Assembly: GCA_904420065.1 (NCBI GenBank)
Contig: CAJFTU010000046.1
Coordinates: 1 to 64,000, forward strand
Length of the DNA stretch: 64,000 bases
Reading direction: 5' to 3'
From: an uncultured Emergencia sp.
Lineage (GTDB): Bacteria; Bacillota; Clostridia; Peptostreptococcales; Anaerovoracaceae
The notes below the pieces were generated by a model. It did not search any database and was not told the DNA's origin. It saw nothing but the letters and a program-made list of their open reading frames with translations. This document shows, piece after piece, positions 1 through 64,000 of the stretch (positions within the stretch are counted from its first letter, which is position 1; the number at the start of each line of letters is the position of its first letter). The position numbers were made by a program, and so were the translations under genes.

Positions 1-185
1 CGGATATCTTTCGTCGGCTTCCAGTACGGTAACGTCTACATCGCACTGCTTCAGCGCTTCGATGTATGCGTCATGCTCCTTCAGCGCCAGCTCGTAGTCC
101 GGTTTTCCCAGCTCCGGAGCCGACGTGATCCCTCTACCATCGCTTTGCACGGTCTTCTCACGATGACATGGTTGAACTTTTTCAT
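1..185 (-). pseudogene. N(G),N(G)-dimethylarginine dimethylaminohydrolase-like gene, 5' end only, frameshifted
   Basis: The window holds only the first ~62 codons. An ATG at 185 follows a good Shine-Dalgarno (TAGGAGGG) and encodes MKKFNHVIVRRPCKAMVEG. The reading then jumps by one base near 130: the other frame continues without stops to the window edge with ITSAPELGKPDYELALKEHD and ends in LEADERYP. As I recall the Pseudomonas DDAH N-terminus (TPARSLVDGLTS, LGKPDYAKALEQHNAYI, PPDERFPD), the two pieces together match it well. The family hydrolyses methylarginines or related guanidino compounds. One missing base in the GGG before ATCACG explains the break, so this is either a real pseudogene or an assembly error. 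It is divergent from the GntR gene. Confidence 0.7.
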
Positions 186-250
186 TGGTCTACCCTCCTA
201 AACAGACTCAGATACTGCTGCTTTCACCAATATGTGAAAAAGCAGTTCTG

Positions 251-276
251 AATTTCGGCAACAGAAAGCCGAAATT
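251..276. repeat. Perfect inverted repeat upstream of the DDAH-like gene
   Basis: Arms AATTTCGGC (251-259) and GCCGAAATT (268-276) are perfect 9-bp complements around an 8-nt loop. The repeat lies in the divergent intergenic region between the DDAH-like gene and the GntR regulator. It could be an operator or a leader hairpin. There is no strong T-run on the minus side, so I do not call it a terminator. Confidence 0.5.
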
Positions 277-385
277 TTAAATATAATATATTATATTTTT
301 ACAGGAAACATTATATCCTTTGAAAAACTGCCTGTCAATATTTTTTTGAATTCTCTGCCAAGTTTATTTATGGCCATAGATTTCG

Positions 386-415
386 TTGTCTTTTCCCGCC
401 TGTCTATGGTATAAT
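386..415 (+). promoter_or_regulatory. Probable sigma-A promoter of the GntR regulator
   Basis: TTGTCT (386-391) and a perfect TATAAT (410-415) are separated by 18 bp, about 90 bp upstream of the GntR start codon. The stretch 186-507 holds no gene. It contains this promoter and the two repeats listed beside it. Confidence 0.5.
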
Positions 416-425
416 AAAGCCGTAT

Positions 426-469
426 TATCGCGGAGATATCAGCTGCACAGCTGCACGGCTGCAGCGATA
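426..469. repeat. Nested inverted and direct repeats in the GntR leader
   Basis: TATCGC (426-431) and GCGATA (464-469) form outer arms. Between them CTGCA recurs at 443, 451 and 459, an exact 8-bp period. It sits downstream of the putative -10 and upstream of the start codon, where an autoregulatory operator would be expected. This role is inference. Confidence 0.35.
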
Positions 470-507
470 TGACCAGTACGATAAAAGCAACGAAGAGGAT
501 ACACACT

Positions 508-1158
508 ATGGAAAGGTTCAAAACACTGAAAGATCACGTATACGATTACATTGCAGATCAGATCCGCAGCGGCAGTCTCCTGCCCGGTCAGCGGGTCAAC
601 GAAAACGTCATCTGCGAAAACCTCAATATCAGCCGCACCCCGGTGCGGGAAGCGCTGATTCAGCTATCAGCCGAAGGCGTTTTAGAAAACAGATCGAGAA
701 AAGGCTTTGTCATCTGCTCCATGTCCGAAGCGGATATACGGGAAGTCTACCAGGTGATCGGCATTCTGGATGGCTATGCGGCCAGGCTGGCCTGCGATCA
801 GCTGACTGAACAGGATTGGGCAGACATGGATTTCTATATCGAAGCGATGGATCTGGCAATCAAAGCAGGAAACTTTGAGATGTATTACAAGCAGCAGGAG
901 ACTTTCCATCAGCTCTACATAGACAGGTGTGGAAACAAGACACTGATCGAAACCATTGCAAAAACCAAAAATAAACTGTTAAAGAAAAGCTATACCGACG
1001 ATCCCGACGGCAAGATGAAAGATGTGTTCTACAGCACTAACGACGAACACCGGGAAATCCTGAAACTGTTCAAAAAAAAGAACCCGGACGAGCTCTTTCG
1101 ATATCTTTCAGAAACCCACTGGCGTCCGGTCTACGCTGCATACGATATGTTCATTTAA
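508..1158 (+). CDS. GntR family transcriptional regulator, FCD (FadR-type) subgroup
   Basis: A 216-residue DNA-binding regulator. The N-terminal winged helix (residues ~1-70) contains the GntR recognition segment SRTPVREALIQLSAEGVL. The remainder is an all-helical FCD ligand domain with the expected histidines (QETFHQLY, NDEHREIL) that in relatives hold a metal and a carboxylate ligand. I chose the ATG at 508 because GAAGAGG precedes it; an in-frame ATG at 469 has no ribosome site and lies in the repeat-rich leader. It diverges from the broken DDAH-like gene, so it may control that gene and itself. The ligand is unknown. Confidence 0.85.
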   Translation: MERFKTLKDHVYDYIADQIRSGSLLPGQRVNENVICENLNISRTPVREALIQLSAEGVLENRSRKGFVICSMSEADIREVYQVIGILDGYAARLACDQLTEQDWADMDFYIEAMDLAIKAGNFEMYYKQQETFHQLYIDRCGNKTLIETIAKTKNKLLKKSYTDDPDGKMKDVFYSTNDEHREILKLFKKKNPDELFRYLSETHWRPVYAAYDMFI

Positions 1159-1168
1159 AAATTGACCC

Positions 1169-1202
1169 GTTCTCCACAGAGATTCTCTGCGGAGAACTTT
1201 TT
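1169..1202 (+). terminator. Intrinsic terminator after the GntR gene
   Basis: GTTCTCC (1169-1175) pairs with GGAGAAC (1191-1197), with inner CAGAG/CTCTG pairing, followed by TTTTT. It begins 11 nt after the stop codon and separates the GntR gene from the convergent RpiR gene. Confidence 0.75.
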
Positions 1203-1218
1203 ATACACAGCCTGCGCT

Positions 1219-2049
1219 TCATCGGTTCGGCGCGTAAGTCTTTTTGAGCCGATGAAGACCGGACAGTTTTTCCGCTGAGGCCGCTCCCATCTGCTCGGAA
1301 ACCGCTACCACCAGAGCATCGACCAGCGCCGCCGGGCCGGTCATAGCGTGATACTCCCGAGCTTCTCCCCGATAGACGAACAGCTGAATATCCGCCTTTT
1401 CCTGGTCGGGAATAAACATACGACTGGTAAATGCAGCTGTCTTGTAGCCGGCTTCCTTTTGATACTCTAAAATAATCTTTCCTTCATAAGAGACCTTGGA
1501 AAAGCTGAACATGATGACCAGATCATCCGATCCGGCCTGGGCCAGTCCTTCCAGAACCTCAGAACCACCCGATGGCAGCAGCAGGGTCTCAATCCCCAGC
1601 CTGCGAAGACGGAACATCAACAACTGTGCCAACGCAGCCGACGCGCTTTTTCCGTGGATGAATACTCTTCGGGCTTTGAGCACCGCTTCCACCGCCTGTT
1701 GAAAGGCTCCCCACTCCATTCCCTCTAAGGTTTTCTGCAGATATTCCTGCTGCCTGGATAAAAAGCCGGAAAGGGAGAACTGCTCTTCACTGTTCAGTGT
1801 GCGCGCCATTTTGGCCGCCGGTCCCTCGAAGGAAACCTGCTGCATCACGATCTGCTTAAACTCCTTGTAATCTTTGCATCCCAGGTGCCGTACGAAACGG
1901 GAAATCGTCGCTTCCGAAATGCCCAGAATTTTGGAGAGTTGTCCGATAGAGGAAAAGAGAAAACCTTCCGTGTTGTTGGAAATATAGTCCAAAATCTGCG
2001 CTTCTGCCTTTGTCAGCCGTTCCGGCATACAGGGGAAATTTAACGCCAT
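1219..2049 (-). CDS. MurR/RpiR family transcriptional regulator (HTH + SIS)
   Basis: A 276-residue regulator. Residues ~1-80 form the RpiR-type helix-turn-helix (SEATISRFVRHLG). The C-terminal half is a SIS sugar-phosphate isomerase-like domain (IHGKSASAALAQLL; VIMFSFSKVSYEG), which in this family binds phosphosugars. The ATG at 2049 has AGGAGGTGA eight bases upstream and starts one base after the stop of the phosphatase gene; a longer reading from 2076 would overlap that gene and lacks such a site. As last gene of the ECF importer operon it is the obvious candidate regulator, sensing perhaps a phosphorylated form of the imported compound (inference). Confidence 0.85.
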   Translation of the reverse strand: MALNFPCMPERLTKAEAQILDYISNNTEGFLFSSIGQLSKILGISEATISRFVRHLGCKDYKEFKQIVMQQVSFEGPAAKMARTLNSEEQFSLSGFLSRQQEYLQKTLEGMEWGAFQQAVEAVLKARRVFIHGKSASAALAQLLMFRLRRLGIETLLLPSGGSEVLEGLAQAGSDDLVIMFSFSKVSYEGKIILEYQKEAGYKTAAFTSRMFIPDQEKADIQLFVYRGEAREYHAMTGPAALVDALVVAVSEQMGAASAEKLSGLHRLKKTYAPNR

Positions 2050-2050
2050 C

Positions 2051-2839
2051 TTACGCTTCACCTCCTTGGCCGTCACGAAGAAAGAAGATGAACTCTTCTG
2101 TAATTTTTCCGTTAGTCGCCGCGATCTCCCGATCCGGTAAAAAAACCGGCGGTAAGCCGTCCCTGCCGCAGACGGTTCCGCCTGCCTCTTCGACGATCAC
2201 CATGCCCGCCGCATAGTCCCACGGCTTCAGATGTTCTTCAAAATAGCCGTCCAATCGGCCGCAGGCTACGTAGCAGAGTTCCAAAGAAGCCGCTCCCATT
2301 CGTCGTATGTCCCTGCACCTCTCGAAAATCCGTCTCATCCGCTCAAAAGTTCCCTTCACTTCCTCCCGGTTTCCCGGCGCGGTTCCTACGGACAGCAGAG
2401 AATCAGCCATACGGGCAGAATCGCTGGTTCTTATGGAAGTTCCGTTCAAAAACGCTCCGCTGCCTCTGCGGGCCGTAAACATCTCTCCGGAAAAAGGACA
2501 ATATACGATGCCCGCTTCAGGTTTTCCGCCCTCTATCAGCGCAAGGGAAATCGCGCTGTGGCGAAAATCGTGGATGAGGTTGGTCGTGCCGTCTACCGGA
2601 TCCAGCACCCAGACAGAAGACTGAAACTCCCATTCGAAGGACTCCTGTTCTTCCGACAGAAATCCAATATTCGAAGACAGGCAGCAAAGACGCTCCTTCA
2701 AAAAGTCCTGTACGGCAAGATCCACGCCGGTCACGTAATCAACCGGTGATTTTTCTCTGATTTCCTGAGAAAGCTCCCGGTTCAGCATCATAGAACCGGC
2801 CTCTCTGACCGCGGCAGCGGCGGCAGATAGTAACTCCAT
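2051..2839 (-). CDS. Inositol monophosphatase family protein
   Basis: A 262-residue Mg2+-dependent phosphatase of the IMPase/FBPase/CysQ superfamily. The metal site is visible as WVLDPVDGTTNLIHDF (residues ~77-92) and the second motif as LKPWDYAAGMVIVEEAGG near residue 205; SEEQE supplies the upstream acidic ligand. Family members remove phosphate from myo-inositol-1-phosphate, PAP, NADP or sugar phosphates, and the sequence does not say which. GAGGAGGAA lies just upstream of the start. It precedes the RpiR regulator by one base and follows a PHP-domain phosphoesterase, so two phosphatase-like enzymes accompany the importer. Confidence 0.88.
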   Translation of the reverse strand: MELLSAAAAAVREAGSMMLNRELSQEIREKSPVDYVTGVDLAVQDFLKERLCCLSSNIGFLSEEQESFEWEFQSSVWVLDPVDGTTNLIHDFRHSAISLALIEGGKPEAGIVYCPFSGEMFTARRGSGAFLNGTSIRTSDSARMADSLLSVGTAPGNREEVKGTFERMRRIFERCRDIRRMGAASLELCYVACGRLDGYFEEHLKPWDYAAGMVIVEEAGGTVCGRDGLPPVFLPDREIAATNGKITEEFIFFLRDGQGGEA

Positions 2840-2948
2840 GAAAATTCCTCCTCTTTCGTTTTCTGCCCGGAACCGATTAAATATTCCTGTCTTTTCAGTC
2901 TATCACAACGAATCCGTCTGTTCAATCGTCAGGCGGTAAGAACGGATC

Positions 2949-3773
2949 TTACGCGCCGACTCTGACAGGAATCTCTTCCTGCTTTTGCCCGCCCAGCAGA
3001 ATATCCACATAGTCTCCCCCAAGGGCGTGAATCTGCTTCAGCGCTCGTTTGAGCAGGCAAGCCGTCTTTACCTGAAACTGGGCGTGATCGGAAACAACGA
3101 TGCGGTAAGCGCCGCTGCTTATCTGTTCGCCGAGCCTCTTCAGTGTAAAGATTTCCTCGCGGAACTCTGTATAGATGCAGCCGTACTGAACCGCCTGGTG
3201 CGTATCGCTTCCCGAAATCACCGGTTTCTCAATCCGCTCTGCCAAACCGTAAGTCAATTTCTCGCATCTCTTCCGATCCTGCGCCACATCTTTTCCGTTC
3301 AGATCCAAAAAGTCGAGTCTGGCAAGCTGATCCTGCGGCAGTTCCGGAATATGGCCCCCCTGCCGATAAGGGTGAGCCCCTCCGACCAGAACGTCGTACT
3401 GATCGAACAGATCCATGAGCTGTTCAAAAGGCAGAAAATTTCCCGCGGTCTTGTGCGGCTCCAATCTGCGGTTCAGCTCCAAAATCACTTCCGCCGGGCC
3501 CAGTGAAAGGATGTGCCCTCCCTCTGCGATATCCGTCTCCATGCCGGGAAAAATGCGAAGGCCGTTTTCAAGGAGAAGCGTGTCTCCCTCCCTCCGGCAA
3601 TTATCTAATAAATAGCCATACAGCTCGTCAAACTGCAGGGTGTTGAAATGCTCTGTCAGGCACAGTCCGTCAAGGCCCGCTTCTCTCGCCTCGTCAAAGA
3701 GCCAATCCGTATAGCGTGTGGAAAAAGGCAGCTTTTTCGCCAGCTTTCCGTGAGTATGAAAATCCAGTTTCAA
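2949..3773 (-). CDS. PHP domain phosphoesterase (histidinol-phosphatase-like), TTG start
   Basis: A 274-residue protein of the polymerase-and-histidinol-phosphatase fold. Metal-binding motifs are in order: DFHTHG at the N-terminus, CLTEHFN (~residue 37), GGAHPYR (~residue 130) and SGSDTHQ (~residue 185). I chose the TTG at 3773 because GGAGG sits seven bases upstream and HTH then falls at the usual N-terminal place; the ATG at 3806 would overlap the ecfT gene. The substrate is not deducible. No histidine genes are nearby, so biosynthetic HisK is unlikely. The 109-base gap to the phosphatase gene shows nothing clear. Confidence 0.8.
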   Translation of the reverse strand: MKLDFHTHGKLAKKLPFSTRYTDWLFDEAREAGLDGLCLTEHFNTLQFDELYGYLLDNCRREGDTLLLENGLRIFPGMETDIAEGGHILSLGPAEVILELNRRLEPHKTAGNFLPFEQLMDLFDQYDVLVGGAHPYRQGGHIPELPQDQLARLDFLDLNGKDVAQDRKRCEKLTYGLAERIEKPVISGSDTHQAVQYGCIYTEFREEIFTLKRLGEQISSGAYRIVVSDHAQFQVKTACLLKRALKQIHALGGDYVDILLGGQKQEEIPVRVGA

Positions 3774-3789
3774 TGCCGTACCTCCTTCT

Positions 3790-4629
3790 CTAAAACAGCT
3801 GGCCAAACAATATGGACAGAGCGATCCACAAAAAGGAAAAGGCCAGGAACAACAGGTCGTTGTAGGTGACTTTCATCGAAGAAAGCTTCATCTTCTTTAC
3901 CTCTTTGTTTACCGCCGCATATCTGTACCCCTTGATCTCCAGCGCTTCTACCGTAGTGCGGGACCGCTTGGCCGTATTGAGCATCAGCGGATAAAAGGCG
4001 TGTATAATCACCTTTACCTGATAGCAGAGATATTTGATCTTGCCGAAAAGGGACTCTGACTCCGGAGGATTTCCCCGCAAACGATAGGAAAGCAATATGC
4101 TCTGAAACTCCTCCATCAGCATGGGAAGCACTCGATACGCATAGGAAATGGAAAAAGACAGCCGCTCCGGGCAGCCGTACCACATCAGACCGTTTGAAAG
4201 TCGGTCGGGATCCAGTCCGGAAAAAACCGTGATCGACGCCAGTGAGCAGGTCGCCACTTTCAACGTCAGAATCAGCAGCGGGACGACAGTAGACGCATTC
4301 CCTCCAAAGAACAGGGAGACGATCAGCAGATATCCCGTCTGTGAAAAGACGCCGACGGCAAACAACAGCAATACCAAACCGGCCACTCTGGCCATACACG
4401 TCGTCACCAACACCAGGATAAAGCATCCCATCAAAAACCAGAGATTGCTCACAAACCAGGGTACGATTCCTGCGAACAGATACCAGATCAGCAGAATCCG
4501 CGGATCCAGTCCGGCGATCACCGTATCGTCGTTTCCATAGGCGTTTTTCAATACCTGATTGCGCAAAAAGTCGATGGAAAACTTGTCGAGAACGTTCTCC
4601 GACAGCTTACGCTTCGCTTTCATTTCCAT
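3790..4629 (-). CDS. ecfT: ECF transporter T component (EcfT/CbiQ family)
   Basis: A 279-residue membrane protein that couples ATPase action to the substrate-binding S component. It has several hydrophobic segments between residues ~40 and 130 and the coupling-helix region SYRLRGNPPE plus the second charged motif EALEIKGYR; family proteins show A-R-G/A-like motifs here that touch the ATPases. It starts directly after the ATPase stop (GGGAGG five bases before the ATG) and overlaps nothing. Its genetic link to a dedicated S component marks a group-I (self-contained) ECF system. Confidence 0.85.
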   Translation of the reverse strand: MEMKAKRKLSENVLDKFSIDFLRNQVLKNAYGNDDTVIAGLDPRILLIWYLFAGIVPWFVSNLWFLMGCFILVLVTTCMARVAGLVLLLFAVGVFSQTGYLLIVSLFFGGNASTVVPLLILTLKVATCSLASITVFSGLDPDRLSNGLMWYGCPERLSFSISYAYRVLPMLMEEFQSILLSYRLRGNPPESESLFGKIKYLCYQVKVIIHAFYPLMLNTAKRSRTTVEALEIKGYRYAAVNKEVKKMKLSSMKVTYNDLLFLAFSFLWIALSILFGQLF

Positions 4630-4631
4630 AA

Positions 4632-6326
4632 TTATACCTCCCTGAAGTTCTGCAGAAATTCGTCTACGGTATAGCAGCGCGCTTCTTCCGACAAGGCCAT
4701 ACCCATGGTGAAAATCTCCGGCGGCCGGATACCGACCATTTCGGTAACACTGCGGTTTCCGAAGATTTCATCCCTGTTTCCGTCGGCGACCACTTTCCCT
4801 CCGCAGAGGACGATAATTCGCTCTGCCCAGTCGCAGACCAGCTGCATATCGTGAGTAGCAATTATAACCGTTTCGGTGACATCCTTGATGTCGTTCAGCG
4901 TGTTCATGATCTCTTTTCGCGTCGCAATATCCAGATTGGCAGTGGGCTCGTCAAGGAGCAGAATCTCCGGATTCAGCGCAATGCCGATGGCCAGACTGGC
5001 TCTGCGCATCTGACCGCCGGACAGCAGCCTTCCATCCCGTTTTCGCAGGGGTGTCAGCCGAAACCGCTCCAACAGTTCTCCGGTACGCTTCTCCCAGTCG
5101 GAAATGCCCCTCACCTGCATAGCATAAGCGATATCCGCTTCAATGGAATCCTTGATGAACATCTCCTCCGGATTTTGGTAGACCAGCGAAAGGATCCTGG
5201 ACAGGTGCTCTGTCTTTTTCCGTCCGATGTCCTCGCCTTTGAGCAATATGCAGCCTTCTCCCGGTTTAAGGAGGCCGACCATCAGCTTCATCAGCGTGGA
5301 CTTTCCCGCCCCATTGGATCCAATCAGCGCGATCTTTTCGCCTCTTTGAACAGTCAGATTGAGCCGGTCGAATACCGTGCGTCTCTCTCCTTTAACCGAA
5401 CGGTAAGAGACGGATACGTCCCGAAACTGTACGATATCCTCGCCTTTCCTTTCTTCCGCTTTCTTCTCGGCACCCGCTCCGCAATACCGAAGCGACTTAA
5501 AGGCTTCTCTGCCTTCTTCTACAGTAGTCGGAAGGGGTGTTTCCGGCGACAGGCGTCCCTCTTCTCTGAGTCTGTGGGCCGCGATCGTTACCTGGGGAGG
5601 AAAAATATTGCACGCCTGCAGTTCATTCACCCTCTGCAGCGCCTCTCTGACCGGAAGCTTCCAGGCGATCGTCCCGTCTTTCATCAGCATCACGTGCTTG
5701 CAGTAATCGGCGATATATTCGGTGTGATGTTCTATAACGATGACGGTTTTTCCATATTTTTCATTGAGCCGGCGCAGAACGCCGTATATCCTGTCGGCGT
5801 GGCTCGGATCCAGCTGTGCGATAGGTTCATCCAGAATCAGCACGTCGGGACGCAGGGAAACCGCTCCCGACAGGGCTAACAGATGGGTCTGCCCTCCGGA
5901 TAGCTGCCAGATGTAATCGTTCTCCCGGCCCTGCAGTCCACATAGGGAAAGGGCTTCCATTCCCCGCTCCAGATAGTCCTTCATGGCGTAGTTGAGGCAT
6001 GCGTAAGAGGCATCGTCCAGCACGGTCGGTCGGACGATCTGATTCTCAAAATCCTGATAGACGTATCCCACTTTGCAGGCCAGCGTTCCCACATCAGCTT
6101 CAAGGGTATTTAATCCGTCTACCCTGACCACACCCTCAAAATCCCCGTCAATAAAATGGGGAATCAGGCCGTTGAGCGTCTTGCAAAAAGTGGACTTCCC
6201 GCAGCCGTTGTTTCCAACCACTGCAAGGAAGTCTCCTTTTTCGATCTGAAGGGAAATGTCTCTCAAAACCGGCCTCTCTGCTGCCGGATAGGTATAAGTC
6301 AGTCCTTCTGTCTCGATAATGTTCAT
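4632..6326 (-). CDS. ECF transporter ATPase, two fused ABC domains
   Basis: A 564-residue protein with two complete ATP-binding cassettes. Domain 1 (~1-230) has Walker A GNNGCGKST, signature LSGGQTH and Walker B VLILDEPIAQLDP. Domain 2 (~300-550) has GSNGAGKST, LSGGQMRR and ILLLDEPTANLD. It replaces the usual EcfA/EcfA' pair, as in YkoD-type proteins. The ATG at 6326 lies four bases after the S-component stop; a GTG twelve bases earlier is possible. The linker (~230-295) is variable and looks unstructured. Confidence 0.9.
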   Translation of the reverse strand: MNIIETEGLTYTYPAAERPVLRDISLQIEKGDFLAVVGNNGCGKSTFCKTLNGLIPHFIDGDFEGVVRVDGLNTLEADVGTLACKVGYVYQDFENQIVRPTVLDDASYACLNYAMKDYLERGMEALSLCGLQGRENDYIWQLSGGQTHLLALSGAVSLRPDVLILDEPIAQLDPSHADRIYGVLRRLNEKYGKTVIVIEHHTEYIADYCKHVMLMKDGTIAWKLPVREALQRVNELQACNIFPPQVTIAAHRLREEGRLSPETPLPTTVEEGREAFKSLRYCGAGAEKKAEERKGEDIVQFRDVSVSYRSVKGERRTVFDRLNLTVQRGEKIALIGSNGAGKSTLMKLMVGLLKPGEGCILLKGEDIGRKKTEHLSRILSLVYQNPEEMFIKDSIEADIAYAMQVRGISDWEKRTGELLERFRLTPLRKRDGRLLSGGQMRRASLAIGIALNPEILLLDEPTANLDIATRKEIMNTLNDIKDVTETVIIATHDMQLVCDWAERIIVLCGGKVVADGNRDEIFGNRSVTEMVGIRPPEIFTMGMALSEEARCYTVDEFLQNFREV

Positions 6327-6330
6327 CCCG

Positions 6331-7170
6331 TTAAGCACTTTCCTTTCCTGCTTTGCTCTTCAGGACCATCAGCACTGCTATGGCCACAACAGCCGCAGCA
6401 ACCATACCTATAGCCAAAGCCGTACCGCTCTCGGCCCAGTCCGCTTCCCATTCGATCAACGGCATACCGCTGGTTGCCAAAAGCTCTGCAGCTGCGGCTG
6501 CGGCAAAAGCGATCAGCGCTCCGGCGATTACTTTCCCGTTTATACCGCCCATATAGGTTTTCTTATCTCTCGGACGCATGCCCAGCAGCGGCTCAATCTT
6601 TCCGTAGAGTTTCGGAACCAGGTACATGGAAGGAAGCAGGCAGAACAGGATTCCGGAAAACAGCAGGTCGTTGAAAAACGCAAATCCTTCTGTGACAAAT
6701 ACGCTTTCCGGCAGGCCGGCCACGGCTTCAAAGTCTTCTACAGCAAACTGCACTTTCGCGATATCCACCAGCGTTCCCATAAGCAGCTGAAGACCGGTTC
6801 CCGTAATAGCTGCAATTCCTACCATTTTGCGGTTTGTCGGATCCTTGACCATTCGTCCCGCGATATATACCCCAATGGTCACCGTCAGGAATTTCTCCAG
6901 CTCGCCTAATCCTCCGAACTGGCCCAGCATGATTTCACTGAATACCAATTCGCCGGTCGCAGCGCCCAGAGCTGCGGAAAGCGGATCGAACAGCATAGCG
7001 AGAGTGAGGGGAATAAACAGAAAGTATTCTACTGAAAATTCCACAACACCCGCCTGAAAGCTGGGAATAAGTTCTGTAAATAAAGTGGCCAGTCCGTACA
7101 GGGCCATGGTCAGTACAAAGATCATCAGCTTCTGCGAACCGGTCACAGTCTGTTTTTTCATAAGCTCCAT
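6331..7170 (-). CDS. ECF transporter substrate-binding S component, substrate unknown
   Basis: A 279-residue, very hydrophobic protein with about six membrane segments, first in the ECF operon. The ATG at 7170 is preceded by TTGGAGGG; the open frame extends another 44 codons through a charged low-complexity stretch without a ribosome site, so I reject the longer form. The central part (VEYFLFIPLTLAMLFDP; LGAATGELVFSE) resembles S components of the ECF_trnsprt type. No vitamin-specific signature I know (RibU, ThiT, BioY, HmpT) is present. The two linked phosphatases hint at a phosphorylated or sugar-like ligand, but this is only context. Confidence 0.7.
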   Translation of the reverse strand: MELMKKQTVTGSQKLMIFVLTMALYGLATLFTELIPSFQAGVVEFSVEYFLFIPLTLAMLFDPLSAALGAATGELVFSEIMLGQFGGLGELEKFLTVTIGVYIAGRMVKDPTNRKMVGIAAITGTGLQLLMGTLVDIAKVQFAVEDFEAVAGLPESVFVTEGFAFFNDLLFSGILFCLLPSMYLVPKLYGKIEPLLGMRPRDKKTYMGGINGKVIAGALIAFAAAAAAELLATSGMPLIEWEADWAESGTALAIGMVAAAVVAIAVLMVLKSKAGKESA

Positions 7171-7233
7171 TTTTTTACCCTCCAATTTCTCCTTCGATTG
7201 ATTTTGATTTCTTTCTCTTTCATTTACAGGGTT

Positions 7234-7262
7234 ATTATAGTGGAGTTTATGTAAAGCATCTA
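7234..7262 (-). promoter_or_regulatory. Possible promoter of the ECF operon
   Basis: A perfect TATAAT reads on the minus strand at 7239-7234, about 65 bases upstream of the S-component ATG. The hexamer 17 bases further up (TAGATG) is a poor -35, which would fit an activator-dependent promoter. No sigma-54 motif is seen here. Confidence 0.35.
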
Positions 7263-7298
7263 TCACGTCTCTGTTAAAATGAAGTAAAATTTTTATAT

Positions 7299-7334
7299 TC
7301 ACTATTTATGAAAATTTTATTTTATAAATAGTGA
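7299..7334. repeat. Long perfect inverted repeat upstream of the ECF operon
   Basis: TCACTATTTAT (7299-7309) and ATAAATAGTGA (7324-7334) are perfect 11-bp complements around an AT-rich 14-bp centre. It lies between the terminator of the sigma-54 activator gene and the ECF promoter region, 60 bp upstream of the TATAAT. It is too AT-rich to terminate and looks like a protein-binding site. Confidence 0.6.
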
Positions 7335-7335
7335 C

Positions 7336-7362
7336 AAAAAAAGACCGCCCTCATCGACGGTC
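7336..7362 (-). terminator. Intrinsic terminator of the RocR-like activator gene
   Basis: On the minus strand GACCG (7362-7358) pairs with CGGTC (7347-7343), extendable by one G-U and one C-G pair, followed by seven T. It lies about 50 bases after the activator stop codon. Confidence 0.75.
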
Positions 7363-7414
7363 ACCTGCTTTTAGTCAAATATTTTTTACACTGTAGACAA
7401 AAAATTTTGACTCC

Positions 7415-8800
7415 TCACTGTTTCTCTTCTCCTATTCTGTACTTACCCAGCTTATAGCTCAGTCCCTGTTTGGTAATCTTCAGTTTCCTGGCCGCCTCAG
7501 AAAGGCTCTTGGATTCTTTCAGCGCCTCGGTGATCAATTGCTTTTCGTACTGAGAAACCATCTCCTGCAGGGAATACTGACCGATCTGAGTCGATATACC
7601 CTCCCTCGGTTTCGTTCCGATCTCTTCCCGGAGGAGATATTCCGGCAGATCGCTGAGCTGAATGACTCTCGATGAGAGCAGATTAAAGGCTCCTTCTATG
7701 ATGTTCTTCATCTCCCGCACATTGCCCGGCCAGGAATAGTCCATGAACAGCTCTTCAACCTCTTCTGACACGTCCAGCACGTTCTTTCCCATACGATGGT
7801 TGTAATAATCGATGAAATGACGAACAAGAAGAGGTATGTCTTCCTTTCTCTCCGCAAGTCCCGGGATGTTCAGCCGTACAACACTGAGCCTGTACAGAAG
7901 ATCCTCCCTCATTTTCTTTCTTCTCACGCATTCCTCCGGCAGTTCGTTTACTGCCGAAATCACCTTTACATCTATAGGGATCGGTTTAGTGCCGCCGATT
8001 CTGGTTACCTTCTTCTCTTCGATCACTTTTAGCAATTTAGCCTGCATACCGATCTCCATAGAGTTGATTTCATCGAGAAAAATGGTGCCTCCGTTGGCGA
8101 TCTCAAACAATCCGGGACGGTTTTCCGCTCCGGTATAGCTCCCCCGTACAGTGCCGAACAAAATACCCTCGAGCAGGGTTTCGGGAATTGCCGCGCAGTT
8201 TTGCGAAACGAAATGGTTCTTCTTCCGATGTCCGGCCGTGTGGATGGATTGAGCGACTAACTCCTTTCCTGTTCCTGTCTTTCCGTAAATCAAGACAGAA
8301 GAATCCGTCGCGGCCACTCTGCTGATCCTTTCCTTTATCTCTTTCATCTGAGGGGAACAGGTAATGATATCATCCACAGTATAAAGGCGTTCGCTCTGTG
8401 CGCCGGCCTCCTTCAGGGAAAGGGGAATGTCCTTCCTTGAAAACTCGTCGTCTACCCATCGGGTCACTTCGGCTACGCCGATCACCTTTCCGTCGGCTTT
8501 AATCGGTATAGTGGTATTCACACCGTTAAAAACCTGTCCTGTTCCTGCTGCTCTCATTACCTGAAATTCGTTGTAAATAGGCTTGCCGCTCCGGATCACC
8601 CTGTAAATACTGCTTTCCTCCTCGTTCAGATCCGGATAGACCTCAAGAATATTCTTTCCCCGGATATCTTTCTCATTCAACCTGTTCTGATCAGGCCGAT
8701 TGTTAACGTAATATTCTATAATGCCTCTCTCATTTGTTACTAAAATCGCATCGATATAATTAAATACATTCAGAATCTGCTCTACATATCTCCGCAGCAT
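7415..8800 (-). CDS. Sigma-54-dependent activator with PAS domain, RocR-like
   Basis: A 461-residue enhancer-binding protein. Residues ~10-130 form a PAS-type sensor. The AAA+ core carries Walker A GKTGTGKE, the sigma-54-contact loop as GSYTGA instead of GAFTGA, Walker [13 protein letters not shown] and the arginine-finger region LLYRLSVVRL. A Fis-type helix-turn-helix closes the protein (SEAARKLKITKQGLSYKL). The DEINSM/ENRPG signature recalls RocR of arginine catabolism. Start 8800 has AAAGGAGG; the frame extends 21 codons upstream without one. It is divergent from a permease that has a sigma-54 promoter, its likely target. Confidence 0.9.
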   Translation of the reverse strand: MLRRYVEQILNVFNYIDAILVTNERGIIEYYVNNRPDQNRLNEKDIRGKNILEVYPDLNEEESSIYRVIRSGKPIYNEFQVMRAAGTGQVFNGVNTTIPIKADGKVIGVAEVTRWVDDEFSRKDIPLSLKEAGAQSERLYTVDDIITCSPQMKEIKERISRVAATDSSVLIYGKTGTGKELVAQSIHTAGHRKKNHFVSQNCAAIPETLLEGILFGTVRGSYTGAENRPGLFEIANGGTIFLDEINSMEIGMQAKLLKVIEEKKVTRIGGTKPIPIDVKVISAVNELPEECVRRKKMREDLLYRLSVVRLNIPGLAERKEDIPLLVRHFIDYYNHRMGKNVLDVSEEVEELFMDYSWPGNVREMKNIIEGAFNLLSSRVIQLSDLPEYLLREEIGTKPREGISTQIGQYSLQEMVSQYEKQLITEALKESKSLSEAARKLKITKQGLSYKLGKYRIGEEKQ

Positions 8801-8821
8801 GGCTTTTCCTCCTTTATCTTG

Positions 8822-8850
8822 AAAATACCCGCTTTGTTCCTGTTTGTCAA
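8822..8850 (-). promoter_or_regulatory. Sigma-A promoter of the RocR-like activator
   Basis: TTGACA (8850-8845) and TATTTT (8827-8822) on the minus strand are spaced by exactly 17 bp, just upstream of the Shine-Dalgarno. It is divergent from, and adjacent to, the sigma-54 promoter at 8858. Confidence 0.6.
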
Positions 8851-8857
8851 TAAGAAT

Positions 8858-8873
8858 TGGCACGTTTTTTGCT
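8858..8873 (+). promoter_or_regulatory. Sigma-54 promoter of the TauE-like permease
   Basis: TGGCACGTTTTTTGCT matches the -24/-12 consensus TGGCACG-N4-TTGCW. The invariant GG (8859-8860) and GC (8871-8872) are 10 bp apart as required. Transcription would start near 8884, 36 bases before the permease ATG. Confidence 0.85.
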
Positions 8874-8919
8874 TTATTATTTAATATAATACTGAGACAA
8901 TTTTTAGAAAGGGAAAAAA

Positions 8920-9624
8920 ATGACTATACTTCTATTTTCAATCACCATATTTTTGACCAATGTTATTCAGGGCATCACCGGATTTGCCGGGACAGTTCTG
9001 GCGATGCCTTTTGTCATTCTGATGTACGGAATCGATACCGCCAAGCCGGTTCTCATGATTCTGACTTCCCTGTCCTGTATACTGATCGTAACGCGAAGCT
9101 TCAGGGATATAAACGTCAGGGAATTTGTCAAGATGGCCGCCCTGATGTTCGTCGGCGTATTTTTCGGCGAAAAGCTGTTCTATCTCCTTCCAACCCGAAT
9201 CATCCTGCCGATCTACGCAGTCTTCATTTTACTGATCGCCTTCAAAGGTCTGCTGCAGAAAAAAGAAGGGAGACTTCCCGAGTTCCTCAATCTTCCTCTG
9301 CTTCTATGTGCCGGTATCATGCAGGGCATGTTTGTTTCCGGCGGCCCGCTCCTGGTCAGCTATGCGGTAAAAAAACTGGAAAAAAATCAGTTTCGTGCAA
9401 CTGTAGCATTGATCTGGATTCCTTTAAATGTGTACCTTTTGTTTAAACAGTTTCTCTCGGGAATGCTCACACAGCATGTACTGCACCTGACTCTCCTTGG
9501 CTGCCTGCCCCTGGTACTGGGTACGGTTATCGGCGCCTTCTTATACAAAAAGATGAACGTGCAGACCTTCCTGAAGCTGACTTATATTCTGCTGATTTTC
9601 TCCGGCGCCAGCCTCTTTCTGTAA
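8920..9624 (+). CDS. TauE/SafE (DUF81) family membrane permease
   Basis: A 234-residue integral membrane protein with about seven or eight hydrophobic segments. The N-terminal repeat FLTNVIQGITGFAGT and the mid-protein GIMQGMFVSGGPLLV are the paired half-motifs of the TauE/SafE family, which moves organic anions such as sulphonates, sulphite or carboxylates. It is preceded by GAAAGGG and by a sigma-54 promoter, and divergent from a RocR-like activator. It therefore looks like an inducible exporter or importer for a metabolite the activator senses. The substrate is unknown. Confidence 0.8.
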   Translation: MTILLFSITIFLTNVIQGITGFAGTVLAMPFVILMYGIDTAKPVLMILTSLSCILIVTRSFRDINVREFVKMAALMFVGVFFGEKLFYLLPTRIILPIYAVFILLIAFKGLLQKKEGRLPEFLNLPLLLCAGIMQGMFVSGGPLLVSYAVKKLEKNQFRATVALIWIPLNVYLLFKQFLSGMLTQHVLHLTLLGCLPLVLGTVIGAFLYKKMNVQTFLKLTYILLIFSGASLFL

Positions 9625-9713
9625 CCGGACTTTTACAAAATATCGAGCCGGAAATAAGCTTCTGCCGATCTGGCATGGAATCGATTCCCATGTTCAACGT
9701 AATTTACGTATAC

Positions 9714-9741
9714 AAAAAATCGGGCGCGAAACTGCGCCCGA
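9714..9741 (-). terminator. Intrinsic terminator of the atp operon
   Basis: On the minus strand TCGGGCGC pairs with GCGCCCGA around a six-base loop and is followed by six T. It lies about 30 bases after the atpC stop. Confidence 0.85.
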
Positions 9742-9769
9742 ATCTAAAACAAATCTGCCGTTTTTTCAC

Positions 9770-14398
<4,629 letters not shown>

Positions 14399-14408
<10 letters not shown>

Positions 14409-14908
14409 GGCTTTTCTTCAGCCTCCTCGATGATCTTATCTACGATTTCCTTGTGATCCTCAGGCCTCAGCTCTTTTTCCACGATCTTTTCCGCCGCCAT
14501 AACTGCCAGACTGCCCAGTTCCTCCTGCAGCTCTTTTCTGGCGTTGTATTTCTCACGCCGAATCTCTTTCTGTGAATGCTCGATCAGAGCACGGGCTTTC
14601 TCGTCGGCTTCGTCCAGTATTTCTCTGGCCTGAACCTTAGCTTCATCCCTGGCAGCTTTTAAGATCTGACGGCTCTCGCTGTCGGCTCCTGCAAGCTTTT
14701 CCTCGTAGGTTTTTAACTTTTTATCCGCTTCCTCATTGGTCTTTTCCGCGTTTTCGAGAGATTCTCTGACCTGCTTCTCGCGCTCTACCATAAAGTTGTG
14801 CACCTTCTCAAAGAAAAAGTGCTTCAGTATGAAGAACAGCACGATAACAGTTATCGCGGTAAACAGCATATTCCAGTTAAGAGACAGCAGCGGCTGATAT
14901 AACTCCAT
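14399..14908 (-). CDS. atpF: F1Fo-ATP synthase b subunit
   Basis: A 169-residue stator subunit with one N-terminal membrane helix (residues ~12-33) and a long charged helix for the rest, rich in K/E/A/R as expected for the b dimer coiled coil. GAGGAGG precedes the start. Confidence 0.95.
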
Positions 14909-14939
14909 TTGAGATCCGCCTCCTCTCGCTGACGCCGTT

Positions 14940-15161
14940 TTAGATTCGGCTCGTCAGAATGATCGCGATGACGAAAGAAAGAACGCCAATGGTTTCCATG
15001 ATGGCCATACCGACGATCATGGTCGTTCTGATCGTACTGCCTGCTTCCGGCTGTTTAGAAATACCTTCCAGTCCTTTTCCAAGACCAAAACCCTGGCCGA
15101 TACCAATACCAAGTCCTGCCAGCCCAATTGCGATTCCTGCTCCGATTGCTACAATACCCAT
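14940..15161 (-). CDS. atpE: F1Fo-ATP synthase c subunit with a possible Na+-type site
   Basis: A 73-residue two-helix hairpin forming the rotor ring. Helix 1 is the glycine-zipper GAGIAIGLAGLGIGIG followed by Gln23; the loop is KQPEA; helix 2 carries the ion-binding Glu56 in AIMETIG. Gln in helix 1 plus Thr directly after the Glu is the pattern seen in Na+-translocating rings (Ilyobacter, Acetobacterium), while H+ rings usually have Ala after the Glu. The tyrosine often found five residues after the Glu is Leu61 here. AGGAGG precedes the start. Confidence 0.95.
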   Translation of the reverse strand: MGIVAIGAGIAIGLAGLGIGIGQGFGLGKGLEGISKQPEAGSTIRTTMIVGMAIMETIGVLSFVIAIILTSRI

Positions 15162-15185
15162 CTTTTTACCTCCTGTTAATTGACA

Positions 15186-15920
15186 CTATTTTTTCTCTTT
15201 TATCCTTGATGAAACGCCTTCCATGGCATTTGAAAGAAAGACCATAGTCAGCATAGAGAAGATATATGTTTGGATGACCGGCTCAAACATATCGAAAAAG
15301 CCGTTGAGCGGAAGTACGGTAACAGCGCGCAGAAACGGCACGCTTGTCAGCAGACCGCTCAGATACTCCATCAGATGCATCCACAAATCCACGACGATCA
15401 CACCTCCCAATATGTTTCCAAACAGACGAAGCGTCAGTGAAACCGGAAGAGTAAACTCTTCAAGCAGCTTAAGCGGAAACATAAACGGATAAGGATCGCA
15501 CATCTCTGAAAGGCGCCCTCTGACGCCCAGCGTCTTTATTGCGTTTGCCTGGATCAGAAAGAACGTCATCACGGCCAGCGCCGCGGTTACGTTCAGATCC
15601 GCGGTTGTCGGGCGAAGTCCAAGAAGTCCGAGAGAACTTCCGACGAGTATAAAGGAGAAGATCGTACCGATGTACGGCGCAAAATGCTCATTTTCCTTTC
15701 CCATGTTATCCCGAGTGTACTTATAGATCCAGCCAACGATAGTCTCTGCGATCACCTGCTTTCCCTTCGGCACAGTTTTCAGCCCGCTGCCCAGCCAGAT
15801 CCCCAACACTGCCAATACAACGGCCACGGCGATTCCCAACAGGGTACTTTCTGAAATCTGTATTTTCCCTCCGGCGAAACCAAGAATAATTCGAGGGCCT
15901 AATTCATCGAAATTAATCAT
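15186..15920 (-). CDS. atpB: F1Fo-ATP synthase a subunit
   Basis: A 244-residue membrane stator forming the ion half-channels. The essential arginine is in SLTLRLFGNILGG, and the C-terminal QTYIFSMLTMVFLSNAME is typical. It starts one base after the atpI stop with AAGGAGGGG in the atpI 3' end. Confidence 0.95.
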   Translation of the reverse strand: MINFDELGPRIILGFAGGKIQISESTLLGIAVAVVLAVLGIWLGSGLKTVPKGKQVIAETIVGWIYKYTRDNMGKENEHFAPYIGTIFSFILVGSSLGLLGLRPTTADLNVTAALAVMTFFLIQANAIKTLGVRGRLSEMCDPYPFMFPLKLLEEFTLPVSLTLRLFGNILGGVIVVDLWMHLMEYLSGLLTSVPFLRAVTVLPLNGFFDMFEPVIQTYIFSMLTMVFLSNAMEGVSSRIKEKK

Positions 15921-15921
15921 T

Positions 15922-16287
15922 TCACCCCTCCTTTTTCACAAAAGTGACAAGAGAACCTACAACTATGCCCAATACGCCGATGGCGTAGGCTACGACGGAA
16001 ATAAAGCTGATCTTAAGACTCACAACCGCCAGAAGACCAAAAAGGAAAAACCTCCCCAGGTGAATAAGGAAGGCTAACCACGTATTTCTTTTTTTAATGA
16101 TCAAATCTACAACTGTTTCTAAAATGACCAGATTGATCGCTGCCGCGCCCATTCCTAATATTAAGCCTATTGTAAATTCTCCCCGGAATCCAAGAATAAA
16201 CAGGGAAAATACCTCGCAAAGTAAACCATAAACCACCATGCAGAAGAATATCTTCTTTTTTTGCTGTGTAAAATTTTCCCTGTTCAT
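15922..16287 (-). CDS. atpI: ATP synthase I-like membrane protein (AtpI/UncI)
   Basis: A 121-residue protein with four hydrophobic segments (~15-30, 36-60, 70-88, 95-113) at the head of the atp operon. Family members assist c-ring assembly or Mg2+ supply; sequence conservation is low, so the call rests on position and topology. A GAGGGG ribosome site precedes the ATG. Confidence 0.8.
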   Translation of the reverse strand: MNRENFTQQKKKIFFCMVVYGLLCEVFSLFILGFRGEFTIGLILGMGAAAINLVILETVVDLIIKKRNTWLAFLIHLGRFFLFGLLAVVSLKISFISVVAYAIGVLGIVVGSLVTFVKKEG

Positions 16288-16302
16288 TTTGAACTACCCC
16301 TC

Positions 16303-16330
16303 ATTATAATCTTTTTTTTCGAATTGTAAA
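16303..16330 (-). promoter_or_regulatory. Possible sigma-A promoter of the atp operon
   Basis: TTTACA (16330-16325) and TATAAT (16308-16303) on the minus strand are 16 bp apart. The -10 directly abuts the Shine-Dalgarno GAGGGG, so a start seven bases downstream would remove most of the ribosome site. The atp genes may instead be read through from walJ-rlmH, 59 bases upstream. Confidence 0.35.
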
Positions 16331-16346
16331 TAGTACTTTTGGACAT

Positions 16347-16829
16347 TTATTTATGGTAGGTTTCATTTCGAATTATTTTGAAACTTCTGTACAGCTGTTC
16401 CAGCAGAATCACCCGCATCATCTGATGAGGAAATGTCATCCGGGAAAAGGAAAGCCGGAAATCAGCCCGCTTGCTGACCGCTTTGCTCAGTCCCAGACTG
16501 CCGCCGATCACGAAGGCGATGCTGCTGATTCCGTCCACAGTCAGCTGCTCAAGCTTATCCGCCAGGCTTTCGGATGAAAGGGACTTCCCGTCTATCTCCA
16601 GCGAAACCACATACATATTATCCTTCAGCCTCTTGAGGATCTCTTCGCCTTCGGCTTCTTTCACCGCTTCCTCTTCAGCCGCTCCGGCCCGGTCCGGCAG
16701 CCTGGATTCCTTCAGCTCGACGATCTCCAGACGGCAATAGCTTCCCAGCCTGCGGGAATACTCGGCTACCGCTTCTGTCCAGTATTTCTCTTTTAATTTT
16801 CCGACACAGACGACAAAAATATTCACCAT
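16347..16829 (-). CDS. rlmH: 23S rRNA pseudouridine-1915 N3-methyltransferase
   Basis: A 160-residue SPOUT methyltransferase acting on helix 69 of 23S rRNA in the 70S ribosome. The knot signature is plain: FVIGGSLGLSKAV for SAM binding and the C-terminal SRMTFPHQMMRVILLEQLYRS followed by HK. It starts one base after the walJ stop. This pairing with walJ is common in Firmicutes. Confidence 0.95.
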   Translation of the reverse strand: MVNIFVVCVGKLKEKYWTEAVAEYSRRLGSYCRLEIVELKESRLPDRAGAAEEEAVKEAEGEEILKRLKDNMYVVSLEIDGKSLSSESLADKLEQLTVDGISSIAFVIGGSLGLSKAVSKRADFRLSFSRMTFPHQMMRVILLEQLYRSFKIIRNETYHK

Positions 16830-16830
16830 T

Positions 16831-17634
16831 TCACACTTCCACCAACGGGCCGGCCAGATCTCTTTCTATGATCCGGACGGTCAGATCCTTATCTATGTAA
16901 TAATCCTGTTCAAATAAGACGTTTCTCACCGTCAGGTAGGCCTGCTCCGGGGTATTGTTTTCCCGGCTCAGATGAGCCAGAAGAACCTGCGGCGCCGCCT
17001 TTCCCGATTCCCGGCACTGCAGCATCCTGCACAGACATTCTCCGGCGGCCTCGTTGGACAGATGGCCTCTGTCGCTGAGAATCCTCCGCTTCAGCGGATA
17101 TGGATAAGCGCCCATACGCAGTATGTTCACCTCGTGATTGGCCTCCAAAACGAGGAGATCGGCATCCTTTACCTGGGCGAAAATTTCTTCTGATATACAG
17201 CCTGTGTCGGTGACGATGGTCATCTGCCTGCCTCCGCAAACGAAGGAATAGCCGAGAGGCTCCGCTGCATCGTGGGAGACGGCGAACGCTCTGACCAGGA
17301 TATCGCCGACGTAAAATTCTTCTCCGTCGCTGACAACTGTGATCCTTTCTCCACTGACCCGATCGCCCACCTCCGCCAGTGTTCCGCCTGAAGCGTAAAC
17401 TTTGGCATTTACCGCCTTTCTGCTGATCATCCGCAGGCTGCGCACATGATCGACGTGTTCATGAGTGACCAGTATTCCGTTGAGTCGGTCGGGAACTACG
17501 CCCGCTTCCTCCAGTCCCGTTAAAATCCTTTTTCCCGTAATGCCTACATCGACCAATAGCGCCGCTTCATCGCTTTTTACCAGATAGCAGTTGCCCGAAC
17601 TGCCGCTGGCGAAAGAGCAAAACTTCAGAGCCAT
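16831..17634 (-). CDS. walJ: MBL-fold metallohydrolase, WalJ/YycJ family
   Basis: A 267-residue metallo-beta-lactamase-fold protein, related to an exonuclease-like factor implicated in linking replication and cell division in Firmicutes. Metal ligands are seen in VTHEHVDH (~residue 58), VSHDAAEP, TDTGC and LEANHE, plus the late LSDRGHLSNEA. GAGGTGG precedes the ATG. No walR/walK genes are present here. Confidence 0.88.
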   Translation of the reverse strand: MALKFCSFASGSSGNCYLVKSDEAALLVDVGITGKRILTGLEEAGVVPDRLNGILVTHEHVDHVRSLRMISRKAVNAKVYASGGTLAEVGDRVSGERITVVSDGEEFYVGDILVRAFAVSHDAAEPLGYSFVCGGRQMTIVTDTGCISEEIFAQVKDADLLVLEANHEVNILRMGAYPYPLKRRILSDRGHLSNEAAGECLCRMLQCRESGKAAPQVLLAHLSRENNTPEQAYLTVRNVLFEQDYYIDKDLTVRIIERDLAGPLVEV

Positions 17635-17759
17635 GTTCCACCTCGCTGAAAAATATATGGTAAATGGCGTTCCGGACCATTACAGGTACAGCTATCTTCC
17701 TCTACGGGTTTTCCTCCTGCCTTCGGTCACAGAGACGATCCATCAAAATTCACGGAACT

Positions 17760-17788
17760 ATTATAGCACAAAGGGAAAATTTTGCACC
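17760..17788 (-). promoter_or_regulatory. Possible promoter of walJ-rlmH, with a 120-nt leader
   Basis: A perfect TATAAT lies at 17765-17760 on the minus strand; the -35 is weak. The leader to the walJ ATG is about 120 bases and includes a possible 13-codon peptide beginning MDRLCDRRQEENP. I recognise no riboswitch in it. The stretch 17766-17900 holds nothing else I can name. Confidence 0.4.
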
Positions 17789-17900
17789 TTTTTTCTCGTT
17801 TCTCGTCTAAAATCGGGTTGAAGTTCCGGTGGGTTTCCGTACGGCGCAGGCGGCTGATGCGGGCGGAAGGTCTGTGCTGCCTTTCGTTCTTTTCGTTTTT

Positions 17901-18704
17901 TCAATCCAGATCCTCAAGGTGAAGCAGCCCTTCGCCGCCGCTCATGGCCACCGCTCCCTCTATCAGGTTTCGCAGCTCCCGCACGTTCCCGGGATACTCT
18001 CTTTTGATCAGCTTTTCCACAGAATTTTTATCGAGTCCGCAGAATTTTTTACCGTACTTTTCGTCCGCTTCCCGAAGAAAGGCTTCAATATATAGAGGAA
18101 TATCTTCCTTTCGCTCCCGCAGCGGCGGCAAATCGATCCGTATGACGTTGAGCCTGTAGTACAGATCCCTGCGCAGAAGGCCTTCCCGAATCAGAGTCTC
18201 CGGATCCTCGTTCAGCGAAGCGATGAGCCGCGTGTCAAAGGCGATATCCCGAACTCCGCCTACCCTGCGCAGTTGTCCCTCCTGAACAGCCCGCAGCAGC
18301 TTAGCCTGAAGATAGGCCGGCATCGAATTCAGTTCGTCGAGCATCAGTGTGCCGCCATCGGCTTCCTCAAACAGGCCTTTACGACTGACTGCTTCAGTAA
18401 ACGCTCCGGACTCGGTCCCAAAAAAAATACTCTCGGTCAACCCCGGCGGAACGGCGCTGCAGTTTTCCGCTACGTACGGACCTCTTCGCCTTCGGCTTCC
18501 CTCATGGATAGCCCTGGCGAATACTTCTTTGCCCGTCCCTGTCTCTCCGGTAATCAGTACCGGAAGATCGATTGCCGCCGCTTTTTTGGCAATTTCCACC
18601 TGACGTCTGAACGCGGGCGAATTTCCGATCAACTTCTCGAAAACCGATTCATCTGTATTTAATGTCGTAGTCGTTGAGTTTCTTGTACAGGTTTTTTCTG
18701 GCAA
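17901..18704 (-). CDS. Orphan sigma-54-type AAA+ ATPase without sensor or DNA-binding domain
   Basis: About 267 residues consisting almost only of the AAA+ core of a sigma-54 activator: Walker A GETGTGKE, Walker B GGTLMLDELNSMP, arginine-finger region LRRDLYYRLNVIRI and [15 protein letters not shown]. The sigma-54-contact loop reads GAFTEA instead of GAFTGA. The protein ends at LHLEDLD with no Fis helix-turn-helix and begins with no receiver or PAS domain. The TTG at 18704 follows AGGAGA by six bases and overlaps the upstream response regulator by 56 bases; an ATG at 18734 lacks a ribosome site. It is either a degraded paralogue or a co-translated partner of the regulator. Confidence 0.7.
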   Translation of the reverse strand: MPEKTCTRNSTTTTLNTDESVFEKLIGNSPAFRRQVEIAKKAAAIDLPVLITGETGTGKEVFARAIHEGSRRRRGPYVAENCSAVPPGLTESIFFGTESGAFTEAVSRKGLFEEADGGTLMLDELNSMPAYLQAKLLRAVQEGQLRRVGGVRDIAFDTRLIASLNEDPETLIREGLLRRDLYYRLNVIRIDLPPLRERKEDIPLYIEAFLREADEKYGKKFCGLDKNSVEKLIKREYPGNVRELRNLIEGAVAMSGGEGLLHLEDLD

Positions 18705-20016
18705 TGCACATCTCCTCTGCCGATTTGGCCACATTTCCGTTGTTTTTCTTCATGATTCGCGTAATATATTCCTTTTCGAAGGCCCGCGTCATGTGACGCA
18801 GGGCTGCCGTCTGTTCTCCGGTCTGCTTTTCGTCTTGGTCCAGTTCTCTGATCTCTTCCGGCAGATTCGCCTCGTCAATTTCTCCGTCCGCGGACAACAC
18901 GACCAGCCGTTCCACAATATTTCTCAGTTCCCGTACGTTTCCGGGCCAATCGTACCGCTGCAAAAGACGGAGCAGTTCTGGAGAAAGAGGCGCCGCGCTC
19001 TTGTTCATCTCCCTGGTGTACTCGTCGAGAAAGCTCTCGCACAAAACCGGAATATCTTCCTTCCGCTCGCGCAGCGGCGGGATCTCTATAGGTATGATAT
19101 TGATCCGGTAAAACAGATCTGCCCGAAACCGGTTTTCTTCCACTTCTCGCTTCAGATCCCGGTTAGTCGCCGTAATCAGGCGGAAATCGCTTCTGATAGA
19201 ATCACTTCCGCCTACCCGTTCAAAAGACTTCTCCTGAAGCACCCGCAGCAACTTTACCTGCATGTTCAAACTCAGCTCTCCGATCTCGTCGAAGAAAATT
19301 GTACCTCCGTCGGCTGCCTCGAACCGTCCCTTTCTCTGCCGTTCCGCTCCCGTATACGCGCCCTTCTCACTGCCAAAAAGCTCGCTCTCGATCAGATTTT
19401 CGTTGAGCGCGCCGCAGTTAACACAGATGAAAGGTTTGTCCGCCCGTCTGCTGCACCGATGAATCATGTTGGCCAAGATTTCTTTTCCCGTTCCTGTCTC
19501 TCCGGTGATCAACACCGCCGAATCCGTTTCTCCTACAATCTGCGCCTTTTTCCTCAGCTCCGACGCTGCCTGCGATACGCCGAGAAATTCTTTGCGGGCA
19601 GGCATTCCGGCCAACTGGCTTTTCAAAATATCATTTTCCAGCCGCACGCCGGCCAGTTCGGCAGCCTTCCTCACGTTAGAGAGCAGTTCATCTATATCGG
19701 CCGGCTTAACCAAATAGGAAAACGCTCCCTTTTTCACCGCTTCTACAGCGCCGGAAATGGAACCTTCCGCGGTAAGCATGATCACCTCTGTCTCCGGGCG
19801 GATCTTTTTGATCGCATCCAGCAGCTCCATTCCGTTCATCTTGGGCATAATGATATCTGAAACGACTACGGAAAACGTCCTGTCCCGGATCAGCTTCAGC
19901 GTGTCCAGACTGCTGCTGCAAGTCAAAACCTGGAAACCTTTCAGACGAAAGATCTTCTCGTACACTTCAAGGAGCTCTGTATCGTCGTCAATCAGCAATA
20001 TCGGCGCCTTTGTCAT
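18649..20016 (-). CDS. NtrC-family sigma-54-dependent response regulator
   Basis: 455 residues in three domains: receiver (~1-120) with the acidic pocket DDD near the N-terminus and phosphoacceptor Asp in VVVSDIIMPKMNG; AAA+ core with GETGTGKE, contact loop GAYTGA, GGTIFFDEIGEL and FRADLFYRINIIPI; and a C-terminal Fis-type HTH (NGNVAKSAEEMCIARKNLYKKL). AGGAGG lies upstream of the ATG, which overlaps the sensor kinase gene by 29 bases. The likely target is the sigma-54 promoter at 24582-24597 in front of the hydrolase-permease pair. Confidence 0.92.
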   Translation of the reverse strand: MTKAPILLIDDDTELLEVYEKIFRLKGFQVLTCSSSLDTLKLIRDRTFSVVVSDIIMPKMNGMELLDAIKKIRPETEVIMLTAEGSISGAVEAVKKGAFSYLVKPADIDELLSNVRKAAELAGVRLENDILKSQLAGMPARKEFLGVSQAASELRKKAQIVGETDSAVLITGETGTGKEILANMIHRCSRRADKPFICVNCGALNENLIESELFGSEKGAYTGAERQRKGRFEAADGGTIFFDEIGELSLNMQVKLLRVLQEKSFERVGGSDSIRSDFRLITATNRDLKREVEENRFRADLFYRINIIPIEIPPLRERKEDIPVLCESFLDEYTREMNKSAAPLSPELLRLLQRYDWPGNVRELRNIVERLVVLSADGEIDEANLPEEIRELDQDEKQTGEQTAALRHMTRAFEKEYITRIMKKNNGNVAKSAEEMCIARKNLYKKLNDYDIKYR

Positions 20017-22315
20017 TGTCTCTCACCTCCTCGTCTCTGTCTTCGGGAAAATACAGAGTAAACTCTGTTTCTCCGGTTTCCGGCTCACTTACTTCGATTC
20101 TCCCGCCCAGAGAATCGGCCAGCCTCTTGGTAATCCAAAGTCCTATGCCGATTCCCTCCTTTTTCGTGGTCAAAAACGGCTCAAAGATCCGCTCTTTCGG
20201 CTCCACTTTGATTCCTCCGCCGTTGTCCCTGACTCTGATCCATACGCAATCCTTTTCCCGGCCGCAGGAAATTTCAATCTTTCCGTCGTCTTCCACCGCC
20301 TGGATTGCGTTAATAATGATATTCTGCAAAATGACCTTCAGCGCCTCTCCGCCGGATGAACAAATATAGCAGTTTTTATCTATCCGGGTATCCACCTGGA
20401 TATTCCTTCCGATAATTTCCTTCTTCGACAACAGGAGGATCTGGCTGATCATGGAAGCGAGAGAGATCATCTCCCTCTTTCCGGAATCCTTCCGTGAAAA
20501 GTCCAGCAGTGTGGCCATCACATTTTCGGCCTCCTCAACGGCCTTCATAATGGTATCCACTTCTTTTTTTCCTTTTTCTCCATCGTCGATGATCTGCAGA
20601 ATATAGGCGGCGCCCTTGATCAGAGCCAGAGCGTTTTTCAGCTCATGAACGATGGCTGCGGAAAGCTGGCCGATTCCCGCCATTTTTTCCAGTTGCTGTA
20701 CCTCTTTCTCCATTAAAATGTTCTTGGTGATGCACTCGCTGAATACCACGATCTTATCGACCCGCCCATCTTCCTTAATAATCGGATAATACCTGTTTCT
20801 GTATACCTCGCCGCTCACCACGGTCTGTTCGGAAAACGCGGTCCGCTGCTCCTTGATTTGCTCTATAGCCCTGTCGATATCCTCCTGATGAACCCCTGGC
20901 GAAGCCTTTGATCTGACCCGGATTAAACCGTTCACATCCACGATCATCAGCGTTCCTTCTATGGTTTCCAGGATGGTGCTGATCTCGCGATTTCTGTCCA
21001 GCAGCGTCTCCGTGTATCCTTCGATACTATCGTTCATCGACTTAAAAGCCTGTTTCAGCTGGGCAATCTCATAATAATCCTCTCCCCCTTTGCTCTCCTC
21101 TTCTTTGATATAACCGTAGTCTCCCTTGGATATCCGATCAGCTCCGCCAACCAGTTTCCTCATCGGCAGAGAAAAGCGAAAATAGAGGATCAGGGCAAAG
21201 GCGCCGCCTAAAAGAAGGTCGATCACGATCAAAAGCCCTGCTTTCTTCAAATCAAAGGTCTTCTGTGATCTGAATTCGTCCATATCGATCTCTATGATGA
21301 GAACGGAGTCTGCGGCTTTGACTTCTTCATAGACGATCAGACTTCTCCCCTCGTCAGAAGGGATGATCTCGATGCCTTCCCCACCGGCGACAGCCTTTTG
21401 AAGGACCTCTTCTTTTTCCTCCGACATCTCCTCTTCCTCAAAGATATTTTTCTCGTATACCTGTCCGCCGTTTTCCGCATCGTCGCTGTAATCGGTATGG
21501 TAGAGGATGTTTCCCGACTTATCCAGCCAATAGGCTTTGCCGGATTTCCCCAGCGAAAAGTCCTCGAAGTACTCCGATTCGATGTTCTTTATGGACAGAT
21601 CCAGACAGATCACGCCGTAAAGCTGATCGTCGCTGTCATATACCGGCTGAGAACAAGTCATCGTCCGGCCGGTTCCCAGATAATCGGCGTAAGGCTTCGT
21701 CCACACCGGCTTGCGCTCCGGGTTGTTTTCTTCGTCGGCCGTAGTGTAGAATATGTCCCTGATCTGATCGTGATCGCTCTGAAATACGCTGTTCAGACTG
21801 CGATACGGACTGCAGCGAAGCAAATTGTCTCTGGTGACGATGTAAGCCCATGTCACATCTTCATTTTCAAGAATCTGGGCAAAGGCCCGGTCCAGTTCTT
21901 CCGTCAGATTGATCTGCTCCATCAGCTCAGGACTCTTCTCCACAGTGCGGGAAACGATGATGTTGCTCTGTTCCTGTACCGATTTATCCTCGTCTCTTTT
22001 TCTGCTGATGGTTCCATCCTCTTCAAAGACGTAATCATCAGGCAAAACCTGATCATATCCGCCCTTTTGCAGAAGTTTCTCTGTCCAGATTCCCAACATC
22101 TGCGCCTGATTCTCGATCTGTTGGAACCGGATGGATATCAGCTCGCTCTTTTCCTCCACGATCTCCCGCAAACTGTTTCTGGCATATTCCAGGCTCTTGT
22201 TCTCTTCCTCAGCCATTACATAATAGGTGAACAGAAGGATAGAAAGGATATTGAAAACCAAAAAGACGGCGATGATGTTCATCACCAGGGATTTCCTGAA
22301 CTTCACTCTCTTCAT
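19988..22315 (-). CDS. Membrane sensor histidine kinase with extracellular dCache-type domain
   Basis: 775 residues. A first membrane helix (~12-32), a ~300-residue extracytoplasmic region with Cache features (WAYIVTRDNLLRCSPY; YGVICLDLSIKNIE), a second membrane helix near residue 360, a HAMP linker, a divergent PAS-like part, the phospho-histidine motif AAIVHELKNALALIKG, and an ATPase lobe with NIIINAIQAVE, DNGGGI and GIGLWITKRLADSLGG. Dimerisation and sensing of a small amine or carboxylate outside the cell is typical of Cache domains. The ATG at 22315 has AAGGAG. It is the partner of the downstream NtrC-type regulator. Confidence 0.92.
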   Translation of the reverse strand: MKRVKFRKSLVMNIIAVFLVFNILSILLFTYYVMAEEENKSLEYARNSLREIVEEKSELISIRFQQIENQAQMLGIWTEKLLQKGGYDQVLPDDYVFEEDGTISRKRDEDKSVQEQSNIIVSRTVEKSPELMEQINLTEELDRAFAQILENEDVTWAYIVTRDNLLRCSPYRSLNSVFQSDHDQIRDIFYTTADEENNPERKPVWTKPYADYLGTGRTMTCSQPVYDSDDQLYGVICLDLSIKNIESEYFEDFSLGKSGKAYWLDKSGNILYHTDYSDDAENGGQVYEKNIFEEEEMSEEKEEVLQKAVAGGEGIEIIPSDEGRSLIVYEEVKAADSVLIIEIDMDEFRSQKTFDLKKAGLLIVIDLLLGGAFALILYFRFSLPMRKLVGGADRISKGDYGYIKEEESKGGEDYYEIAQLKQAFKSMNDSIEGYTETLLDRNREISTILETIEGTLMIVDVNGLIRVRSKASPGVHQEDIDRAIEQIKEQRTAFSEQTVVSGEVYRNRYYPIIKEDGRVDKIVVFSECITKNILMEKEVQQLEKMAGIGQLSAAIVHELKNALALIKGAAYILQIIDDGEKGKKEVDTIMKAVEEAENVMATLLDFSRKDSGKREMISLASMISQILLLSKKEIIGRNIQVDTRIDKNCYICSSGGEALKVILQNIIINAIQAVEDDGKIEISCGREKDCVWIRVRDNGGGIKVEPKERIFEPFLTTKKEGIGIGLWITKRLADSLGGRIEVSEPETGETEFTLYFPEDRDEEVRDNDKGADIAD

Positions 22316-22343
22316 GTTTCTCCTTCCTCTTCCGTTTCTCTCT

Positions 22344-22378
22344 ATTTTAGCACAGGCCCGGAGACTTGTCCCCGGGCC
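22344..22378 (-). promoter_or_regulatory. Promoter of the sensor kinase gene overlapped by a perfect inverted repeat
   Basis: GGCCCGG (22355-22361) and CCGGGCC (22372-22378) are perfect arms, extended inside by GAC/GTC. The repeat overlaps a candidate promoter on the minus strand: GGGACA at 22372-22367 and an extended -10 TGCTAAAAT ending at 22344, spacer 17. No T-run follows on either strand, so an operator is more likely than a terminator. Confidence 0.45.
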
Positions 22379-22445
22379 AGAATTCTCAATATTCACCTAT
22401 CGGTCAGGAGATCTCTCCTTTATCCAAATTCCTTTCAGACCGGCT

Positions 22446-23816
22446 TCAGGCGTCGGCCTTTTCTGCCGCTACGGTATCCGGCGAAAGCTCTACCGGAGCC
22501 CAGCCTACAGGATCGGCTTTCTGCCGATGTTTAGCGTAAATCCAAAGCAGCACACCCACTACAGCGTAGATCGCCAGCACAATCCATGCGCCGGTATTCA
22601 TCGCGGTGATCGAAGAATAGAGCACCCAGAGGCAGAAGATGATGCCGATAATGCCCATCAGCGTGCCCGCTTTTACTTTGTACGGTCTCGGCCACTCCGG
22701 ATGATCCTTCCTTATCTTCAGGAAAGAAAGGGATACCAGCAGGTATACCGCGCCGGCGGCCACACCGTATATGGTGTATATGTAGTCGATCCAGGCATCA
22801 GGTGCAAAGACGGTGAAGTAGATGGACAGTATGCCGACGATCAGATTGGCAAACTGAGGCTGTCCGTACTTATTCAGCTTTCCGAACCTCGGTGTCATCT
22901 GATGCTGCTTCGCCGCGCCGTAAAGTATGCGGGAAGCACTGAGCCAGAAGGACGACAGGGTCGTAATGCAGGTAAGAATACCCATGATAACGATGACGAC
23001 TCCCAGCCAATGCATACCGATGATATCCGCTACTCTCGGGTCTACGATATCGGTCTGCGCGATCCACTCGTTGCTGACGATACCGCCTACGCCGACAACC
23101 GCCAGGCCATAGATCAAAACGGTACAGCCCAGGCTGCCCACAAAGGCCTTCCAGAGATCCTTCTTCGGGAAGTTTGCTTCTTCCGAAAGCTGCGGAATCA
23201 GATCGAATCCTACAAATTTCATAATCAAAAGTCCGATAGCCGCGGTGTATCCACTGAATCCGTTAGGGAACAGCGGCGTAATCGTGTCGACACTCCAGTG
23301 ACCGCTGAAGATAAAAATCAGAGAAGCGCAGACCGATACCACCAGAGTGCTCCAGAACAGGATGTTCTGCATCTTGGCCAGAACTTTCAGTTCCCTGTTG
23401 GTCAGAAAATACCACAGCACCAGGATAACGGCCGCTATAATTTTAGTTTGCAGCGACGTGATCGGGAACATATATCCCAGCATGCTGGCAATACCGTATG
23501 CCACTGTCGGCATAGCCATAACGTAAAGCAGCATAATCAGCCAGCAGGAAGCAAACCCGGTATTCCAGCCGAACGCGTTGGTGATCCAGATATTCTGTCC
23601 TCCGGCGTACGGCATCATGCTGGTCATCTCCGAGTAGATAAAGCATAATGGCAGAATCAGAATGGCACAGGTGAGCAGAGAGACTGCCGCGCCGGCGCCG
23701 CTCAGCTCGAACCAGTACTTGATCTCTACCATCCACGCGGCGACCATACCGCCGGCGGCCATGGCGATCATACCGGACAGCTTGAGCTCTTTTCTCAAAC
23801 CCGTATTGTTATCCAT
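22446..23816 (-). CDS. APC superfamily amino acid permease
   Basis: A 456-residue secondary transporter with about twelve membrane segments. The N-terminal helix region GMIAMAAGGMVAAWMVE corresponds to the APC substrate-binding G-rich motif. The C-terminus ends in a charged tail. It begins 24 bases after the cysteine-hydrolase stop and shares its sigma-54 promoter, so it probably brings in the hydrolase substrate or a related amine or amide. Specificity cannot be read from the sequence. Confidence 0.88.
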   Translation of the reverse strand: MDNNTGLRKELKLSGMIAMAAGGMVAAWMVEIKYWFELSGAGAAVSLLTCAILILPLCFIYSEMTSMMPYAGGQNIWITNAFGWNTGFASCWLIMLLYVMAMPTVAYGIASMLGYMFPITSLQTKIIAAVILVLWYFLTNRELKVLAKMQNILFWSTLVVSVCASLIFIFSGHWSVDTITPLFPNGFSGYTAAIGLLIMKFVGFDLIPQLSEEANFPKKDLWKAFVGSLGCTVLIYGLAVVGVGGIVSNEWIAQTDIVDPRVADIIGMHWLGVVIVIMGILTCITTLSSFWLSASRILYGAAKQHQMTPRFGKLNKYGQPQFANLIVGILSIYFTVFAPDAWIDYIYTIYGVAAGAVYLLVSLSFLKIRKDHPEWPRPYKVKAGTLMGIIGIIFCLWVLYSSITAMNTGAWIVLAIYAVVGVLLWIYAKHRQKADPVGWAPVELSPDTVAAEKADA

Positions 23817-23840
23817 AATTTCCTCCTATATTTTCACTGT

Positions 23841-24542
23841 CTACAGATTCTTTTCAATCAGAGCGATGGTCTCGTCTGTAGTCAGCACATCGCAGTAGAT
23901 CACGTTCATGATCTTCAGCTCTGCATCGTGGAGTTCCTGACTTCCTGCAGCGCAGGCGTCTTCCACACAGATTACTTTGTATCCGGCATCAGCCAGACCT
24001 CTGACAGTGCTGGCAACGCACTGATCGGTAACTATACCTGTAACCACAACTGTCTCAATGCCCATAAACTGAAGCAGGGTCAGATAGTTGGTTCCCGTGG
24101 TTACACTGTCGGTAGTCTTGTTGACGACGATCTCGTTCTTCATCGGAGCCAGTTCGTCGACCATCTGAGCGCCGTAGCTGTCCACCGGAATCAACATGCC
24201 GTTCCAGCCTTCTGACTTCTGCACCGGTGAACGGTCTTCTCCGTCTTCTCTGAGGCAGGCAATTCTTCCATAGGTAACGGTCATATCGTTTTTCCGGAAG
24301 AAGTCCAGCAGTTTCTTGTTGTTAGGAATTACGATATCGTCCAGTCTGTCGTGGAACGGTATCCATCTTTCCCATTCTCCCGATGCTTTGAACTCCAGGG
24401 CCTCGCCGTAGTCTCTGGAAACGAATTCGTTCTGCAGATCCACAAGGAGAAGCGCCGTCTTCTTCGGATCGATCTTCGGTTCCGGAGTTTCTCCGCCGCT
24501 GGTTTCGTAGTAGAAACTGAGATACTTGTCTTTGATTTTCAT
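23841..24542 (-). CDS. Isochorismatase-family cysteine hydrolase
   Basis: 233 residues. The catalytic triad of the nicotinamidase/isochorismatase fold is recognisable: Asp in ALLLVDLQNEF, a Lys in EIVVNKTTDS and the nucleophilic Cys in GIVTDQCVASTVRGLADAG. Members hydrolyse amides, carbamates or isochorismate. The N-terminal ~30 residues before the core are longer than usual. The ATG at 24542 is preceded by AGGAGGG; upstream codons in frame lie inside the promoter. A sigma-54 promoter 40 bases upstream and the downstream permease suggest inducible catabolism of a small nitrogen compound. Confidence 0.85.
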   Translation of the reverse strand: MKIKDKYLSFYYETSGGETPEPKIDPKKTALLLVDLQNEFVSRDYGEALEFKASGEWERWIPFHDRLDDIVIPNNKKLLDFFRKNDMTVTYGRIACLREDGEDRSPVQKSEGWNGMLIPVDSYGAQMVDELAPMKNEIVVNKTTDSVTTGTNYLTLLQFMGIETVVVTGIVTDQCVASTVRGLADAGYKVICVEDACAAGSQELHDAELKIMNVIYCDVLTTDETIALIEKNL

Positions 24543-24581
24543 GTTTTTCACCCTCCTGTCGTAATGAATGCCTATAGGTAT

Positions 24582-24597
24582 TGCGACAAGTGTGCCA
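24582..24597 (-). promoter_or_regulatory. Sigma-54 promoter of the hydrolase-permease operon
   Basis: On the minus strand TGGCACACTTGTCGCA has GG and GC 10 bp apart and differs from TGGCAC-N5-TTGCA only by C for T in the -12 box. Predicted start near 24571, about 29 bases before the ATG. Confidence 0.75.
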
Positions 24598-24673
24598 GAA
24601 TTTTCACTCTTTCGTTCATTTTTCTTTCCATTCCATATAGTCATTGCAATTTCAACGATTATATGGATTTTTC

Positions 24674-24764
24674 TTTTACGGTAAAAAGAGAGGTTCTTTC
24701 CTAAAAGTTTCCGCTTTTTGTTACTTTTTGGTAGAAATCCTTCGGTTTGATTACCTTTTCGTAA
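24674..24764. promoter_or_regulatory. Tandem palindromic sites, likely enhancer for the NtrC-type regulator
   Basis: TTAC-N6-GTAG (24721-24734) and TTAC-N6-GTAA (24751-24764) are exactly 30 bp apart, so on one helix face. TTTTAC-G-GTAAAA (24674-24686) is a third, tighter palindrome. They lie about 80-170 bp upstream of the sigma-54 promoter, the usual place for enhancer sites. Binding is inference. Confidence 0.5.
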
Positions 24765-24842
24765 CACTTCGCCATATCGACTGTCTCCGCCGTCTTTCTG
24801 CCGTCGGAAAGCTCCCTGCTGCCGGAATCTGTTATTTTTTCG

Positions 24843-24872
24843 TTGTACTTTCTAAGAAAATAAGGCATAATA
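24843..24872 (+). promoter_or_regulatory. Possible promoter of rnhA
   Basis: TTGTAC (24843-24848) and CATAAT (24867-24872) with an 18-bp spacer lie about 40 bases before the rnhA ATG. The region 24543-24914 otherwise holds only the sigma-54 promoter and palindromes listed. Confidence 0.4.
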
Positions 24873-24914
24873 TACATGTGCTCAAATGCGAAAATCTACA
24901 AAGGGGAAAAGCAA

Positions 24915-25463
24915 ATGATATTGAGGATTTACACGGATGGAGCCTGCTCCGGCAACCAGAGCAGCAATAACTTCGGGGGATGGGGAGCCATACTGGAATT
25001 CGGCCCCCATAAAAAGGAACTCTTCGGCGGCAGCGTCAATACCACCAACAACCGGATGGAACTGACGGCGGTAATCGAAGCGTTCAAAGCGCTCAACAAA
25101 GATGATCAGATTGTGGAGGTCTTCTCGGACAGCGCTTATGTTTCCAACTGTTTTCGGGAAAAGTGGTACGAAAGCTGGGAGAAAAACAAGTGGAGAAACG
25201 CGGCAAAAAAGTCCGTGGATAATCAGGAGCTGTGGAAGGAACTCCTCGCCCTGGTTCGCCGCCATCAGGTGACTTTCTATCGAGTCAAAGGCCACGTCAA
25301 CCTATCCAGCAAGTCCACCGACTTTGCGAAAATTTACGAGAAATTCGTCAGCTGGAACGGCTCTCGCTTCAGCTACGACGATTTTGAATATATCACTGCC
25401 ATGAACAACCGGGCAGATGAACTGGCAAATATGGGAATAAAACAAGTAAAAGGAGAACAATAA
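24915..25463 (+). CDS. rnhA: Ribonuclease HI with an insertion before the last catalytic aspartate
   Basis: 182 residues. It degrades RNA in RNA-DNA hybrids. Catalytic acids are visible: Asp8 in IYTDGACSGN, Glu in NRMELTAVIEA, Asp in VFSDSAYV and the last Asp in NNRADELANMG. Between VKGHV and NNRADEL there are about 30 extra residues where standard RNase HI has about ten; the rest is ordinary. The ATG at 24915 has AAAGGGG; the frame is open for 13 more codons upstream without a site. The next gene starts one base after its stop. Confidence 0.9.
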   Translation: MILRIYTDGACSGNQSSNNFGGWGAILEFGPHKKELFGGSVNTTNNRMELTAVIEAFKALNKDDQIVEVFSDSAYVSNCFREKWYESWEKNKWRNAAKKSVDNQELWKELLALVRRHQVTFYRVKGHVNLSSKSTDFAKIYEKFVSWNGSRFSYDDFEYITAMNNRADELANMGIKQVKGEQ

Positions 25464-25464
25464 C

Positions 25465-26655
25465 ATGGAAAGAATAATCGGCACTGTATCCCGTGGGCTT
25501 CGCGCTCCTATCATACGGGAAGGAGACGATCTCTCTCAGATCGTCGTCGACACGGTGATGGAAGCGGTTAACGCAGGGGAATTTACCGTACAGGACAGGG
25601 ATATCCTCGCTGTCACGGAATCCATCCTGGCCAGATCCCAGGCCAACTACGCGTCCAAAGACCAGATCGCAGCAGACGTGCGGAAAAAACTGGGCGGAGA
25701 AACCATCGGCGTAATTTTTCCGATTCTGAGCCGCAACCGTTTTGCTATCTGTCTTCGCGGCATCGCCAGAGGAGCGAAGAAGGTAATCCTGATGCTCAGC
25801 TATCCGGCTGACGAAGTGGGAAATCACCTCGTAGACATCGATCTTCTTGACGAAAAAGGAATCAATCCTTACACCGACGTCCTGACTCAGGAAGAGTTCG
25901 AGTCCTTATTCGGAAAGTCAAAGCACACCTTTACCGGGATGGACTACGTCAACTACTACAAAGGCCTCATCGAGGAGGAAGGCGCCGAGGCAGAGATCAT
26001 CTTCTCCAACAACCCGCGTACAATTCTGAACTATACCGGAAATGTCCTGACCTGCGATATTCACACCCGTGTCAGAACCAAGCGGCTGCTGAAGGCGGCA
26101 GGCGCCGATATCGTTCTCGGACTCGACGATATACTGACCGAGAGCATAGACGGCAGCGGTTATAACGATCAGTACGGTCTCCTTGGTTCGAACAAGGCTA
26201 CGGAAGATACGGTCAAACTGTTCCCGATCCACTGTCAGGAATTCGTAGAAAGGCTGCAGAAAAAGATCAACATCCTGACGGGAAAAACCGTTGAGGTAAT
26301 GGTTTACGGAGACGGCGCTTTCAAAGATCCCGTGGGAAAGATCTGGGAGCTGGCCGATCCGGTCGTCTCTCCGGGATACACGAAAGGACTGGATGGAACG
26401 CCTAATGAAGTTAAACTGAAGTATCTGGCAGACAACGATTTCGCCGATCTTCAGGGGGACGAACTGAAGAAGGCAATCAGCAAATACATAGCCGAAAAGG
26501 ATGAGCAGTTGGGCGGCTCCATGGTAGCCCAGGGCACGACTCCGCGCAGACTGACCGACCTGATCGGATCCCTTTGCGATCTGACAAGCGGCAGCGGAGA
26601 CAAAGGAACTCCGTTCATCTATATTCAGGGCTATTTCGACAACTATACCAAATAA
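25465..26655 (+). CDS. Coenzyme F420-0:L-glutamate ligase-like (CofE/FbiB fold) protein
   Basis: 396 residues. The N-terminal ~250 residues match the CofE-type domain: ESILARSQ near residue 52, the segment AKKVILMLSYPADEVGNH, and IVLGLDDILTES. In methanogens and actinobacteria this fold adds glutamate to F420. Nothing else for F420 is present here, and Clostridia normally lack it, so another gamma-glutamyl-type ligation is more likely. The C-terminal ~120 residues (VVSPGYTKGLDGTPNEVKLKY) are of unknown role. It is co-transcribed with rnhA. Confidence 0.75.
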   Translation: MERIIGTVSRGLRAPIIREGDDLSQIVVDTVMEAVNAGEFTVQDRDILAVTESILARSQANYASKDQIAADVRKKLGGETIGVIFPILSRNRFAICLRGIARGAKKVILMLSYPADEVGNHLVDIDLLDEKGINPYTDVLTQEEFESLFGKSKHTFTGMDYVNYYKGLIEEEGAEAEIIFSNNPRTILNYTGNVLTCDIHTRVRTKRLLKAAGADIVLGLDDILTESIDGSGYNDQYGLLGSNKATEDTVKLFPIHCQEFVERLQKKINILTGKTVEVMVYGDGAFKDPVGKIWELADPVVSPGYTKGLDGTPNEVKLKYLADNDFADLQGDELKKAISKYIAEKDEQLGGSMVAQGTTPRRLTDLIGSLCDLTSGSGDKGTPFIYIQGYFDNYTK

Positions 26656-26750
26656 TCAGCCGTACGTTTGGATTATCGGCAGCTCATCGGCTGCGGCAGG
26701 TTCTGCAAAGAATAAACTGTCGGTGCGGCTTTAGGCCTTTTGAAACACAA

Positions 26751-26787
26751 AAGATGTCTCTCCCTCTATGGGAAAAGACATCTTTTT
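26751..26787 (+). terminator. Intrinsic terminator after the F420-ligase-like gene
   Basis: AAGATGTCT (26751-26759) pairs with AGACATCTT (26776-26784), followed by T residues, about 95 bases after the stop. Confidence 0.8.
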
Positions 26788-26790
26788 TAT

Positions 26791-27160
26791 TTCGTAAAAA
26801 AGATAGCTGGATGCTATAAAAGTCCGATTTGCCATATCAAGTTTAAAAAAGCTATTTTCAGACGGCGCTAAGTCGTTCTGAAACGCAAAAATGCCATACT
26901 CCTTTAAAAATTTTTCATTTCAGACAGGAAAAGTCCTTTTATCTTTCGTCACGAAACACATTTCCGACATAGTTCGACTTATTTCGACTTTCGTTTACCA
27001 TATTATTACATATTTGCTGGCACGTATACCCAAAACGCTTCCGCAAATCCGTCTGAATACAAAAATTTCTAAGAAGATATGGCACTTTCTCATCGCATCT
27101 CATTTTTTCGCCGTCTGAATGCGAGAATTCTCCATGCAATATGGCAAATCGCCTGCAAGG
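26791..27160. other. AT-rich intergenic stretch bounded by an 11-bp inverted repeat
   Basis: No convincing gene. TTCAGACGGCG (26857-26867) and CGCCGTCTGAA (27109-27119) are perfect inverted copies 263 bp apart end to end, and a partial copy (TTTCAGAC) lies near 26920. The left copy also folds locally (TTTCAG 26856-26861 with CTGAAA 26878-26883). A 75-codon open frame inside has no ribosome site. A degenerate small mobile element is possible but unproven. Confidence 0.3.
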
Positions 27161-27994
27161 CTACCTTTCCAGATCGGTCTTTGTCTCGCCTTCTGCCACG
27201 GTCACTGCCGGTCCGATGAGACGCAGTCCTGTAATCTCCGAACCGCTTCTCTCCACATCTACAGCAAGCTGGCCGCCGGCAGTTTCTACCTTCACCGGAT
27301 TTTCCGATACTATGCCCTGACTGATCAGCACCGCGGCCAGACAGCCGGTTCCCGTACCGCACGCCAGAGTGAAGTCTTCCACTCCCCGTTCAAAGGTCCT
27401 CTCAAAGATGTTACCCTCTTCTATATCGTAAAAATTGACGTTGGCTCCCTTTGACAGCCGGGGATGACTGCGAAGCGCCTTCCCGATCTGCCGCAGTTTT
27501 CCTTCGTCGGCTTTTCGCAGCTTTGGCCAGGGAACCACCAGATGAGGAAGGCCCGGATCCCCCAGCTCCAGATAGCTGCACGAAAAGGTTTCGCCGCAGG
27601 CGGAAAGCTGCAGATCTCCGTCAAATCGGGTAATGGCGTTGAGCTTTACCGCGTATAACTCCCGGCCAAGACGCTCTGCCTCTACTATTCCGGCAGGGGT
27701 CTCAATCACTGCCTTAACATCCGACAGTCCGTTTTCATATCCGTATTTGGCGATACATCTCGCTCCGTTTCCGCACATTTCGCCGGGGCTTCCGTCGGTG
27801 TTGAAAAAGGCCATGCGGAAATCTCCGCCCTTTTTGGCGTTTTCTACAGCCATCAGGCCGTCTGCGCCTATGGAAAAACGTCTGCGGCAAAAATTCCGCG
27901 CCAAGGCGCTGAGCTGATCTTCGGACAATGTCTCTCTTCTGTTATCGATAACGATAAAATCGTTTCCCGCGCCCTGCATCTTTGTAAATTTCAA
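27161..27994 (-). CDS. dapF: Diaminopimelate epimerase
   Basis: 277 residues. It converts LL- to meso-diaminopimelate for lysine and peptidoglycan. Both catalytic cysteines are present: in EMCGNGARCIAKYG (~residue 73) and in LACGTGTGCLAAV (~residue 217). The start is TTG at 27994, chosen for GGAGG seven bases upstream and the typical KFTKMQGAGNDFIVID. It follows lysA by 15 bases. Confidence 0.95.
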   Translation of the reverse strand: MKFTKMQGAGNDFIVIDNRRETLSEDQLSALARNFCRRRFSIGADGLMAVENAKKGGDFRMAFFNTDGSPGEMCGNGARCIAKYGYENGLSDVKAVIETPAGIVEAERLGRELYAVKLNAITRFDGDLQLSACGETFSCSYLELGDPGLPHLVVPWPKLRKADEGKLRQIGKALRSHPRLSKGANVNFYDIEEGNIFERTFERGVEDFTLACGTGTGCLAAVLISQGIVSENPVKVETAGGQLAVDVERSGSEITGLRLIGPAVTVAEGETKTDLER

Positions 27995-28009
27995 TGGTAT
28001 GCCTCCGCC

Positions 28010-29293
28010 TTACAGATCTTCGGGAATGATGTCGTTCCGAAGCAGATCCTCGTAGTCCTGTCCTTTGACGATAAGACGGCTCTTTCCCTCTTTCACCAAT
28101 ACTACCGGAGGAATGCAGTTCCTGTTGTAGTTGGACGCCATGGAGTAGCCGTAAGCGCCGGTGCTGAATATGGCAAAAATATCGCCCTGTTCCGGTTCAG
28201 GAACCTTCAGGTCTCTGATCAGTATGTCTCCGGATTCGCAGCACTTTCCGCATATGGTCACGGTTTCCGTCTTTTCTTCATCGGCCTTATTGGCGATCAC
28301 GCCGGTGTACAGGCTCTGATACAGCGCCGGACGGATGTTGTCCGTCATACCGCCGTCTACGGAGACGTATTTTCTCACGCCTTTGATATCTTTGATCTGT
28401 CCTATGGTATAAACAGAAATACCGGCTTCGCCTACGATGCTTCTGCCCGGCTCGATAACTACGGCCGGTCTTTCCATGCCCTCTTCTCTGCAGAACTTTT
28501 CCATCTTCTCCATCATCGGATCGAGGAAATAGGAGTAGGACTTCCTCTCTTCATCGATATACTGTATGCCAAAACCGCCGCCGAAGTTAATTTCGCTGAC
28601 ATCTACGCCGAATTTTTCTCTGATCTTCTTGGTCAGCTCCAGTATGATGTCCAGGGCCTGCAGATACGGTCCGTTGTCGAACAGCTGGGAACCGATGTGA
28701 AAGTGCAGTCCTTTGAAATCGATGTACTCCGACTGAATCGCTCTGCTGATCTGATCCTGAAGCACTTCATCATCCAGAGGGAATCCGAATTTTGAATCTT
28801 TTTTTCCGGTAACGATATAATCGTGGCTGTCAGCCTTGATTCCCGGCGTTACACGGAAGAGGACGCTTATCCGACGATTTTCCTCTTTGCAGATCTCTTC
28901 AATTCTCTCCAGTTCGCTGAATCCGTCTACGATAATTCTGCCTATACCGTTTTTAACTGCCAGCCGAAGCTCGTCAGGGAGCTTATTGTTGCCGTTGAAC
29001 TCGATCCGCTCAGGCGGAAATCCCGCTTTCAGAGCCGTGTAAAGTTCGCCGCCGGAAACTACGTCGACGCACATTCCTTCCCGCTCCGCTATCTTCGCCA
29101 TGGCCATTGGGAAAAAGGCTTTGGCTGCATAGGCAACTCTGGTATTCTCGTACTTGTCCAGAAATTCCTCTTTCAGCTGTGAAAATTTCCCCACGATCGC
29201 CGTCTCTGACATAACATAAAGCGGTGTTCCGTACTCCTTGGCCAGTTCTGTCACATCGCATCCGTCAAAATACAGTTTGTTTTTTTCTTCCAT
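28010..29293 (-). CDS. lysA: Diaminopimelate decarboxylase
   Basis: 427 residues, PLP-dependent, last step of lysine synthesis. The PLP lysine lies in VAYAAKAFFP (~residue 58), HIGSQ and the phosphate loop FGGGFGI are present, and CCESGDIL supplies the cross-subunit cysteine. First gene of the lysA-dapF operon, behind a long untranslated leader. Confidence 0.95.
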   Translation of the reverse strand: MEEKNKLYFDGCDVTELAKEYGTPLYVMSETAIVGKFSQLKEEFLDKYENTRVAYAAKAFFPMAMAKIAEREGMCVDVVSGGELYTALKAGFPPERIEFNGNNKLPDELRLAVKNGIGRIIVDGFSELERIEEICKEENRRISVLFRVTPGIKADSHDYIVTGKKDSKFGFPLDDEVLQDQISRAIQSEYIDFKGLHFHIGSQLFDNGPYLQALDIILELTKKIREKFGVDVSEINFGGGFGIQYIDEERKSYSYFLDPMMEKMEKFCREEGMERPAVVIEPGRSIVGEAGISVYTIGQIKDIKGVRKYVSVDGGMTDNIRPALYQSLYTGVIANKADEEKTETVTICGKCCESGDILIRDLKVPEPEQGDIFAIFSTGAYGYSMASNYNRNCIPPVVLVKEGKSRLIVKGQDYEDLLRNDIIPEDL

Positions 29294-29870
29294 AACTACT
29301 TAAATATCTCCCTTCCTCGCGATAGCTCTGTACTAACGCGAACATCACCTGAACCCGGTTCGCCTGAAGGCAAAAGGCTTTTCTTTCCTCTCTAAAACGA
29401 AACAGCAGTTTATCGACAAGCGGTCAATCGTTCTAATATGAATATTCCCCGCTTATAAAAATAGAATGTCAAAAGTTCTCTTTCTCTGAGCAGGATATCG
29501 CCTGCATTCGGCATTTTTATCTGAGAAGCATCTCTTTCAACACCCTAATGTTAATTATATAGCAGGAAATTTAATTTTCAATTTCATTTTTCAAAAAATT
29601 TCATATTTCTCACGGGTCTGCTGCCTGAACGGGAGCTCGTATCGTCCATCCCTTCCATTGCAATAAAAAACAGCATTTTAGTCGGGAAGAAATAGTTTCG
29701 TTCCCCCTTGCCGGGATCCGAGCTATCCTAATAAGTCTTGGGATTTCCTTATTTTCTAAATATTTCGTTAGATTATATGCACAATATGCTTTTTATGATA
29801 TAATATATGAAATTAAATTATAACTCCTTGGAGCTCTATAAATTCAAAGTGAATAAATCCAGATAAAGAA
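29294..29870. other. 577-bp intergenic region: lysA leader and VanX-like promoter region
   Basis: No gene seen. On the lysA (minus) side there are paired segments: AAGCGG/CCGCTT (29418-29423 with 29449-29454), GCGAAC/GTTCGC (29338-29343 with 29358-29363) and a small GCC-TGAA-GGC hairpin, so the leader is probably structured. I looked for the lysine riboswitch core and T-box AGGGTGG and did not find either. On the plus side a TATAAT precedes the dipeptidase gene near 29799. Confidence 0.4.
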
Positions 29871-30467
29871 ATGGAAACAGAACCAAAAAAGAAAATGAAT
29901 CAATGGAAAAATTTAGTGCGCCTTACCGATCTCGACGGCGATTTCCTCATCGATCTGAAGTACGCAGGTAAAGATAACTTTACAGGCTGTATTATCTATC
30001 CGTTTACGGACTGCTATGTGGATATCCACACGGCAGGTCAGCTGATCGAAGTTAGGGACAGAGCGAAAGCTCTCGGCTTTCGCATGAAGATCTGGGATGC
30101 TTACAGACCGATCAGAGCGCAGCAGAAATTCTGGGATCTGATCCAAGACGACACCTTCGTCGCTCATCCCCCGGATATGTCCGTATTAAAGATCTTTAGA
30201 AATTCTCATATGAACGGGCAGTGCGTCGACGTGACGCTGACCGACATCGATGGGCAGGATATCCCTATGCCCAGCGATTTTGACGATTTTACCGGCAGAG
30301 CCAGACTGGACTGGCCTCATACGGGAAAAGAAGAGAGACGCAACGGAGAACTTCTCCGCAGAATCATGACGGAATCCGGTTTTACACCTTATGACGGAGA
30401 GTGGTGGCATTTTTACGACAGAAACGCCAACCCTGTTCCCTACCTGGATATCGTTACTTTTGACTAG
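29871..30467 (+). CDS. D-alanyl-D-alanine dipeptidase, VanX/DdpX family (peptidase M15D)
   Basis: 198 residues, zinc dipeptidase. The VanX motif SHMNGQCVDVTL supplies His and Asp ligands and EWWHF the catalytic Glu and third His. WDAYRPIRAQQKFW is the substrate-pocket arginine region. VanX cleaves D-Ala-D-Ala; relatives without vanHA genes nearby, as here, usually serve murein peptide turnover rather than resistance. The first ATG has only a weak ribosome site; an ATG at 29895 is nearly as good. No signal peptide, so cytoplasmic. Confidence 0.85.
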   Translation: METEPKKKMNQWKNLVRLTDLDGDFLIDLKYAGKDNFTGCIIYPFTDCYVDIHTAGQLIEVRDRAKALGFRMKIWDAYRPIRAQQKFWDLIQDDTFVAHPPDMSVLKIFRNSHMNGQCVDVTLTDIDGQDIPMPSDFDDFTGRARLDWPHTGKEERRNGELLRRIMTESGFTPYDGEWWHFYDRNANPVPYLDIVTFD

Positions 30468-30597
30468 TTTCTCCATCCTCTTCAGCTTTAGACTGCTTTC
30501 GTTTCATCAAGCTGTCCAGAAGGCTCATGTTCGGATGCCTGATGAGATAGATAAAAGACGCGGCGATAATAATCAGTCCGATTACGGTTTTAACCAT
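30454..30597 (-). CDS. Small single-pass membrane protein, 47 residues
   Basis: AGGAAGG precedes the ATG at 30597. The product starts MVKTVIGLIIIAASFIYLIR (one membrane helix) and ends in a charged tail with KRKQSKAEED. Its last codons overlap the 3' end of the VanX-like gene on the opposite strand by 14 bases. Function unknown. Confidence 0.55.
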   Translation of the reverse strand: MVKTVIGLIIIAASFIYLIRHPNMSLLDSLMKRKQSKAEEDGETSQK

Positions 30598-30789
30598 GTT
30601 TTCCTTCCTTTCTTCCACCTGTCTCAAAGGACAAAGGTATGAGAGCATTATATACAAATGAGAGGAAAAAAGCAAGGAGACAAACGCGATTGAATTTGCA
30701 TTTAAAAGGAAACAATAATCCGATTTATTCTCCCGACCATCCATGGCGATGATTTGACATATTTCTGCCACGAAACCCGCAGTTTGTAT

Positions 30790-30905
30790 TATAATATAGG
30801 TGTACGCGAGACAGGTCGATCCTTGCCCTATGCAATGCGGCGATCCTGTCCCGAAGAAAAGTAAAGACCGATACGCCAAAGCGCATCGGCTCACTGTACA
30901 TATTC
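30790..30905 (+). promoter_or_regulatory. alr promoter (-10) and a structured leader
   Basis: TATAAT (30790-30795) starts a ~120-nt leader. Within it TGTAC (30801) can pair with GTACA (30896), GACAGG (30810) with CCTGTC (30845) enclosing TTGC/GCAA (30823/30832), and CCGAT-A-CGC (30868) with GCG-C-ATCGG (30881). That gives a closing stem with two arms just before the Shine-Dalgarno. I recognise no known riboswitch class. Confidence 0.45.
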
Positions 30906-30922
30906 AAGGAGGAATACGGAGA

Positions 30923-32044
30923 ATGACAAAAAAAGAAGAACTCAGAGATACGAAGGTTATCGTGGACCTGGATAATATCGCTCACAACATGAAGCTGATC
31001 GATGACCTAACCGGCCCGGATGTGGCCGTCATGGCAGTGATCAAAGCCAACGGATACGGCCACGGCAGCATCGGCATCGCGCCGGTACTGATGGAAAGCG
31101 GAGCCGCCTATCTGGCTGTAGCTACGCTGACAGAAGCTCTGGAACTAAGAGAAGCCTATCCGGATTATCCCCTCTTTATCCTCGGTCATACGCCTGACCG
31201 CCTTCTTCACTTTGCCGCAGAGCAGGATATCACCCAGACTATATTCACCCTGTCTCAGGCGGAAAAGCTGGATGAAATCGCCGGAAAACTGCAGAAAAAA
31301 GCCAAAGTTCACATCAAAGTCGACACCGGTTTTCATCGGCTGGGTCAGACGCCTTCGGAAAGTTTTGCCGAAGAAATCGCGAAAATGTATCAACTGAAAA
31401 ACATAGAAGTAGAAGGCATTTTCAGCCATTTAGCTTTGGCCGGAGCGGAAGAAGACGAAAAGCAATACCGCCTCTTCTGTGATTTTATTCAGACCCTCGA
31501 AGACCGGGGCTGCACCTTCAAATACAAGCACATTGCCGACAGCATTGCCACTGTGGATTACCCGCAGTATCGGATGAATATGGTCCGCCCGGGCGCTGTA
31601 CTCTATGGAATGCGCGGTTTCGACAGCATAGACCTGCCAATTCGTCAGGCCATGACCTTCAAAACAGCCATATCCCAGCTCCACGCTATCCCAAAGGGCG
31701 AGGGATTAAGCTACGATTATCTCTGGAAGGCACAGCGGGACAGCCTTATCGCCACCCTGCCCTTCGGCTATGCCGACGGTTATCCCCGCAATATGAGGGA
31801 TAAAGGTTACGTGATTGTAAACGGCGTAAAAGCGCCGCTCGTCGGCGTAATCTGCATGGACCAGTGCATGGCCGATGTCACCGACGTACCGGACGTCTGC
31901 TGCGGGATGGAAGCCGTCATTTACGGAGACGGACAGGATGGATCCATGACCATCGCGGAAGCCGCCGAGCTGGCGGAAACCAACAAAAACGATATCATCG
32001 CCCGCATTACCGCCAGACCGCCGAGACAGTACATACGCAAGTAA
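30923..32044 (+). CDS. alr: Alanine racemase
   Basis: 373 residues, PLP-dependent L/D-alanine interconversion. PLP lysine in VMAVIKANGYGHG (~residue 40), catalytic Tyr in GEGLSYDYLW, and MVRPGAVLYG, ATLPFGYADGYPR are the usual motifs. AAGGAGG lies upstream of the ATG at 30923; the frame runs further back but through the structured leader. It neighbours VanX-like and D-aminopeptidase genes, all concerned with D-amino acids. Confidence 0.95.
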   Translation: MTKKEELRDTKVIVDLDNIAHNMKLIDDLTGPDVAVMAVIKANGYGHGSIGIAPVLMESGAAYLAVATLTEALELREAYPDYPLFILGHTPDRLLHFAAEQDITQTIFTLSQAEKLDEIAGKLQKKAKVHIKVDTGFHRLGQTPSESFAEEIAKMYQLKNIEVEGIFSHLALAGAEEDEKQYRLFCDFIQTLEDRGCTFKYKHIADSIATVDYPQYRMNMVRPGAVLYGMRGFDSIDLPIRQAMTFKTAISQLHAIPKGEGLSYDYLWKAQRDSLIATLPFGYADGYPRNMRDKGYVIVNGVKAPLVGVICMDQCMADVTDVPDVCCGMEAVIYGDGQDGSMTIAEAAELAETNKNDIIARITARPPRQYIRK

Positions 32045-32048
32045 AAAA

Positions 32049-32074
32049 ATCTGCAGAGAAGAATCTCTGCAGAT
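32049..32074. terminator. Bidirectional intrinsic terminator between alr and the M55 gene
   Basis: ATCTGCAGAG (32049-32058) and CTCTGCAGAT (32065-32074) are perfect arms with an A-run before and a T-run after, so it can stop transcripts from both convergent genes. Confidence 0.85.
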
Positions 32075-32097
32075 TTTTTTCACGGCAATTCTTTCGA

Positions 32098-32931
32098 TTA
32101 AAACAGCGGATTGTAAAAATCCGAACCAGCGCCAAAGACTACCTGTCTGAGCGCCATCAGCTGATCCATGTTTTCAGCGCTGACAGCGACGGTCATGGAG
32201 TCGACCCGTTCTGTTCCCGGCACACGCATAGCCCCGTCGGCCAAATTGACCTGCTGAAAGGTTACTTCCATCCTCGGATTTTTCGGAACGCTGACCGGTT
32301 TCTTCTGTTTTGCGGATTTTACGGCCTTTTCGGCTGTCTCTCTGATCATCTTCAGCGTCTGTTCCCGCGGCAGGCACTTGGCGCAAAATCTGCCTTCCGC
32401 ATACTTTACAACGACGGTTTCCACGTCAGCATAAAAATCCCTGGCTTCTTTTTCCAAAGCCTGATCTCCGGTAGCCATGATAAGCGGAACGCCCTTTTCC
32501 GCTGCAAAGAGGGAATTGAACCCCAGCTCGCCGACACTGACGCCGTTCACGCGCAGATCACGGATGGTTTTCGGCGCAAAGGTGTGGTCCAGTATGGCAT
32601 TCTGTGTTCCAAACTTTGCGTGATATCCCAGAGTGATCAAACCGTCGAAAGTCTCATCCAGGCTGTGAACCATGGAATTTCTGCGAGTATCTCCCCGAAG
32701 CAGCTGAACCCTGCTGTCCAGCATTTCCGGGTGGATATTGGCGGATACATTATGAGAATCGCAGACGATAACTTCCGTCGCTCCTCCGGCAAAAGCGCCT
32801 TCAGCCGCGGCGTTGACCTCCTCCGTCATAAAAACGCACGCTTTGGCGTAGCCGGCGCCCACTTCCTCTACATCCTCAGGCAGAGCAATTCCGTTTACAC
32901 CCTCCAAATCAGCGGATATGAATATTTTCAT
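32098..32931 (-). CDS. D-aminopeptidase, peptidase M55 (DppA family)
   Basis: 277 residues. The zinc motif SADLEGVNG at the N-terminus, CDSHN near residue 60 and TLGYHAKFG near residue 102 identify M55, a family that releases N-terminal D-amino acids from short peptides in a decameric ring. AAGGAG precedes the ATG. Its upstream neighbour is an M19 dipeptidase with a sigma-54 promoter; the 130-base gap between them shows no terminator, so they may be co-transcribed. Confidence 0.9.
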   Translation of the reverse strand: MKIFISADLEGVNGIALPEDVEEVGAGYAKACVFMTEEVNAAAEGAFAGGATEVIVCDSHNVSANIHPEMLDSRVQLLRGDTRRNSMVHSLDETFDGLITLGYHAKFGTQNAILDHTFAPKTIRDLRVNGVSVGELGFNSLFAAEKGVPLIMATGDQALEKEARDFYADVETVVVKYAEGRFCAKCLPREQTLKMIRETAEKAVKSAKQKKPVSVPKNPRMEVTFQQVNLADGAMRVPGTERVDSMTVAVSAENMDQLMALRQVVFGAGSDFYNPLF

Positions 32932-33061
32932 CTCTTTCTCCTTTCTCAGTTAACATCTGATGTCATATTTTTATCTATCGCAGAATGCGTTTACAGATAG
33001 ATCAGTTCCCTGATGAACCCATTTTCCGGTATGCAGAGCAGAGAATCTCCGCAAGCCTGTT

Positions 33062-34012
33062 TTATTTGCCTGTCACGTCTTTGATAATTCTCAGCGCGTT
33101 CAGGCTGCATATTTTATCGATTTCGTCGTCTGTGAATTTCTTTTCCATAGCAGAAAGCAGCCGGGTAAATCCGCTGTAGTTTACCAGTTCTCCGTTGTCC
33201 TCGATACCGTCAAAGTCCGAACCAAATCCCAGAGCGTCGATTCCCGCCTTGTCCTTCATATAGACCAGATGATCGATGATCTGTTCAATCGTAGCGTATT
33301 CCGAATCTTCTTTGAGGAAATAGTTGTAGAAGTTTACGCCGACAACGCCGCCTGCATTACCCAGCGTCTTCAACTGATCGTCGGTCAGGTTTCTGCGGTG
33401 ATTACAAAGAGCCCTTGCGCAGGAATGGGAAGCTACAAAAGGCTGTTTACTCAGCTTAGCCACATCGTAAAAACCACCTTCTGACAGATGGGAGGTATCG
33501 ATGATCATTCCCAGTTCGTTCATCTTTGCCACCACTTCTTCGCCGAAAGGCTTGAGTCCTCTCATATGCTCCTGCGGATCGTCGCTGGTCGGATAGCCTG
33601 CGGAATTTTCAAAGTTCCACAGGAGAGTGATCAGTCTTACGCCCTTGTCATATACTTCCTGGACTCTCTCGATCTTTCCGTCGAGAAAGACGCCGTCCTC
33701 TATGGTCAGAAATGAAGATAAAAACCCTTCTTCTCTGTTTTTCTCAATATCTTCTGTGTTGAATACCGGACGGATCACATCTTTATTCTCCTCCATGACC
33801 CGGGTATAGTAGTCATACATCGCGTTGAACAGGTCGTAAGGATCCATCGTTTCCATCTCATCTCTCGGAAGATAGATCGCAAAGAACTGAGCCAGAGAAT
33901 CGTTTTCTTTCAACAGCTTGAGATTGATCGAGGTTTCTCCGTCGTAGAAACTTCTTTGCGGATGGCGAAAGCCTTCCATCAGCGTATCGCAGTGCATATC
34001 GATAATTCTCAT
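33062..34012 (-). CDS. Membrane dipeptidase family (peptidase M19) zinc dipeptidase
   Basis: 316 residues. RIIDMHCDTL gives the first HxD zinc site, IEDGVFL the bridging Glu, DTSHLSEGGFYDV and ASHSCARALCNHRRN the later histidines, and GFGSDFDG the C-terminal Asp. M19 enzymes cleave dipeptides, including ones with a C-terminal D-residue. AGGAGG precedes the ATG at 34012. It has its own sigma-54 promoter. Confidence 0.92.
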   Translation of the reverse strand: MRIIDMHCDTLMEGFRHPQRSFYDGETSINLKLLKENDSLAQFFAIYLPRDEMETMDPYDLFNAMYDYYTRVMEENKDVIRPVFNTEDIEKNREEGFLSSFLTIEDGVFLDGKIERVQEVYDKGVRLITLLWNFENSAGYPTSDDPQEHMRGLKPFGEEVVAKMNELGMIIDTSHLSEGGFYDVAKLSKQPFVASHSCARALCNHRRNLTDDQLKTLGNAGGVVGVNFYNYFLKEDSEYATIEQIIDHLVYMKDKAGIDALGFGSDFDGIEDNGELVNYSGFTRLLSAMEKKFTDDEIDKICSLNALRIIKDVTGK

Positions 34013-34104
34013 TTTTTTCCTCCTATTCTTACTCTTTTGCTCTGTCTCCGTCCGCTCTCCGCTCTGCAAGGCGAGGCGGGATACTATCTATATAATAATA
34101 CAAG

Positions 34105-34120
34105 AGCAACGATCATGCCA
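34105..34120 (-). promoter_or_regulatory. Sigma-54 promoter of the M19 dipeptidase
   Basis: Minus-strand TGGCATGATCGTTGCT fits TGGCAYR-N4-TTGCW with GG and GC 10 bp apart. Predicted start near 34093, about 80 bases before the ATG. A CCGTTTTA half-site like those at 36583-36627 lies near 34150. Confidence 0.8.
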
Positions 34121-34181
34121 AACTTTTCTGATTTTCCCGCAAAAATCGCCGTTTTAGGCGTGGAACACAAACAGAACCCGT

Positions 34182-34214
34182 AAAAAAGGGAAAGGAGCTT
34201 CTCTCCTTTCCCTT
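34182..34214 (-). terminator. Intrinsic terminator after the LD-carboxypeptidase gene
   Basis: Minus strand: AAGGGAAAGGAG (34214-34203) pairs with CTCCTTTCCCTT (34197-34186), then a T-run. It ends the spmA-spmB-ldcA transcript, so the M19 gene needs its own promoter. Confidence 0.85.
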
Positions 34215-34258
34215 CTGATGAACGCGTTTTTTGTTCTGTCCGTATTTCAGAAATTCGA

Positions 34259-35176
34259 TTATCTTTCCACGTGGAAAACGATCGATTTATCCGCGGTATC
34301 CATAGTACACCGGGCGCCCATCGGCAGGGTCATCATCGGGAAACTGTGACCTGACTGGATGTTGTACATAACCGGTATACCCAGTCCTTCCGTAGCATCC
34401 AGAATGACTCTGACGATATCATAGCCTTCCACATCTACATCGCACCGGGTAAACTGACCGAGGACAATTCCTGCGCACTCTTTCAGTTTTCCCGCATTGC
34501 GGAGCTGATAGATGTGTCTGTCCAGATTTCCGATATGCTCGCCAATCTCCTCGATAAAGAGGATCCTGCCTTTGGTATCCATTTCATACGGCGTTCCGAG
34601 AGAAGCGCACATTACCGTCAGATTTCCTCCGGTCATAATGCCTTCCGCTCTTCCCTCCCGGGCGATACCGACCGGATATCCCTTCGGCGCAGGATATGCG
34701 TATTCTTTTTCCGCCGTCAGCGCATCCATAAACGAATTCTTGGTTTCTTCGTCGAACTGATCCACCATATTGGATGAAACCATCGGTCCGTGGAATGTGA
34801 CAAGATCGCACTCCTGGTTAAACAGAAGGTGGAGACTGGTTACGTCGCTGTATCCCACAAAGATCTTCTTATTGTTTCTCACAATGTCCAGATCGATATA
34901 GTCGATAATTCTGTTAGCGCCGTCTCCGCCGCGCTGGCAGAATACGGCGTCTACCTCTTCGTCCTGGAACATCTTGTTGATCCATTCGCCTCTTGCCTTT
35001 TCTTCACCGGCCATGTAGCCGCCTTTCGAAGCGGACAGATTGTCTGCCATCTTAACCTTGTAGCCCAGACCTTCGAGAACAGCTTTGCACTGCGCCTGTC
35101 GCTCTTCTTCTACAGGAGAGCTTGGAGCGATGACGCCGACCACTGCCCCTTCTTTCAATTTAGCTGGATATTTCAT
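34259..35176 (-). CDS. LD-carboxypeptidase, peptidase S66 (LdcA/MccF family)
   Basis: 305 residues. The serine nucleophile region FHGPMVSSNM (~residue 125), the Glu in FIEEIGE (~residue 205) and the His in SGHSFPMMTLPMG (~residue 275) form the Ser-Glu-His triad. LdcA enzymes remove the terminal D-Ala from murein tetrapeptides inside the cell; MccF types act on microcin-like conjugates. Third gene of the spmA-spmB operon, 40 bases after spmB. Confidence 0.9.
   Translation of the reverse strand: MKYPAKLKEGAVVGVIAPSSPVEEERQAQCKAVLEGLGYKVKMADNLSASKGGYMAGEEKARGEWINKMFQDEEVDAVFCQRGGDGANRIIDYIDLDIVRNNKKIFVGYSDVTSLHLLFNQECDLVTFHGPMVSSNMVDQFDEETKNSFMDALTAEKEYAYPAPKGYPVGIAREGRAEGIMTGGNLTVMCASLGTPYEMDTKGRILFIEEIGEHIGNLDRHIYQLRNAGKLKECAGIVLGQFTRCDVDVEGYDIVRVILDATEGLGIPVMYNIQSGHSFPMMTLPMGARCTMDTADKSIVFHVER
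34264..34277. repeat. parS-like palindrome in the LD-carboxypeptidase 3' end
   Basis: TTTCCACGTGGAAA is a perfect 14-bp palindrome at the very end of the coding region. It resembles both parS (TTTCACGTGAAA core) and the Noc site (TTTCCCGGGAAA core) but equals neither. Confidence 0.3.
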
Positions 35177-35216
35177 CGTATCACCCTTTCTTTATCTGCA
35201 ATAACCGCAGTGAAAA

Positions 35217-35753
35217 TTAATACCACATGATATTTACGATAACGGCAGCCATGATCAGGGAGAACAGGTCTCCGAGTACGCCGGCTATAGCTGACTGTCT
35301 TGAGTTGGTAATTCCTACCGCGCCGAAGTATACGGCCAGTACATAAAAGGTTGTTTCCGTAGATCCGAAGGCTACAGAGGCGATTCTACCGATCTGAGAC
35401 TGGGTTCCGTACTGCGTCAGAAGGTCAGCGCACAGACCCTGGGCTCCGCTTCCGGAGAGGGAACGCATGATTCCCATAGGCAGAACTTCTGCAGGAAGTC
35501 CGATCAGAGAAGTAACCGGATTCAGGAGATCCACCAGCCAGTCCATAGCTCCCGATGCACGGAACATTCCGATGGCGCAGAGCATAGCGACCAGATAAGG
35601 GATAATCATTACGCCTGTCTCAAAGCCTTCCTTAGCGCCGTCTGTAAAGGTGGAGTAAGCCGGAACCTTTCTAACAAACAGAGCATAAAGAGGAATGAGC
35701 AGGACTACCAATGGTATTGCATAAGTTGAAATAAAGTCTAATACTGCCGACAT
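35217..35753 (-). CDS. spmB: SpmB-like nucleoside-recognition (Gate) domain membrane protein
   Basis: 178 residues, about five hydrophobic segments, with the Gate-domain motif GMFRASGAMDWLVDLLNP and the polar intramembrane stretch MRSLSGSGAQG. SpmB is named from B. subtilis, where spmA/spmB affect spore core dehydration. AAGGAGG within the spmA end couples the two. Here the pair sits under a sigma-54 promoter with peptidases, which suggests a transport rather than a sporulation role (inference). Confidence 0.85.
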   Translation of the reverse strand: MSAVLDFISTYAIPLVVLLIPLYALFVRKVPAYSTFTDGAKEGFETGVMIIPYLVAMLCAIGMFRASGAMDWLVDLLNPVTSLIGLPAEVLPMGIMRSLSGSGAQGLCADLLTQYGTQSQIGRIASVAFGSTETTFYVLAVYFGAVGITNSRQSAIAGVLGDLFSLIMAAVIVNIMWY

Positions 35754-35755
35754 GC

Positions 35756-36439
35756 CTACGCCTCCTTTTCCTCGATGACAAGAGGGTCATCACCGATATA
35801 GTTTTCATTGATTCTCAGTCTTCCGGCCGCTCTGTCCTTTTCGATGAGATAATCGTATCTGAAGCACTTCAGTCTTCCCAGCAGCTTTGTGGAAATGATG
35901 CAGACCAGAGCTGCGCAGAGTGTAGTCAGGATCGTCGGTCCAACGATCTCTGCTGCGCCGGTCGGATCCACGGTAGTACGCATAGCGATTACCGTCGACG
36001 GAATCAAGCAGATGGAACCTGTGGATATAGCCATAACCATGCACTGCGCATCTGTTGCGATGTTCTTGGTCTTATTCAGCGTTTGCAGATCCTGCATCGC
36101 TTTAATTCCCAGCGGTGTGCAGGCGTTGCCCAATCCCAGCATGCTGGCGGCCATATACATGGCGATAGTCGAGTTTGCCGGGTGCTCCTTTGGCACTCCC
36201 GGAAAGAGGAATTTCATAACCGGCGATAGCGCTCTGCCCAGTTTACTGCAGAGACCCGCTTCTTCCATCAGTTTCATCAGTCCGCAGAAGAAAGCCATTG
36301 TTCCGATCAGACCAATAGCAATTTTTACTGCTTCGTCTGCATAAGTAAAAAGCTGTGTCTGTACTTCGTCGATATTTCCCGTACAGATTCCCGCGATAAT
36401 TGCGATTGCCATCATCACTACCCAAATATAGTTCATCAT
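35756..36439 (-). CDS. spmA: SpmA-like nucleoside-recognition (Gate) domain membrane protein
   Basis: 227 residues, mostly hydrophobic, with Gate-domain features GLMKLMEEAGLCSKL and MLGLGNACTPLGIKAM. The ATG at 36439 follows GGGAGGTGG by seven bases. First gene of spmA-spmB-ldcA and 66 bases downstream of a sigma-54 promoter. See spmB for the role. Confidence 0.85.
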   Translation of the reverse strand: MMNYIWVVMMAIAIIAGICTGNIDEVQTQLFTYADEAVKIAIGLIGTMAFFCGLMKLMEEAGLCSKLGRALSPVMKFLFPGVPKEHPANSTIAMYMAASMLGLGNACTPLGIKAMQDLQTLNKTKNIATDAQCMVMAISTGSICLIPSTVIAMRTTVDPTGAAEIVGPTILTTLCAALVCIISTKLLGRLKCFRYDYLIEKDRAAGRLRINENYIGDDPLVIEEKEA

Positions 36440-36504
36440 AAGTAAACCACCTCCCAAGCGAAAATTTAAAGCAACTTTGAGTATTGCGTGACAGCAGCAT
36501 ATAT

Positions 36505-36520
36505 CGCAAAAACCGTGCCA
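36505..36520 (-). promoter_or_regulatory. Sigma-54 promoter of spmA-spmB-ldcA
   Basis: Minus-strand TGGCACGGTTTTTGCG matches the consensus nearly perfectly, GG to GC 10 bp. Predicted start near 36493. Confidence 0.85.
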
Positions 36521-36582
36521 TAGCTCTTCGTTTGGGTTTTTCTGCTTTTTTCGTCACTTTCCTCCCTTTTCCCTTCAGCCAA

Positions 36583-36627
36583 TTAAACGGTTTAAAACCT
36601 ATTTTGCCTGATTTTTAAACCGTTTTA
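36583..36627. promoter_or_regulatory. Pair of palindromes between divergent sigma-54 promoters
   Basis: TTAAAC-G-GTTTAA (36583-36595, perfect) and TTAAAC-C-GTTTTA (36615-36627, one mismatch) have centres 32 bp apart, three helical turns. They lie roughly 70-75 bp from one sigma-54 promoter and 40-70 bp from the other. The activator at 37342-39312 is the likely binder. Confidence 0.6.
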
Positions 36628-36651
36628 TCCGGTTCTTTTCGACTTATTATG

Positions 36652-36667
36652 TGGCATGTTTTTTGCA
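36652..36667 (+). promoter_or_regulatory. Sigma-54 promoter of the membrane protein-activator pair
   Basis: TGGCATGTTTTTTGCA, with GG at 36653 and GC at 36665, spaced 10 bp. Predicted start near 36679, 35 bases before the TTG start codon. The activator would thus drive its own synthesis. Confidence 0.85.
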
Positions 36668-36713
36668 TTCTATATGTGTAAATTACAACGACTATATAAC
36701 GGAGGTAACTGTT

Positions 36714-37325
36714 TTGCACAAAATTCCCTACACTTACACCAATAAATCCAAACAAGTCTTCTACCTTATGATCGTGGCCCTTCTGATTCTGCGCCTCATT
36801 CTGATGGGCGAAATATATTTTTTCGATCTGAAAGGCTACGACGTATACCTGCTCCCTACGGTTCTGTATTATCTGGTGCTATTTATCATTGTTACCGGTA
36901 TCTTTTTTGGATACAAGTTCTTCTTCACTCTCTACGACGAAGAAAAGATCGTCTACTGCAACCTGCTGCTCAAAAAGTCTTCCTCCATAGACTTCAGCGA
37001 GATCGCTTTCGCCCGTTTCGGCCGCAGAGGCATAGCGCTCTACCGCAGCCCCTCTCCCGAAGAAAAGGACAAGCCGGATCTGTTTATCCCGTTTTTTCGC
37101 TTTGGCATCATTCAGGCCATCCCGGTCAACGCTTTCTTCGAAACGCTGATCGAAAAAAGGAAGACGCAGGACCTGCAAATTGAAAAGGAGTTTAAGGTTC
37201 TGCCCGGCTACACCCGAATCTGGAATCTGGTTTCACTGGTCTACGCTTTTCTCTCCTTCTGTCTTCTGATCGTAGCTATGGAACCGCTGTACACGGTCAT
37301 CGTATTGTTCCAGAACTTTGCGTAA
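36714..37325 (+). CDS. Unknown membrane protein co-transcribed with a sigma-54 activator, TTG start
   Basis: 203 residues. Two membrane helices near the N-terminus (~16-34 and ~45-70), a soluble middle part (~75-170) reminiscent of a small PH-like beta domain ([19 protein letters not shown]), and a last helix near the C-terminus. GGAGGT precedes the TTG at 36714 by seven bases; an ATG at 36651 lies inside the promoter and is rejected. I do not recognise a family. Position suggests a signal-relay or accessory role for the activator 16 bases downstream. Confidence 0.7.
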
Positions 37326-37341
37326 TGGAGAAAGGCATAGC

Positions 37342-39312
37342 ATGAAACACGTTATCATCATCTATCGGAGAAGAGAAAATCTGAACGCTGTGGATTTCAT
37401 CAAGAAGGATCTGGAAGAGATATTCGCTTCCCACGTCGTTTTCGAAAATTTCTTCCTTTGCGATCTAAAGGAAGACATGCTCCTTGAAGCCGACGCTTTT
37501 CTTGCGCTGGGCGAAGACGTCTTCCGCCAGGTAAAAGACCATGTGGACGACTTCTCGAGAATCATCAAGATGAATCGAAGCCCCGACCGCACTTCGTTGA
37601 ACAAGATCTCCAAAATTCCTGCCAACACTGCAGTTCTCATCGTCAACGATACCTATGAAAGCTCTATTGATACCGTCAATTCCTTTTACGAGGTGGGAAT
37701 CAGCCACATCAACATGATCCCCTTCGACGAAGAACTGGAACACACCGGCATTTACGACCGGCTTCAGATCGCGGTTACCCCCGGTGAATCCGTCCTGGTT
37801 CCCCGGCATATCAAGAAAATCATCGATATCGGATACCGCAGGGTCAGCTTTGACACCATGTTCAAGCTGAAAAACATGCTGGAGCTGGACGTGGGTACAA
37901 TCGACCGCAATCTGTACCGCCATATCTACTCCATTCTGGAGCCGGATACGGCTTTCCACTCCAACTATATCTACGGTTTTCTCAAAAGCGAAATGCTCGG
38001 CCGCATAGCCAATTCCTCAAAATCCGGTCTCATCCTGACCGATAAAAGCTATCAGCCGGTCTACGTCAACGACAAAGCCGCGGAAATCTTCCAGTGCAGG
38101 AACAAGGCGCAGCTGCAGATTAAAGAATATATCGGAGAAGACATCCTCAACAACGAAGATCTGGTGGATACTTCTGTGGAAATTCTGGAAACACAGTACA
38201 GTTATTCCCGTCACGTCATCACGCTGATGGATGAAGTCATCGGTTATTATATCATGCTCGAAGAGGAAAACGAAACGGAAACGGTACACAAAAAAAAGGG
38301 ACTTTTCGCCAAATATCAGTTTAAGGATATCGTCTGCCGCTCCGAATGTATGCAAGAGGTCATCCGCACCGCCAGACAGATCGCTCTGACCGATCACACG
38401 GTGCTGATCCGCGGAGAAAGCGGTACAGGTAAGGAGCTGATCGCACAATCCATACATAACGCATCCTACCGGAGCAAGTACCCTTTTGTCGCAGTCAACT
38501 GCGCGGCTCTCCCCGACAGCCTCCTCGAAAGCGAGCTTTTCGGCTACGAGAAAGGCGCTTTTACCGGAGCCGCTCCGAAAGGACAGAGAGGTCTCTTTGA
38601 AAAGGCCAATCACGGAACCATCTTTCTCGATGAGATAGGAGACATTTCTCCAAAGCTGCAGCTCCGGCTTCTGCGTACCTTACAGGAGCACCAAATCATG
38701 CGAATAGGCAGCGACCACGTTATCGATATCGACGTTCGCTTCATTACGGCGACTAACCGGGACCTGGAAAAAGCCGTAAGCCGGGGAAGTTTCCGGGGCG
38801 ATCTGTTCTATCGGCTCAACGTTCTCCCTCTGGTTGTTCCGCCTCTTCGCGAGAGAAAGAGCGATATACCGGTTCTCCTGTCCTATTTCCTCGGAAATGA
38901 ATACCAGAATATCGATTCGAGAGAAATGGAAATCCTCATGAACTACGACTGGCCCGGAAATGTCCGTGAACTGCGAAACATCACCACCTATCTGCTGACC
39001 CTTTCCAAACTTCCTGAATACATTCTGGAACAAAAGTCTCAGTCAGGAAAAAGTTTCGACTTTAAAGCAGATACGGTCAGCGATATGATTCTCCAGATCA
39101 TATACGCCAACACCACCCTTTCCCACGGCGTCGGACGTCCCCTGCTGATACAGGAGCTGGGACAGCAGGGCTACAGTATCAGCGATGTAAAACTGAGAAA
39201 AATTCTGAAGCAGCTTCAGAGCGACGAACTCATCCAGATCGCAAAAGGACGAGGCGGCACGCGTATCACAAAAAAAGGAGAAGAACATCTTCGGCTTCTC
39301 CAAAACGGCTGA
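37342..39312 (+). CDS. Sigma-54-dependent activator with unusual N-terminal sensor and winged-helix C-terminus
   Basis: 656 residues. The first ~230 form an unrecognised, possibly PrpR-N/periplasmic-binding-like domain ([31 protein letters not shown]), then a PAS-like part (~235-310), then the AAA+ core with GESGTGKE, canonical [18 protein letters not shown] and [14 protein letters not shown]. Instead of a Fis helix-turn-helix the last ~75 residues look like a winged helix ([22 protein letters not shown] ... [15 protein letters not shown]). The ATG at 37342 has GGAGAAAGG. It most likely controls the peptidase-Spm genes and itself. Confidence 0.88.
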
Positions 39313-39383
39313 ATCCTTTTCGCCCCAAAATATTCGCCGCGTTAAAGCGTTTTTCACGATAATCCCCTGCTTTCCAAAAATAC

Positions 39384-39419
39384 AATACCGGTATATCCTC
39401 TGCGGAAGATACCGGTATT
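39384..39419. terminator. Bidirectional terminator between the activator and hydrogenase genes
   Basis: AATACCGGTAT (39384-39394) and ATACCGGTATT (39409-39419) are perfect arms, T-run on the plus side and A/T-rich on the minus side. Both neighbouring genes converge on it. Confidence 0.75.
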
Positions 39420-39435
39420 TTCTTTTTCTTTATAT

Positions 39436-40872
39436 TTACAGAATATTAATCGTCTTGCGTACGTTCGGGATAATTTCCGTGGCATGAGCCTTCTCGATGT
39501 GCTTTTCCATCTCTTTAGGCGCATCCTCATAGCGCACCAGGTTGCCGCTGCCGCCTACACAGCCGCCGGTGCAGGCCATTCCCTCAATAAAGTTGTTTGG
39601 AAGGACGCCTTTATCTGCCCTGGTCAGCGCCTGCTTGCACTTGTCTATACCGTCGCATACCACAGGATCGAAGGTGAAGTCCTTTACGTCCAGTTCCTTC
39701 AGCGCCTGCGTAACCGCGGCGGCCAGTCCGCCCGACCGGGCAAAAATCCGGCCGTAGTAAGAAGCCTGATTCCACTCTGTTTCCTCCTGTTCCCGCAGGA
39801 TGATATCCCGGCTGTCGAACAAAGCCTGCAGCTCTTCAAAAGTAATCGCGTAATCGATGTACTTTCCGACTTCCTTCTTTCTGACCTCAGCCTTCTTGGC
39901 TATGCACGGTCCGATGAAGACGATCTTGTACTCCGGATGACTCTCCTTGAGGAATCTGGCCAGCTCCGCCATCGGAGAAAGATTGTGGGAAATCTTGTCC
40001 GTGAGATTCGGAAATCTGGTCTCGATATATTTTACGAAGGCCGGACAGCAGGAAGATGTAAGAAATCCTTTCTCTACCAACTCCTGCGCTTCCTTGGTTG
40101 CTACCATGTCTGCGCCCAACGCCACTTCGAGCACTTTTGCAAAGCCCAGTTTTTTGATACCGGTGATAACCTGTCCCAGATTGGCGTACAGGAACTGGCT
40201 GGCAATGGACGGCGCCACGATGGCTATCGTCGGATTGTTTCTGTCTATCCGGCTCTCCTTCAGAGAGTTGATCACGTCTACGATGCTGGATACGTCTACA
40301 GTGGCTCCAAAAGGACAGTGATAGACGCAGGCTCCGCAGCTGATGCACTTTTCATAGTCGATCTGCGCTTCGCCCCCCGGTCCCATGGAAATAGCTCCTA
40401 TTTTGCACGCTTTCTCGCACGGTCTCTGGAAATTGTGGATAGCGCTGTACGGGCAGGCCTTGGCGCATCTGCCGCACTCCACGCACTTGTTCTTATCTAT
40501 ACGGGCATGGTGCTGATCGTCAATGTGGATCGCCTTGAGCTTACAGGAATCCATGCACGCGTGATTGAGACAGCCGCGGCACAGGTCGGTTACCACGTAA
40601 CCGGCTTCCGGACACTCGTCACAGGCGATATCGATGACCTGAACCACGTTGGGATTCTTTCTGCTTCCTCCGATAGCCAACCGTATCCGTTCAGCCACGA
40701 CCGCTCTGTCTTTGTATATGCAGCAGCGCTGCGGCGGTTCGTCCTTTGGTATAACTTTGCTGGCGATCTCGTTGAATTCGGCAAATACGTCGTTCCCCTT
40801 CCAGGTCTGAATCGCTACTTCGCGAAGAACATTATACTTGACTTCCTGCACTTTGTTATCAAATAATTTCAC
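39436..40872 (-). CDS. [FeFe] hydrogenase, group-B-like, GTG start
   Basis: 478 residues. N-terminal half with ferredoxin-type Cys clusters (CRGCLNHACMDSC; CVECGRCAKACP; CISCGACVYHCP). The H-cluster motifs diverge from classical group A: L1 is TSSCCPAF (Cys275/276), L2 is GPCIAKKAE (Cys323) and L3 is EGMACTGGCVGGSG (Cys434/438). All four cluster-binding cysteines are kept. Such motifs are typical of group B enzymes. It is monomeric by gene context, with no maturases or bifurcating subunits beside it. GTG start with GGGAGG; a consensus promoter lies 100 bases upstream. Confidence 0.9.
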   Translation of the reverse strand: MKLFDNKVQEVKYNVLREVAIQTWKGNDVFAEFNEIASKVIPKDEPPQRCCIYKDRAVVAERIRLAIGGSRKNPNVVQVIDIACDECPEAGYVVTDLCRGCLNHACMDSCKLKAIHIDDQHHARIDKNKCVECGRCAKACPYSAIHNFQRPCEKACKIGAISMGPGGEAQIDYEKCISCGACVYHCPFGATVDVSSIVDVINSLKESRIDRNNPTIAIVAPSIASQFLYANLGQVITGIKKLGFAKVLEVALGADMVATKEAQELVEKGFLTSSCCPAFVKYIETRFPNLTDKISHNLSPMAELARFLKESHPEYKIVFIGPCIAKKAEVRKKEVGKYIDYAITFEELQALFDSRDIILREQEETEWNQASYYGRIFARSGGLAAAVTQALKELDVKDFTFDPVVCDGIDKCKQALTRADKGVLPNNFIEGMACTGGCVGGSGNLVRYEDAPKEMEKHIEKAHATEIIPNVRKTINIL

Positions 40873-40954
40873 TTCTATGTCCTCCCAGTTAAATTATTGC
40901 TGATATCCGAATTTATTCCAACACATGCTTCGAAATTTGAATGTCCCGCCCAAA

Positions 40955-41009
40955 AAGTCACTCGGCCGCATGATAAATAAATTATATGTGACGGAGTGAC
41001 TTCTGTCAA
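40955..41009 (-). promoter_or_regulatory. Consensus sigma-A promoter of the hydrogenase with flanking inverted repeat
   Basis: Minus strand TTGACA (41009-41004) and TATAAT (40986-40981) are exactly 17 bp apart. AAGTCACTC in the spacer (41002-40994) and GAGTGACTT downstream of the start (40963-40955) are perfect 9-bp inverted copies around the -10, a plausible repressor or looping site. Confidence 0.7.
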
Positions 41010-41057
41010 CATTCCGGGATGGTTCTTCCAGAACCTGGCCGCGAAAAGAGCGCTATT

Positions 41058-42197
41058 TTACCTGCCTTTTCCGATTTTCCAAACAGCCTCTATGGCCTTT
41101 GCGATCTCCTTCCTCGTATTGAACGGTCCGACGCTGAGACGTACCGCTCCGGTGTCCCAGGTTCCCACCGTCATATGGGCAAAGCCGCTGCAGTGATATC
41201 CGCCGCGAACAGCGATGCCGAACTCACGGCTCAGCCTGCCGGTTACTTCCTCAGATTCGACGTTTCGGATGTTGAACAGGCTGATACCGGTCTTTTCTTC
41301 CGGCGCCGGGCCGTAAAGCTCTATAAAATCCATATTTTGAACGGCCTCGTCGAACTGCCGGATCAGCTGACGCTCGTAAAACGAGATCGCCTCAACGCCT
41401 ACTTTTTGGATAAATCTGACTGAATAGCCCAGTCCGATAATTCCGGGCGCATTGATCGTTCCCGCTTCAAAACCTTCAGGAAAATCACACGGCTGGTTCC
41501 TGCTCTTGGACTGGGTTCCCGTTCCTCCGCACAGCAGAGGACGCAGCTGAATATCCGGAGCGACATAGAGTCCTCCGGTTCCCAGCGGTCCCAGCAATCC
41601 CTTGTGGCCGGGAAATGCCAGCATGGAAATCTTCATGCTTCCCACGTCTATGGGAATACTTCCTGCGCACTGCGCTCCATCCAGCAGCAGTGGAATGTGA
41701 TGCTGCTCCGCTATTTTCCCGATCTCGTCAAAAGGCATTATGGTTCCGCTTACGTTGGATGCTCCGGTAATTACAATGAGGCTGGTGGATTCGGTCAAAG
41801 CGTTTTCTACGGCCTGAGCCGAGACGCGCCCCATTCGGTCTCCCTTGACGATCGTATGGGATACGCCCGATTCCTCCAGCCGTTTCAGAGGACGGTATAC
41901 GGAATTGTGCTCCATAGACGTGGTGACTACATGATCGCCTTCCTGCAAAAAACCCGACATGGCCATGTTCAGGCTTTCCGTAGTGTTTTTCGTAAAGATC
42001 AGCCTGGCTGGATCCTTTATGCCGAAAAGCCGGGCCGTGTCTTTTCGGGCCTGATACACCGCCTCCCCCGTCTTCATCGACATATAGTGCCCGGATCGAC
42101 CCGGGTTCCCGCAGTAGTTTACTATGCAGTCCTCCATTTCCGCTGTCATTCCTCTGGGCTTTGGAAAAGAAGTCGCTCCATTGTCAAGATATATCAT
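41058..42197 (-). CDS. Class V aminotransferase, cysteine desulfurase-like (NifS family)
   Basis: 379 residues, PLP-dependent. IYLDNGATSFPKP opens the protein; the PLP lysine is in SMLAFPGHKGLLGPLGTGGL (~residue 200), with the Asp in LLLDGAQCAG. In place of the usual SGHK(I/F)xxPKG the sequence reads PGHKGLLGP, typical of the 'cysteine desulfurase family' of gut Firmicutes that may act on selenocysteine or cysteine. The C-terminal region RGGYHCSGFAHMTVG contains a cysteine at the desulfurase position. The ATG at 42197 follows AGAGG. Confidence 0.8.
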   Translation of the reverse strand: MIYLDNGATSFPKPRGMTAEMEDCIVNYCGNPGRSGHYMSMKTGEAVYQARKDTARLFGIKDPARLIFTKNTTESLNMAMSGFLQEGDHVVTTSMEHNSVYRPLKRLEESGVSHTIVKGDRMGRVSAQAVENALTESTSLIVITGASNVSGTIMPFDEIGKIAEQHHIPLLLDGAQCAGSIPIDVGSMKISMLAFPGHKGLLGPLGTGGLYVAPDIQLRPLLCGGTGTQSKSRNQPCDFPEGFEAGTINAPGIIGLGYSVRFIQKVGVEAISFYERQLIRQFDEAVQNMDFIELYGPAPEEKTGISLFNIRNVESEEVTGRLSREFGIAVRGGYHCSGFAHMTVGTWDTGAVRLSVGPFNTRKEIAKAIEAVWKIGKGR

Positions 42198-42268
42198 CCG
42201 CTTCACCTCTCAGAACAGAGCCGGCTTCACCGTTTTTCGGCGTAAGACTCTGTTGATATTACCTAATG

Positions 42269-42295
42269 AAAAATGGAGAACATAAAGTCCTCCAT
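42269..42295 (-). terminator. Intrinsic terminator after the 42300-42821 gene
   Basis: Minus strand ATGGAG (42295) pairs with CTCCAT around an 11-base loop, followed by TTTTT. It starts five bases after the stop codon. Confidence 0.75.
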
Positions 42296-42299
42296 TATC

Positions 42300-42821
42300 T
42301 TATTCACTGTCCGGTGAAAACGTGATCGTTTTTTTCTTTTTTCTGTAGTTCAAAAAATCTGAGATTCCATCGATCAGAGCGGAAATATACCATATCCAGA
42401 ACATCAGCAGAAGCAACAGATTGATCCATGGCGGAAGCCATCTGATTACCGCCGTCAGCAGAGGATTCAGATGGAAAACCAGCACCACGGCACATACGCC
42501 GAATACAATTGGATGGTACCATCGCAGTGCGATCCGCTTCTCTCCGCTGAGAAGGTTGATGACCACAACGGACAGGACTTCAACCGTCAGCCCAACGGCC
42601 ACACCGATACCGAAAACCCCGAAGAGAGAATTTCCGGCCAGGCTTGGCGCCAGCAGGATCAAAATCGCCCCTGTACCGCAGGCCGTACTGCACGGCCCTT
42701 TGCAGATCTTTCTGCTCGGATATCTGCCATTCGACAATGCAAGCATACATATGGAACCAAACCAGCCCAGCACGCCGTAAACAGCAAACAGAAACAGCAG
42801 TTCATACAACTGATAGTTCAT
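42300..42821 (-). CDS. Multi-pass membrane protein, putative CmpB-like (PF06541-type) family
   Basis: 173 residues with about five membrane helices. The N-terminus FAVYGVLGWFGSICML followed by KICKGPCSTACGTGAI resembles the 'putative ABC transporter permease' family of Firmicutes (usual form GWxxE ... RGFLNGPxxPIYGFG). The acidic residue after GW is missing here. Function unknown in the family. The charged tail KKKKTITFS is cytosolic. Confidence 0.55.
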   Translation of the reverse strand: MNYQLYELLFLFAVYGVLGWFGSICMLALSNGRYPSRKICKGPCSTACGTGAILILLAPSLAGNSLFGVFGIGVAVGLTVEVLSVVVINLLSGEKRIALRWYHPIVFGVCAVVLVFHLNPLLTAVIRWLPPWINLLLLLMFWIWYISALIDGISDFLNYRKKKKTITFSPDSE

Positions 42822-42824
42822 CTT

Positions 42825-43541
42825 TTATTCTCCGTGCGTAGCGATACCGTTTCCGCTGATCGGTATCGCTTCTCCCCCCAGTTCTGATTGTGCTCTGATC
42901 ATGGTCTTGAAAAAGTCTTTTACCCTGGCGAAAACCTCTCTGATCTCCCGCAGCGGCTGCCCACTGTACTCCATCTGATCAGAGGCTACACCAATGACGG
43001 ACAGGCCCAGCTTTTCTCCGATATAGAGAGCTCTGTACTGATGATAAGTCTGGGTTACTACGATAATCTTCTCCGCTTCGAAGATGCTCTTCGCCCTGTA
43101 CATGGAATCATAGGTGGAAAATCCCGCATGATCGCAGAATATATCCTCTTCCGGCACTCCCGCGTCAATGAGATAGTTCAGCATAACGTGGATTTCATTG
43201 TGCCCTACGGAACCGTTGTCGCCGGTCAGTAAAACCTTTTCCGCCGCGCCGCTTTCGTACAGCATGATTCCCGTATCAAGCCTGTCCTTCAGCATGGGCG
43301 TCGGCGTTTCATCATCCTTTATGCCTGCTCCTAACACGAGGATGCAGTCCGCGTCGAAATCTTTGAGGTTATCGATTTCGGAGGACATCAACGTCTCCTT
43401 GTCCTCATTTATGGCATAGACAATATTCTCTTTTTCTTTGTTTACAACGTGATTGTTAATCGTCATTGCGATTATCCCCGCTGCCGCAGACAATATGATG
43501 GCAACGGCCAGCAGTCTGGCAAAAAACTTCCTGATCCTCAT
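42825..43541 (-). CDS. SanA/YdcF-like DUF218 membrane-anchored protein
   Basis: 238 residues. A membrane helix (~8-28) anchors an extracellular or periplasm-side DUF218 domain: DCILVLGAGIKDDETPTPML, KVLLTGDNG, NEIHVMLNYLI, VVTQTYHQYRALYIGEKLGL. Related proteins (SanA, ElyC) act in envelope integrity or vancomycin sensitivity, mechanism unknown. The ATG at 43541 has AGAGAG; a longer frame runs through the hairpin at 43576-43594 and is rejected. It ends three bases before the downstream gene begins. Confidence 0.8.
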   Translation of the reverse strand: MRIRKFFARLLAVAIILSAAAGIIAMTINNHVVNKEKENIVYAINEDKETLMSSEIDNLKDFDADCILVLGAGIKDDETPTPMLKDRLDTGIMLYESGAAEKVLLTGDNGSVGHNEIHVMLNYLIDAGVPEEDIFCDHAGFSTYDSMYRAKSIFEAEKIIVVTQTYHQYRALYIGEKLGLSVIGVASDQMEYSGQPLREIREVFARVKDFFKTMIRAQSELGGEAIPISGNGIATHGE

Positions 43542-43575
43542 CACTCTCTCTTTCCCTGCGCCAATCCGAAAAATA

Positions 43576-43594
43576 ACCGGCAGATCCTGCCGGT
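43576..43594 (-). terminator. Terminator-like hairpin in the leader of the SanA-like gene
   Basis: ACCGGCAG-N3-CTGCCGGT is a perfect palindrome, followed on the minus strand by TTATTTTT. It lies 35 bases upstream of the SanA-like ATG, with no minus-strand gene before it, so it may be an attenuator. Confidence 0.45.
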
Positions 43595-43639
43595 CTCCGC
43601 GCCGTCTTTTTCCCATTTTGCAAAAATGGAAAAAATATG

Positions 43640-43669
43640 TTACAATTTATTTATTCATCAGTGTATAGT
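43640..43669 (+). promoter_or_regulatory. Probable promoter of aroB
   Basis: TTACAA (43640-43645) and TATAGT (43664-43669), spacer 18, about 95 bases before the ATG. Confidence 0.4.
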
Positions 43670-43763
43670 ATAACATAAAGGAAATCTTTTTGTTACGGAT
43701 TTATTCACTTCACAAAAAAAACACGCGTTAGATTTGTCCAGTCAATATCAGGAGTAAGACGCT

Positions 43764-44810
43764 ATGAAAAAATTCGCTGTGTCGACAGCCAGACCATACG
43801 ATATCATTATCGGCAAAAATATTCTCGAAAAGGCGGGCGCATACATCAACACCTGTCTGCCGCCCTGTCGTCTCTGCATCATTACCGACAGCACGGTAAA
43901 CAGCATTTACGCGCAGGTCGTGATGACTTCTCTGATGGAGCACGGCTACCAGACTTCAAAGATTGTTTTCCCTGCGGGAGAACATTCGAAAAATCTGACG
44001 ACTTACTCCAATATCCTCGAGGCCATGGCGGACGAGGGACTCACCCGCTCCGACGCTGTAGTCGCTCTGGGCGGCGGTGTTGTCGGCGATCTGGCCGGTT
44101 TCGCCGCAGCAACCTATATGCGAGGCATCCCCTATATCCAGATTCCCACTACTTACATGGCAGCTATCGATGCGTCGGTGGGCGGTAAAACGGGAATCAA
44201 CCTGCTGTGCGGCAAGAACCTGGCCGGGGCTTTCTGGCAGCCATCCATGGTTTTCTGCGATTATCACACCTTCGACAGTCTGCCGCCGGCAAAGCTGATG
44301 GATGGCATCGCAGAGGCGGTAAAGTGCGCCGCGGTCTCCGAAGAATCTCTATTGCCTCACATCCGGAAAAAAGACTATGAATACGTAATTGAACGATGCG
44401 TATCCATCAAGAAATCCATCGTGGAAGCAGACGAACGGGACACCGGTCTGCGGCAGATTTTGAATTTTGGCCATACCGTCGGTCATGGAATTGAAAAACT
44501 CAGCTCCTTCTCTGTCTCCCATGGACAGGCTGTAGCGAAGGGTCTTATCGTCGAAGCCCGGGCTGCTTATCGTTTCGGACTGGCTCCGGTCGACATCGCC
44601 TCTCCCCTTCAGGATATTCTGGCGGAGATGGGTTTTGATCTGTCGGTGGACTATTCCCCGGAGGAAATCTATCAGTACGCGCTGATGGATAAAAAAATAA
44701 TGGGTGACAGGATCACCATGGTTATTCCTGAGTCGCTGGGCAAATGCCGTCTTCACAAGATTTCTCTTTCTGAGCTGCAGAAGTTTATCCGACTGGGAAT
44801 GAAGGAGTAA
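43764..44810 (+). CDS. aroB: 3-dehydroquinate synthase
   Basis: 348 residues, NAD- and metal-dependent second step of the shikimate pathway. Seen: LGGGVVGDLAGFAAATYMRGI (NAD loop), PTTYMAAIDASVGGKTGIN, NFGHTVGHGIE and DKKIMGDRITMVIP. A stand-alone copy: no other aro genes are near. AGGAG precedes the ATG. Confidence 0.95.
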   Translation: MKKFAVSTARPYDIIIGKNILEKAGAYINTCLPPCRLCIITDSTVNSIYAQVVMTSLMEHGYQTSKIVFPAGEHSKNLTTYSNILEAMADEGLTRSDAVVALGGGVVGDLAGFAAATYMRGIPYIQIPTTYMAAIDASVGGKTGINLLCGKNLAGAFWQPSMVFCDYHTFDSLPPAKLMDGIAEAVKCAAVSEESLLPHIRKKDYEYVIERCVSIKKSIVEADERDTGLRQILNFGHTVGHGIEKLSSFSVSHGQAVAKGLIVEARAAYRFGLAPVDIASPLQDILAEMGFDLSVDYSPEEIYQYALMDKKIMGDRITMVIPESLGKCRLHKISLSELQKFIRLGMKE

Positions 44811-44830
44811 CTATCAATTATCGTCCGATG

Positions 44831-44854
44831 CTGCGCAAATAACGCGCAGTTTTT
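44831..44854 (+). terminator. Intrinsic terminator of aroB
   Basis: CTGCGC (44831-44836) pairs with GCGCAG (44844-44849), followed by five T, about 20 bases after the stop. Confidence 0.8.
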
Positions 44855-44909
44855 CGCAATCGATCTGCTGCCCGTTACGTTTTTTGTTTTTTTCTAAATG
44901 CTTCAATTT

Positions 44910-45187
44910 GTTTCCTATAGAAAAAAAATTTATCCTTTCGGAAAAACAAACACACTGATCGGGAGGGTCCAGTTTTCATTTTAGTTTTTTTGTTTCTTAT
45001 AGAAACAAAATCGAACAAAAAGAAAAAAAAAGAGAGATTTCAGCAAAAAATCCTCCTATTTTTTTCATTTCTCAAAAGTCTTTTCTATATAGAAACACTT
45101 TTCTATTTCTTGAAAAAAACTTGCCTCCAATTCTCGTCCAGACAGCAATTTTTTTTCAGAACAGCAAATTCTGTTTCCATTAGAAAC
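44910..45187. repeat. Array of four GTTTC-GAAAC palindromes in a convergent intergenic region
   Basis: Sites: GTTTCCTATAGAAA (44910-44923), GTTTCTTATAGAAAC (44992-45006), TTTCTATATAGAAA (45082-45095), GTTTCCATTAGAAAC (45173-45187). Centres are 82-92 bp apart. The intervening DNA is AT-rich and not repeated. Both flanking genes point toward the region and have terminators, so promoter control is unlikely. The stretch 44855-45288 holds no gene. Confidence 0.6.
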
Positions 45188-45288
45188 GGTTTTTCCGTTT
45201 TAGAAACCACCTCGTGCCTTTCCCCACTTTCCCGCTCCATCCAGCAGAGACAGAATGATCCCAGAAAGTATTTGTCCATAGAAAACGG

Positions 45289-45334
45289 AAAGCGCCGCAA
45301 AGTCTCCTCCATCACAGAGACTCTGCGGCGCTTT
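45289..45334 (-). terminator. Long-stem terminator of the GNAT gene
   Basis: AAAGCGCCGCA and TGCGGCGCTTT are perfect arms with further inner pairing (AGTCTC/GAGACT), T-rich after it on the minus strand. It begins five bases beyond the stop codon. Confidence 0.75.
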
Positions 45335-45338
45335 CTCT

Positions 45339-45878
45339 TTATTTATACTGTTCTTCGTATTCTTCCTTCAGCATGGAGAAGATCATGGAATCCCGCAGCG
45401 TACCGTCGTAGACTTTATAGGTCCGCCTAATGGTTCCTTCATATTTGAAACCGCACTTCTCAATCACCCGCTGAGAACGACGATTGGCTTCCCCGGTGCA
45501 TATGCCGATCTGATCCAATCCCAACTCCTCAAAGCCGAAACGGATGACCTCTTTGGCTGCTTCCGTCATGATTCCCTGTCCCCAGCACTCTTCTGCAAGG
45601 GAATAGCCTAACTCTCTGCTGCAGGCGTCCGGTCTGTAGCGATCCGGCTCCAAACTGATGCTTCCGATAACGCGACTGTCCCCTTTCTTTCTTATTGCCC
45701 AGGTCTGATTTGGCATGAACAGCTCCCGGATAATCCTCAGGGACTCTTCCCTGTCCTTGTGAGGCGACCATCCTGCGTGAGGACCCACGTTGGGATTTTT
45801 CGCATACTCGTAGAGATCTGAAGCGTCTGCCTCAGTAAATTCGGTCAGTTCCAGCCTTTCGGTTTCTAAAGTTTTCAT
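45339..45878 (-). CDS. GNAT family N-acetyltransferase (RimJ/RimL type)
   Basis: 179 residues. ETERLELTEFTEADASDLYEYAKNP opens the fold, SIGLEP-like IGSISLEPDRY leads to the acetyl-CoA site, and ELGYSLAEECWGQGIMTEAAKEVI is motif A. ANRRSQRVIEKCGFKYEG is motif B. The family acetylates protein N-termini or small amines. Substrate unknown. Confidence 0.88.
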   Translation of the reverse strand: MKTLETERLELTEFTEADASDLYEYAKNPNVGPHAGWSPHKDREESLRIIRELFMPNQTWAIRKKGDSRVIGSISLEPDRYRPDACSRELGYSLAEECWGQGIMTEAAKEVIRFGFEELGLDQIGICTGEANRRSQRVIEKCGFKYEGTIRRTYKVYDGTLRDSMIFSMLKEEYEEQYK

Positions 45879-45904
45879 AATCCTGCGCCTCCAATCTCAG
45901 CGGA

Positions 45905-47884
45905 TTATTCCGTCGTACTGATGATTTCCTTATTTGATCTATCGATCTGACTTACCTTCATGTTCTCCGCGTCGTCCGGATCGACTTCTTCAAGGAGACC
46001 AAGAAGATTTGGTCCCAGATAAATGGTGTTCAGAGTTTCTCCATCCAGAGTAACCTTGCTGTATTCGGTAAAATTCTGCCCCTTGATATAATAGCTTCCG
46101 TTGATATTGACCACTTCATCTATAGTGATATCCTTGACGCCCATCTTCATGCCGCTCTGCTTGAACGGATTGGTACCGCCGTAGATATACTGCTTTCCGT
46201 AAAGCATATCATATCCCAGCATCTTTAAATTGTTCAGATAGTCCGCGTCGCTGTGGTCCGTAGTCTGATGGTATTTAATGGTCGTTCCCGTATGGATGCC
46301 TATGCGGTCGAAAACTTCTGCCGCCAACTGGTAAGTTGTCAAATCCTTGTCTTCCTTTTCCATGTCAAAATTGCTCCAGATGACGTACTGGGTCTGATAG
46401 AGGTCCTTAGCGTCGTAGGAATCCTCGGTGACATCCAGAGCCGGAATGTGATCGCCGTACATGACGAGTATCACATCTTCATCGTACTGGGCCAATGTCT
46501 CCGTCAGTTCTTTTACAAACTGATCCATCTCATAAACCTGATTGACATAATATTCGTACTTCCACTTCATTTCTTCCGACGGCGCGTCAGTTACAGTAAT
46601 CTCCGGATTCTTAATTACCTGCTCCGTCGGATACTTGCCGTGACCCTGAACGGAAATGGTATAGACATAATCCCTCTCTTCAGTGGAATTCAGCGCATCC
46701 ATAATCTGTTCCGTCAGAACCTCATCTTTAGCCCAGTTTTTCGGCGTACGCGCTACATCACTCATGTATTCTACAGAAGTAAAGGTATCGTAGCCAATAT
46801 TATTGAACACCTGATTCCTATTGTAGAACAGCGCTCTGTGATTATGGATCGCATGGGTGGAAAATCCCATGGACTTCAGATCAAAAGCGATACTTTCCGC
46901 TGTCTTTTCTTTGAGTACAGACTTGAACGGGTACTCTCCCGGTCCGAAGAATTTGACGCTCAGCCCAGTCATCACCTCAAACTCCGTATTTGCCGTTCCC
47001 GCTCCGCAGGCCGGCACGGTCAAACTTCCGGAGGAGTATTCTTCCATCAGCTTTCGGAAGGTCGGTATGGCGTCCTTTGACAGTTCGATATTGTTGAACA
47101 GAGACGGATCCACAAAGGATTCCAGCTGAAGGAACAGGATGTTCGGATAGTTTTCGTCCTCGTCAGTCTGTACCAGCTTCATCGTCCCGTCTTCGTTGTA
47201 CTGGTCTTTATCGAAGATGGCTTTCACATTCTCTTCGTTGTAGCCGCTCGGCTTGGATATTCCCGTATTCAGCCACGTGTTGATAAAGCAGTACGGCACG
47301 CCGTAGTCTTCATAAGCATAGGCAAGATTTCCGAAGAAGGTGCTCAGCACGTTGAGCTTGATCAGTCCTACGGTGGCGCCAAAGGTGCACAGGACGGTCA
47401 GCAGCACGATAGAGACGCTCTTCTTCCAGTCGATGTGCTTCTTCTTCGGCATCTTGATCCACAGAATGACCAGTCCGGCAATGCCGACCAAAATAGCTGC
47501 TCCGATCAGTATGATTTCCGTAGTCGTAAAGTAGTTGGTCAGCAGCGTAGCCCCATCCGTAATGGAACTCAAATCTTTTACGGTAAACGGCGTCATCCGC
47601 TGCATGAGGATGATTCCGTTGGTTATACCGATGGCCAGCCAGATCAGTGAAATCACGGTGATGAAAAAAAATCGCCGCCGGAACAGCGTGGCCACCATTA
47701 ATGTGGCGAAAATAACCAGCGCATTATACAAAAATATTACCGGACTCTCGAAGAGAAACGCAAACCCTCCGAAGCCTTTTCTCGCTAAGGTCTCGATGAT
47801 CAAATTCAGCAAAAATGCCCATACAAGACAAAAGAAATAGCAATTGTGCAGATATTTCTTATAAAATGCTTTGATTTTTCCCAT
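45905..47884 (-). CDS. LTA synthase family phosphoglycerol transferase
   Basis: 659 residues. Five N-terminal membrane helices (~1-185) are followed by an extracellular sulfatase-like domain. The metal-site Glu is in FLQLESFVDPS; the nucleophile Thr in AGTANTEFEVMTG; HNHRALFYNR, SVQGHGKYP and MYGDHIPAL supply further ligands. LtaS enzymes polymerise glycerol-phosphate from phosphatidylglycerol, and relatives modify wall polymers. A ~90-residue C-terminal extension follows the catalytic domain. Confidence 0.9.
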   Translation of the reverse strand: MGKIKAFYKKYLHNCYFFCLVWAFLLNLIIETLARKGFGGFAFLFESPVIFLYNALVIFATLMVATLFRRRFFFITVISLIWLAIGITNGIILMQRMTPFTVKDLSSITDGATLLTNYFTTTEIILIGAAILVGIAGLVILWIKMPKKKHIDWKKSVSIVLLTVLCTFGATVGLIKLNVLSTFFGNLAYAYEDYGVPYCFINTWLNTGISKPSGYNEENVKAIFDKDQYNEDGTMKLVQTDEDENYPNILFLQLESFVDPSLFNNIELSKDAIPTFRKLMEEYSSGSLTVPACGAGTANTEFEVMTGLSVKFFGPGEYPFKSVLKEKTAESIAFDLKSMGFSTHAIHNHRALFYNRNQVFNNIGYDTFTSVEYMSDVARTPKNWAKDEVLTEQIMDALNSTEERDYVYTISVQGHGKYPTEQVIKNPEITVTDAPSEEMKWKYEYYVNQVYEMDQFVKELTETLAQYDEDVILVMYGDHIPALDVTEDSYDAKDLYQTQYVIWSNFDMEKEDKDLTTYQLAAEVFDRIGIHTGTTIKYHQTTDHSDADYLNNLKMLGYDMLYGKQYIYGGTNPFKQSGMKMGVKDITIDEVVNINGSYYIKGQNFTEYSKVTLDGETLNTIYLGPNLLGLLEEVDPDDAENMKVSQIDRSNKEIISTTE

Positions 47885-47906
47885 AATGTTTCCTCTTTCT
47901 ATTCCC

Positions 47907-48761
47907 TTATTCCCTTCTGCTGAAGCAGTTTGCTATCTCAGCGAACTCCTCCACAGACAGCGTTTCCGCTCTCCTTTTCTCGTCTATTCCTAAAGCGTGA
48001 AGACACTCTGTGATCTCTTCCTTGTCCATGCTGCCGACTCCCTGCAGAGAATTGGCCAGAGTTTTCCTCCTCTGTCCGAAACCCGCCTTGATGCAGCGGA
48101 AGAACATCTTTTCATCATCAAGCCTGACCGGCTTGTCCTTTCTCACGTTCAGCTTCAAAACCGCCGAGTCCACCTTCGGCGCAGGAACGAAAACTTCCTT
48201 CGGCACAGATGCGACCAGCTCCACGGTGCAGTAATACTGAACTGCCGCAGAAATCGCCCCGTACGTCTTTGAACCAGGCGCGGATCTTATCCTGTCCGCG
48301 ACTTCTTTCTGCATCATCACGATGATGCTGTCTGCCTCGATCCCCTTTTCAAGCAGGCCCATGATGATGGGCGTCGTAATGTAATAGGGCAGATTACCGA
48401 TGATTACGGTTCTTTTGCATCCTGACTCTGCGATAATCCGATTCAGATCCGTTTTCAGCACGTCCTCGTTAATCACCTGAATATTAGTATATCCGACCAG
48501 CGTATCTTTCAATATGGGGATCAGATTCTTATCGATTTCCACAGCGACAACCCGGCCGGCTCTTTCTGCCGCCTCTGCGGTCAAAACGCCGATGCCGGGT
48601 CCGATTTCGATGACCAGATCTTCCTCCCCGATGTCTGCCGCATCAACGATCTTGTCGATGATATTTTTGTCGGTCAAAAAGTTCTGGCCCAGGCTCTTTG
48701 AAAGCCTGAAGCCGTATTTTTCCTTTATCTCTCTTATTGTTGACGGCGAGTATAGCTTCAT
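47907..48761 (-). CDS. rsmA: 16S rRNA (A1518/A1519-N6)-dimethyltransferase
   Basis: 284 residues (KsgA). SLGQNFLTDKNI, the SAM motif VIEIGPGIGVLT and catalytic GNLPYYITTPI are all present. Its start overlaps the rnmV stop (ATGA). The pairing rnmV-rsmA is standard in Firmicutes. Confidence 0.97.
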   Translation of the reverse strand: MKLYSPSTIREIKEKYGFRLSKSLGQNFLTDKNIIDKIVDAADIGEEDLVIEIGPGIGVLTAEAAERAGRVVAVEIDKNLIPILKDTLVGYTNIQVINEDVLKTDLNRIIAESGCKRTVIIGNLPYYITTPIIMGLLEKGIEADSIIVMMQKEVADRIRSAPGSKTYGAISAAVQYYCTVELVASVPKEVFVPAPKVDSAVLKLNVRKDKPVRLDDEKMFFRCIKAGFGQRRKTLANSLQGVGSMDKEEITECLHALGIDEKRRAETLSVEEFAEIANCFSRRE

Positions 48762-49300
48762 TCTAATTCCCCTGCCCTATGGTAAAGTTCTTCCCGCGAT
48801 ATGCCGAATTGATTCAGCTTGCGAAGAAACGTCCTGCTGTTCCCGTAACCGATGGACAGAAGATTGCCCAGCTTTTCTCTTCTCCTCCTGGCATCGGAAG
48901 AGCCGGTCAGACCGAGAACCGACATATCCTCCATGGTGAGCACGTCCCCGTTGCTGCCTTCGGCAGTACACCGAGCGTTCTGCAGTGCTTCTCGTATATC
49001 CTGCGGAGCCGCGTTTTCCACGCCGATATCCCCTTTTTTCATGGCTTTTCCCTGAGGCAGAAAGGCGTGTTTGCAGTCCGGATACCTGCGGGCGATTTCC
49101 CTGCGGATCTTCTCTCCGGCATAATCCGGATCAGTCAGTACGATAATTCCACGTTCGCGGTACGCCCTGTCTATAACCGGCCAAATGTATTCCGGCATAC
49201 CAAAGCCATGAGTCTCTATGATAATCGCCGAGACCGCCTGCTTCACTGCGGCGGTATCGTCTTTGCCCTCGACGATTATGGCCTCCCTAATCTTCTCCAT
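48758..49300 (-). CDS. rnmV: Ribonuclease M5
   Basis: 180 residues, matures the 5' and 3' ends of 5S rRNA. The Toprim domain opens with EAIIVEGKDDTAAVKQ and continues with IVLTDPDYAGEKIR. I prefer the ATG at 49300, which gives the usual N-terminus just before VEGKDD, over the ATG at 49321; either overlaps the end of the DivIC gene. Confidence 0.93.
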   Translation of the reverse strand: MEKIREAIIVEGKDDTAAVKQAVSAIIIETHGFGMPEYIWPVIDRAYRERGIIVLTDPDYAGEKIRREIARRYPDCKHAFLPQGKAMKKGDIGVENAAPQDIREALQNARCTAEGSNGDVLTMEDMSVLGLTGSSDARRRREKLGNLLSIGYGNSRTFLRKLNQFGISREELYHRAGELE

Positions 49301-49694
49301 CACTGCTGTCCTGATTTTCATTCAATATGTAAAGAACTTCTCCCGGTTTGATCAGCTTCAGCTGTATGCGCGCCTGCTCCTCGATATATTCTTCATCGTT
49401 GACATTTTTCAGCTCGTCTTTCAGTGAAGCTTTTTCCGCCGTAAGCTGACTGTTGGCCGCCTGCAGCTCTTTTTGCTCCATCCGGAGACTGAATATATTC
49501 TTTACGGATACGCCGACAACCGCTATCAGCACGGTTACGATAACGGTCAGCGCCATTCTGGTTCGGTTGTACTTTACTCTTTTTCTCGGACGGTCAGTTT
49601 TTTTTCTTTCTTCCCGGTACTGAGCGGCGTCTTTCTGTTCTGCGCCCTGCTCGAACCGTTTTATCCGTCCTCTTGTCCTTCTCTTTTTCATCAT
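49287..49694 (-). CDS. divIC: Septum formation initiator, FtsB/DivIC family
   Basis: 135 residues. A basic, cytosolic N-terminus (~1-46), one membrane helix (~47-66) and a coiled coil (KELQAANSQLTAEKASLKDEL) with the family ending EEYIEEQARIQLKLIKPGE. Part of the FtsQ/DivIB-FtsL-FtsB complex. The first ~34 codons overlap the yabQ 3' end in another frame by 101 bases. A later ATG just before the membrane helix would avoid most of the overlap. Confidence 0.88.
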   Translation of the reverse strand: MMKKRRTRGRIKRFEQGAEQKDAAQYREERKKTDRPRKRVKYNRTRMALTVIVTVLIAVVGVSVKNIFSLRMEQKELQAANSQLTAEKASLKDELKNVNDEEYIEEQARIQLKLIKPGEVLYILNENQDSSDGED

Positions 49695-50034
49695 TTTTAT
49701 CCCCGTTTGTATCCCTATCCTTTTTTTCTGCTAATACAGACAGTTTTTCAGGAAACAGTATACCACAAATTCCTTTTTTCCACAATAAAATCCCTGCGCC
49801 GAAGGAAACTATTCCGTAAAAAGTGAGCACGCCGTGAGATCCTCTGTACAGAAACTGACAGAACAGAAAGGCTGCGCACAGATAGGAGCTGAGATAAATG
49901 GCAGCGGAGAGCCTTCTGTTGTTTCTGCACAGCGCTGTCACACTGTCTCTCACAGAAAAGACGATCATTACAGCCAGACCACAGTAAAACATGATGAAAA
50001 CCTGATAGAGCTCTCTTTGAATCAGCTCCGTCAT
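49594..50034 (-). CDS. yabQ: Spore cortex biosynthesis protein YabQ
   Basis: 146 residues. Four membrane segments (~10-30, 42-62, 65-82, 84-98) then a basic tail of ~45 residues. YabQ is needed for cortex formation in B. subtilis and lies between yabP and divIC there too. Start overlaps the yabP stop (ATGA). The basic tail is the part that overlaps divIC. Confidence 0.85.
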   Translation of the reverse strand: MTELIQRELYQVFIMFYCGLAVMIVFSVRDSVTALCRNNRRLSAAIYLSSYLCAAFLFCQFLYRGSHGVLTFYGIVSFGAGILLWKKGICGILFPEKLSVLAEKKDRDTNGDKNDEKEKDKRTDKTVRAGRRTERRRSVPGRKKKN

Positions 50035-50294
50035 CTCTTGAACCTGCTGAATCTGTCAAAAATTCCTTTTCCGTTTTTTTTCTTCGTGTAACTCAGTGAT
50101 TCGATCTCGCCTTCAGCGACCAGTTTTCCTTCTTCCAAATCCAACGCTTCTATGTGCAAATTTTTTCCGCTGATGATCAACCCCTCTTCCCTCAGATTGG
50201 TCAGTATGGTCTCCTCGTCGAACGCTTCTACAGAAGTGACCTCCGTTACGCAGATCCTTTTTTTGTTTTCTATCTCTATGCAGTGGTTTTCCAT
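50031..50294 (-). CDS. yabP: Sporulation protein YabP
   Basis: 87 residues. ICVTEVTSVEAFDEETILTNLREEGLIISGKNLHIEAL is the conserved core. GGAAGGAGG precedes the ATG at 50294; a longer open frame upstream lacks any site. With yabQ it forms the sporulation pair upstream of divIC, expressed by sigma-E in B. subtilis. I could not confirm a sigma-E promoter. Confidence 0.9.
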   Translation of the reverse strand: MENHCIEIENKKRICVTEVTSVEAFDEETILTNLREEGLIISGKNLHIEALDLEEGKLVAEGEIESLSYTKKKNGKGIFDRFSRFKR

Positions 50295-50430
50295 TTTTCT
50301 GCCTCCTTCCCAATTAATAGAAGTATATGCCGGCAGCATGGATTTCTTGATTAACATTTGCGTCCCCGCCGGACTTTGCTCCAACCGGTCTGCTTTGATT
50401 ATCTTCTGTGTCTTTACCGAGTGAAAAGCA

Positions 50431-50475
50431 AAAGAGGCCGATAAGTGCCGCAAGCAAATCCGTTTCAGCCTCTTT
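50431..50475 (-). terminator. Terminator of the M23 peptidase gene
   Basis: AAAGAGGC (50431-50438) and GCCTCTTT (50468-50475) pair, T-run on the minus side. A second GC-rich hairpin (GCGCGG/CCGCGC, 50487-50500) sits between it and the stop codon. Confidence 0.6.
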
Positions 50476-50530
50476 CCCTAAATATCGCGCGGAGCCGCGC
50501 CTTCCTGCGGTTCCTTTACTCTGCTCTGTA

Positions 50531-52108
50531 TTACAGGTATTTGAATGGATCTACCGGACTTCCGTTTACAGTGATTTCAAAGTGGCAGTGGGAACCGTAG
50601 CTGTTTCCCGTATTGCCGACCTCTCCGATCTTCTGTCCCTGATATACCTTTTCGCCTACCCTGACGTCGATGGAATTGCAGTGCCCGTACCGGGTATGAA
50701 TTCCGTTTCCATGGTCAATTTCGATAAAAAGTCCGTATCCGCTGTACCAGCCTGCGTAGGTAACCGTACCGCCGTCGGAAGCTCTTATGGTTGTTCCGGT
50801 TCCGCAGGCCAGATCAAGACCTTCGTGCATCCTTCCCCAACGCCAGCCGAAAGTGGAAGTGAGGGAATAGCCGGAAACCGGCATGATGAACTTGCCTGTC
50901 GGAGCGGTTTTCGGAACTTTCTTTGTTCCTTTCACGACAATCCGCTTTACCGCTTTCTTGATCGTTTCCGTTTCCAGTACGTCTCTGCCTACGACCTCTC
51001 CGTTTTCCCTGGTAATTCGGGCAGTCACCACCCGTTTTCCATCGGACCCCTTCTGGGTAACCTTAGAATCGCCTTCATACATGGAATTGGACTTCTTGTA
51101 TTCCGTCTTGTATTCCACGATTTCCGCATAAGTAGCTTTTTCCACGGTCACCACGGTCAGCGCCGACGTGGACCGCTGAATGGTAAGCTCGTCTCCCGGG
51201 TAAAGAGAATCCATCTCTATATCCGGATTTATCTTTTTCAGTTCTTCAAAGGTCAGATCGTATTTATCCAGAATCTCCGAATAGGTGTCGCCTGCCTTGA
51301 CCTCGTAGATGATTTCCTTTGAACCGCCGTTCAAAACCGCATCTGTAGCCTTCTTTACATTGCTGATCCTATTCAGCTTTGTATTTACCTTCTTGATCCG
51401 GACATCTTCTTTAAATCCGACTTCCTCATACTGCAGATCGTCCCCTTCTTCCTTCAGATATTCCTGCTGGACATTCTCCAGCACGTCCTCTGCCGCTGCT
51501 TTGCTTTCGCAGATCACGAAGAGGTTGTCTTCAATATATATACCGTAGCCTTCTGCTTCCATGTCGGAAGTGTAGGTAAACCGTTTCAGCACCGTATCTA
51601 CGTCGTCCACTTCTTTATCCAGGATGAACACAGTCTTGAACTGAATATCGTTTTCCTTGTCGATCTGAACGGTGGAGCCGTATTCCTCGCTGAGCTCGCT
51701 GCTGACCAAATCCAGGATCTTGACCACGTCCTCCTGATTCTTCACATAACCCAGAACTCTTCCGTTGTAGGAGTATTGATATCCACTGGCGTGGCTGTAC
51801 AGGGCGACCACGGCGATAGTGATGAGAACTGCCCCGGCAAAGTGGCCTAAGATGCTCTTTTTCTCCGCCACGAAAAACTTTCTCTTTTCGTGAATAAACT
51901 TAGCCGTGTTGTATTGGGCGATCAGAAGTATCCTGTCCCCTTTGGCCTGGGCATTATCATGAAAGGTTACCGCAGCCGCAGCTCCATCCGTAATCTTCCG
52001 AAAGAGACGCCTCAGGCCGCGGTCAAACCGCACCTGCATCCGGTCGTGCCAGTCGATCACTCCTGCCGCGACATCGGTTATTTTTCTTGATCTTTTTTCT
52101 TCACCCAT
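50531..52108 (-). CDS. Membrane-anchored M23 endopeptidase with LysM and G5 domains
   Basis: 525 residues. A charged cytosolic part, a membrane helix (~87-105), a ~150-residue region, LysM (YEVKAGDTYSEILDKYDLTFEELKKIN), G5 (VTVEKATYAEIVEYKTEYKKS) and a C-terminal M23 domain with HEGLDLACG, HGNGIHTRYGH and HCHFEI zinc ligands. It probably cuts peptidoglycan cross-bridges outside the membrane. The ATG at 52108 overlaps the DnaD-type gene by 31 bases. Confidence 0.9.
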   Translation of the reverse strand: MGEEKRSRKITDVAAGVIDWHDRMQVRFDRGLRRLFRKITDGAAAAVTFHDNAQAKGDRILLIAQYNTAKFIHEKRKFFVAEKKSILGHFAGAVLITIAVVALYSHASGYQYSYNGRVLGYVKNQEDVVKILDLVSSELSEEYGSTVQIDKENDIQFKTVFILDKEVDDVDTVLKRFTYTSDMEAEGYGIYIEDNLFVICESKAAAEDVLENVQQEYLKEEGDDLQYEEVGFKEDVRIKKVNTKLNRISNVKKATDAVLNGGSKEIIYEVKAGDTYSEILDKYDLTFEELKKINPDIEMDSLYPGDELTIQRSTSALTVVTVEKATYAEIVEYKTEYKKSNSMYEGDSKVTQKGSDGKRVVTARITRENGEVVGRDVLETETIKKAVKRIVVKGTKKVPKTAPTGKFIMPVSGYSLTSTFGWRWGRMHEGLDLACGTGTTIRASDGGTVTYAGWYSGYGLFIEIDHGNGIHTRYGHCNSIDVRVGEKVYQGQKIGEVGNTGNSYGSHCHFEITVNGSPVDPFKYL

Positions 52109-53355
52109 ATTTCCGCCTCTTCCATCCGCTGTTTTATACAGGAACAGCGTTCGCCCAGATCTGTGATCCCTGTATCGTTGCACTTTTCACAGGCATACTT
52201 TATATCCGTATAGTCCATTTCGTAATTGTTTTCCGTCAGGATTACCGCTCTCTCGGCCGACAGCTCGTCCATCACACTGTTGATCTTTTTACTTTCCGCT
52301 TCCGCATTGCCCATGATCAATGCTTTAGAAAGCTGGGCGCTCATCTTTCTTATCTCCTCGTCGATTTCCGCGATTCTCGGCAGCTTATCGTAAACTTCCG
52401 CCTTTCTCGCCTCGGCCTCTCTCTCGGCCTTCTCGCGGAGATAATCGTAGTACTGATTTAAAACGCTCTGCGTAACCACCGGTTTTTTGTTCACATCTTC
52501 ACCCCGGCGCTGCGCTTCGCTGCTCCAGTTTTCTAAAACCTTGTTGACATAATTGAAGTTGGGACTGGAAATGCCTGCCGTCTTGTTACAGGCCTCTAAA
52601 ACCCGCTCCATGGTGTAACCCATCTGATCAAACCAGGCGTCCATCATCTGTCTTTCGGCCTCAGTGGCGTTTCTCGTAAATCCGAGAGCCTTCAGCACCC
52701 GGCGATAGCGATAGTACTTTTCATCCAGTTCCTGCAGTTTCTCATTGACCTGATCCACTGTCTGCAGACCCTCATCCGCCCATTCTTTTACCACTCTCTC
52801 TATATATTTAAGACTGGTTTTGCTCTTGTCGGCGCAATACTTGCCGGCAAACACGACGATTTCCGGAGATGCTCCGTAATCGGAAAGCCAGGCCAACACC
52901 CGGCCGATTTCGGTGGAACTCAGAGCCCGCCCCAGAATTTTTTCCATCTGCGACAGCATGGATTTTACCGCCTTATTGCCGAACACGTTGTCCTTTTCGC
53001 TTTTTTTCTCTTCTCCTTTAGCCGGAGAACTATTTTTGCCGTACAGCAGTTCCTTCAGATTGACGAACTCAATGATGAAGTCCACTTTTCCCCTGCTGTC
53101 CTGATAATGCTTTCTAACAGCTCCCATTTTTTCCCAATAGCTCCAGGCTTCAAGAACATCCTTTTCTTCCATCCCAAGCTGCTTGGCAATGGTCTCGTTG
53201 CTCATGGCAAGACCGTGTTCGGCATACATCCATCCGTAGATGAAAACCTTTACGTAGTCGCCCGGCGCTGTCGGCATATATTCGTTGATGAAAATATTTT
53301 CAATTCTCGAATCCAGTAAATAAAAGTCTTTTATTTTTTCCCTGATAAAATTCAT
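52078..53355 (-). CDS. DnaD domain primosomal protein with C-terminal Cys motif
   Basis: 425 residues. N-terminal winged helix (INEYMPTAPGDYVKVFIYGWMYAE), central DnaD domain (SSTEIGRVLAWLSDYGASPEIVVFAGKYC ... YIERVVKEWADEGL), a second helical stretch, and a C-terminal CEKCNDTG...GERCSC motif resembling the zinc ribbon at the start of DnaC/DnaI helicase loaders. It follows dnaB in the order usual for clostridia, but no ATPase loader gene follows it here. Confidence 0.85.
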   Translation of the reverse strand: MNFIREKIKDFYLLDSRIENIFINEYMPTAPGDYVKVFIYGWMYAEHGLAMSNETIAKQLGMEEKDVLEAWSYWEKMGAVRKHYQDSRGKVDFIIEFVNLKELLYGKNSSPAKGEEKKSEKDNVFGNKAVKSMLSQMEKILGRALSSTEIGRVLAWLSDYGASPEIVVFAGKYCADKSKTSLKYIERVVKEWADEGLQTVDQVNEKLQELDEKYYRYRRVLKALGFTRNATEAERQMMDAWFDQMGYTMERVLEACNKTAGISSPNFNYVNKVLENWSSEAQRRGEDVNKKPVVTQSVLNQYYDYLREKAEREAEARKAEVYDKLPRIAEIDEEIRKMSAQLSKALIMGNAEAESKKINSVMDELSAERAVILTENNYEMDYTDIKYACEKCNDTGITDLGERCSCIKQRMEEAEIWVKKKDQEK

Positions 53356-53420
53356 ATCCGCGCTGCTCCTCGATGCGTCCGGCTCAGCTATCCCCGTCTG
53401 TCTTAGGCCGGAATCTTCTC

Positions 53421-54737
53421 CTATGCTTTGTCGCTGAACTTGGTATATCTGGCTACCCAGGTCAGATCAAAGGTCTCCGTAGGTCCGCTTCTGTGCTTGG
53501 CCAAGTTGATCTCGCACACACCGGGCTTCTCTGAATTTTCCTTGTTGTAGTAATCGTCTCTGTACAGAAACATGACGATATCCGCATCCTGTTCGATGGA
53601 TCCGGATTCTCTGAGGTCTGACAGTATGGGCCGATGATCTTGTCTCTGCTCCGGCGCTCTGGAAAGCTGGGATAGAACGATGACAGGACAGTCCATTTCC
53701 CTGGCCAGAAGCTTGAGATATCTGGACAGCGTACTGATCTCCTGTTGTCTGCTGTCCGCCCTGCCCTCTGCTTTCATCAGCTGAAGGTAGTCGATAACGA
53801 TGAGATCCAGTCCTTTCTCCGACTTCAGTCGCCTGCACTTGTTCTTCATCTCAAGAACGCTGACTCCCGGTGTATCGTCGATATGTATGTTGGCTCGGGA
53901 AAGGGAATCCAACGCCATATTAATCCTGTCCCAGTCGTTTCTCTCGATATTTCCGGTTTTCAGCTTTTGCATTTCTACTCTCGACTCCATCGCCAGCAGA
54001 CGCTGACCTAGCTGAGCCTTGGACATTTCCAGACTGAAGATCAGAACGGACGCTCCCGATTTTATGGCCGCGTTTTGGGCCACGTTCAGCGCAAAGGCTG
54101 TTTTTCCCATAGCCGGTCTGGCCGCAATGATCACCAGATCTGACTTCTGCAGTCCGGATGTCAGCTCATCGAGCCGTTTAAACCCTGTGGACAGACCGAT
54201 GACCTGCCCTTTGGTCTGAATCGCTCTGTCGATCATGGCTACGTTTTCGAGCAAAACCTCTTTTATCGGAGAAAAGTCGCTGGTCTGCCGATTCTGGGCG
54301 ATCTCAAAAATTCCCTTTTCCGCGAAATCCAAAATTTCCGACGGTTCCATAGACTCTTCGTAAGCTTTCTCTCTTATATTTTCCGCTGTTTCGATCAGTC
54401 TGCGCATCGCCGCCTTCTCCGCTACGATCTTGGCGTATTCTCCGGCGTTGACGGTGGAAGGCGCTTCTGAGGAAAGGGCCGCAATATATGCTCTTCCCCC
54501 TGCCGCTTCAAGGGCTTTCCGTTTCTTCAGCTCTTCGCACACCGTGATAATATCGACCGATACGTTGTTGCGAAACAGATCTACCATGACAGAAAAAATT
54601 TCTCTGTGCGCGGCATCGTAAAAGTCTGCGGCAGTTACGGCATCGATGATATCCGTCAGCGCATCTTTACTAAGCAATGCGGCGCCCAGAGCGGATTTTT
54701 CCGCCTCCGCGTTGTGCGGCGGAATTTTTTCACTCAT
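53421..54737 (-). CDS. dnaB: Replicative DNA helicase
   Basis: 438 residues. N-terminal primase-interacting helical domain (PHNAEAEKSALGAALLS), RecA-like ATPase with Walker A ARPAMGKTAFALN, Walker B LDLIVIDYLQLM and the arginine-finger region REMDCPVIVLSQLSR. No intein. Between rplI and the DnaD-type gene as in other Firmicutes. Confidence 0.97.
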   Translation of the reverse strand: MSEKIPPHNAEAEKSALGAALLSKDALTDIIDAVTAADFYDAAHREIFSVMVDLFRNNVSVDIITVCEELKKRKALEAAGGRAYIAALSSEAPSTVNAGEYAKIVAEKAAMRRLIETAENIREKAYEESMEPSEILDFAEKGIFEIAQNRQTSDFSPIKEVLLENVAMIDRAIQTKGQVIGLSTGFKRLDELTSGLQKSDLVIIAARPAMGKTAFALNVAQNAAIKSGASVLIFSLEMSKAQLGQRLLAMESRVEMQKLKTGNIERNDWDRINMALDSLSRANIHIDDTPGVSVLEMKNKCRRLKSEKGLDLIVIDYLQLMKAEGRADSRQQEISTLSRYLKLLAREMDCPVIVLSQLSRAPEQRQDHRPILSDLRESGSIEQDADIVMFLYRDDYYNKENSEKPGVCEINLAKHRSGPTETFDLTWVARYTKFSDKA

Positions 54738-54750
54738 TTCCCTTCTCCAA

Positions 54751-55194
54751 TCAGTCGGTTACTTCTACGGTCAGCTGTCCAACGACTTCCGGATAGAGCT
54801 TCACGTCTATAGTAAACCTGCCGATACTCTTTATCGGACTGCTGATCTGGATTTTTTTCTTGTCTATGGTGATCTTCGCCTGTTCCTTTACGGCGTCGGC
54901 GATATCCTTGGAAGTAATGGAGCCGAAAAGCCTTCCGCCCTCTCCCGATTTTGTTTTGATCACTACTTTGACGTCTTCCAGCTTTTTGGCGATTTCCTGA
55001 GCCGCGGCTTTTTCTTCGGCTTTTTTCTGTTCCATAAGCGCCTTCTGCTTTTCCAGACTGCGAATATTGCCCTCTGTCGCTTCCGTTGCATAGCCTTTCG
55101 GCAGAAGCATATTTCTGGCGTAGCCGTCGCTGACCTTTACGATATCTCCCGCTTTTCCTGTACCTTTTACGTCTCTATTTAAAATAACAATCAT
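54751..55194 (-). CDS. rplI: Ribosomal protein L9
   Basis: 147 residues: N-terminal GTGKAGDIVKVSDGYARNMLLPKGYA, a long charged connecting helix, and the C-terminal domain GGRLFGSITSKDIADA. Usual position between gdpP and dnaB. Confidence 0.97.
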   Translation of the reverse strand: MIVILNRDVKGTGKAGDIVKVSDGYARNMLLPKGYATEATEGNIRSLEKQKALMEQKKAEEKAAAQEIAKKLEDVKVVIKTKSGEGGRLFGSITSKDIADAVKEQAKITIDKKKIQISSPIKSIGRFTIDVKLYPEVVGQLTVEVTD

Positions 55195-55210
55195 GTTTAT
55201 CTCCTTTGCT

Positions 55211-56962
55211 CTAATTTTTTATAATATCTAAAACCTTGCTGATCACTTCTTCCGGACTGCAGTCCACCTGAGCGCCTGCTGTAGTCAGATGACCGCCTCC
55301 GCCCAGTTTTTCCATGATCACCTGCACGTTAAGCTCTCCTAAAGATCTGGCGCTGATCACGGTTTTGCCGGTTTCCGTCCGGCCCGCTACAAAGGAAGCC
55401 CGTACTCCGCGAATATTCAGCAGTTCATCAGCCACCTGGGAATTCAGCACCTGTGCTCCTTCATTGCAGCCTTCGCTGATCGAAGTGGCGATGCCGTTAT
55501 CGTGAAATTCTGCTGCGGCGATAGACTTGGCTCTCACCTTAAAGGCATCCAGATTTGTCTGGAAGAATCTCTTGACTTCCGTAGTATCGGCTCCGGCTCT
55601 CCGAAGCCATGCTGCCGCTTCGAAAGTTCTGACCCCGGTTTTTACGGCAAAACGGTTGGTGTCTATGGTCATTCCCGCAAGCAGCGCTTCTGCCTCCAAT
55701 TTGACCAGGGTTTTTTTCGGCGCGGCGTACTGGATAATCTCGCTCACCAGCTCTGCCGCTGAAGATGCGTAGGATTCTATATAAGAAAGCGTCGCGTTTT
55801 CAATGCAGTCTTCTGCTCGTCTGTGATGGTCGATGACTACCACCTTATCGGTCAGAGTGAACAGATTTGCGTTTTCCGCATAGCTCGGTCTGTGCGTGTC
55901 CACCAGAACCACCAGAGTTTCTTTATCCGTAATGCTTTCCGCTTTTTTGTTGTTGATAAAATTATAAGTATCGGTTTCCCTGGCCTGCCTGTATATCGCC
56001 TCAAGAGAATCGTTGATCTCGTTGAGTACGATGTAGGCCTCCCGTCCGTACATAATACAGAGGCGGTATATGCCGAGGGCCGCTCCAAAGCAGTCCATAT
56101 CCGGATTGGTGTGACCCATGATTACTACCCTTTTGGACTGTTCGATGAGCTGTTTCAGCGCATGAGCGACTACTCGGGATTTTCCCTTATTGCCTTTTTC
56201 CACGGTCTGCAGCTTGCCGCCGTAGTATTCAATCTTGCTTCCCCTCTTGATTACGGCCTGATCTCCTCCCCGGCCCAGAGCCAGATCCATAGCTGCGTTG
56301 GCGTAATCCTCTGTAACCACCAGATTTTTTCCTCCTACGCCTATACCAATACTCAGGCTCATCGGAAAATCCGCTTCTGTCTCAATCTGGCGAACCTCGT
56401 CCAGAATAGCGAATTTGTTTTCAATCATTCCGCTGACGTAATAGTTTTGAAAGTACATGATGTACTGGGAATTGTTCAGCTTGTTGATCGAACCGGAAAT
56501 TTTGGACGCCCACTGCCGTATGGCTTTATCCACTCTGGTCGATATGTCCATCCTTTTTTCCGGAGCCGTACTGGCGATCAGTTCGTCATAGTTGTCGATA
56601 TTTATCCTGCATACGCAGGTCTTCTCATCGTTGTACCTGTCCTTGAGGTTTTCATAATTAGTGATATCGTAGAAAAATACCAGAAGGCTGGCTTCCTCCC
56701 CTTGGCCGATTACCTCGGCCTGCAGCTTAAACTGTTTCCCATTCCGCTCGATGATGTGGTAATCTTCGCCTTGGTCTTTATTGAGCAGAACCGCTACTTT
56801 AATTCCGGTAAGCGCGAAAAAATCCGCGTTCTCTATACCGTCGTAGATAAACACGTTGCTGATGTGCTCGTTGGCGCTGACGATCTTACCCTTAGCGTTG
56901 ACGACGCATATGGGAAGCGGAATATGAGAAAATATTTCCTTTTCTAATAAAATTTCACTCAT
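55211..56962 (-). CDS. gdpP: GdpP-type cyclic-di-AMP phosphodiesterase without membrane helices
   Basis: 583 residues. PAS domain from residue ~5 (IPLPICVVNAKGKIVSANEHI), degenerate GGDEF (~120-230), DHH domain with GHTNPDMDCFGA and VVIDHHRR, and DHHA1 with KLGGGGHLTTAGAQ. It hydrolyses c-di-AMP. The two N-terminal membrane helices that make the usual ~655-residue form membrane-bound are missing; the ATG at 56962 has AAGAGG seven bases upstream and the extra 16 codons in frame add no helix pair. Confidence 0.92.
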   Translation of the reverse strand: MSEILLEKEIFSHIPLPICVVNAKGKIVSANEHISNVFIYDGIENADFFALTGIKVAVLLNKDQGEDYHIIERNGKQFKLQAEVIGQGEEASLLVFFYDITNYENLKDRYNDEKTCVCRINIDNYDELIASTAPEKRMDISTRVDKAIRQWASKISGSINKLNNSQYIMYFQNYYVSGMIENKFAILDEVRQIETEADFPMSLSIGIGVGGKNLVVTEDYANAAMDLALGRGGDQAVIKRGSKIEYYGGKLQTVEKGNKGKSRVVAHALKQLIEQSKRVVIMGHTNPDMDCFGAALGIYRLCIMYGREAYIVLNEINDSLEAIYRQARETDTYNFINNKKAESITDKETLVVLVDTHRPSYAENANLFTLTDKVVVIDHHRRAEDCIENATLSYIESYASSAAELVSEIIQYAAPKKTLVKLEAEALLAGMTIDTNRFAVKTGVRTFEAAAWLRRAGADTTEVKRFFQTNLDAFKVRAKSIAAAEFHDNGIATSISEGCNEGAQVLNSQVADELLNIRGVRASFVAGRTETGKTVISARSLGELNVQVIMEKLGGGGHLTTAGAQVDCSPEEVISKVLDIIKN

Positions 56963-57088
56963 TTTCATTCCTCTTAATTGAAAATTATTCGCAATCAATA
57001 TGAGCAGCAAAGACAGATCTGTCTATTATAATACCACGAAACAGTCCGTCTTTAGTGTTGGTTTTGTGATAATACCGGCCTTCCTTCC

Positions 57089-57604
57089 CTATTTTCGAAG
57101 ATCGACGACCCTTATCCTTCCTCCGCATCTGCTGCACCTGTAGTTTTCCGGACGGGAGACGACTTTGCTCTTTCTTATTCTGTAGCTGACGTTCCCGCAG
57201 TTTCTGCAGATCAGCTTATATCGGCAATCCTCTTCTCTTTCCAGATAAAAACGGTCAGCAGATGCTACTCTGCTGATCGCATATCCATACTCGCGATTTA
57301 CCCGCTGCGAAAGCTGCTTCCATTTCTCTCCGTGATTCTGACATCCCGGACAGGTGTGCAGCAGTTCGTGGAGAATGACCTCTTTTACTGTTCTGTCGTC
57401 TTCCCCACTGAGTTGAGTGGAAATTTCCAACTTGTACGCTATGTATCCATCCTTTCGATACATCTTGCAGCATCCCAGTTTTTTTCTCGCCCGGCTGTTC
57501 TCCGTTATAGAAAGGATGTGTTCTGAAGGAAAGATGCCTATCTGCCTCAGTTCTCCGACTGCTTCTGCCATCAGAGTGTCCAGTCTCTTTTCAAAATCCT
57601 TCAT
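57089..57604 (-). CDS. SprT-like zinc metalloprotease-fold protein
   Basis: 171 residues. VILHELLHTCPGCQNHGEKW is the HExxH...H active site; the C-terminus is a zinc ribbon (CRNCGNVSYRI ... CSRCGG). SprT-like proteins include DNA-protein-crosslink proteases in eukaryotes; bacterial roles are unclear. A parS-like site occupies the leader, and the ribosome site is weak. Confidence 0.82.
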   Translation of the reverse strand: MKDFEKRLDTLMAEAVGELRQIGIFPSEHILSITENSRARKKLGCCKMYRKDGYIAYKLEISTQLSGEDDRTVKEVILHELLHTCPGCQNHGEKWKQLSQRVNREYGYAISRVASADRFYLEREEDCRYKLICRNCGNVSYRIRKSKVVSRPENYRCSRCGGRIRVVDLRK

Positions 57605-57618
57605 GATTGTTCAGCCTG

Positions 57619-57634
57619 TGTTTCATGTGAAACA
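57619..57634. other. parS site (one mismatch)
   Basis: TGTTTCATGTGAAACA differs from the B. subtilis parS consensus TGTTNCACGTGAAACA by one base in the centre. It lies between parB and the SprT-like gene. Confidence 0.85.
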
Positions 57635-57638
57635 AACC

Positions 57639-58535
57639 TTATAAACCCACTGATTTCAACAGATCGATCAGTCGATTCAGTTCATCTGTTCCGTAATACT
57701 CTATCTGTATATTACCCTTTTTCCCTTTTTCGTTAATGGTAACCTTAGTTCCGTACAGATCCTTCAGTTCGCTTTCGACGTGTATCGTATCAGCGCTCTT
57801 CGTCTTTTTCACCGGCTTCTTTTTCGGCTTGCCTTTTTGGCTTGCCAGCTCTTCAGTCTTTCTCACCGACAGACCCTCGTCGATGATCTTTCTGCAGAGT
57901 TCGGCCTGCACTTTTTTATCTTCTATGGGTACCAGCGCTCTGGCATGTCCTGACGAAAGCTTTCCTTCAGCGACGAATCCTCTTATCTCCGCCGGGAGTT
58001 TCAGAAGTCGGAGGGAATTGGTGATATACGGTCTGCTCTTGCTGACGCTCTTGGACACCTCTTCCTGCGTCAAGCCGTATGTTTTGATCATCTGCTCCAG
58101 ACCCTCTGCCTCTTCTATAGGATTCAGGTCTTCGCGCTGCATATTCTCGATGATCGCAATCAGCATATTTTCTTCATCGGAGAACTCTCGGATCAGGCAG
58201 GGTACTTCTTTCAGCTCTGCCCCTCTTGCAGCCCTCCATCTTCTCTCTCCGGCTACAATCTCATAGCCGGTCTTTCTCTTTCTGACTACGAGGGGCTGAA
58301 TGATACCGTGCTCTACGATAGAGGCGGAGAGTTCGTTTATCTTCTCTTCATCGAAGTATTTTCTCGGTTGATTTTCGTTAGGCCGAATATCGTTGATGTC
58401 GATGTACATCACCTGATCCCCTGCCGGCGCGGTTTCCCCTTTTTCCTCTTCCGGTCTGGCGACAGGAGCCTGATCGGCGAAAAGGGCGTCGAGTCCCCTT
58501 CCCAATCCTCTGTTCTTTGCTTTTGCTGCTGTCAT
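57639..58535 (-). CDS. parB: Chromosome partitioning protein ParB (Spo0J)
   Basis: 298 residues, CTP-dependent parS-loading clamp. GLGRGLDALFADQ N-terminus recruits ParA; IRPNENQPRKYFDEEKINEL, the CTP site GERRWRAAR, ENMQREDLNPIEEA and the HTH LTQEEVSKSVSKSRPYITNSLRLL follow, then a linker and dimer domain. The ATG at 58535 has GGGAGG and overlaps the parA stop. Confidence 0.97.
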   Translation of the reverse strand: MTAAKAKNRGLGRGLDALFADQAPVARPEEEKGETAPAGDQVMYIDINDIRPNENQPRKYFDEEKINELSASIVEHGIIQPLVVRKRKTGYEIVAGERRWRAARGAELKEVPCLIREFSDEENMLIAIIENMQREDLNPIEEAEGLEQMIKTYGLTQEEVSKSVSKSRPYITNSLRLLKLPAEIRGFVAEGKLSSGHARALVPIEDKKVQAELCRKIIDEGLSVRKTEELASQKGKPKKKPVKKTKSADTIHVESELKDLYGTKVTINEKGKKGNIQIEYYGTDELNRLIDLLKSVGL

Positions 58536-59308
58536 GATCTGTTTTCCTCCCATTCCAGAAATTCTTCAGCGAAATCTCTGTAAGCCTCTGCTCCTTTTGA
58601 TTTCGGATCGTACTCCGTAATCGCCATGCCGAAGCTGGGAGCTTCTGCTAATCTTATGTTCCTCGGAATTACCGTGGAATATACCTTCGAGCCGAAATAT
58701 TTCTTTACTTCCTGCACGACCTGCACGGACAGATTGGTCCTTCCGTCGAACATGCTCAGGATTACTCCCTCAATCTCCAGGTCCTTGTTCAAATTTTTCT
58801 TAACCAATTCAATGGTGCTCACCAGCTGACTAACCCCCTCAAGAGCGTAAAATTCGCACTGAATAGGAATCAGCACGCTCTCTACCGCCGTCAGGGAGTT
58901 AATGGTCAGCAGACCCAGTGAAGGAGGACAATCGATAAATATGTAATCATAGTCGCCCTTTATCCTGTCTATGGACTTTCTCAGTCTTTTCTCTCTTCCA
59001 TCCTGTTCTACCAGCTCTATTTCAGCGCCGGCCAGATCTACGCTTGCCGGAATAATGTCCAGGTTTTCTATTCCCGTATGAATAATCGCTTTCTTTGTAT
59101 CGAAATTATCCTCGATCAAAAGATCGTACACCGTATAGTCCAAATTTCTCTTCGAAACGCCTATGCCGCTTGTCGTATTCCCCTGAGGATCTATATCCAG
59201 CATCAATACTTTTTTACCTCTCATGGCCAGGCTTGCGCCCAGATTGATATTAGTCGTGGTCTTTCCTACCCCGCCTTTTTGATTGAATATTGCTATAGCT
59301 TTTCCCAA
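58532..59308 (-). CDS. parA: Chromosome partitioning ATPase ParA (Soj), TTG start
   Basis: 258 residues. IAIFNQKGGVGKTTTNINLGA is the deviant Walker A, FIDCPPSLGLLT Walker B. The TTG at 59308 follows AGGAGG by eight bases and gives the normal N-terminus. Operon with parB. Confidence 0.96.
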   Translation of the reverse strand: MGKAIAIFNQKGGVGKTTTNINLGASLAMRGKKVLMLDIDPQGNTTSGIGVSKRNLDYTVYDLLIEDNFDTKKAIIHTGIENLDIIPASVDLAGAEIELVEQDGREKRLRKSIDRIKGDYDYIFIDCPPSLGLLTINSLTAVESVLIPIQCEFYALEGVSQLVSTIELVKKNLNKDLEIEGVILSMFDGRTNLSVQVVQEVKKYFGSKVYSTVIPRNIRLAEAPSFGMAITEYDPKSKGAEAYRDFAEEFLEWEENRS

Positions 59309-59343
59309 TGTTTTTCCTCCTGACTTAAGCAAGTACTGAAATC

Positions 59344-59372
59344 ATTATATATGATTTGAATAGGATTTACCA
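59344..59372 (-). promoter_or_regulatory. Probable promoter of parA-parB
   Basis: A perfect TATAAT (59349-59344, minus strand) with a weak -35 (TGGTAA, spacer 17), downstream of the parS-terminator palindrome. Confidence 0.4.
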
Positions 59373-59382
59373 CTATTTCACT

Positions 59383-59422
59383 AAAAAAAATGGATGTTTC
59401 ACGTGAAACATCCATTTTTTTT
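59383..59422. terminator. 40-bp perfect palindrome combining parS, intrinsic terminator and the noc stop codon
   Basis: Consensus parS TGTTTCACGTGAAACA (59395-59410) sits at the centre. Pairing continues outward through GGA/TCC, AT and eight A facing eight T, so all 40 bases are self-complementary. RNA from either strand would form a 12-bp-plus hairpin followed by U8. The TGA of noc (59401-59399) is inside parS. Confidence 0.9.
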
Positions 59423-60193
59423 CGGAATGACAATTTTTACTTCTACGTACTCCCCCTTGTCGTCTTCAAAGAACCTGGCATTCTTTTCCATATCGTGTAT
59501 CTGCGAAAACGCCTTCTTTATCGTATTCATATATATTTTATAACTTATGTAATTGATTTTCCGCTTTTTCCGACTGTTCTCCTCTTCTTTGACAAGAAAA
59601 TCCTCAATCAGCTTTTCCGTTTGCTTCACGTTCAGGTTATTATTGATCACCCGCTGAAGAATCCTCTCCCGAACCTCCGGATCTTCCACTTTCAGAAGCG
59701 CACGCGCGTGACGCTCTGTCAGCTTGGCCTCCGCCAGTTTTTTCTGAATATCCGGCGGCAGGGTTAAAATCCTCAGTTTGTTGGATATAGTCGACTGGCG
59801 CTTTCCGATCTTGTCCGCCAATTCACCCTGCGTCAGCTCAAACTCGTCGATCAGCCTCTTATAGGCGTAGGCCTCTTCGATATAGCTGAGATTTTCCCGC
59901 TGAACATTCTCCACTACGGAGATCAGCGCCGCATCTCTGTCGTCGAAATCCTTTACGATCGCCGGGATCTTGGTCAGCCCCGCCAATTTTGCAGCCCGTA
60001 CTCTCCTTTCTCCGGCGATCAGGGAATATTCCCCCGATCTCTCTTTTTTGACAATAACCGGCTGAAGTACGCCGTATTCGGCAATCGAATTCTTCAGGTC
60101 GTTCAGTTCTTCTTCGGCAAAGAACTTTCTGGGCTGATCCGGATTGGTGCAGATCTGCTCCAGAGGCAGTTCCGTGGTCTTTCTCTGTAACAT
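59399..60193 (-). CDS. noc: Nucleoid occlusion protein Noc (ParB paralogue)
   Basis: 264 residues. ParB-like CTPase (NPDQPRKFFAEEELNDLK; AGERRVRAAKL; ENVQRENLSYIEEAYAYKRL) with an HTH that differs from ParB (LTQGELADKIGKRQSTISNKLRIL), in the Noc position rsmG-noc-parA-parB. The ATG at 60193 has GGAGGG. The N-terminus goes almost at once into the CTPase domain and lacks the amphipathic membrane-binding helix of B. subtilis Noc. The stop codon lies in parS. Confidence 0.88.
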   Translation of the reverse strand: MLQRKTTELPLEQICTNPDQPRKFFAEEELNDLKNSIAEYGVLQPVIVKKERSGEYSLIAGERRVRAAKLAGLTKIPAIVKDFDDRDAALISVVENVQRENLSYIEEAYAYKRLIDEFELTQGELADKIGKRQSTISNKLRILTLPPDIQKKLAEAKLTERHARALLKVEDPEVRERILQRVINNNLNVKQTEKLIEDFLVKEEENSRKKRKINYISYKIYMNTIKKAFSQIHDMEKNARFFEDDKGEYVEVKIVIPKKNGCFT

Positions 60194-60234
60194 CTTATCC
60201 CTCCTGTACCTCTTCTCTTCTACAGAATACCACG

Positions 60235-60248
60235 TTTTCCCGGGAAAA
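60235..60248. promoter_or_regulatory. Candidate Noc-binding site in the noc promoter region
   Basis: TTTTCCCGGGAAAA is a perfect palindrome holding the TTTCCCGGGAAA core of the B. subtilis Noc site ATTTCCCGGGAAAT (12 of 14 bases equal). It is about 40 bases upstream of the noc ATG and just before a possible -10, TATTCT. Confidence 0.7.
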
Positions 60249-60265
60249 AGCGGACAAAAAATAAG

Positions 60266-60298
60266 CAAAAAAGCCTATATTCTATCAAAATATAGGCT
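60266..60298 (-). terminator. Intrinsic terminator of the mnmE-mnmG-rsmG operon
   Basis: Minus strand AGCCTATATT (60298-60289) pairs with AATATAGGCT (60281-60272), then six T. The hairpin overlaps the rsmG stop codon. Confidence 0.85.
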
Positions 60299-60995
60299 CT
60301 TTCGCAGGAGTTCCCGCTTTTCTCGGAAATTTCGCGGGCGTATTCTTTATTTTTTCAATTACTGCAATATTGTGATCAAATCCCTCGACAGGCGATTCCT
60401 CTATCCTCATGCACTTTCCACCGAGAACAGAGATGGCTTTCTCCGCCTTTTTCACCTCTTCCCTGCCGTCAGGCCCTTTGTAGGCAAGGAGATATCCGCC
60501 CTTCCGGAGAAAGGGCAGACAGTATTCAGAGAGAACGGCCATATTGGCTACCGCTCTGGATACGCAGAGATCAAAGCTCTCCCGATACGCCTTATTTCGC
60601 GCCAGCTCTTCGGCACGGCCGTGGATGGTCCGAACGTTAGAGAGACACAGATCGCCGGAAAGGGAGGAAACCACTTTCAGTCTCTTATTCAGAGAATCCG
60701 CCAGGATGAATTCCTTTTCCGGACTGACGATGGCCAGCGGAATTCCGGGAAATCCGGCACCGGTACCCACGTCGATAACCGTCCTGCTTTCTTTGTACTC
60801 CGCAAAACCGCAGCACAGAAGAGAATCGATAAAGTGCTTGAGAATAAACTCCTCCCGATCGGTAATAGCGGTCAGATTCAGCTTCTGATTCCACTCCAGT
60901 ATTCCTTCCATATACCTTCTGAACTTTTCCATGGTTTCATCGTCATGGGGCAAATCCAGACTTATAAGTGCTTCTTTCAGTCTTTCCATATTCAT
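60285..60995 (-). CDS. rsmG: 16S rRNA (G527-N7)-methyltransferase
   Basis: 236 residues (GidB). [17 protein letters not shown] is the SAM loop, [20 protein letters not shown] the family N-terminal motif and [20 protein letters not shown] the catalytic region. Start overlaps the mnmG stop (ATGA). Confidence 0.97.
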
Positions 60996-62875
60996 CTCTT
61001 TCTTCTCTGCTTTTCCAGATAAATCAGTAATACATTGATATCCGCCGGGGAAACGCCGGATATCCGGGAAGCCTGTCCCACGGAAGCCGGTTTAATCTGA
61101 TTCAGCTTCTGCATGGCTTCAATTCGCAGACCTTCAATTAGGGAATAGTCCATATCTGCGGAAAGCCCTTTGTTTTCCAGTTTCTTGAACCGGTCTATCT
61201 GATTCAGCTGTTTTTTGATATAACCTTCATATTTGATCTGCACCTCTAACTGATTCTTCTCATGGGAAGAAAGCTGAGGCCTGTCTCCGTCTATCTCTTT
61301 CAGATTCTCGTAAGTCACCTCCGGCCGCTTCATCAGTTCAGCCAGACTGGAACGATTTTGCAGCGGCGAACTTCCGATTTTCTCCAGATATTCGTTTGCA
61401 TCGGCCGGCTGAACGAAGGTCTGCTCCAACCTGTTCTTCTCCCTCTCGACGTTTTCCTTTTTCTTCAAAAATCGCTGATATCGGTCTTCGTCAGCCAGTC
61501 CAATCCGGTAGGATTTCTCCGTCAAACGCAAATCTGCGTTGTCTTGCCTGAGAAGCAGCCTATATTCCGCTCTGCTGGTCATAATTCTGTAAGGTTCATT
61601 AGTACCTTTAGTCACCAGATCGTCGATGAGAACGCCAATATAAGCCTCGCTTCTATCCAGTACAAAAGGCGATTTTCCATTTATTTCCAAATTAGCGTTT
61701 ATCCCCGCCATCAATCCCTGAGCCGCCGCTTCCTCATACCCTGAACTTCCGTTAAACTGTCCGGCGCAAAATAAATTTTTAATTAATTTATTTTCTAAAT
61801 TAGGCTTTAATGTAAGTGGATCTATACAATCATATTCGATTGCGTAAGCAGGTCTTGTTATAACTATATTTTCTAAACCAGGTATAGTGTGATAGAATTC
61901 CTCTTGTACATCTTCAGGTAAACTTGATGACATACCTTGTATATACATTTCCTCTGTATCTAATCCTTCTGGTTCTACAAATAACTGGTGTCGTTTTTTG
62001 TCAGAAAATCTATTTATTTTGTCTTCTATTGATGGGCAATACCTTGGTCCTATACCTTCTATTTGTCCTCCAAATAAGGCTGATCTATGGAAATTATTTC
62101 GTATAACAGTATGTGTTTCTTCATTTGTATAAGTTAACCAACATGATATTTGATCTTTGTGCAGGTTATCGTTCATAAAAGAAAACGGTACTATATTTTC
62201 ATCACCCTTTTGTTCTGACATCTTATCGTAATCAAAAGTAGATGCCAACGCTCTTGCCGGAGTTCCGGTCTTAAACCGCCGCATTTCCAGTCCGTGTTTT
62301 TTCAGATTTTCCGCCAGTTCTACGGAAGGCGCCAAACCATTGGGGCCGCTCGAAAAAGCGCTGTCTCCGATAAAAATTTTTCCCCTGAGGAATGTCCCTG
62401 TCGCCAGGATCACCGCTTTCGCTTTATAGTAGGTGTGCGTCTTTGTCACCACGCCGCGCACGATTCCATCCTCTACGATCAGGTCCGTCACCTCGGCCTG
62501 TTTCATCGTGAGATTTTTCTGCTTTTCGATGGTCTTCTTCATCTCCACATGATATCTGTGTTTATCCGCCTGCGCCCGCAGAGAATGTACTGCCGGTCCC
62601 TTAGCCGTATTGAGCATTCTGCTCTGTATGAAGGTCTTATCGATGTTTTTTCCCATCTCTCCGCCAAGGGCGTCGATCTCTCTGACCAGATGGCCTTTTC
62701 CTGTTCCCCCTATGGACGGATTGCAGGGCATCATGGCTACGGCTTCCAAATTCATGGAAAAGAGCATGGTTTTGCTTCCCATTCGAGCGGCTGCAAGGGC
62801 CGCTTCACAGCCCGCGTGCCCCGCGCCTACCACAATTACGTCATATTCACCCATCAATACCTGTTCCATATCCAT
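60992..62875 (-). CDS. mnmG: tRNA uridine-5-carboxymethylaminomethyl modification enzyme MnmG
   Basis: 627 residues (GidA), FAD-binding partner of MnmE in modifying U34 of tRNAs. [21 protein letters not shown] is the FAD fold, [24 protein letters not shown] the signature with its cysteine, and the C-terminal helical domain is complete. The reading frame is intact throughout, but codons ~212-370 are far more AT-rich than the rest (see the 61765-62240 entry). An ATG at 62854 directly before [10 protein letters not shown] is an alternative start. Confidence 0.95.
61765..62240. other. AT-rich mosaic block inside mnmG
   Basis: Hand count: 116 G+C in 61801-62160 (32%), against 30/60 in 61681-61740 and 29/60 in 62281-62340. 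The change is abrupt on both sides while the encoded protein stays a normal MnmG. This is the pattern of intragenic recombination with a low-GC relative. Confidence 0.7.
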
Positions 62876-62882
62876 CCGATTC

Positions 62883-64000
62883 CTACTTTCCTAAACAAAA
62901 TCGAGAAAAAACTTCCTGGAGAACGTCGTCCTGAACGGTTTCTCCGATAATTTCACCCAAATCCTGATAGCAGCTGTTCACATCGATTTCTATCAGCTCC
63001 AGCGCTTCGCCTGCTTCTACCATCTTAATTGCATCTTTTACGGATCTGTCCGCCTTGTCGAGAAGATCTCTATGCCGCGCGCTGGTCACCACCAGGCTGT
63101 TCTCCTGACTGACCTTTCCGCCGTAAACCATGGCGGCAATCTCCTCTTCTACCTGATCCATTCCCCTTCCCGTCTTCATGGAAGTTTCCACAACAACGGA
63201 CTCCGGCAAACGTCCTTGTACATCTGACTTTGTCACCACAGCGCCAAGATCGGTTTTGTTGAGGAGCACTATGGATTTTCTCCCTCTGAGCAATTCCATA
63301 ATCTCTTCATCTTCCTGACTCAGTTCGCTGCTTCCGTCAAGAATAAAAATGATCAAGTCCGCCTGATTAAAAGACGCCTTCGACTTTTCGATGCCCATCT
63401 GTTCGATAACGTCGTCGGTTTCCCGAATTCCGGCCGTATCCGTCAGCCTGACCGGTATTCCTCTTATACTGATATTCTCTTCTATGGTATCTCTCGTGGT
63501 TCCCGGTATTTCAGTGACAATAGCTCTGACTTCCCGAAGGAGATTGTTCATCAGTGAAGACTTGCCCACGTTAGGCTTTCCGATAATGGCCGTATTCAGT
63601 CCATCCCTCAGGATACGCCCTGTCGACGCGCTGCTCAGCAGATCTTCTATATCCTCTCTTATGCTCTCAAGATCACACTTCAGCTTCTCGTAAGTAATTT
63701 CCTCTATATCCTCATCGGGATAATCGATATTGACCGTGATGTTCACCAGAACATCCATCAGCTTTTCCCGAATGCTTTTAATACTTTCGGAAAAAACGCC
63801 TTCAAGCTGATTCATCGCCACATCAAACGACCTGTCCGTCTTCGCCTTTATCACATCGATAACCGCTTCCGCCTGGGACAGATCCAGTCTGCCGTTTAAA
63901 AACGCTCTCTTGGTAAATTCTCCCGGTTCGGCAATTCTGGCGCCGCAGCGGAGCACCAGTTCCAGGGTTTTTCTCAGGGGAATCATGCCGCCGTGACAGT
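62883..64000 (-). CDS. mnmE: tRNA modification GTPase MnmE, 3' part (cut by the window edge)
   Basis: About 372 of ~460 residues are inside the window; the visible protein begins within [37 protein letters not shown] belongs to the tetrahydrofolate-binding part. The G domain has [22 protein letters not shown] and LLNKTDL. The C-terminus is FCLGK, the usual cysteine motif (commonly CIGK). It ends seven bases before the mnmG start. Confidence 0.96.

Follow-up and report, generated by a model that had tools for sequence, protein, structure and literature searches.

A predicted divergent sigma-54 control region with a proposed phased-repeat enhancer and a winged-helix activator in an uncultured Emergencia species

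The intergenic region between the oppositely oriented genes Gate1 and ORFX, located in the 64-kb stretch of DNA analysed here (hereafter the window), can with reasonable confidence be read as a two-way sigma-54 control region, at which the activator encoded at 37342-39312 acts on a repeat array at about 36582-36635 to serve both promoters. In the mechanism proposed, the activator would sense a signal, probably a peptide or an amino acid since the genes that it would control encode peptidases and Gate transporters, and its winged-helix domain would bind the phased array. The protein would then assemble as an AAA+ ring and drive formation of the open complex by sigma-54 RNA polymerase at both promoters. 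Leftward, this would switch on Gate1, Gate2 and an LD-carboxypeptidase; rightward, it would switch on ORFX and the activator gene itself, which would constitute positive autoregulation in this lineage. The divergon as a whole probably switches on peptide scavenging. The argument draws on the promoter elements, which are conserved, on the order of the genes, on the domains of the activator, and on a repeat motif that precedes both related activator genes and other sigma-54 promoters of this genome. As judged from sequence and gene order, the locus appears to have the layout of divergent sigma-54 operons with a candidate common site and the activator gene in one arm.

The promoter elements and the proposed intervening array

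Two -24/-12 elements face outward from the region, namely TGGCACGGTTTTTGC (36506-36520, minus strand), directed toward the Gate1-Gate2-S66 operon, and TGGCATGTTTTTTGC (36652-36666, plus strand), directed toward ORFX and the activator gene. Both are exact matches to TGGCAY-N5-TTGC with GG and GC at the fixed spacing, and about 130 bp separate them, in full agreement with the original prediction. The genome also contains rpoN (one PF04552 match, 212 bits). The window shows no general enrichment of sigma-54-like sites: TGGCACN5TTGCW with at most two mismatches occurs 20 times in it, against 23.7 expected. Across the 2.41-Mb genome, the exact pattern TGGCAYN5TTGC occurs at 26 sites against 13 for the reversed pattern, so that about half of the isolated exact matches may be due to chance. 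What makes the pair credible above chance is its conservation in relatives. Elsewhere in the window, another exact element (8858-8872, plus strand) is divergent from a PAS/Fis-type activator gene (7415-8800, minus strand).

Between the two promoters lie the predicted TTAAAC-N-GTTTAA palindrome and its one-mismatch copy, identified as TTAAACGGTTTAA (36583-36595, no mismatch) and TTAAACCGTTTTA (36615-36627, one mismatch), which are the first and second strong units of the proposed enhancer and whose centres, at 36589 and 36621, are 32 bp apart. TTAAACGGTTTAA is the sole exact copy in the genome, and none of 200 shuffled 64-kb windows contained two such palindromes (one mismatch allowed in each) no more than 60 bp apart. 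The palindrome by itself shows no genome-wide enrichment: its 14 strand-matches are fewer than the 20 of the control.

A model based on palindromes alone was abandoned in favour of a repeat model, since TTAAACNGTTTAA is not enriched genome-wide and the perfect form is not common to the clade to which the locus belongs. The enhancer looks better described as a phased tandem repeat of AAWCCNATT units than as two independent palindromes, and the palindromes look like the strongest units of this array. The proposed array, with repeats phased at about 10 bp, spans 36582-36635 (plus strand), with cores placed by eye near 36588, 36598, 36608, 36620 and 36629. Strict 10.5-bp phasing was rejected for the window, as the core spacings estimated by eye are about 10, 9-10, 12-13 and 9 bp. 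The notion of a two-site enhancer is thus right about the two palindromes but incomplete, because weaker units lie between and beside them. The broader suggestion that one enhancer may serve both promoters is retained on the strength of the credible promoters, the single enhancer region and the activator gene in the plus-strand arm, with a phased array taking the place of two palindromes. Only some 45-60 bp separate the proposed enhancer from the right-hand -24, a distance that is close for looping and counts against this shared arrangement.

A tandem repeat with a 10-bp period, first noticed by eye, recurs upstream of the relatives of the winged-helix activator. AAWCYNNTTWAAWC is found exactly upstream of 12 of 43 such relatives (0.1 expected) and, when one mismatch is allowed, in 19 of the 43 upstream regions (3.1 expected). 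A matrix was built from 17 distinct sites that precede the genes of other winged-helix activators; neither the window nor any divergon contributed to it. Its top match in the entire window falls at 36582-36604 (score 11.2), overlapped by a match at 36592-36614 (score 8.7), and the last units of the array fit it poorly (1.8). Taken by itself, the score of the window is weak, as 11.2 was reached in 45 of 200 shuffled 64-kb windows and, when the 274-bp region alone was shuffled, in 43 of 5000 trials.

The activator and the genes of the two arms

The gene at 37342-39312 (plus strand) encodes a sigma-54 activator of 656 aa, as identified from Pfam, the GAFTGA motif in the translation and an AlphaFold model. 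It consists, in order, of an N-terminal alpha/beta domain, a PAS-like region, an AAA+ domain with GAFTGA and a C-terminal winged helix (HTH_12). The AAA+ domain (Sigma54_activat, PF00158, 231 bits) matches FleQ/FlrC, and the winged helix, assigned by Pfam to residues 583-651, shows the corresponding order of elements in the AlphaFold model. Pfam gave no match to the Fis-type HTH_8 in this protein, which consequently does not qualify as a Fis-type enhancer-binding protein. Assignment to the PrdR equivalog (NF041552) was also rejected, the score being 321.7 bits against a curated cut-off of 795. In a different part of the window (17901-20016, minus strand), a response-regulator sigma-54 activator is followed by an overlapping second AAA+ activator frame of 277 aa, which has GAFTEA in place of GAFTGA and in which no HTH was seen.

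ORFX (36714-37325, plus strand), the first gene of the plus-strand arm, encodes a 203-aa membrane protein with three predicted long helices and a PH-like beta domain, for which no family was found in Pfam or NCBIfam. Its model has a pLDDT of 91, and the long helices are taken as membrane helices. Structural searches place PH-domain folds on top with weak scores (best Foldseek E 0.07, VIA Z 7.7), leaving the modelled PH-like fold without a strong structural match. The activator gene begins 16 nt after ORFX and is therefore plausibly under the control of its own enhancer.

An unlikely reading, albeit the best placed of the alternatives, treats the array as an autorepressor site, either in addition to or instead of a feedback enhancer, such that an undetected weak sigma-A promoter makes the activator, which represses that promoter and activates the Gate1 arm only. 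Many of the paralogous activator genes carry the repeat just before a sigma-A-like -10 (TATACT, as seen by eye), which suggests self-repression in those paralogues, and DVU2106 of Desulfovibrio vulgaris represses its own sigma-70 promoter (PMC3897727). In the window, however, an exact sigma-54 element stands ahead of ORFX and of the activator gene that comes after it. Two pattern scans of the plus strand across the intergenic region and ORFX (36560-37342) detected no sigma-A-like promoter, and the idea of a sigma-A promoter before ORFX was dropped, with the caveat that such scans are weak evidence because weak promoters can escape them.

Somewhat less probable is the control of both promoters by another activator, either a winged-helix paralogue or a Fis-type protein, rather than by the product of the neighbouring gene. 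Many Sigma54_activat proteins are encoded in the genome, among which a winged-helix paralogue on contig C14 (61%) has a related site before its gene and could use the same sites. On the other hand, an orthologue of the activator (76% identity) is found within the same locus in the Emergencia MAG L107, whose divergon carries the same AAACCGTTT variant. For a Fis-type protein, the TCCT-N6-AGGA pairs found in other divergons are absent here, and the window's genome contains no close copy of the activator concerned, the best match being 33% over 583 aa. Near the C14 paralogue, a second divergent exact sigma-54 pair of the same genome (C14:57515-57594; L087/L284) measures 65 bp start to start, and scanning with the repeat matrix gives no site nearby.

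In the minus-strand arm, Gate1 (35756-36442) is a nucleoside-recognition/Gate membrane protein (PF07670), followed by the Gate membrane protein Gate2 (35217-35753; PF07670) and an LD-carboxypeptidase of peptidase family S66 (34259-35176; PF02016/PF17676). Gate2 is weakly similar to PRK10519, which goes by the name YjiG in E. coli, and its match to NF007811 falls under the cut-off. A terminator-like hairpin (34189-34206, minus strand) closes the Gate1-Gate2-S66 unit by pattern match, and local matches of this kind are no more numerous than in shuffles. Beyond it, a separate exact sigma-54 element, TGGCATGATCGTTGC (34106-34120, minus strand), precedes the gene for an M19 dipeptidase (33065-34012, minus strand; PF01244), and no TTAAAC-type site was seen adjoining this element. 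An M55 D-aminopeptidase gene comes next (32101-32931, minus strand; PF04951). A similar element precedes M19 in L107, where CTCCTGAGAAACAGGAG, resembling the TCCT enhancer type, lies ahead of the promoter. Near the locus are also an alanine racemase and a D-Ala-D-Ala dipeptidase-family gene. Collectively, the targets suggest the scavenging of D-amino acids and peptidoglycan peptides.

Conservation, possible feedback and a second type of enhancer

Homologues of ORFX were detected in 35 of 349 genomes of the family Anaerovoracaceae (45 matches), from which 42 intergenic regions were obtained after the omission of G142, G008 and G042, which have no adjoining divergent Gate1. The element toward Gate1 is exact in 40 of the 42 regions, the exceptions being G164 and G277, at a shuffle chance of 0.0006 per strand and region. 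Toward ORFX, an element with at most one mismatch occurs in 30 regions (5 exact, 25 with one mismatch) at a shuffle chance of 0.011, corresponding to about 0.5 of 42 expected; these 42 regions are mutually related and hence are not independent tests. In three of the 30 (G165b, G202b and G197b), the ORFX-ward element is 798-860 bp from ORFX. The layout of the promoter pair is conserved, by sequence comparison, in these related anaerobes. It is improbable that the right-hand element is fortuitous or decayed and that the enhancer serves the Gate1 promoter alone, for although 12 of the 42 regions, including the close relative G201, have no such element within one mismatch, it is exact in the window, far exceeds chance across the set and is aligned among the window, G202, G165 and G197.

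The divergons were first divided by eye into a-type and b-type on the basis of identity and neighbours, and an ORFX tree constructed later placed the 13 a-type loci, that of the window included, in one clade (support 97/94). Matrix scores are 8.8-24.1 in 10 of the 13 clade regions and at most 6.8 in the 29 other regions. The remaining clade loci, G072, G130 and G069, score 3.7; they have both promoters with no motif in between, which counts against the main reading. In G130 and G069, TTAATCCGTTTAA lies some 100 bp beyond the 3' end of ORFX (L241:15110-15122 and L242:10410-10422) and is possibly a remote enhancer.

The position of the activator gene varies within the clade. It directly follows ORFX at 3 of the 13 loci (the window, G202 and G165), and the contig of G197 ends at this point. 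As far as the sequence was read, ORFX is not followed by an activator gene at the other nine loci, and to these nine belong all five clade loci that lack the right-hand promoter (G201, G198, G116, G043 and G185). In G201, from the window's own genus, the activator instead comes after S66, behind a terminator-like sequence recognised by eye. Positive feedback requires the activator gene to lie after ORFX and would thus be lineage-specific; as a general property of the family, it is ruled out. The compact positive-feedback switch originally envisaged therefore survives as a plausible case of self-activation in the window, based on gene order, and not as a conserved feature.

A second type of enhancer characterises many of the divergons outside the clade. 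Pairs of TCCT-N6-AGGA sites occur in 19 of the 29 non-clade regions, exactly 21 bp apart in 18 of the 19, against 0.075 regions expected from shuffles, and in none of the 13 clade regions. A shared two-site enhancer thus appears to be widespread in the divergon, at sites unlike those of the window. A different activator is encoded near many of these loci, and PAS and Fis HTH_8 domains were found in two of them that were scanned; the rows L242 and EBP of the activator comparison gave incorrect, short frames and were set aside. In the paralogous divergons, a Fis HTH stands where the window's activator has a winged helix, which indicates that the enhancer changed along with its regulator. Both kinds are present as paralogues in G165, G202, G197, G198, G203 and G072. 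In G203, the divergon-adjacent activator gene is split over two overlapping frames (L244:3135-5098), which is likely a frameshift or an assembly error. We infer that the TCCT kind is older, as it is present on several branches outside the window's clade in a tree rooted only at the midpoint.

One tentative explanation is that the promoter pair kept its place and its genes while the module of enhancer plus activator was swapped once, from Fis and two TCCT-N6-AGGA sites spaced by exactly two helical turns (21 bp) to a winged helix and tandem repeats of one turn (10 bp), with self-activation arising afterwards in the lineage of the window. Equally speculative, as part of this same scenario, is that the move of the activator behind its own sigma-54 promoter turned the usual self-repression from a sigma-A promoter into self-activation dependent on sigma-54 only. 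Should this module swap have taken place, the result may be a bistable switch for peptide scavenging. The two paralogous divergons are also a natural setting in which to test how an enhancer and its activator can be replaced while the core promoters stay as they are, and how the sign of feedback depends on gene order.

Known systems and a candidate regulon

The general design, in which one of two divergent sigma-54 operons includes the activator gene, is already known from Desulfovibrio. In D. vulgaris, the type III secretion system governed by DVUA0100 comprises divergent sigma-54 operons with a common activator motif and the activator gene in one arm; it involves other genes and another activator, whereas the window combines a winged-helix DNA-binding domain with a putative phased-repeat enhancer (PMC4641369). 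The orp1/orp2 operons of the same species are likewise divergent and sigma-54-dependent, and are co-activated by one activator, DVU2106, at palindromic sites, much as a common activator is predicted here. Unlike the window's activator gene, which lies behind a sigma-54 promoter, DVU2106 is self-repressed at its own sigma-70 promoter, and the system needs IHF (PMC3897727). DVU0151 is a sigma-54 activator whose DNA-binding domain is described as a probable winged helix in place of the Fis HTH, and in this description it resembles the window's activator; it differs in having GAFSEA rather than GAFTGA and in the placement of its gene, which is divergent from its target rather than within a sigma-54 operon (PMC4641369). 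Among Clostridiales, the YpdR and XcyR groups of sigma-54 activators are predicted to control peptide-degradation and peptidase operons, a similarity in targets to the window that was drawn from the text. The same study assigns a Fis-type HTH to 335 EBPs, lists the own genes of MopR and DioR among their targets, and does not use the word 'winged' in the portion of its text compared (PMC6615313). The apparent novelty of the present locus is the pairing of a winged-helix activator with a phased-repeat enhancer in such a divergon. From it would follow a concrete model of the sites bound by winged-helix sigma-54 activators, namely tandem AAWCCNATT repeats; sites for this class are not described in those parts of the Desulfovibrio and Clostridiales literature used for comparison.

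The matrix was also applied to about 243 kb of the window's own genome, chosen mostly around sigma-54 sites and activators, and nine matches scored at least 11. Six of them are followed, 59-112 bp downstream, by an exact sigma-54 element: one is in the divergon region described here, and the others precede genes for an S58 peptidase (followed by M55), an M15 peptidase of the D-Ala-D-Ala type, a beta-lactamase-fold hydrolase, an oligopeptide-binding protein and an ABC transporter. These positions point to a candidate regulon for the use of D-amino acids and peptidoglycan peptides in Anaerovoracaceae. Two further matches overlap each other before the C14 activator gene, and one of them belongs to the training set. 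A weaker match (6.9), a AAACCGTTT variant, precedes the gene of a DcuC-family carrier on C33. The ninth match scoring at least 11, at C46:68398 (17.0), was counted as a false positive, as it precedes a gene whose product is DnaA-like by eye and is accompanied by TTATCCACA-like boxes. This stretch of C46 (about 68250-70901; L254), some 4 kb beyond the window, contains the dnaA-like gene with the TTATCCACA-like boxes upstream and a dnaN-like neighbour and, read by eye, is a probable replication origin.

Follow-up and report, generated by a model that had tools for sequence, protein, structure and literature searches.

Chromosomal parS sites are bound by ParB (Spo0J), and mnmE-mnmG-rsmG-noc-parA-parB is the usual origin-proximal gene order. 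The parS locus of an uncultured Emergencia sp. described here resembles other chromosomal parS sites in having a perfect 16-bp consensus beside parAB in the usual origin-region order. Most of the parS sites examined were not terminator-like, whereas the Emergencia site forms part of a longer conserved hairpin with a U-tract. The closest parallel is found in the DNA uptake sequence (DUS) terminators of Neisseria, where a short DNA motif with a separate task as DNA supplies the stem of intrinsic terminators located at gene ends (PMC2397512). Each Neisseria stem consists of two copies of an asymmetric uptake motif, while here one extended palindromic parS forms the stem and the separate task is chromosome segregation. 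The locus was not classed with the DUS-type dual-use terminators, since its stem is one extended parS and only the way of working is alike. In Pseudomonas aeruginosa, ParB represses the promoters adjoining parS3 and parS4 (PMC5521831). The Emergencia parS is likewise intergenic and beside promoters, but in P. aeruginosa the effect is on the promoters, whereas here the parS DNA itself would encode the transcript end. Terminators near stop codons are described for Bacillota (PMC7858274), with stop codon and hairpin nearly coinciding as they do at rsmG in the present sequence; the Emergencia stem differs in also carrying a predicted protein-loading site. No description of parS as a terminator was found in the literature searched, which covered few subscription journals.

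The window analyzed was a stretch of 64,000 nucleotides from contig CAJFTU010000046.1. Near its end the minus strand carries, in this order, mnmE, mnmG, rsmG, noc, parA, parB and a SprT-like gene (Table 1). The core parS lies between noc and parA, and its placement in the origin region was judged from the gene order. The sequence at 59383-59422, AAAAAAAATGGATGTTTCACGTGAAACATCCATTTTTTTT, was read directly and is identical to its own reverse complement. The perfect symmetry is 40 bp long and is ended by the flanking bases T/C. It was by far the longest perfect palindrome in the window, with a runner-up of 20 bp, and 20 bp was also the longest palindrome obtained in 100 block shuffles of the window. 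The core of the palindrome is the 16-bp consensus parS, TGTTTCACGTGAAACA, matched perfectly at 59395-59410, where 0.04 parS matches with up to two mismatches were expected in the entire window. Only two parS sites with at most one mismatch were found in the 2.41-Mb draft genome, and this was the sole perfect one. At least 8 extra palindromic base pairs surrounded 14 of 75 parS sites taken without selection from this genome and its relatives, compared to 0.04 of 75 expected by chance when the flanks were swapped between sites. A chance palindrome was ruled out by the flank swap (14 versus 0.04) and by the block shuffles (maximum 20 bp). The first-pass annotation had reported a perfect 40-bp palindrome centered on a consensus parS, which the sequence and the motif count confirmed. 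From the motif match, ParB is expected to load onto the chromosome mainly at this site.

Table 1. Features of the noc-parAB region, in positions of the window.
Feature	Position	Strand	Basis or remark
parS, second copy with a single mismatch, 4 bp past the stop of parB	57619..57634	.	internal control; motif match, folding
parB (spo0J)	57639..58553	-	
parA (soj), TTG start	58532..59308	-	AGGAGG at 59316-59321
Predicted parA promoter, GTGGTA-N18-TATAAT, 10 bp past the U-tract	59344..59373	-	conserved in relatives
Perfect palindrome, 40 bp; 18-bp hairpin with 4-nt loop as noc-strand RNA	59383..59422	.	sequence, folding
U8 tract completing the predicted intrinsic terminator of noc	59383..59390	-	
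parS, perfect consensus, expected ParB loading site	59395..59410	.	motif match
noc stop codon TGA, inside parS, at the hairpin apex	59399..59401	-	
noc, Noc-type ParB paralogue, ATG start	59399..60193	-	strong Shine-Dalgarno sequence
A8 at the 5' end of the noc-strand hairpin	59415..59422	-	overlaps conserved Lys-Lys/Asn codons of the Noc C-terminus
rsmG terminator, its loop containing the rsmG stop codon; laid out alike but lacking parS	60265..60305	-	sequence reading, folding

Folding of the palindrome as single-stranded RNA resulted in an 18-bp stem with a 4-nt loop at -20.2 kcal/mol (z -6.7). A gap-free alignment of 25 noc/rsmG-parA junctions, comprising 23 distinct sequences, was used for comparison. 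The core parS was invariant across the 25 junctions and therefore uninformative for covariation, while the added arms varied. Changes on both sides were seen for 10 of the 18 stem pairs, and 93.7% of the pair cells were paired across the 23 distinct sequences. The number of doubly changed pair cells was 57, compared to 16.0 +/- 3.0 in shuffles, and the covariation score was 0.41 versus 0.12, with none of 500 shuffles scoring as high. When the pairing partner was slid by 1-3 columns, pairing fell from 94% to 47-56%. Because compensating changes outside the fixed parS keep the pairing intact, the arms are, by the evidence of the alignment, an RNA hairpin kept by natural selection. The fold, the U8 tract and the covariation bear out the earlier description of a terminator-like hairpin, and the conservation in relatives for which a check had been proposed was found for the hairpin, the U-tract and the noc stop inside parS.

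A simple promoter/terminator scan did not list the site at 59383-59422, probably because its T-tract pairs with the A-tract, and the palindrome was therefore scored directly. A terminator score following the d'Aubenton-Carafa formula was used, and its values are best read on a relative scale. The noc strand scored 30.3 and the other strand 28.3. parS sites without extension scored -32 on average, and one of 25 was above zero. Downstream of the U-tract, a conserved promoter-like sequence is followed by the Shine-Dalgarno sequence and TTG start codon of parA. noc and parAB look like separate transcription units, since the U-tract hairpin precedes the conserved promoter-like sequence. The site thus lies at the 3' end of a transcription unit as delimited from the sequence, with the noc stop there and the predicted parA promoter downstream. 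The upstream neighbor of noc, rsmG, likewise ends in a terminator, with a score of 11.4. From these features, it is very probable that the palindrome is an intrinsic terminator and that it separates noc from parAB.

The explanation considered likely for the locus is that a chromosomal parS has been lengthened on both sides into an intrinsic-terminator hairpin that ends the noc transcript, and that parAB starts from its own promoter. At the DNA level the core would serve as ParB loading site. RNA from noc, or from rsmG in relatives without noc, would fold into the hairpin followed by the U's, and the transcript would end. The upstream unit would stop at parS, and about 10 bp beyond, parAB would start from a promoter of its own. 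Both the termination of transcription at 59383-59422 and the binding of ParB there are inferred from sequence. Co-option is the simplest account of its origin, with a palindromic protein site being lengthened and U's being added; this would be an easy evolutionary step because such a site is already half-way to a hairpin. Why both functions sit together is a matter of conjecture, and shielding of parS and the parAB promoter from transcription could be the reason.

The first-pass annotation had regarded the palindrome as a terminator in both directions. The structural part of this claim stands, as the two strands score alike in this sequence, and an A-tract preceding the hairpin is regarded as typical of bidirectional terminators (PMC12207403). 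A terminator selected to stop transcription from both sides is nevertheless unlikely. Among 24 relatives, the mean score was 19.0 in the noc sense and 4.0 in the antisense direction, and the sense score was higher in 20 of the 24. On the noc strand of the relatives, the T-run was longer than the A-run in 16 cases and shorter in 2, with 8 ties. The A-tract consists largely of codons for the conserved Noc ending, IPK(K/N), and has a length of only 2-5 in genomes without noc. No convergent gene points at 59383-59422 from the other side. For these reasons, namely the scores, the T-runs, the Lys-coding A-tract and the lack of an opposing gene, selection on the terminator seems one-sided, toward the noc strand. 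The sense score was below zero in three of the 24 relatives (L030, L031 and L012), in which the U-tract is weak and the stem remains.

Terminator-like parS sites were also looked for in other bacteria. In the order, the pattern A5..parS..T5 was present at 11 places in 10 of 198 genomes and the inverted pattern T5..parS..A5 in none of them. In a phylum sample of 249 genomes, strict A5-parS-T5 was found in two, this one included, and the inverted control pattern in none. A scan of named species genomes, with simple ORF calls as neighboring genes, gave at least 120 stretches. Among the matches listed, 26 sites had an extended stem containing G+C, and the neighbors were known for 24 of these. Of the 24, 17 had the 3' end of a gene directed at them at a distance of no more than 60 bp and 11 were located between convergent genes, in Leuconostoc, Methylotenera, Sulfuritalea, Selenomonas, Acidaminococcus and others. 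For A/T-only sites among the matches listed, 32 of 79 were near a gene end in this way (Fisher p = 0.011). Judged from these scans, parS hairpins are recurrent and occur in several phyla, but make up a minority of parS sites. A common stem GCAG-parS-CTGC with T-tracts, between convergent genes, was seen in Betaproteobacteria (L071, L074, L082, L090). A Methylocapsa MAG (L069, L075, L121, L144, L163, L164) had several AAAAA-parS-TTTTT sites for which a position at gene ends was not obvious, some with a further TTAGAAT-ATTCTAA-like flank.

It is quite unlikely that the terminator look of the palindrome is incidental and that it represents a DNA cruciform or an extended site at which ParB, or a different dimeric protein, binds DNA. 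The symmetry is perfect at the DNA level, the junction set shows no variation in the A/T adjoining parS, and the many sites of the Methylocapsa MAG would also fit such a DNA site. However, the added pairs vary between species and yet stay complementary, unlike a protein recognition sequence. Single-step departures in the first 8 flanking pairs were, in small numbers, five G.U on the noc strand and one A.C. The T-run on the noc strand and the more frequent placement of G+C-containing stems close to gene 3' ends also argue against a mere DNA site. The second parS of the same genome served as an internal control. It has no palindromic extension and no significant hairpin, is present in most Emergencia checked and is not extended in these genomes either. 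A general requirement of ParB for the extension was rejected on account of these unextended copies. Transcription seems to pass through the second parS, which means that insulation is no general need of parS.

On the minus strand, the last codons of noc are ATT CCG AAA AAA AAT GGA TGT TTC ACG TGA, and Noc terminates in IPKKNGCFT. The frame used by noc is the one of three in which parS reads TGT TTC ACG TGA, that is Cys-Phe-Thr-stop. The first-pass annotation was right in making the TGA part of parS. An IPK(K/N)xxCFT ending with the stop in parS was found in 7 of the 10 Emergencia genomes keeping noc and in two nearby genomes (L103 and L041). The same ending is in frame in L032, where noc is interrupted by an upstream stop. 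The TGA is located directly before parS in L025 and L028, and in two Clostridium genomes (L087 and L113) the stop is a TAG that lies in the stem, immediately beyond parS. A congener (G010, L031) and two other family members (G016, L008; G023, L012) have no noc between rsmG and parA, and a clear Noc was not detected elsewhere in these three genomes. In all three the hairpin is still present before parA, 5 to 54 bp downstream of the rsmG stop codon. That the hairpin remains with parS and the parA promoter whichever gene lies upstream hints at a role in shielding parS and parAB from upstream transcription.

Terminators of B. subtilis are found few nucleotides past stop codons, where close-following ribosomes would mask them (reviewed in PMC7858274). 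In Bacillota, which are classed as runaway-transcription bacteria (PMC13323073), the proximity of a terminator to the stop codon is interpreted as an indication against closely following ribosomes (PMC7858274, PMC13323073). Since the hairpin persists without noc, the rsmG terminator is laid out alike and transcription in Bacillota is classed as uncoupled, termination is unlikely to need noc translation, contrary to what had been proposed earlier. A translation-dependent attenuator, in which the ribosome ending noc sits on the stem, so that termination and read-through into parAB follow noc translation, would gain from a stop codon at the hairpin apex, where the terminating ribosome would cover the stem, and from the conservation of this stop in most Emergencia, but is highly improbable in view of the noc-less relatives, the stop codons outside parS in Clostridium, L025 and L028, the stop-in-loop layout at rsmG, the runaway transcription of Bacillota (PMC13323073) and the predicted promoter of parAB itself.

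With parS as part of a terminator separating noc from parAB, one short DNA sequence would hold two unrelated jobs, as a centromere-like site in DNA and as a transcript end in RNA, and would provide an evolutionary case of such sharing. The locus offers a way to test whether ParB loading is disturbed when parS is transcribed, and whether termination changes when ParB is loaded. A feedback between the two is a tentative and rather doubtful extension: termination would keep RNA polymerase off the ParB site and the parAB promoter, and loaded ParB, acting as a roadblock, would strengthen termination or repress parAB, linking centromere occupancy to par expression. Changes to parS in such species may alter the transcription of neighboring genes, and parS mutants could therefore be misread.

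The name noc was used as a positional, Noc-type label, as the best family for the product, TIGR04285 (NCBIfam), was matched at 300.4 bits, below the curated cut-off of 315. The best solved-structure matches of the product were Noc. The closest relatives are an uncultured Emergencia MAG (L152), with a Noc 90% identical over the 144 residues present, and E. timonensis (L108), with a Noc 79% identical, which fits the placement of the genome in Emergencia. The genome contains 13 NBS sites with at most one mismatch, compared to about 0.4 expected by our own estimate and none for a reversed-pattern control. Noc of Bacillus has an N-terminal amphipathic helix. By inspection, this membrane-binding helix is absent from the present protein, which starts MLQRK directly before the ParB_N fold, as is conserved in the genus. 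Membrane binding of this Noc may be absent or different.

Some minor observations were made in the neighborhood. The middle of mnmG (61650-62250) has a GC content of 0.33-0.35 compared to 0.43-0.53 on either side. A recent foreign origin of this part was not supported, because the stretch follows the order of similarity of the relatives. An inverted repeat, AAATCAT-TATAT-ATGATTT, at 59339-59357 overlaps the -10 region of the predicted parA promoter, and the full repeat was not seen in the relatives compared. An NBS-like palindrome, TTTTCCCGGGAAAA, is located at 60235-60248, in the short stretch between the rsmG terminator and noc. It is conserved in several Emergencia and suggests that Noc regulates its own promoter.
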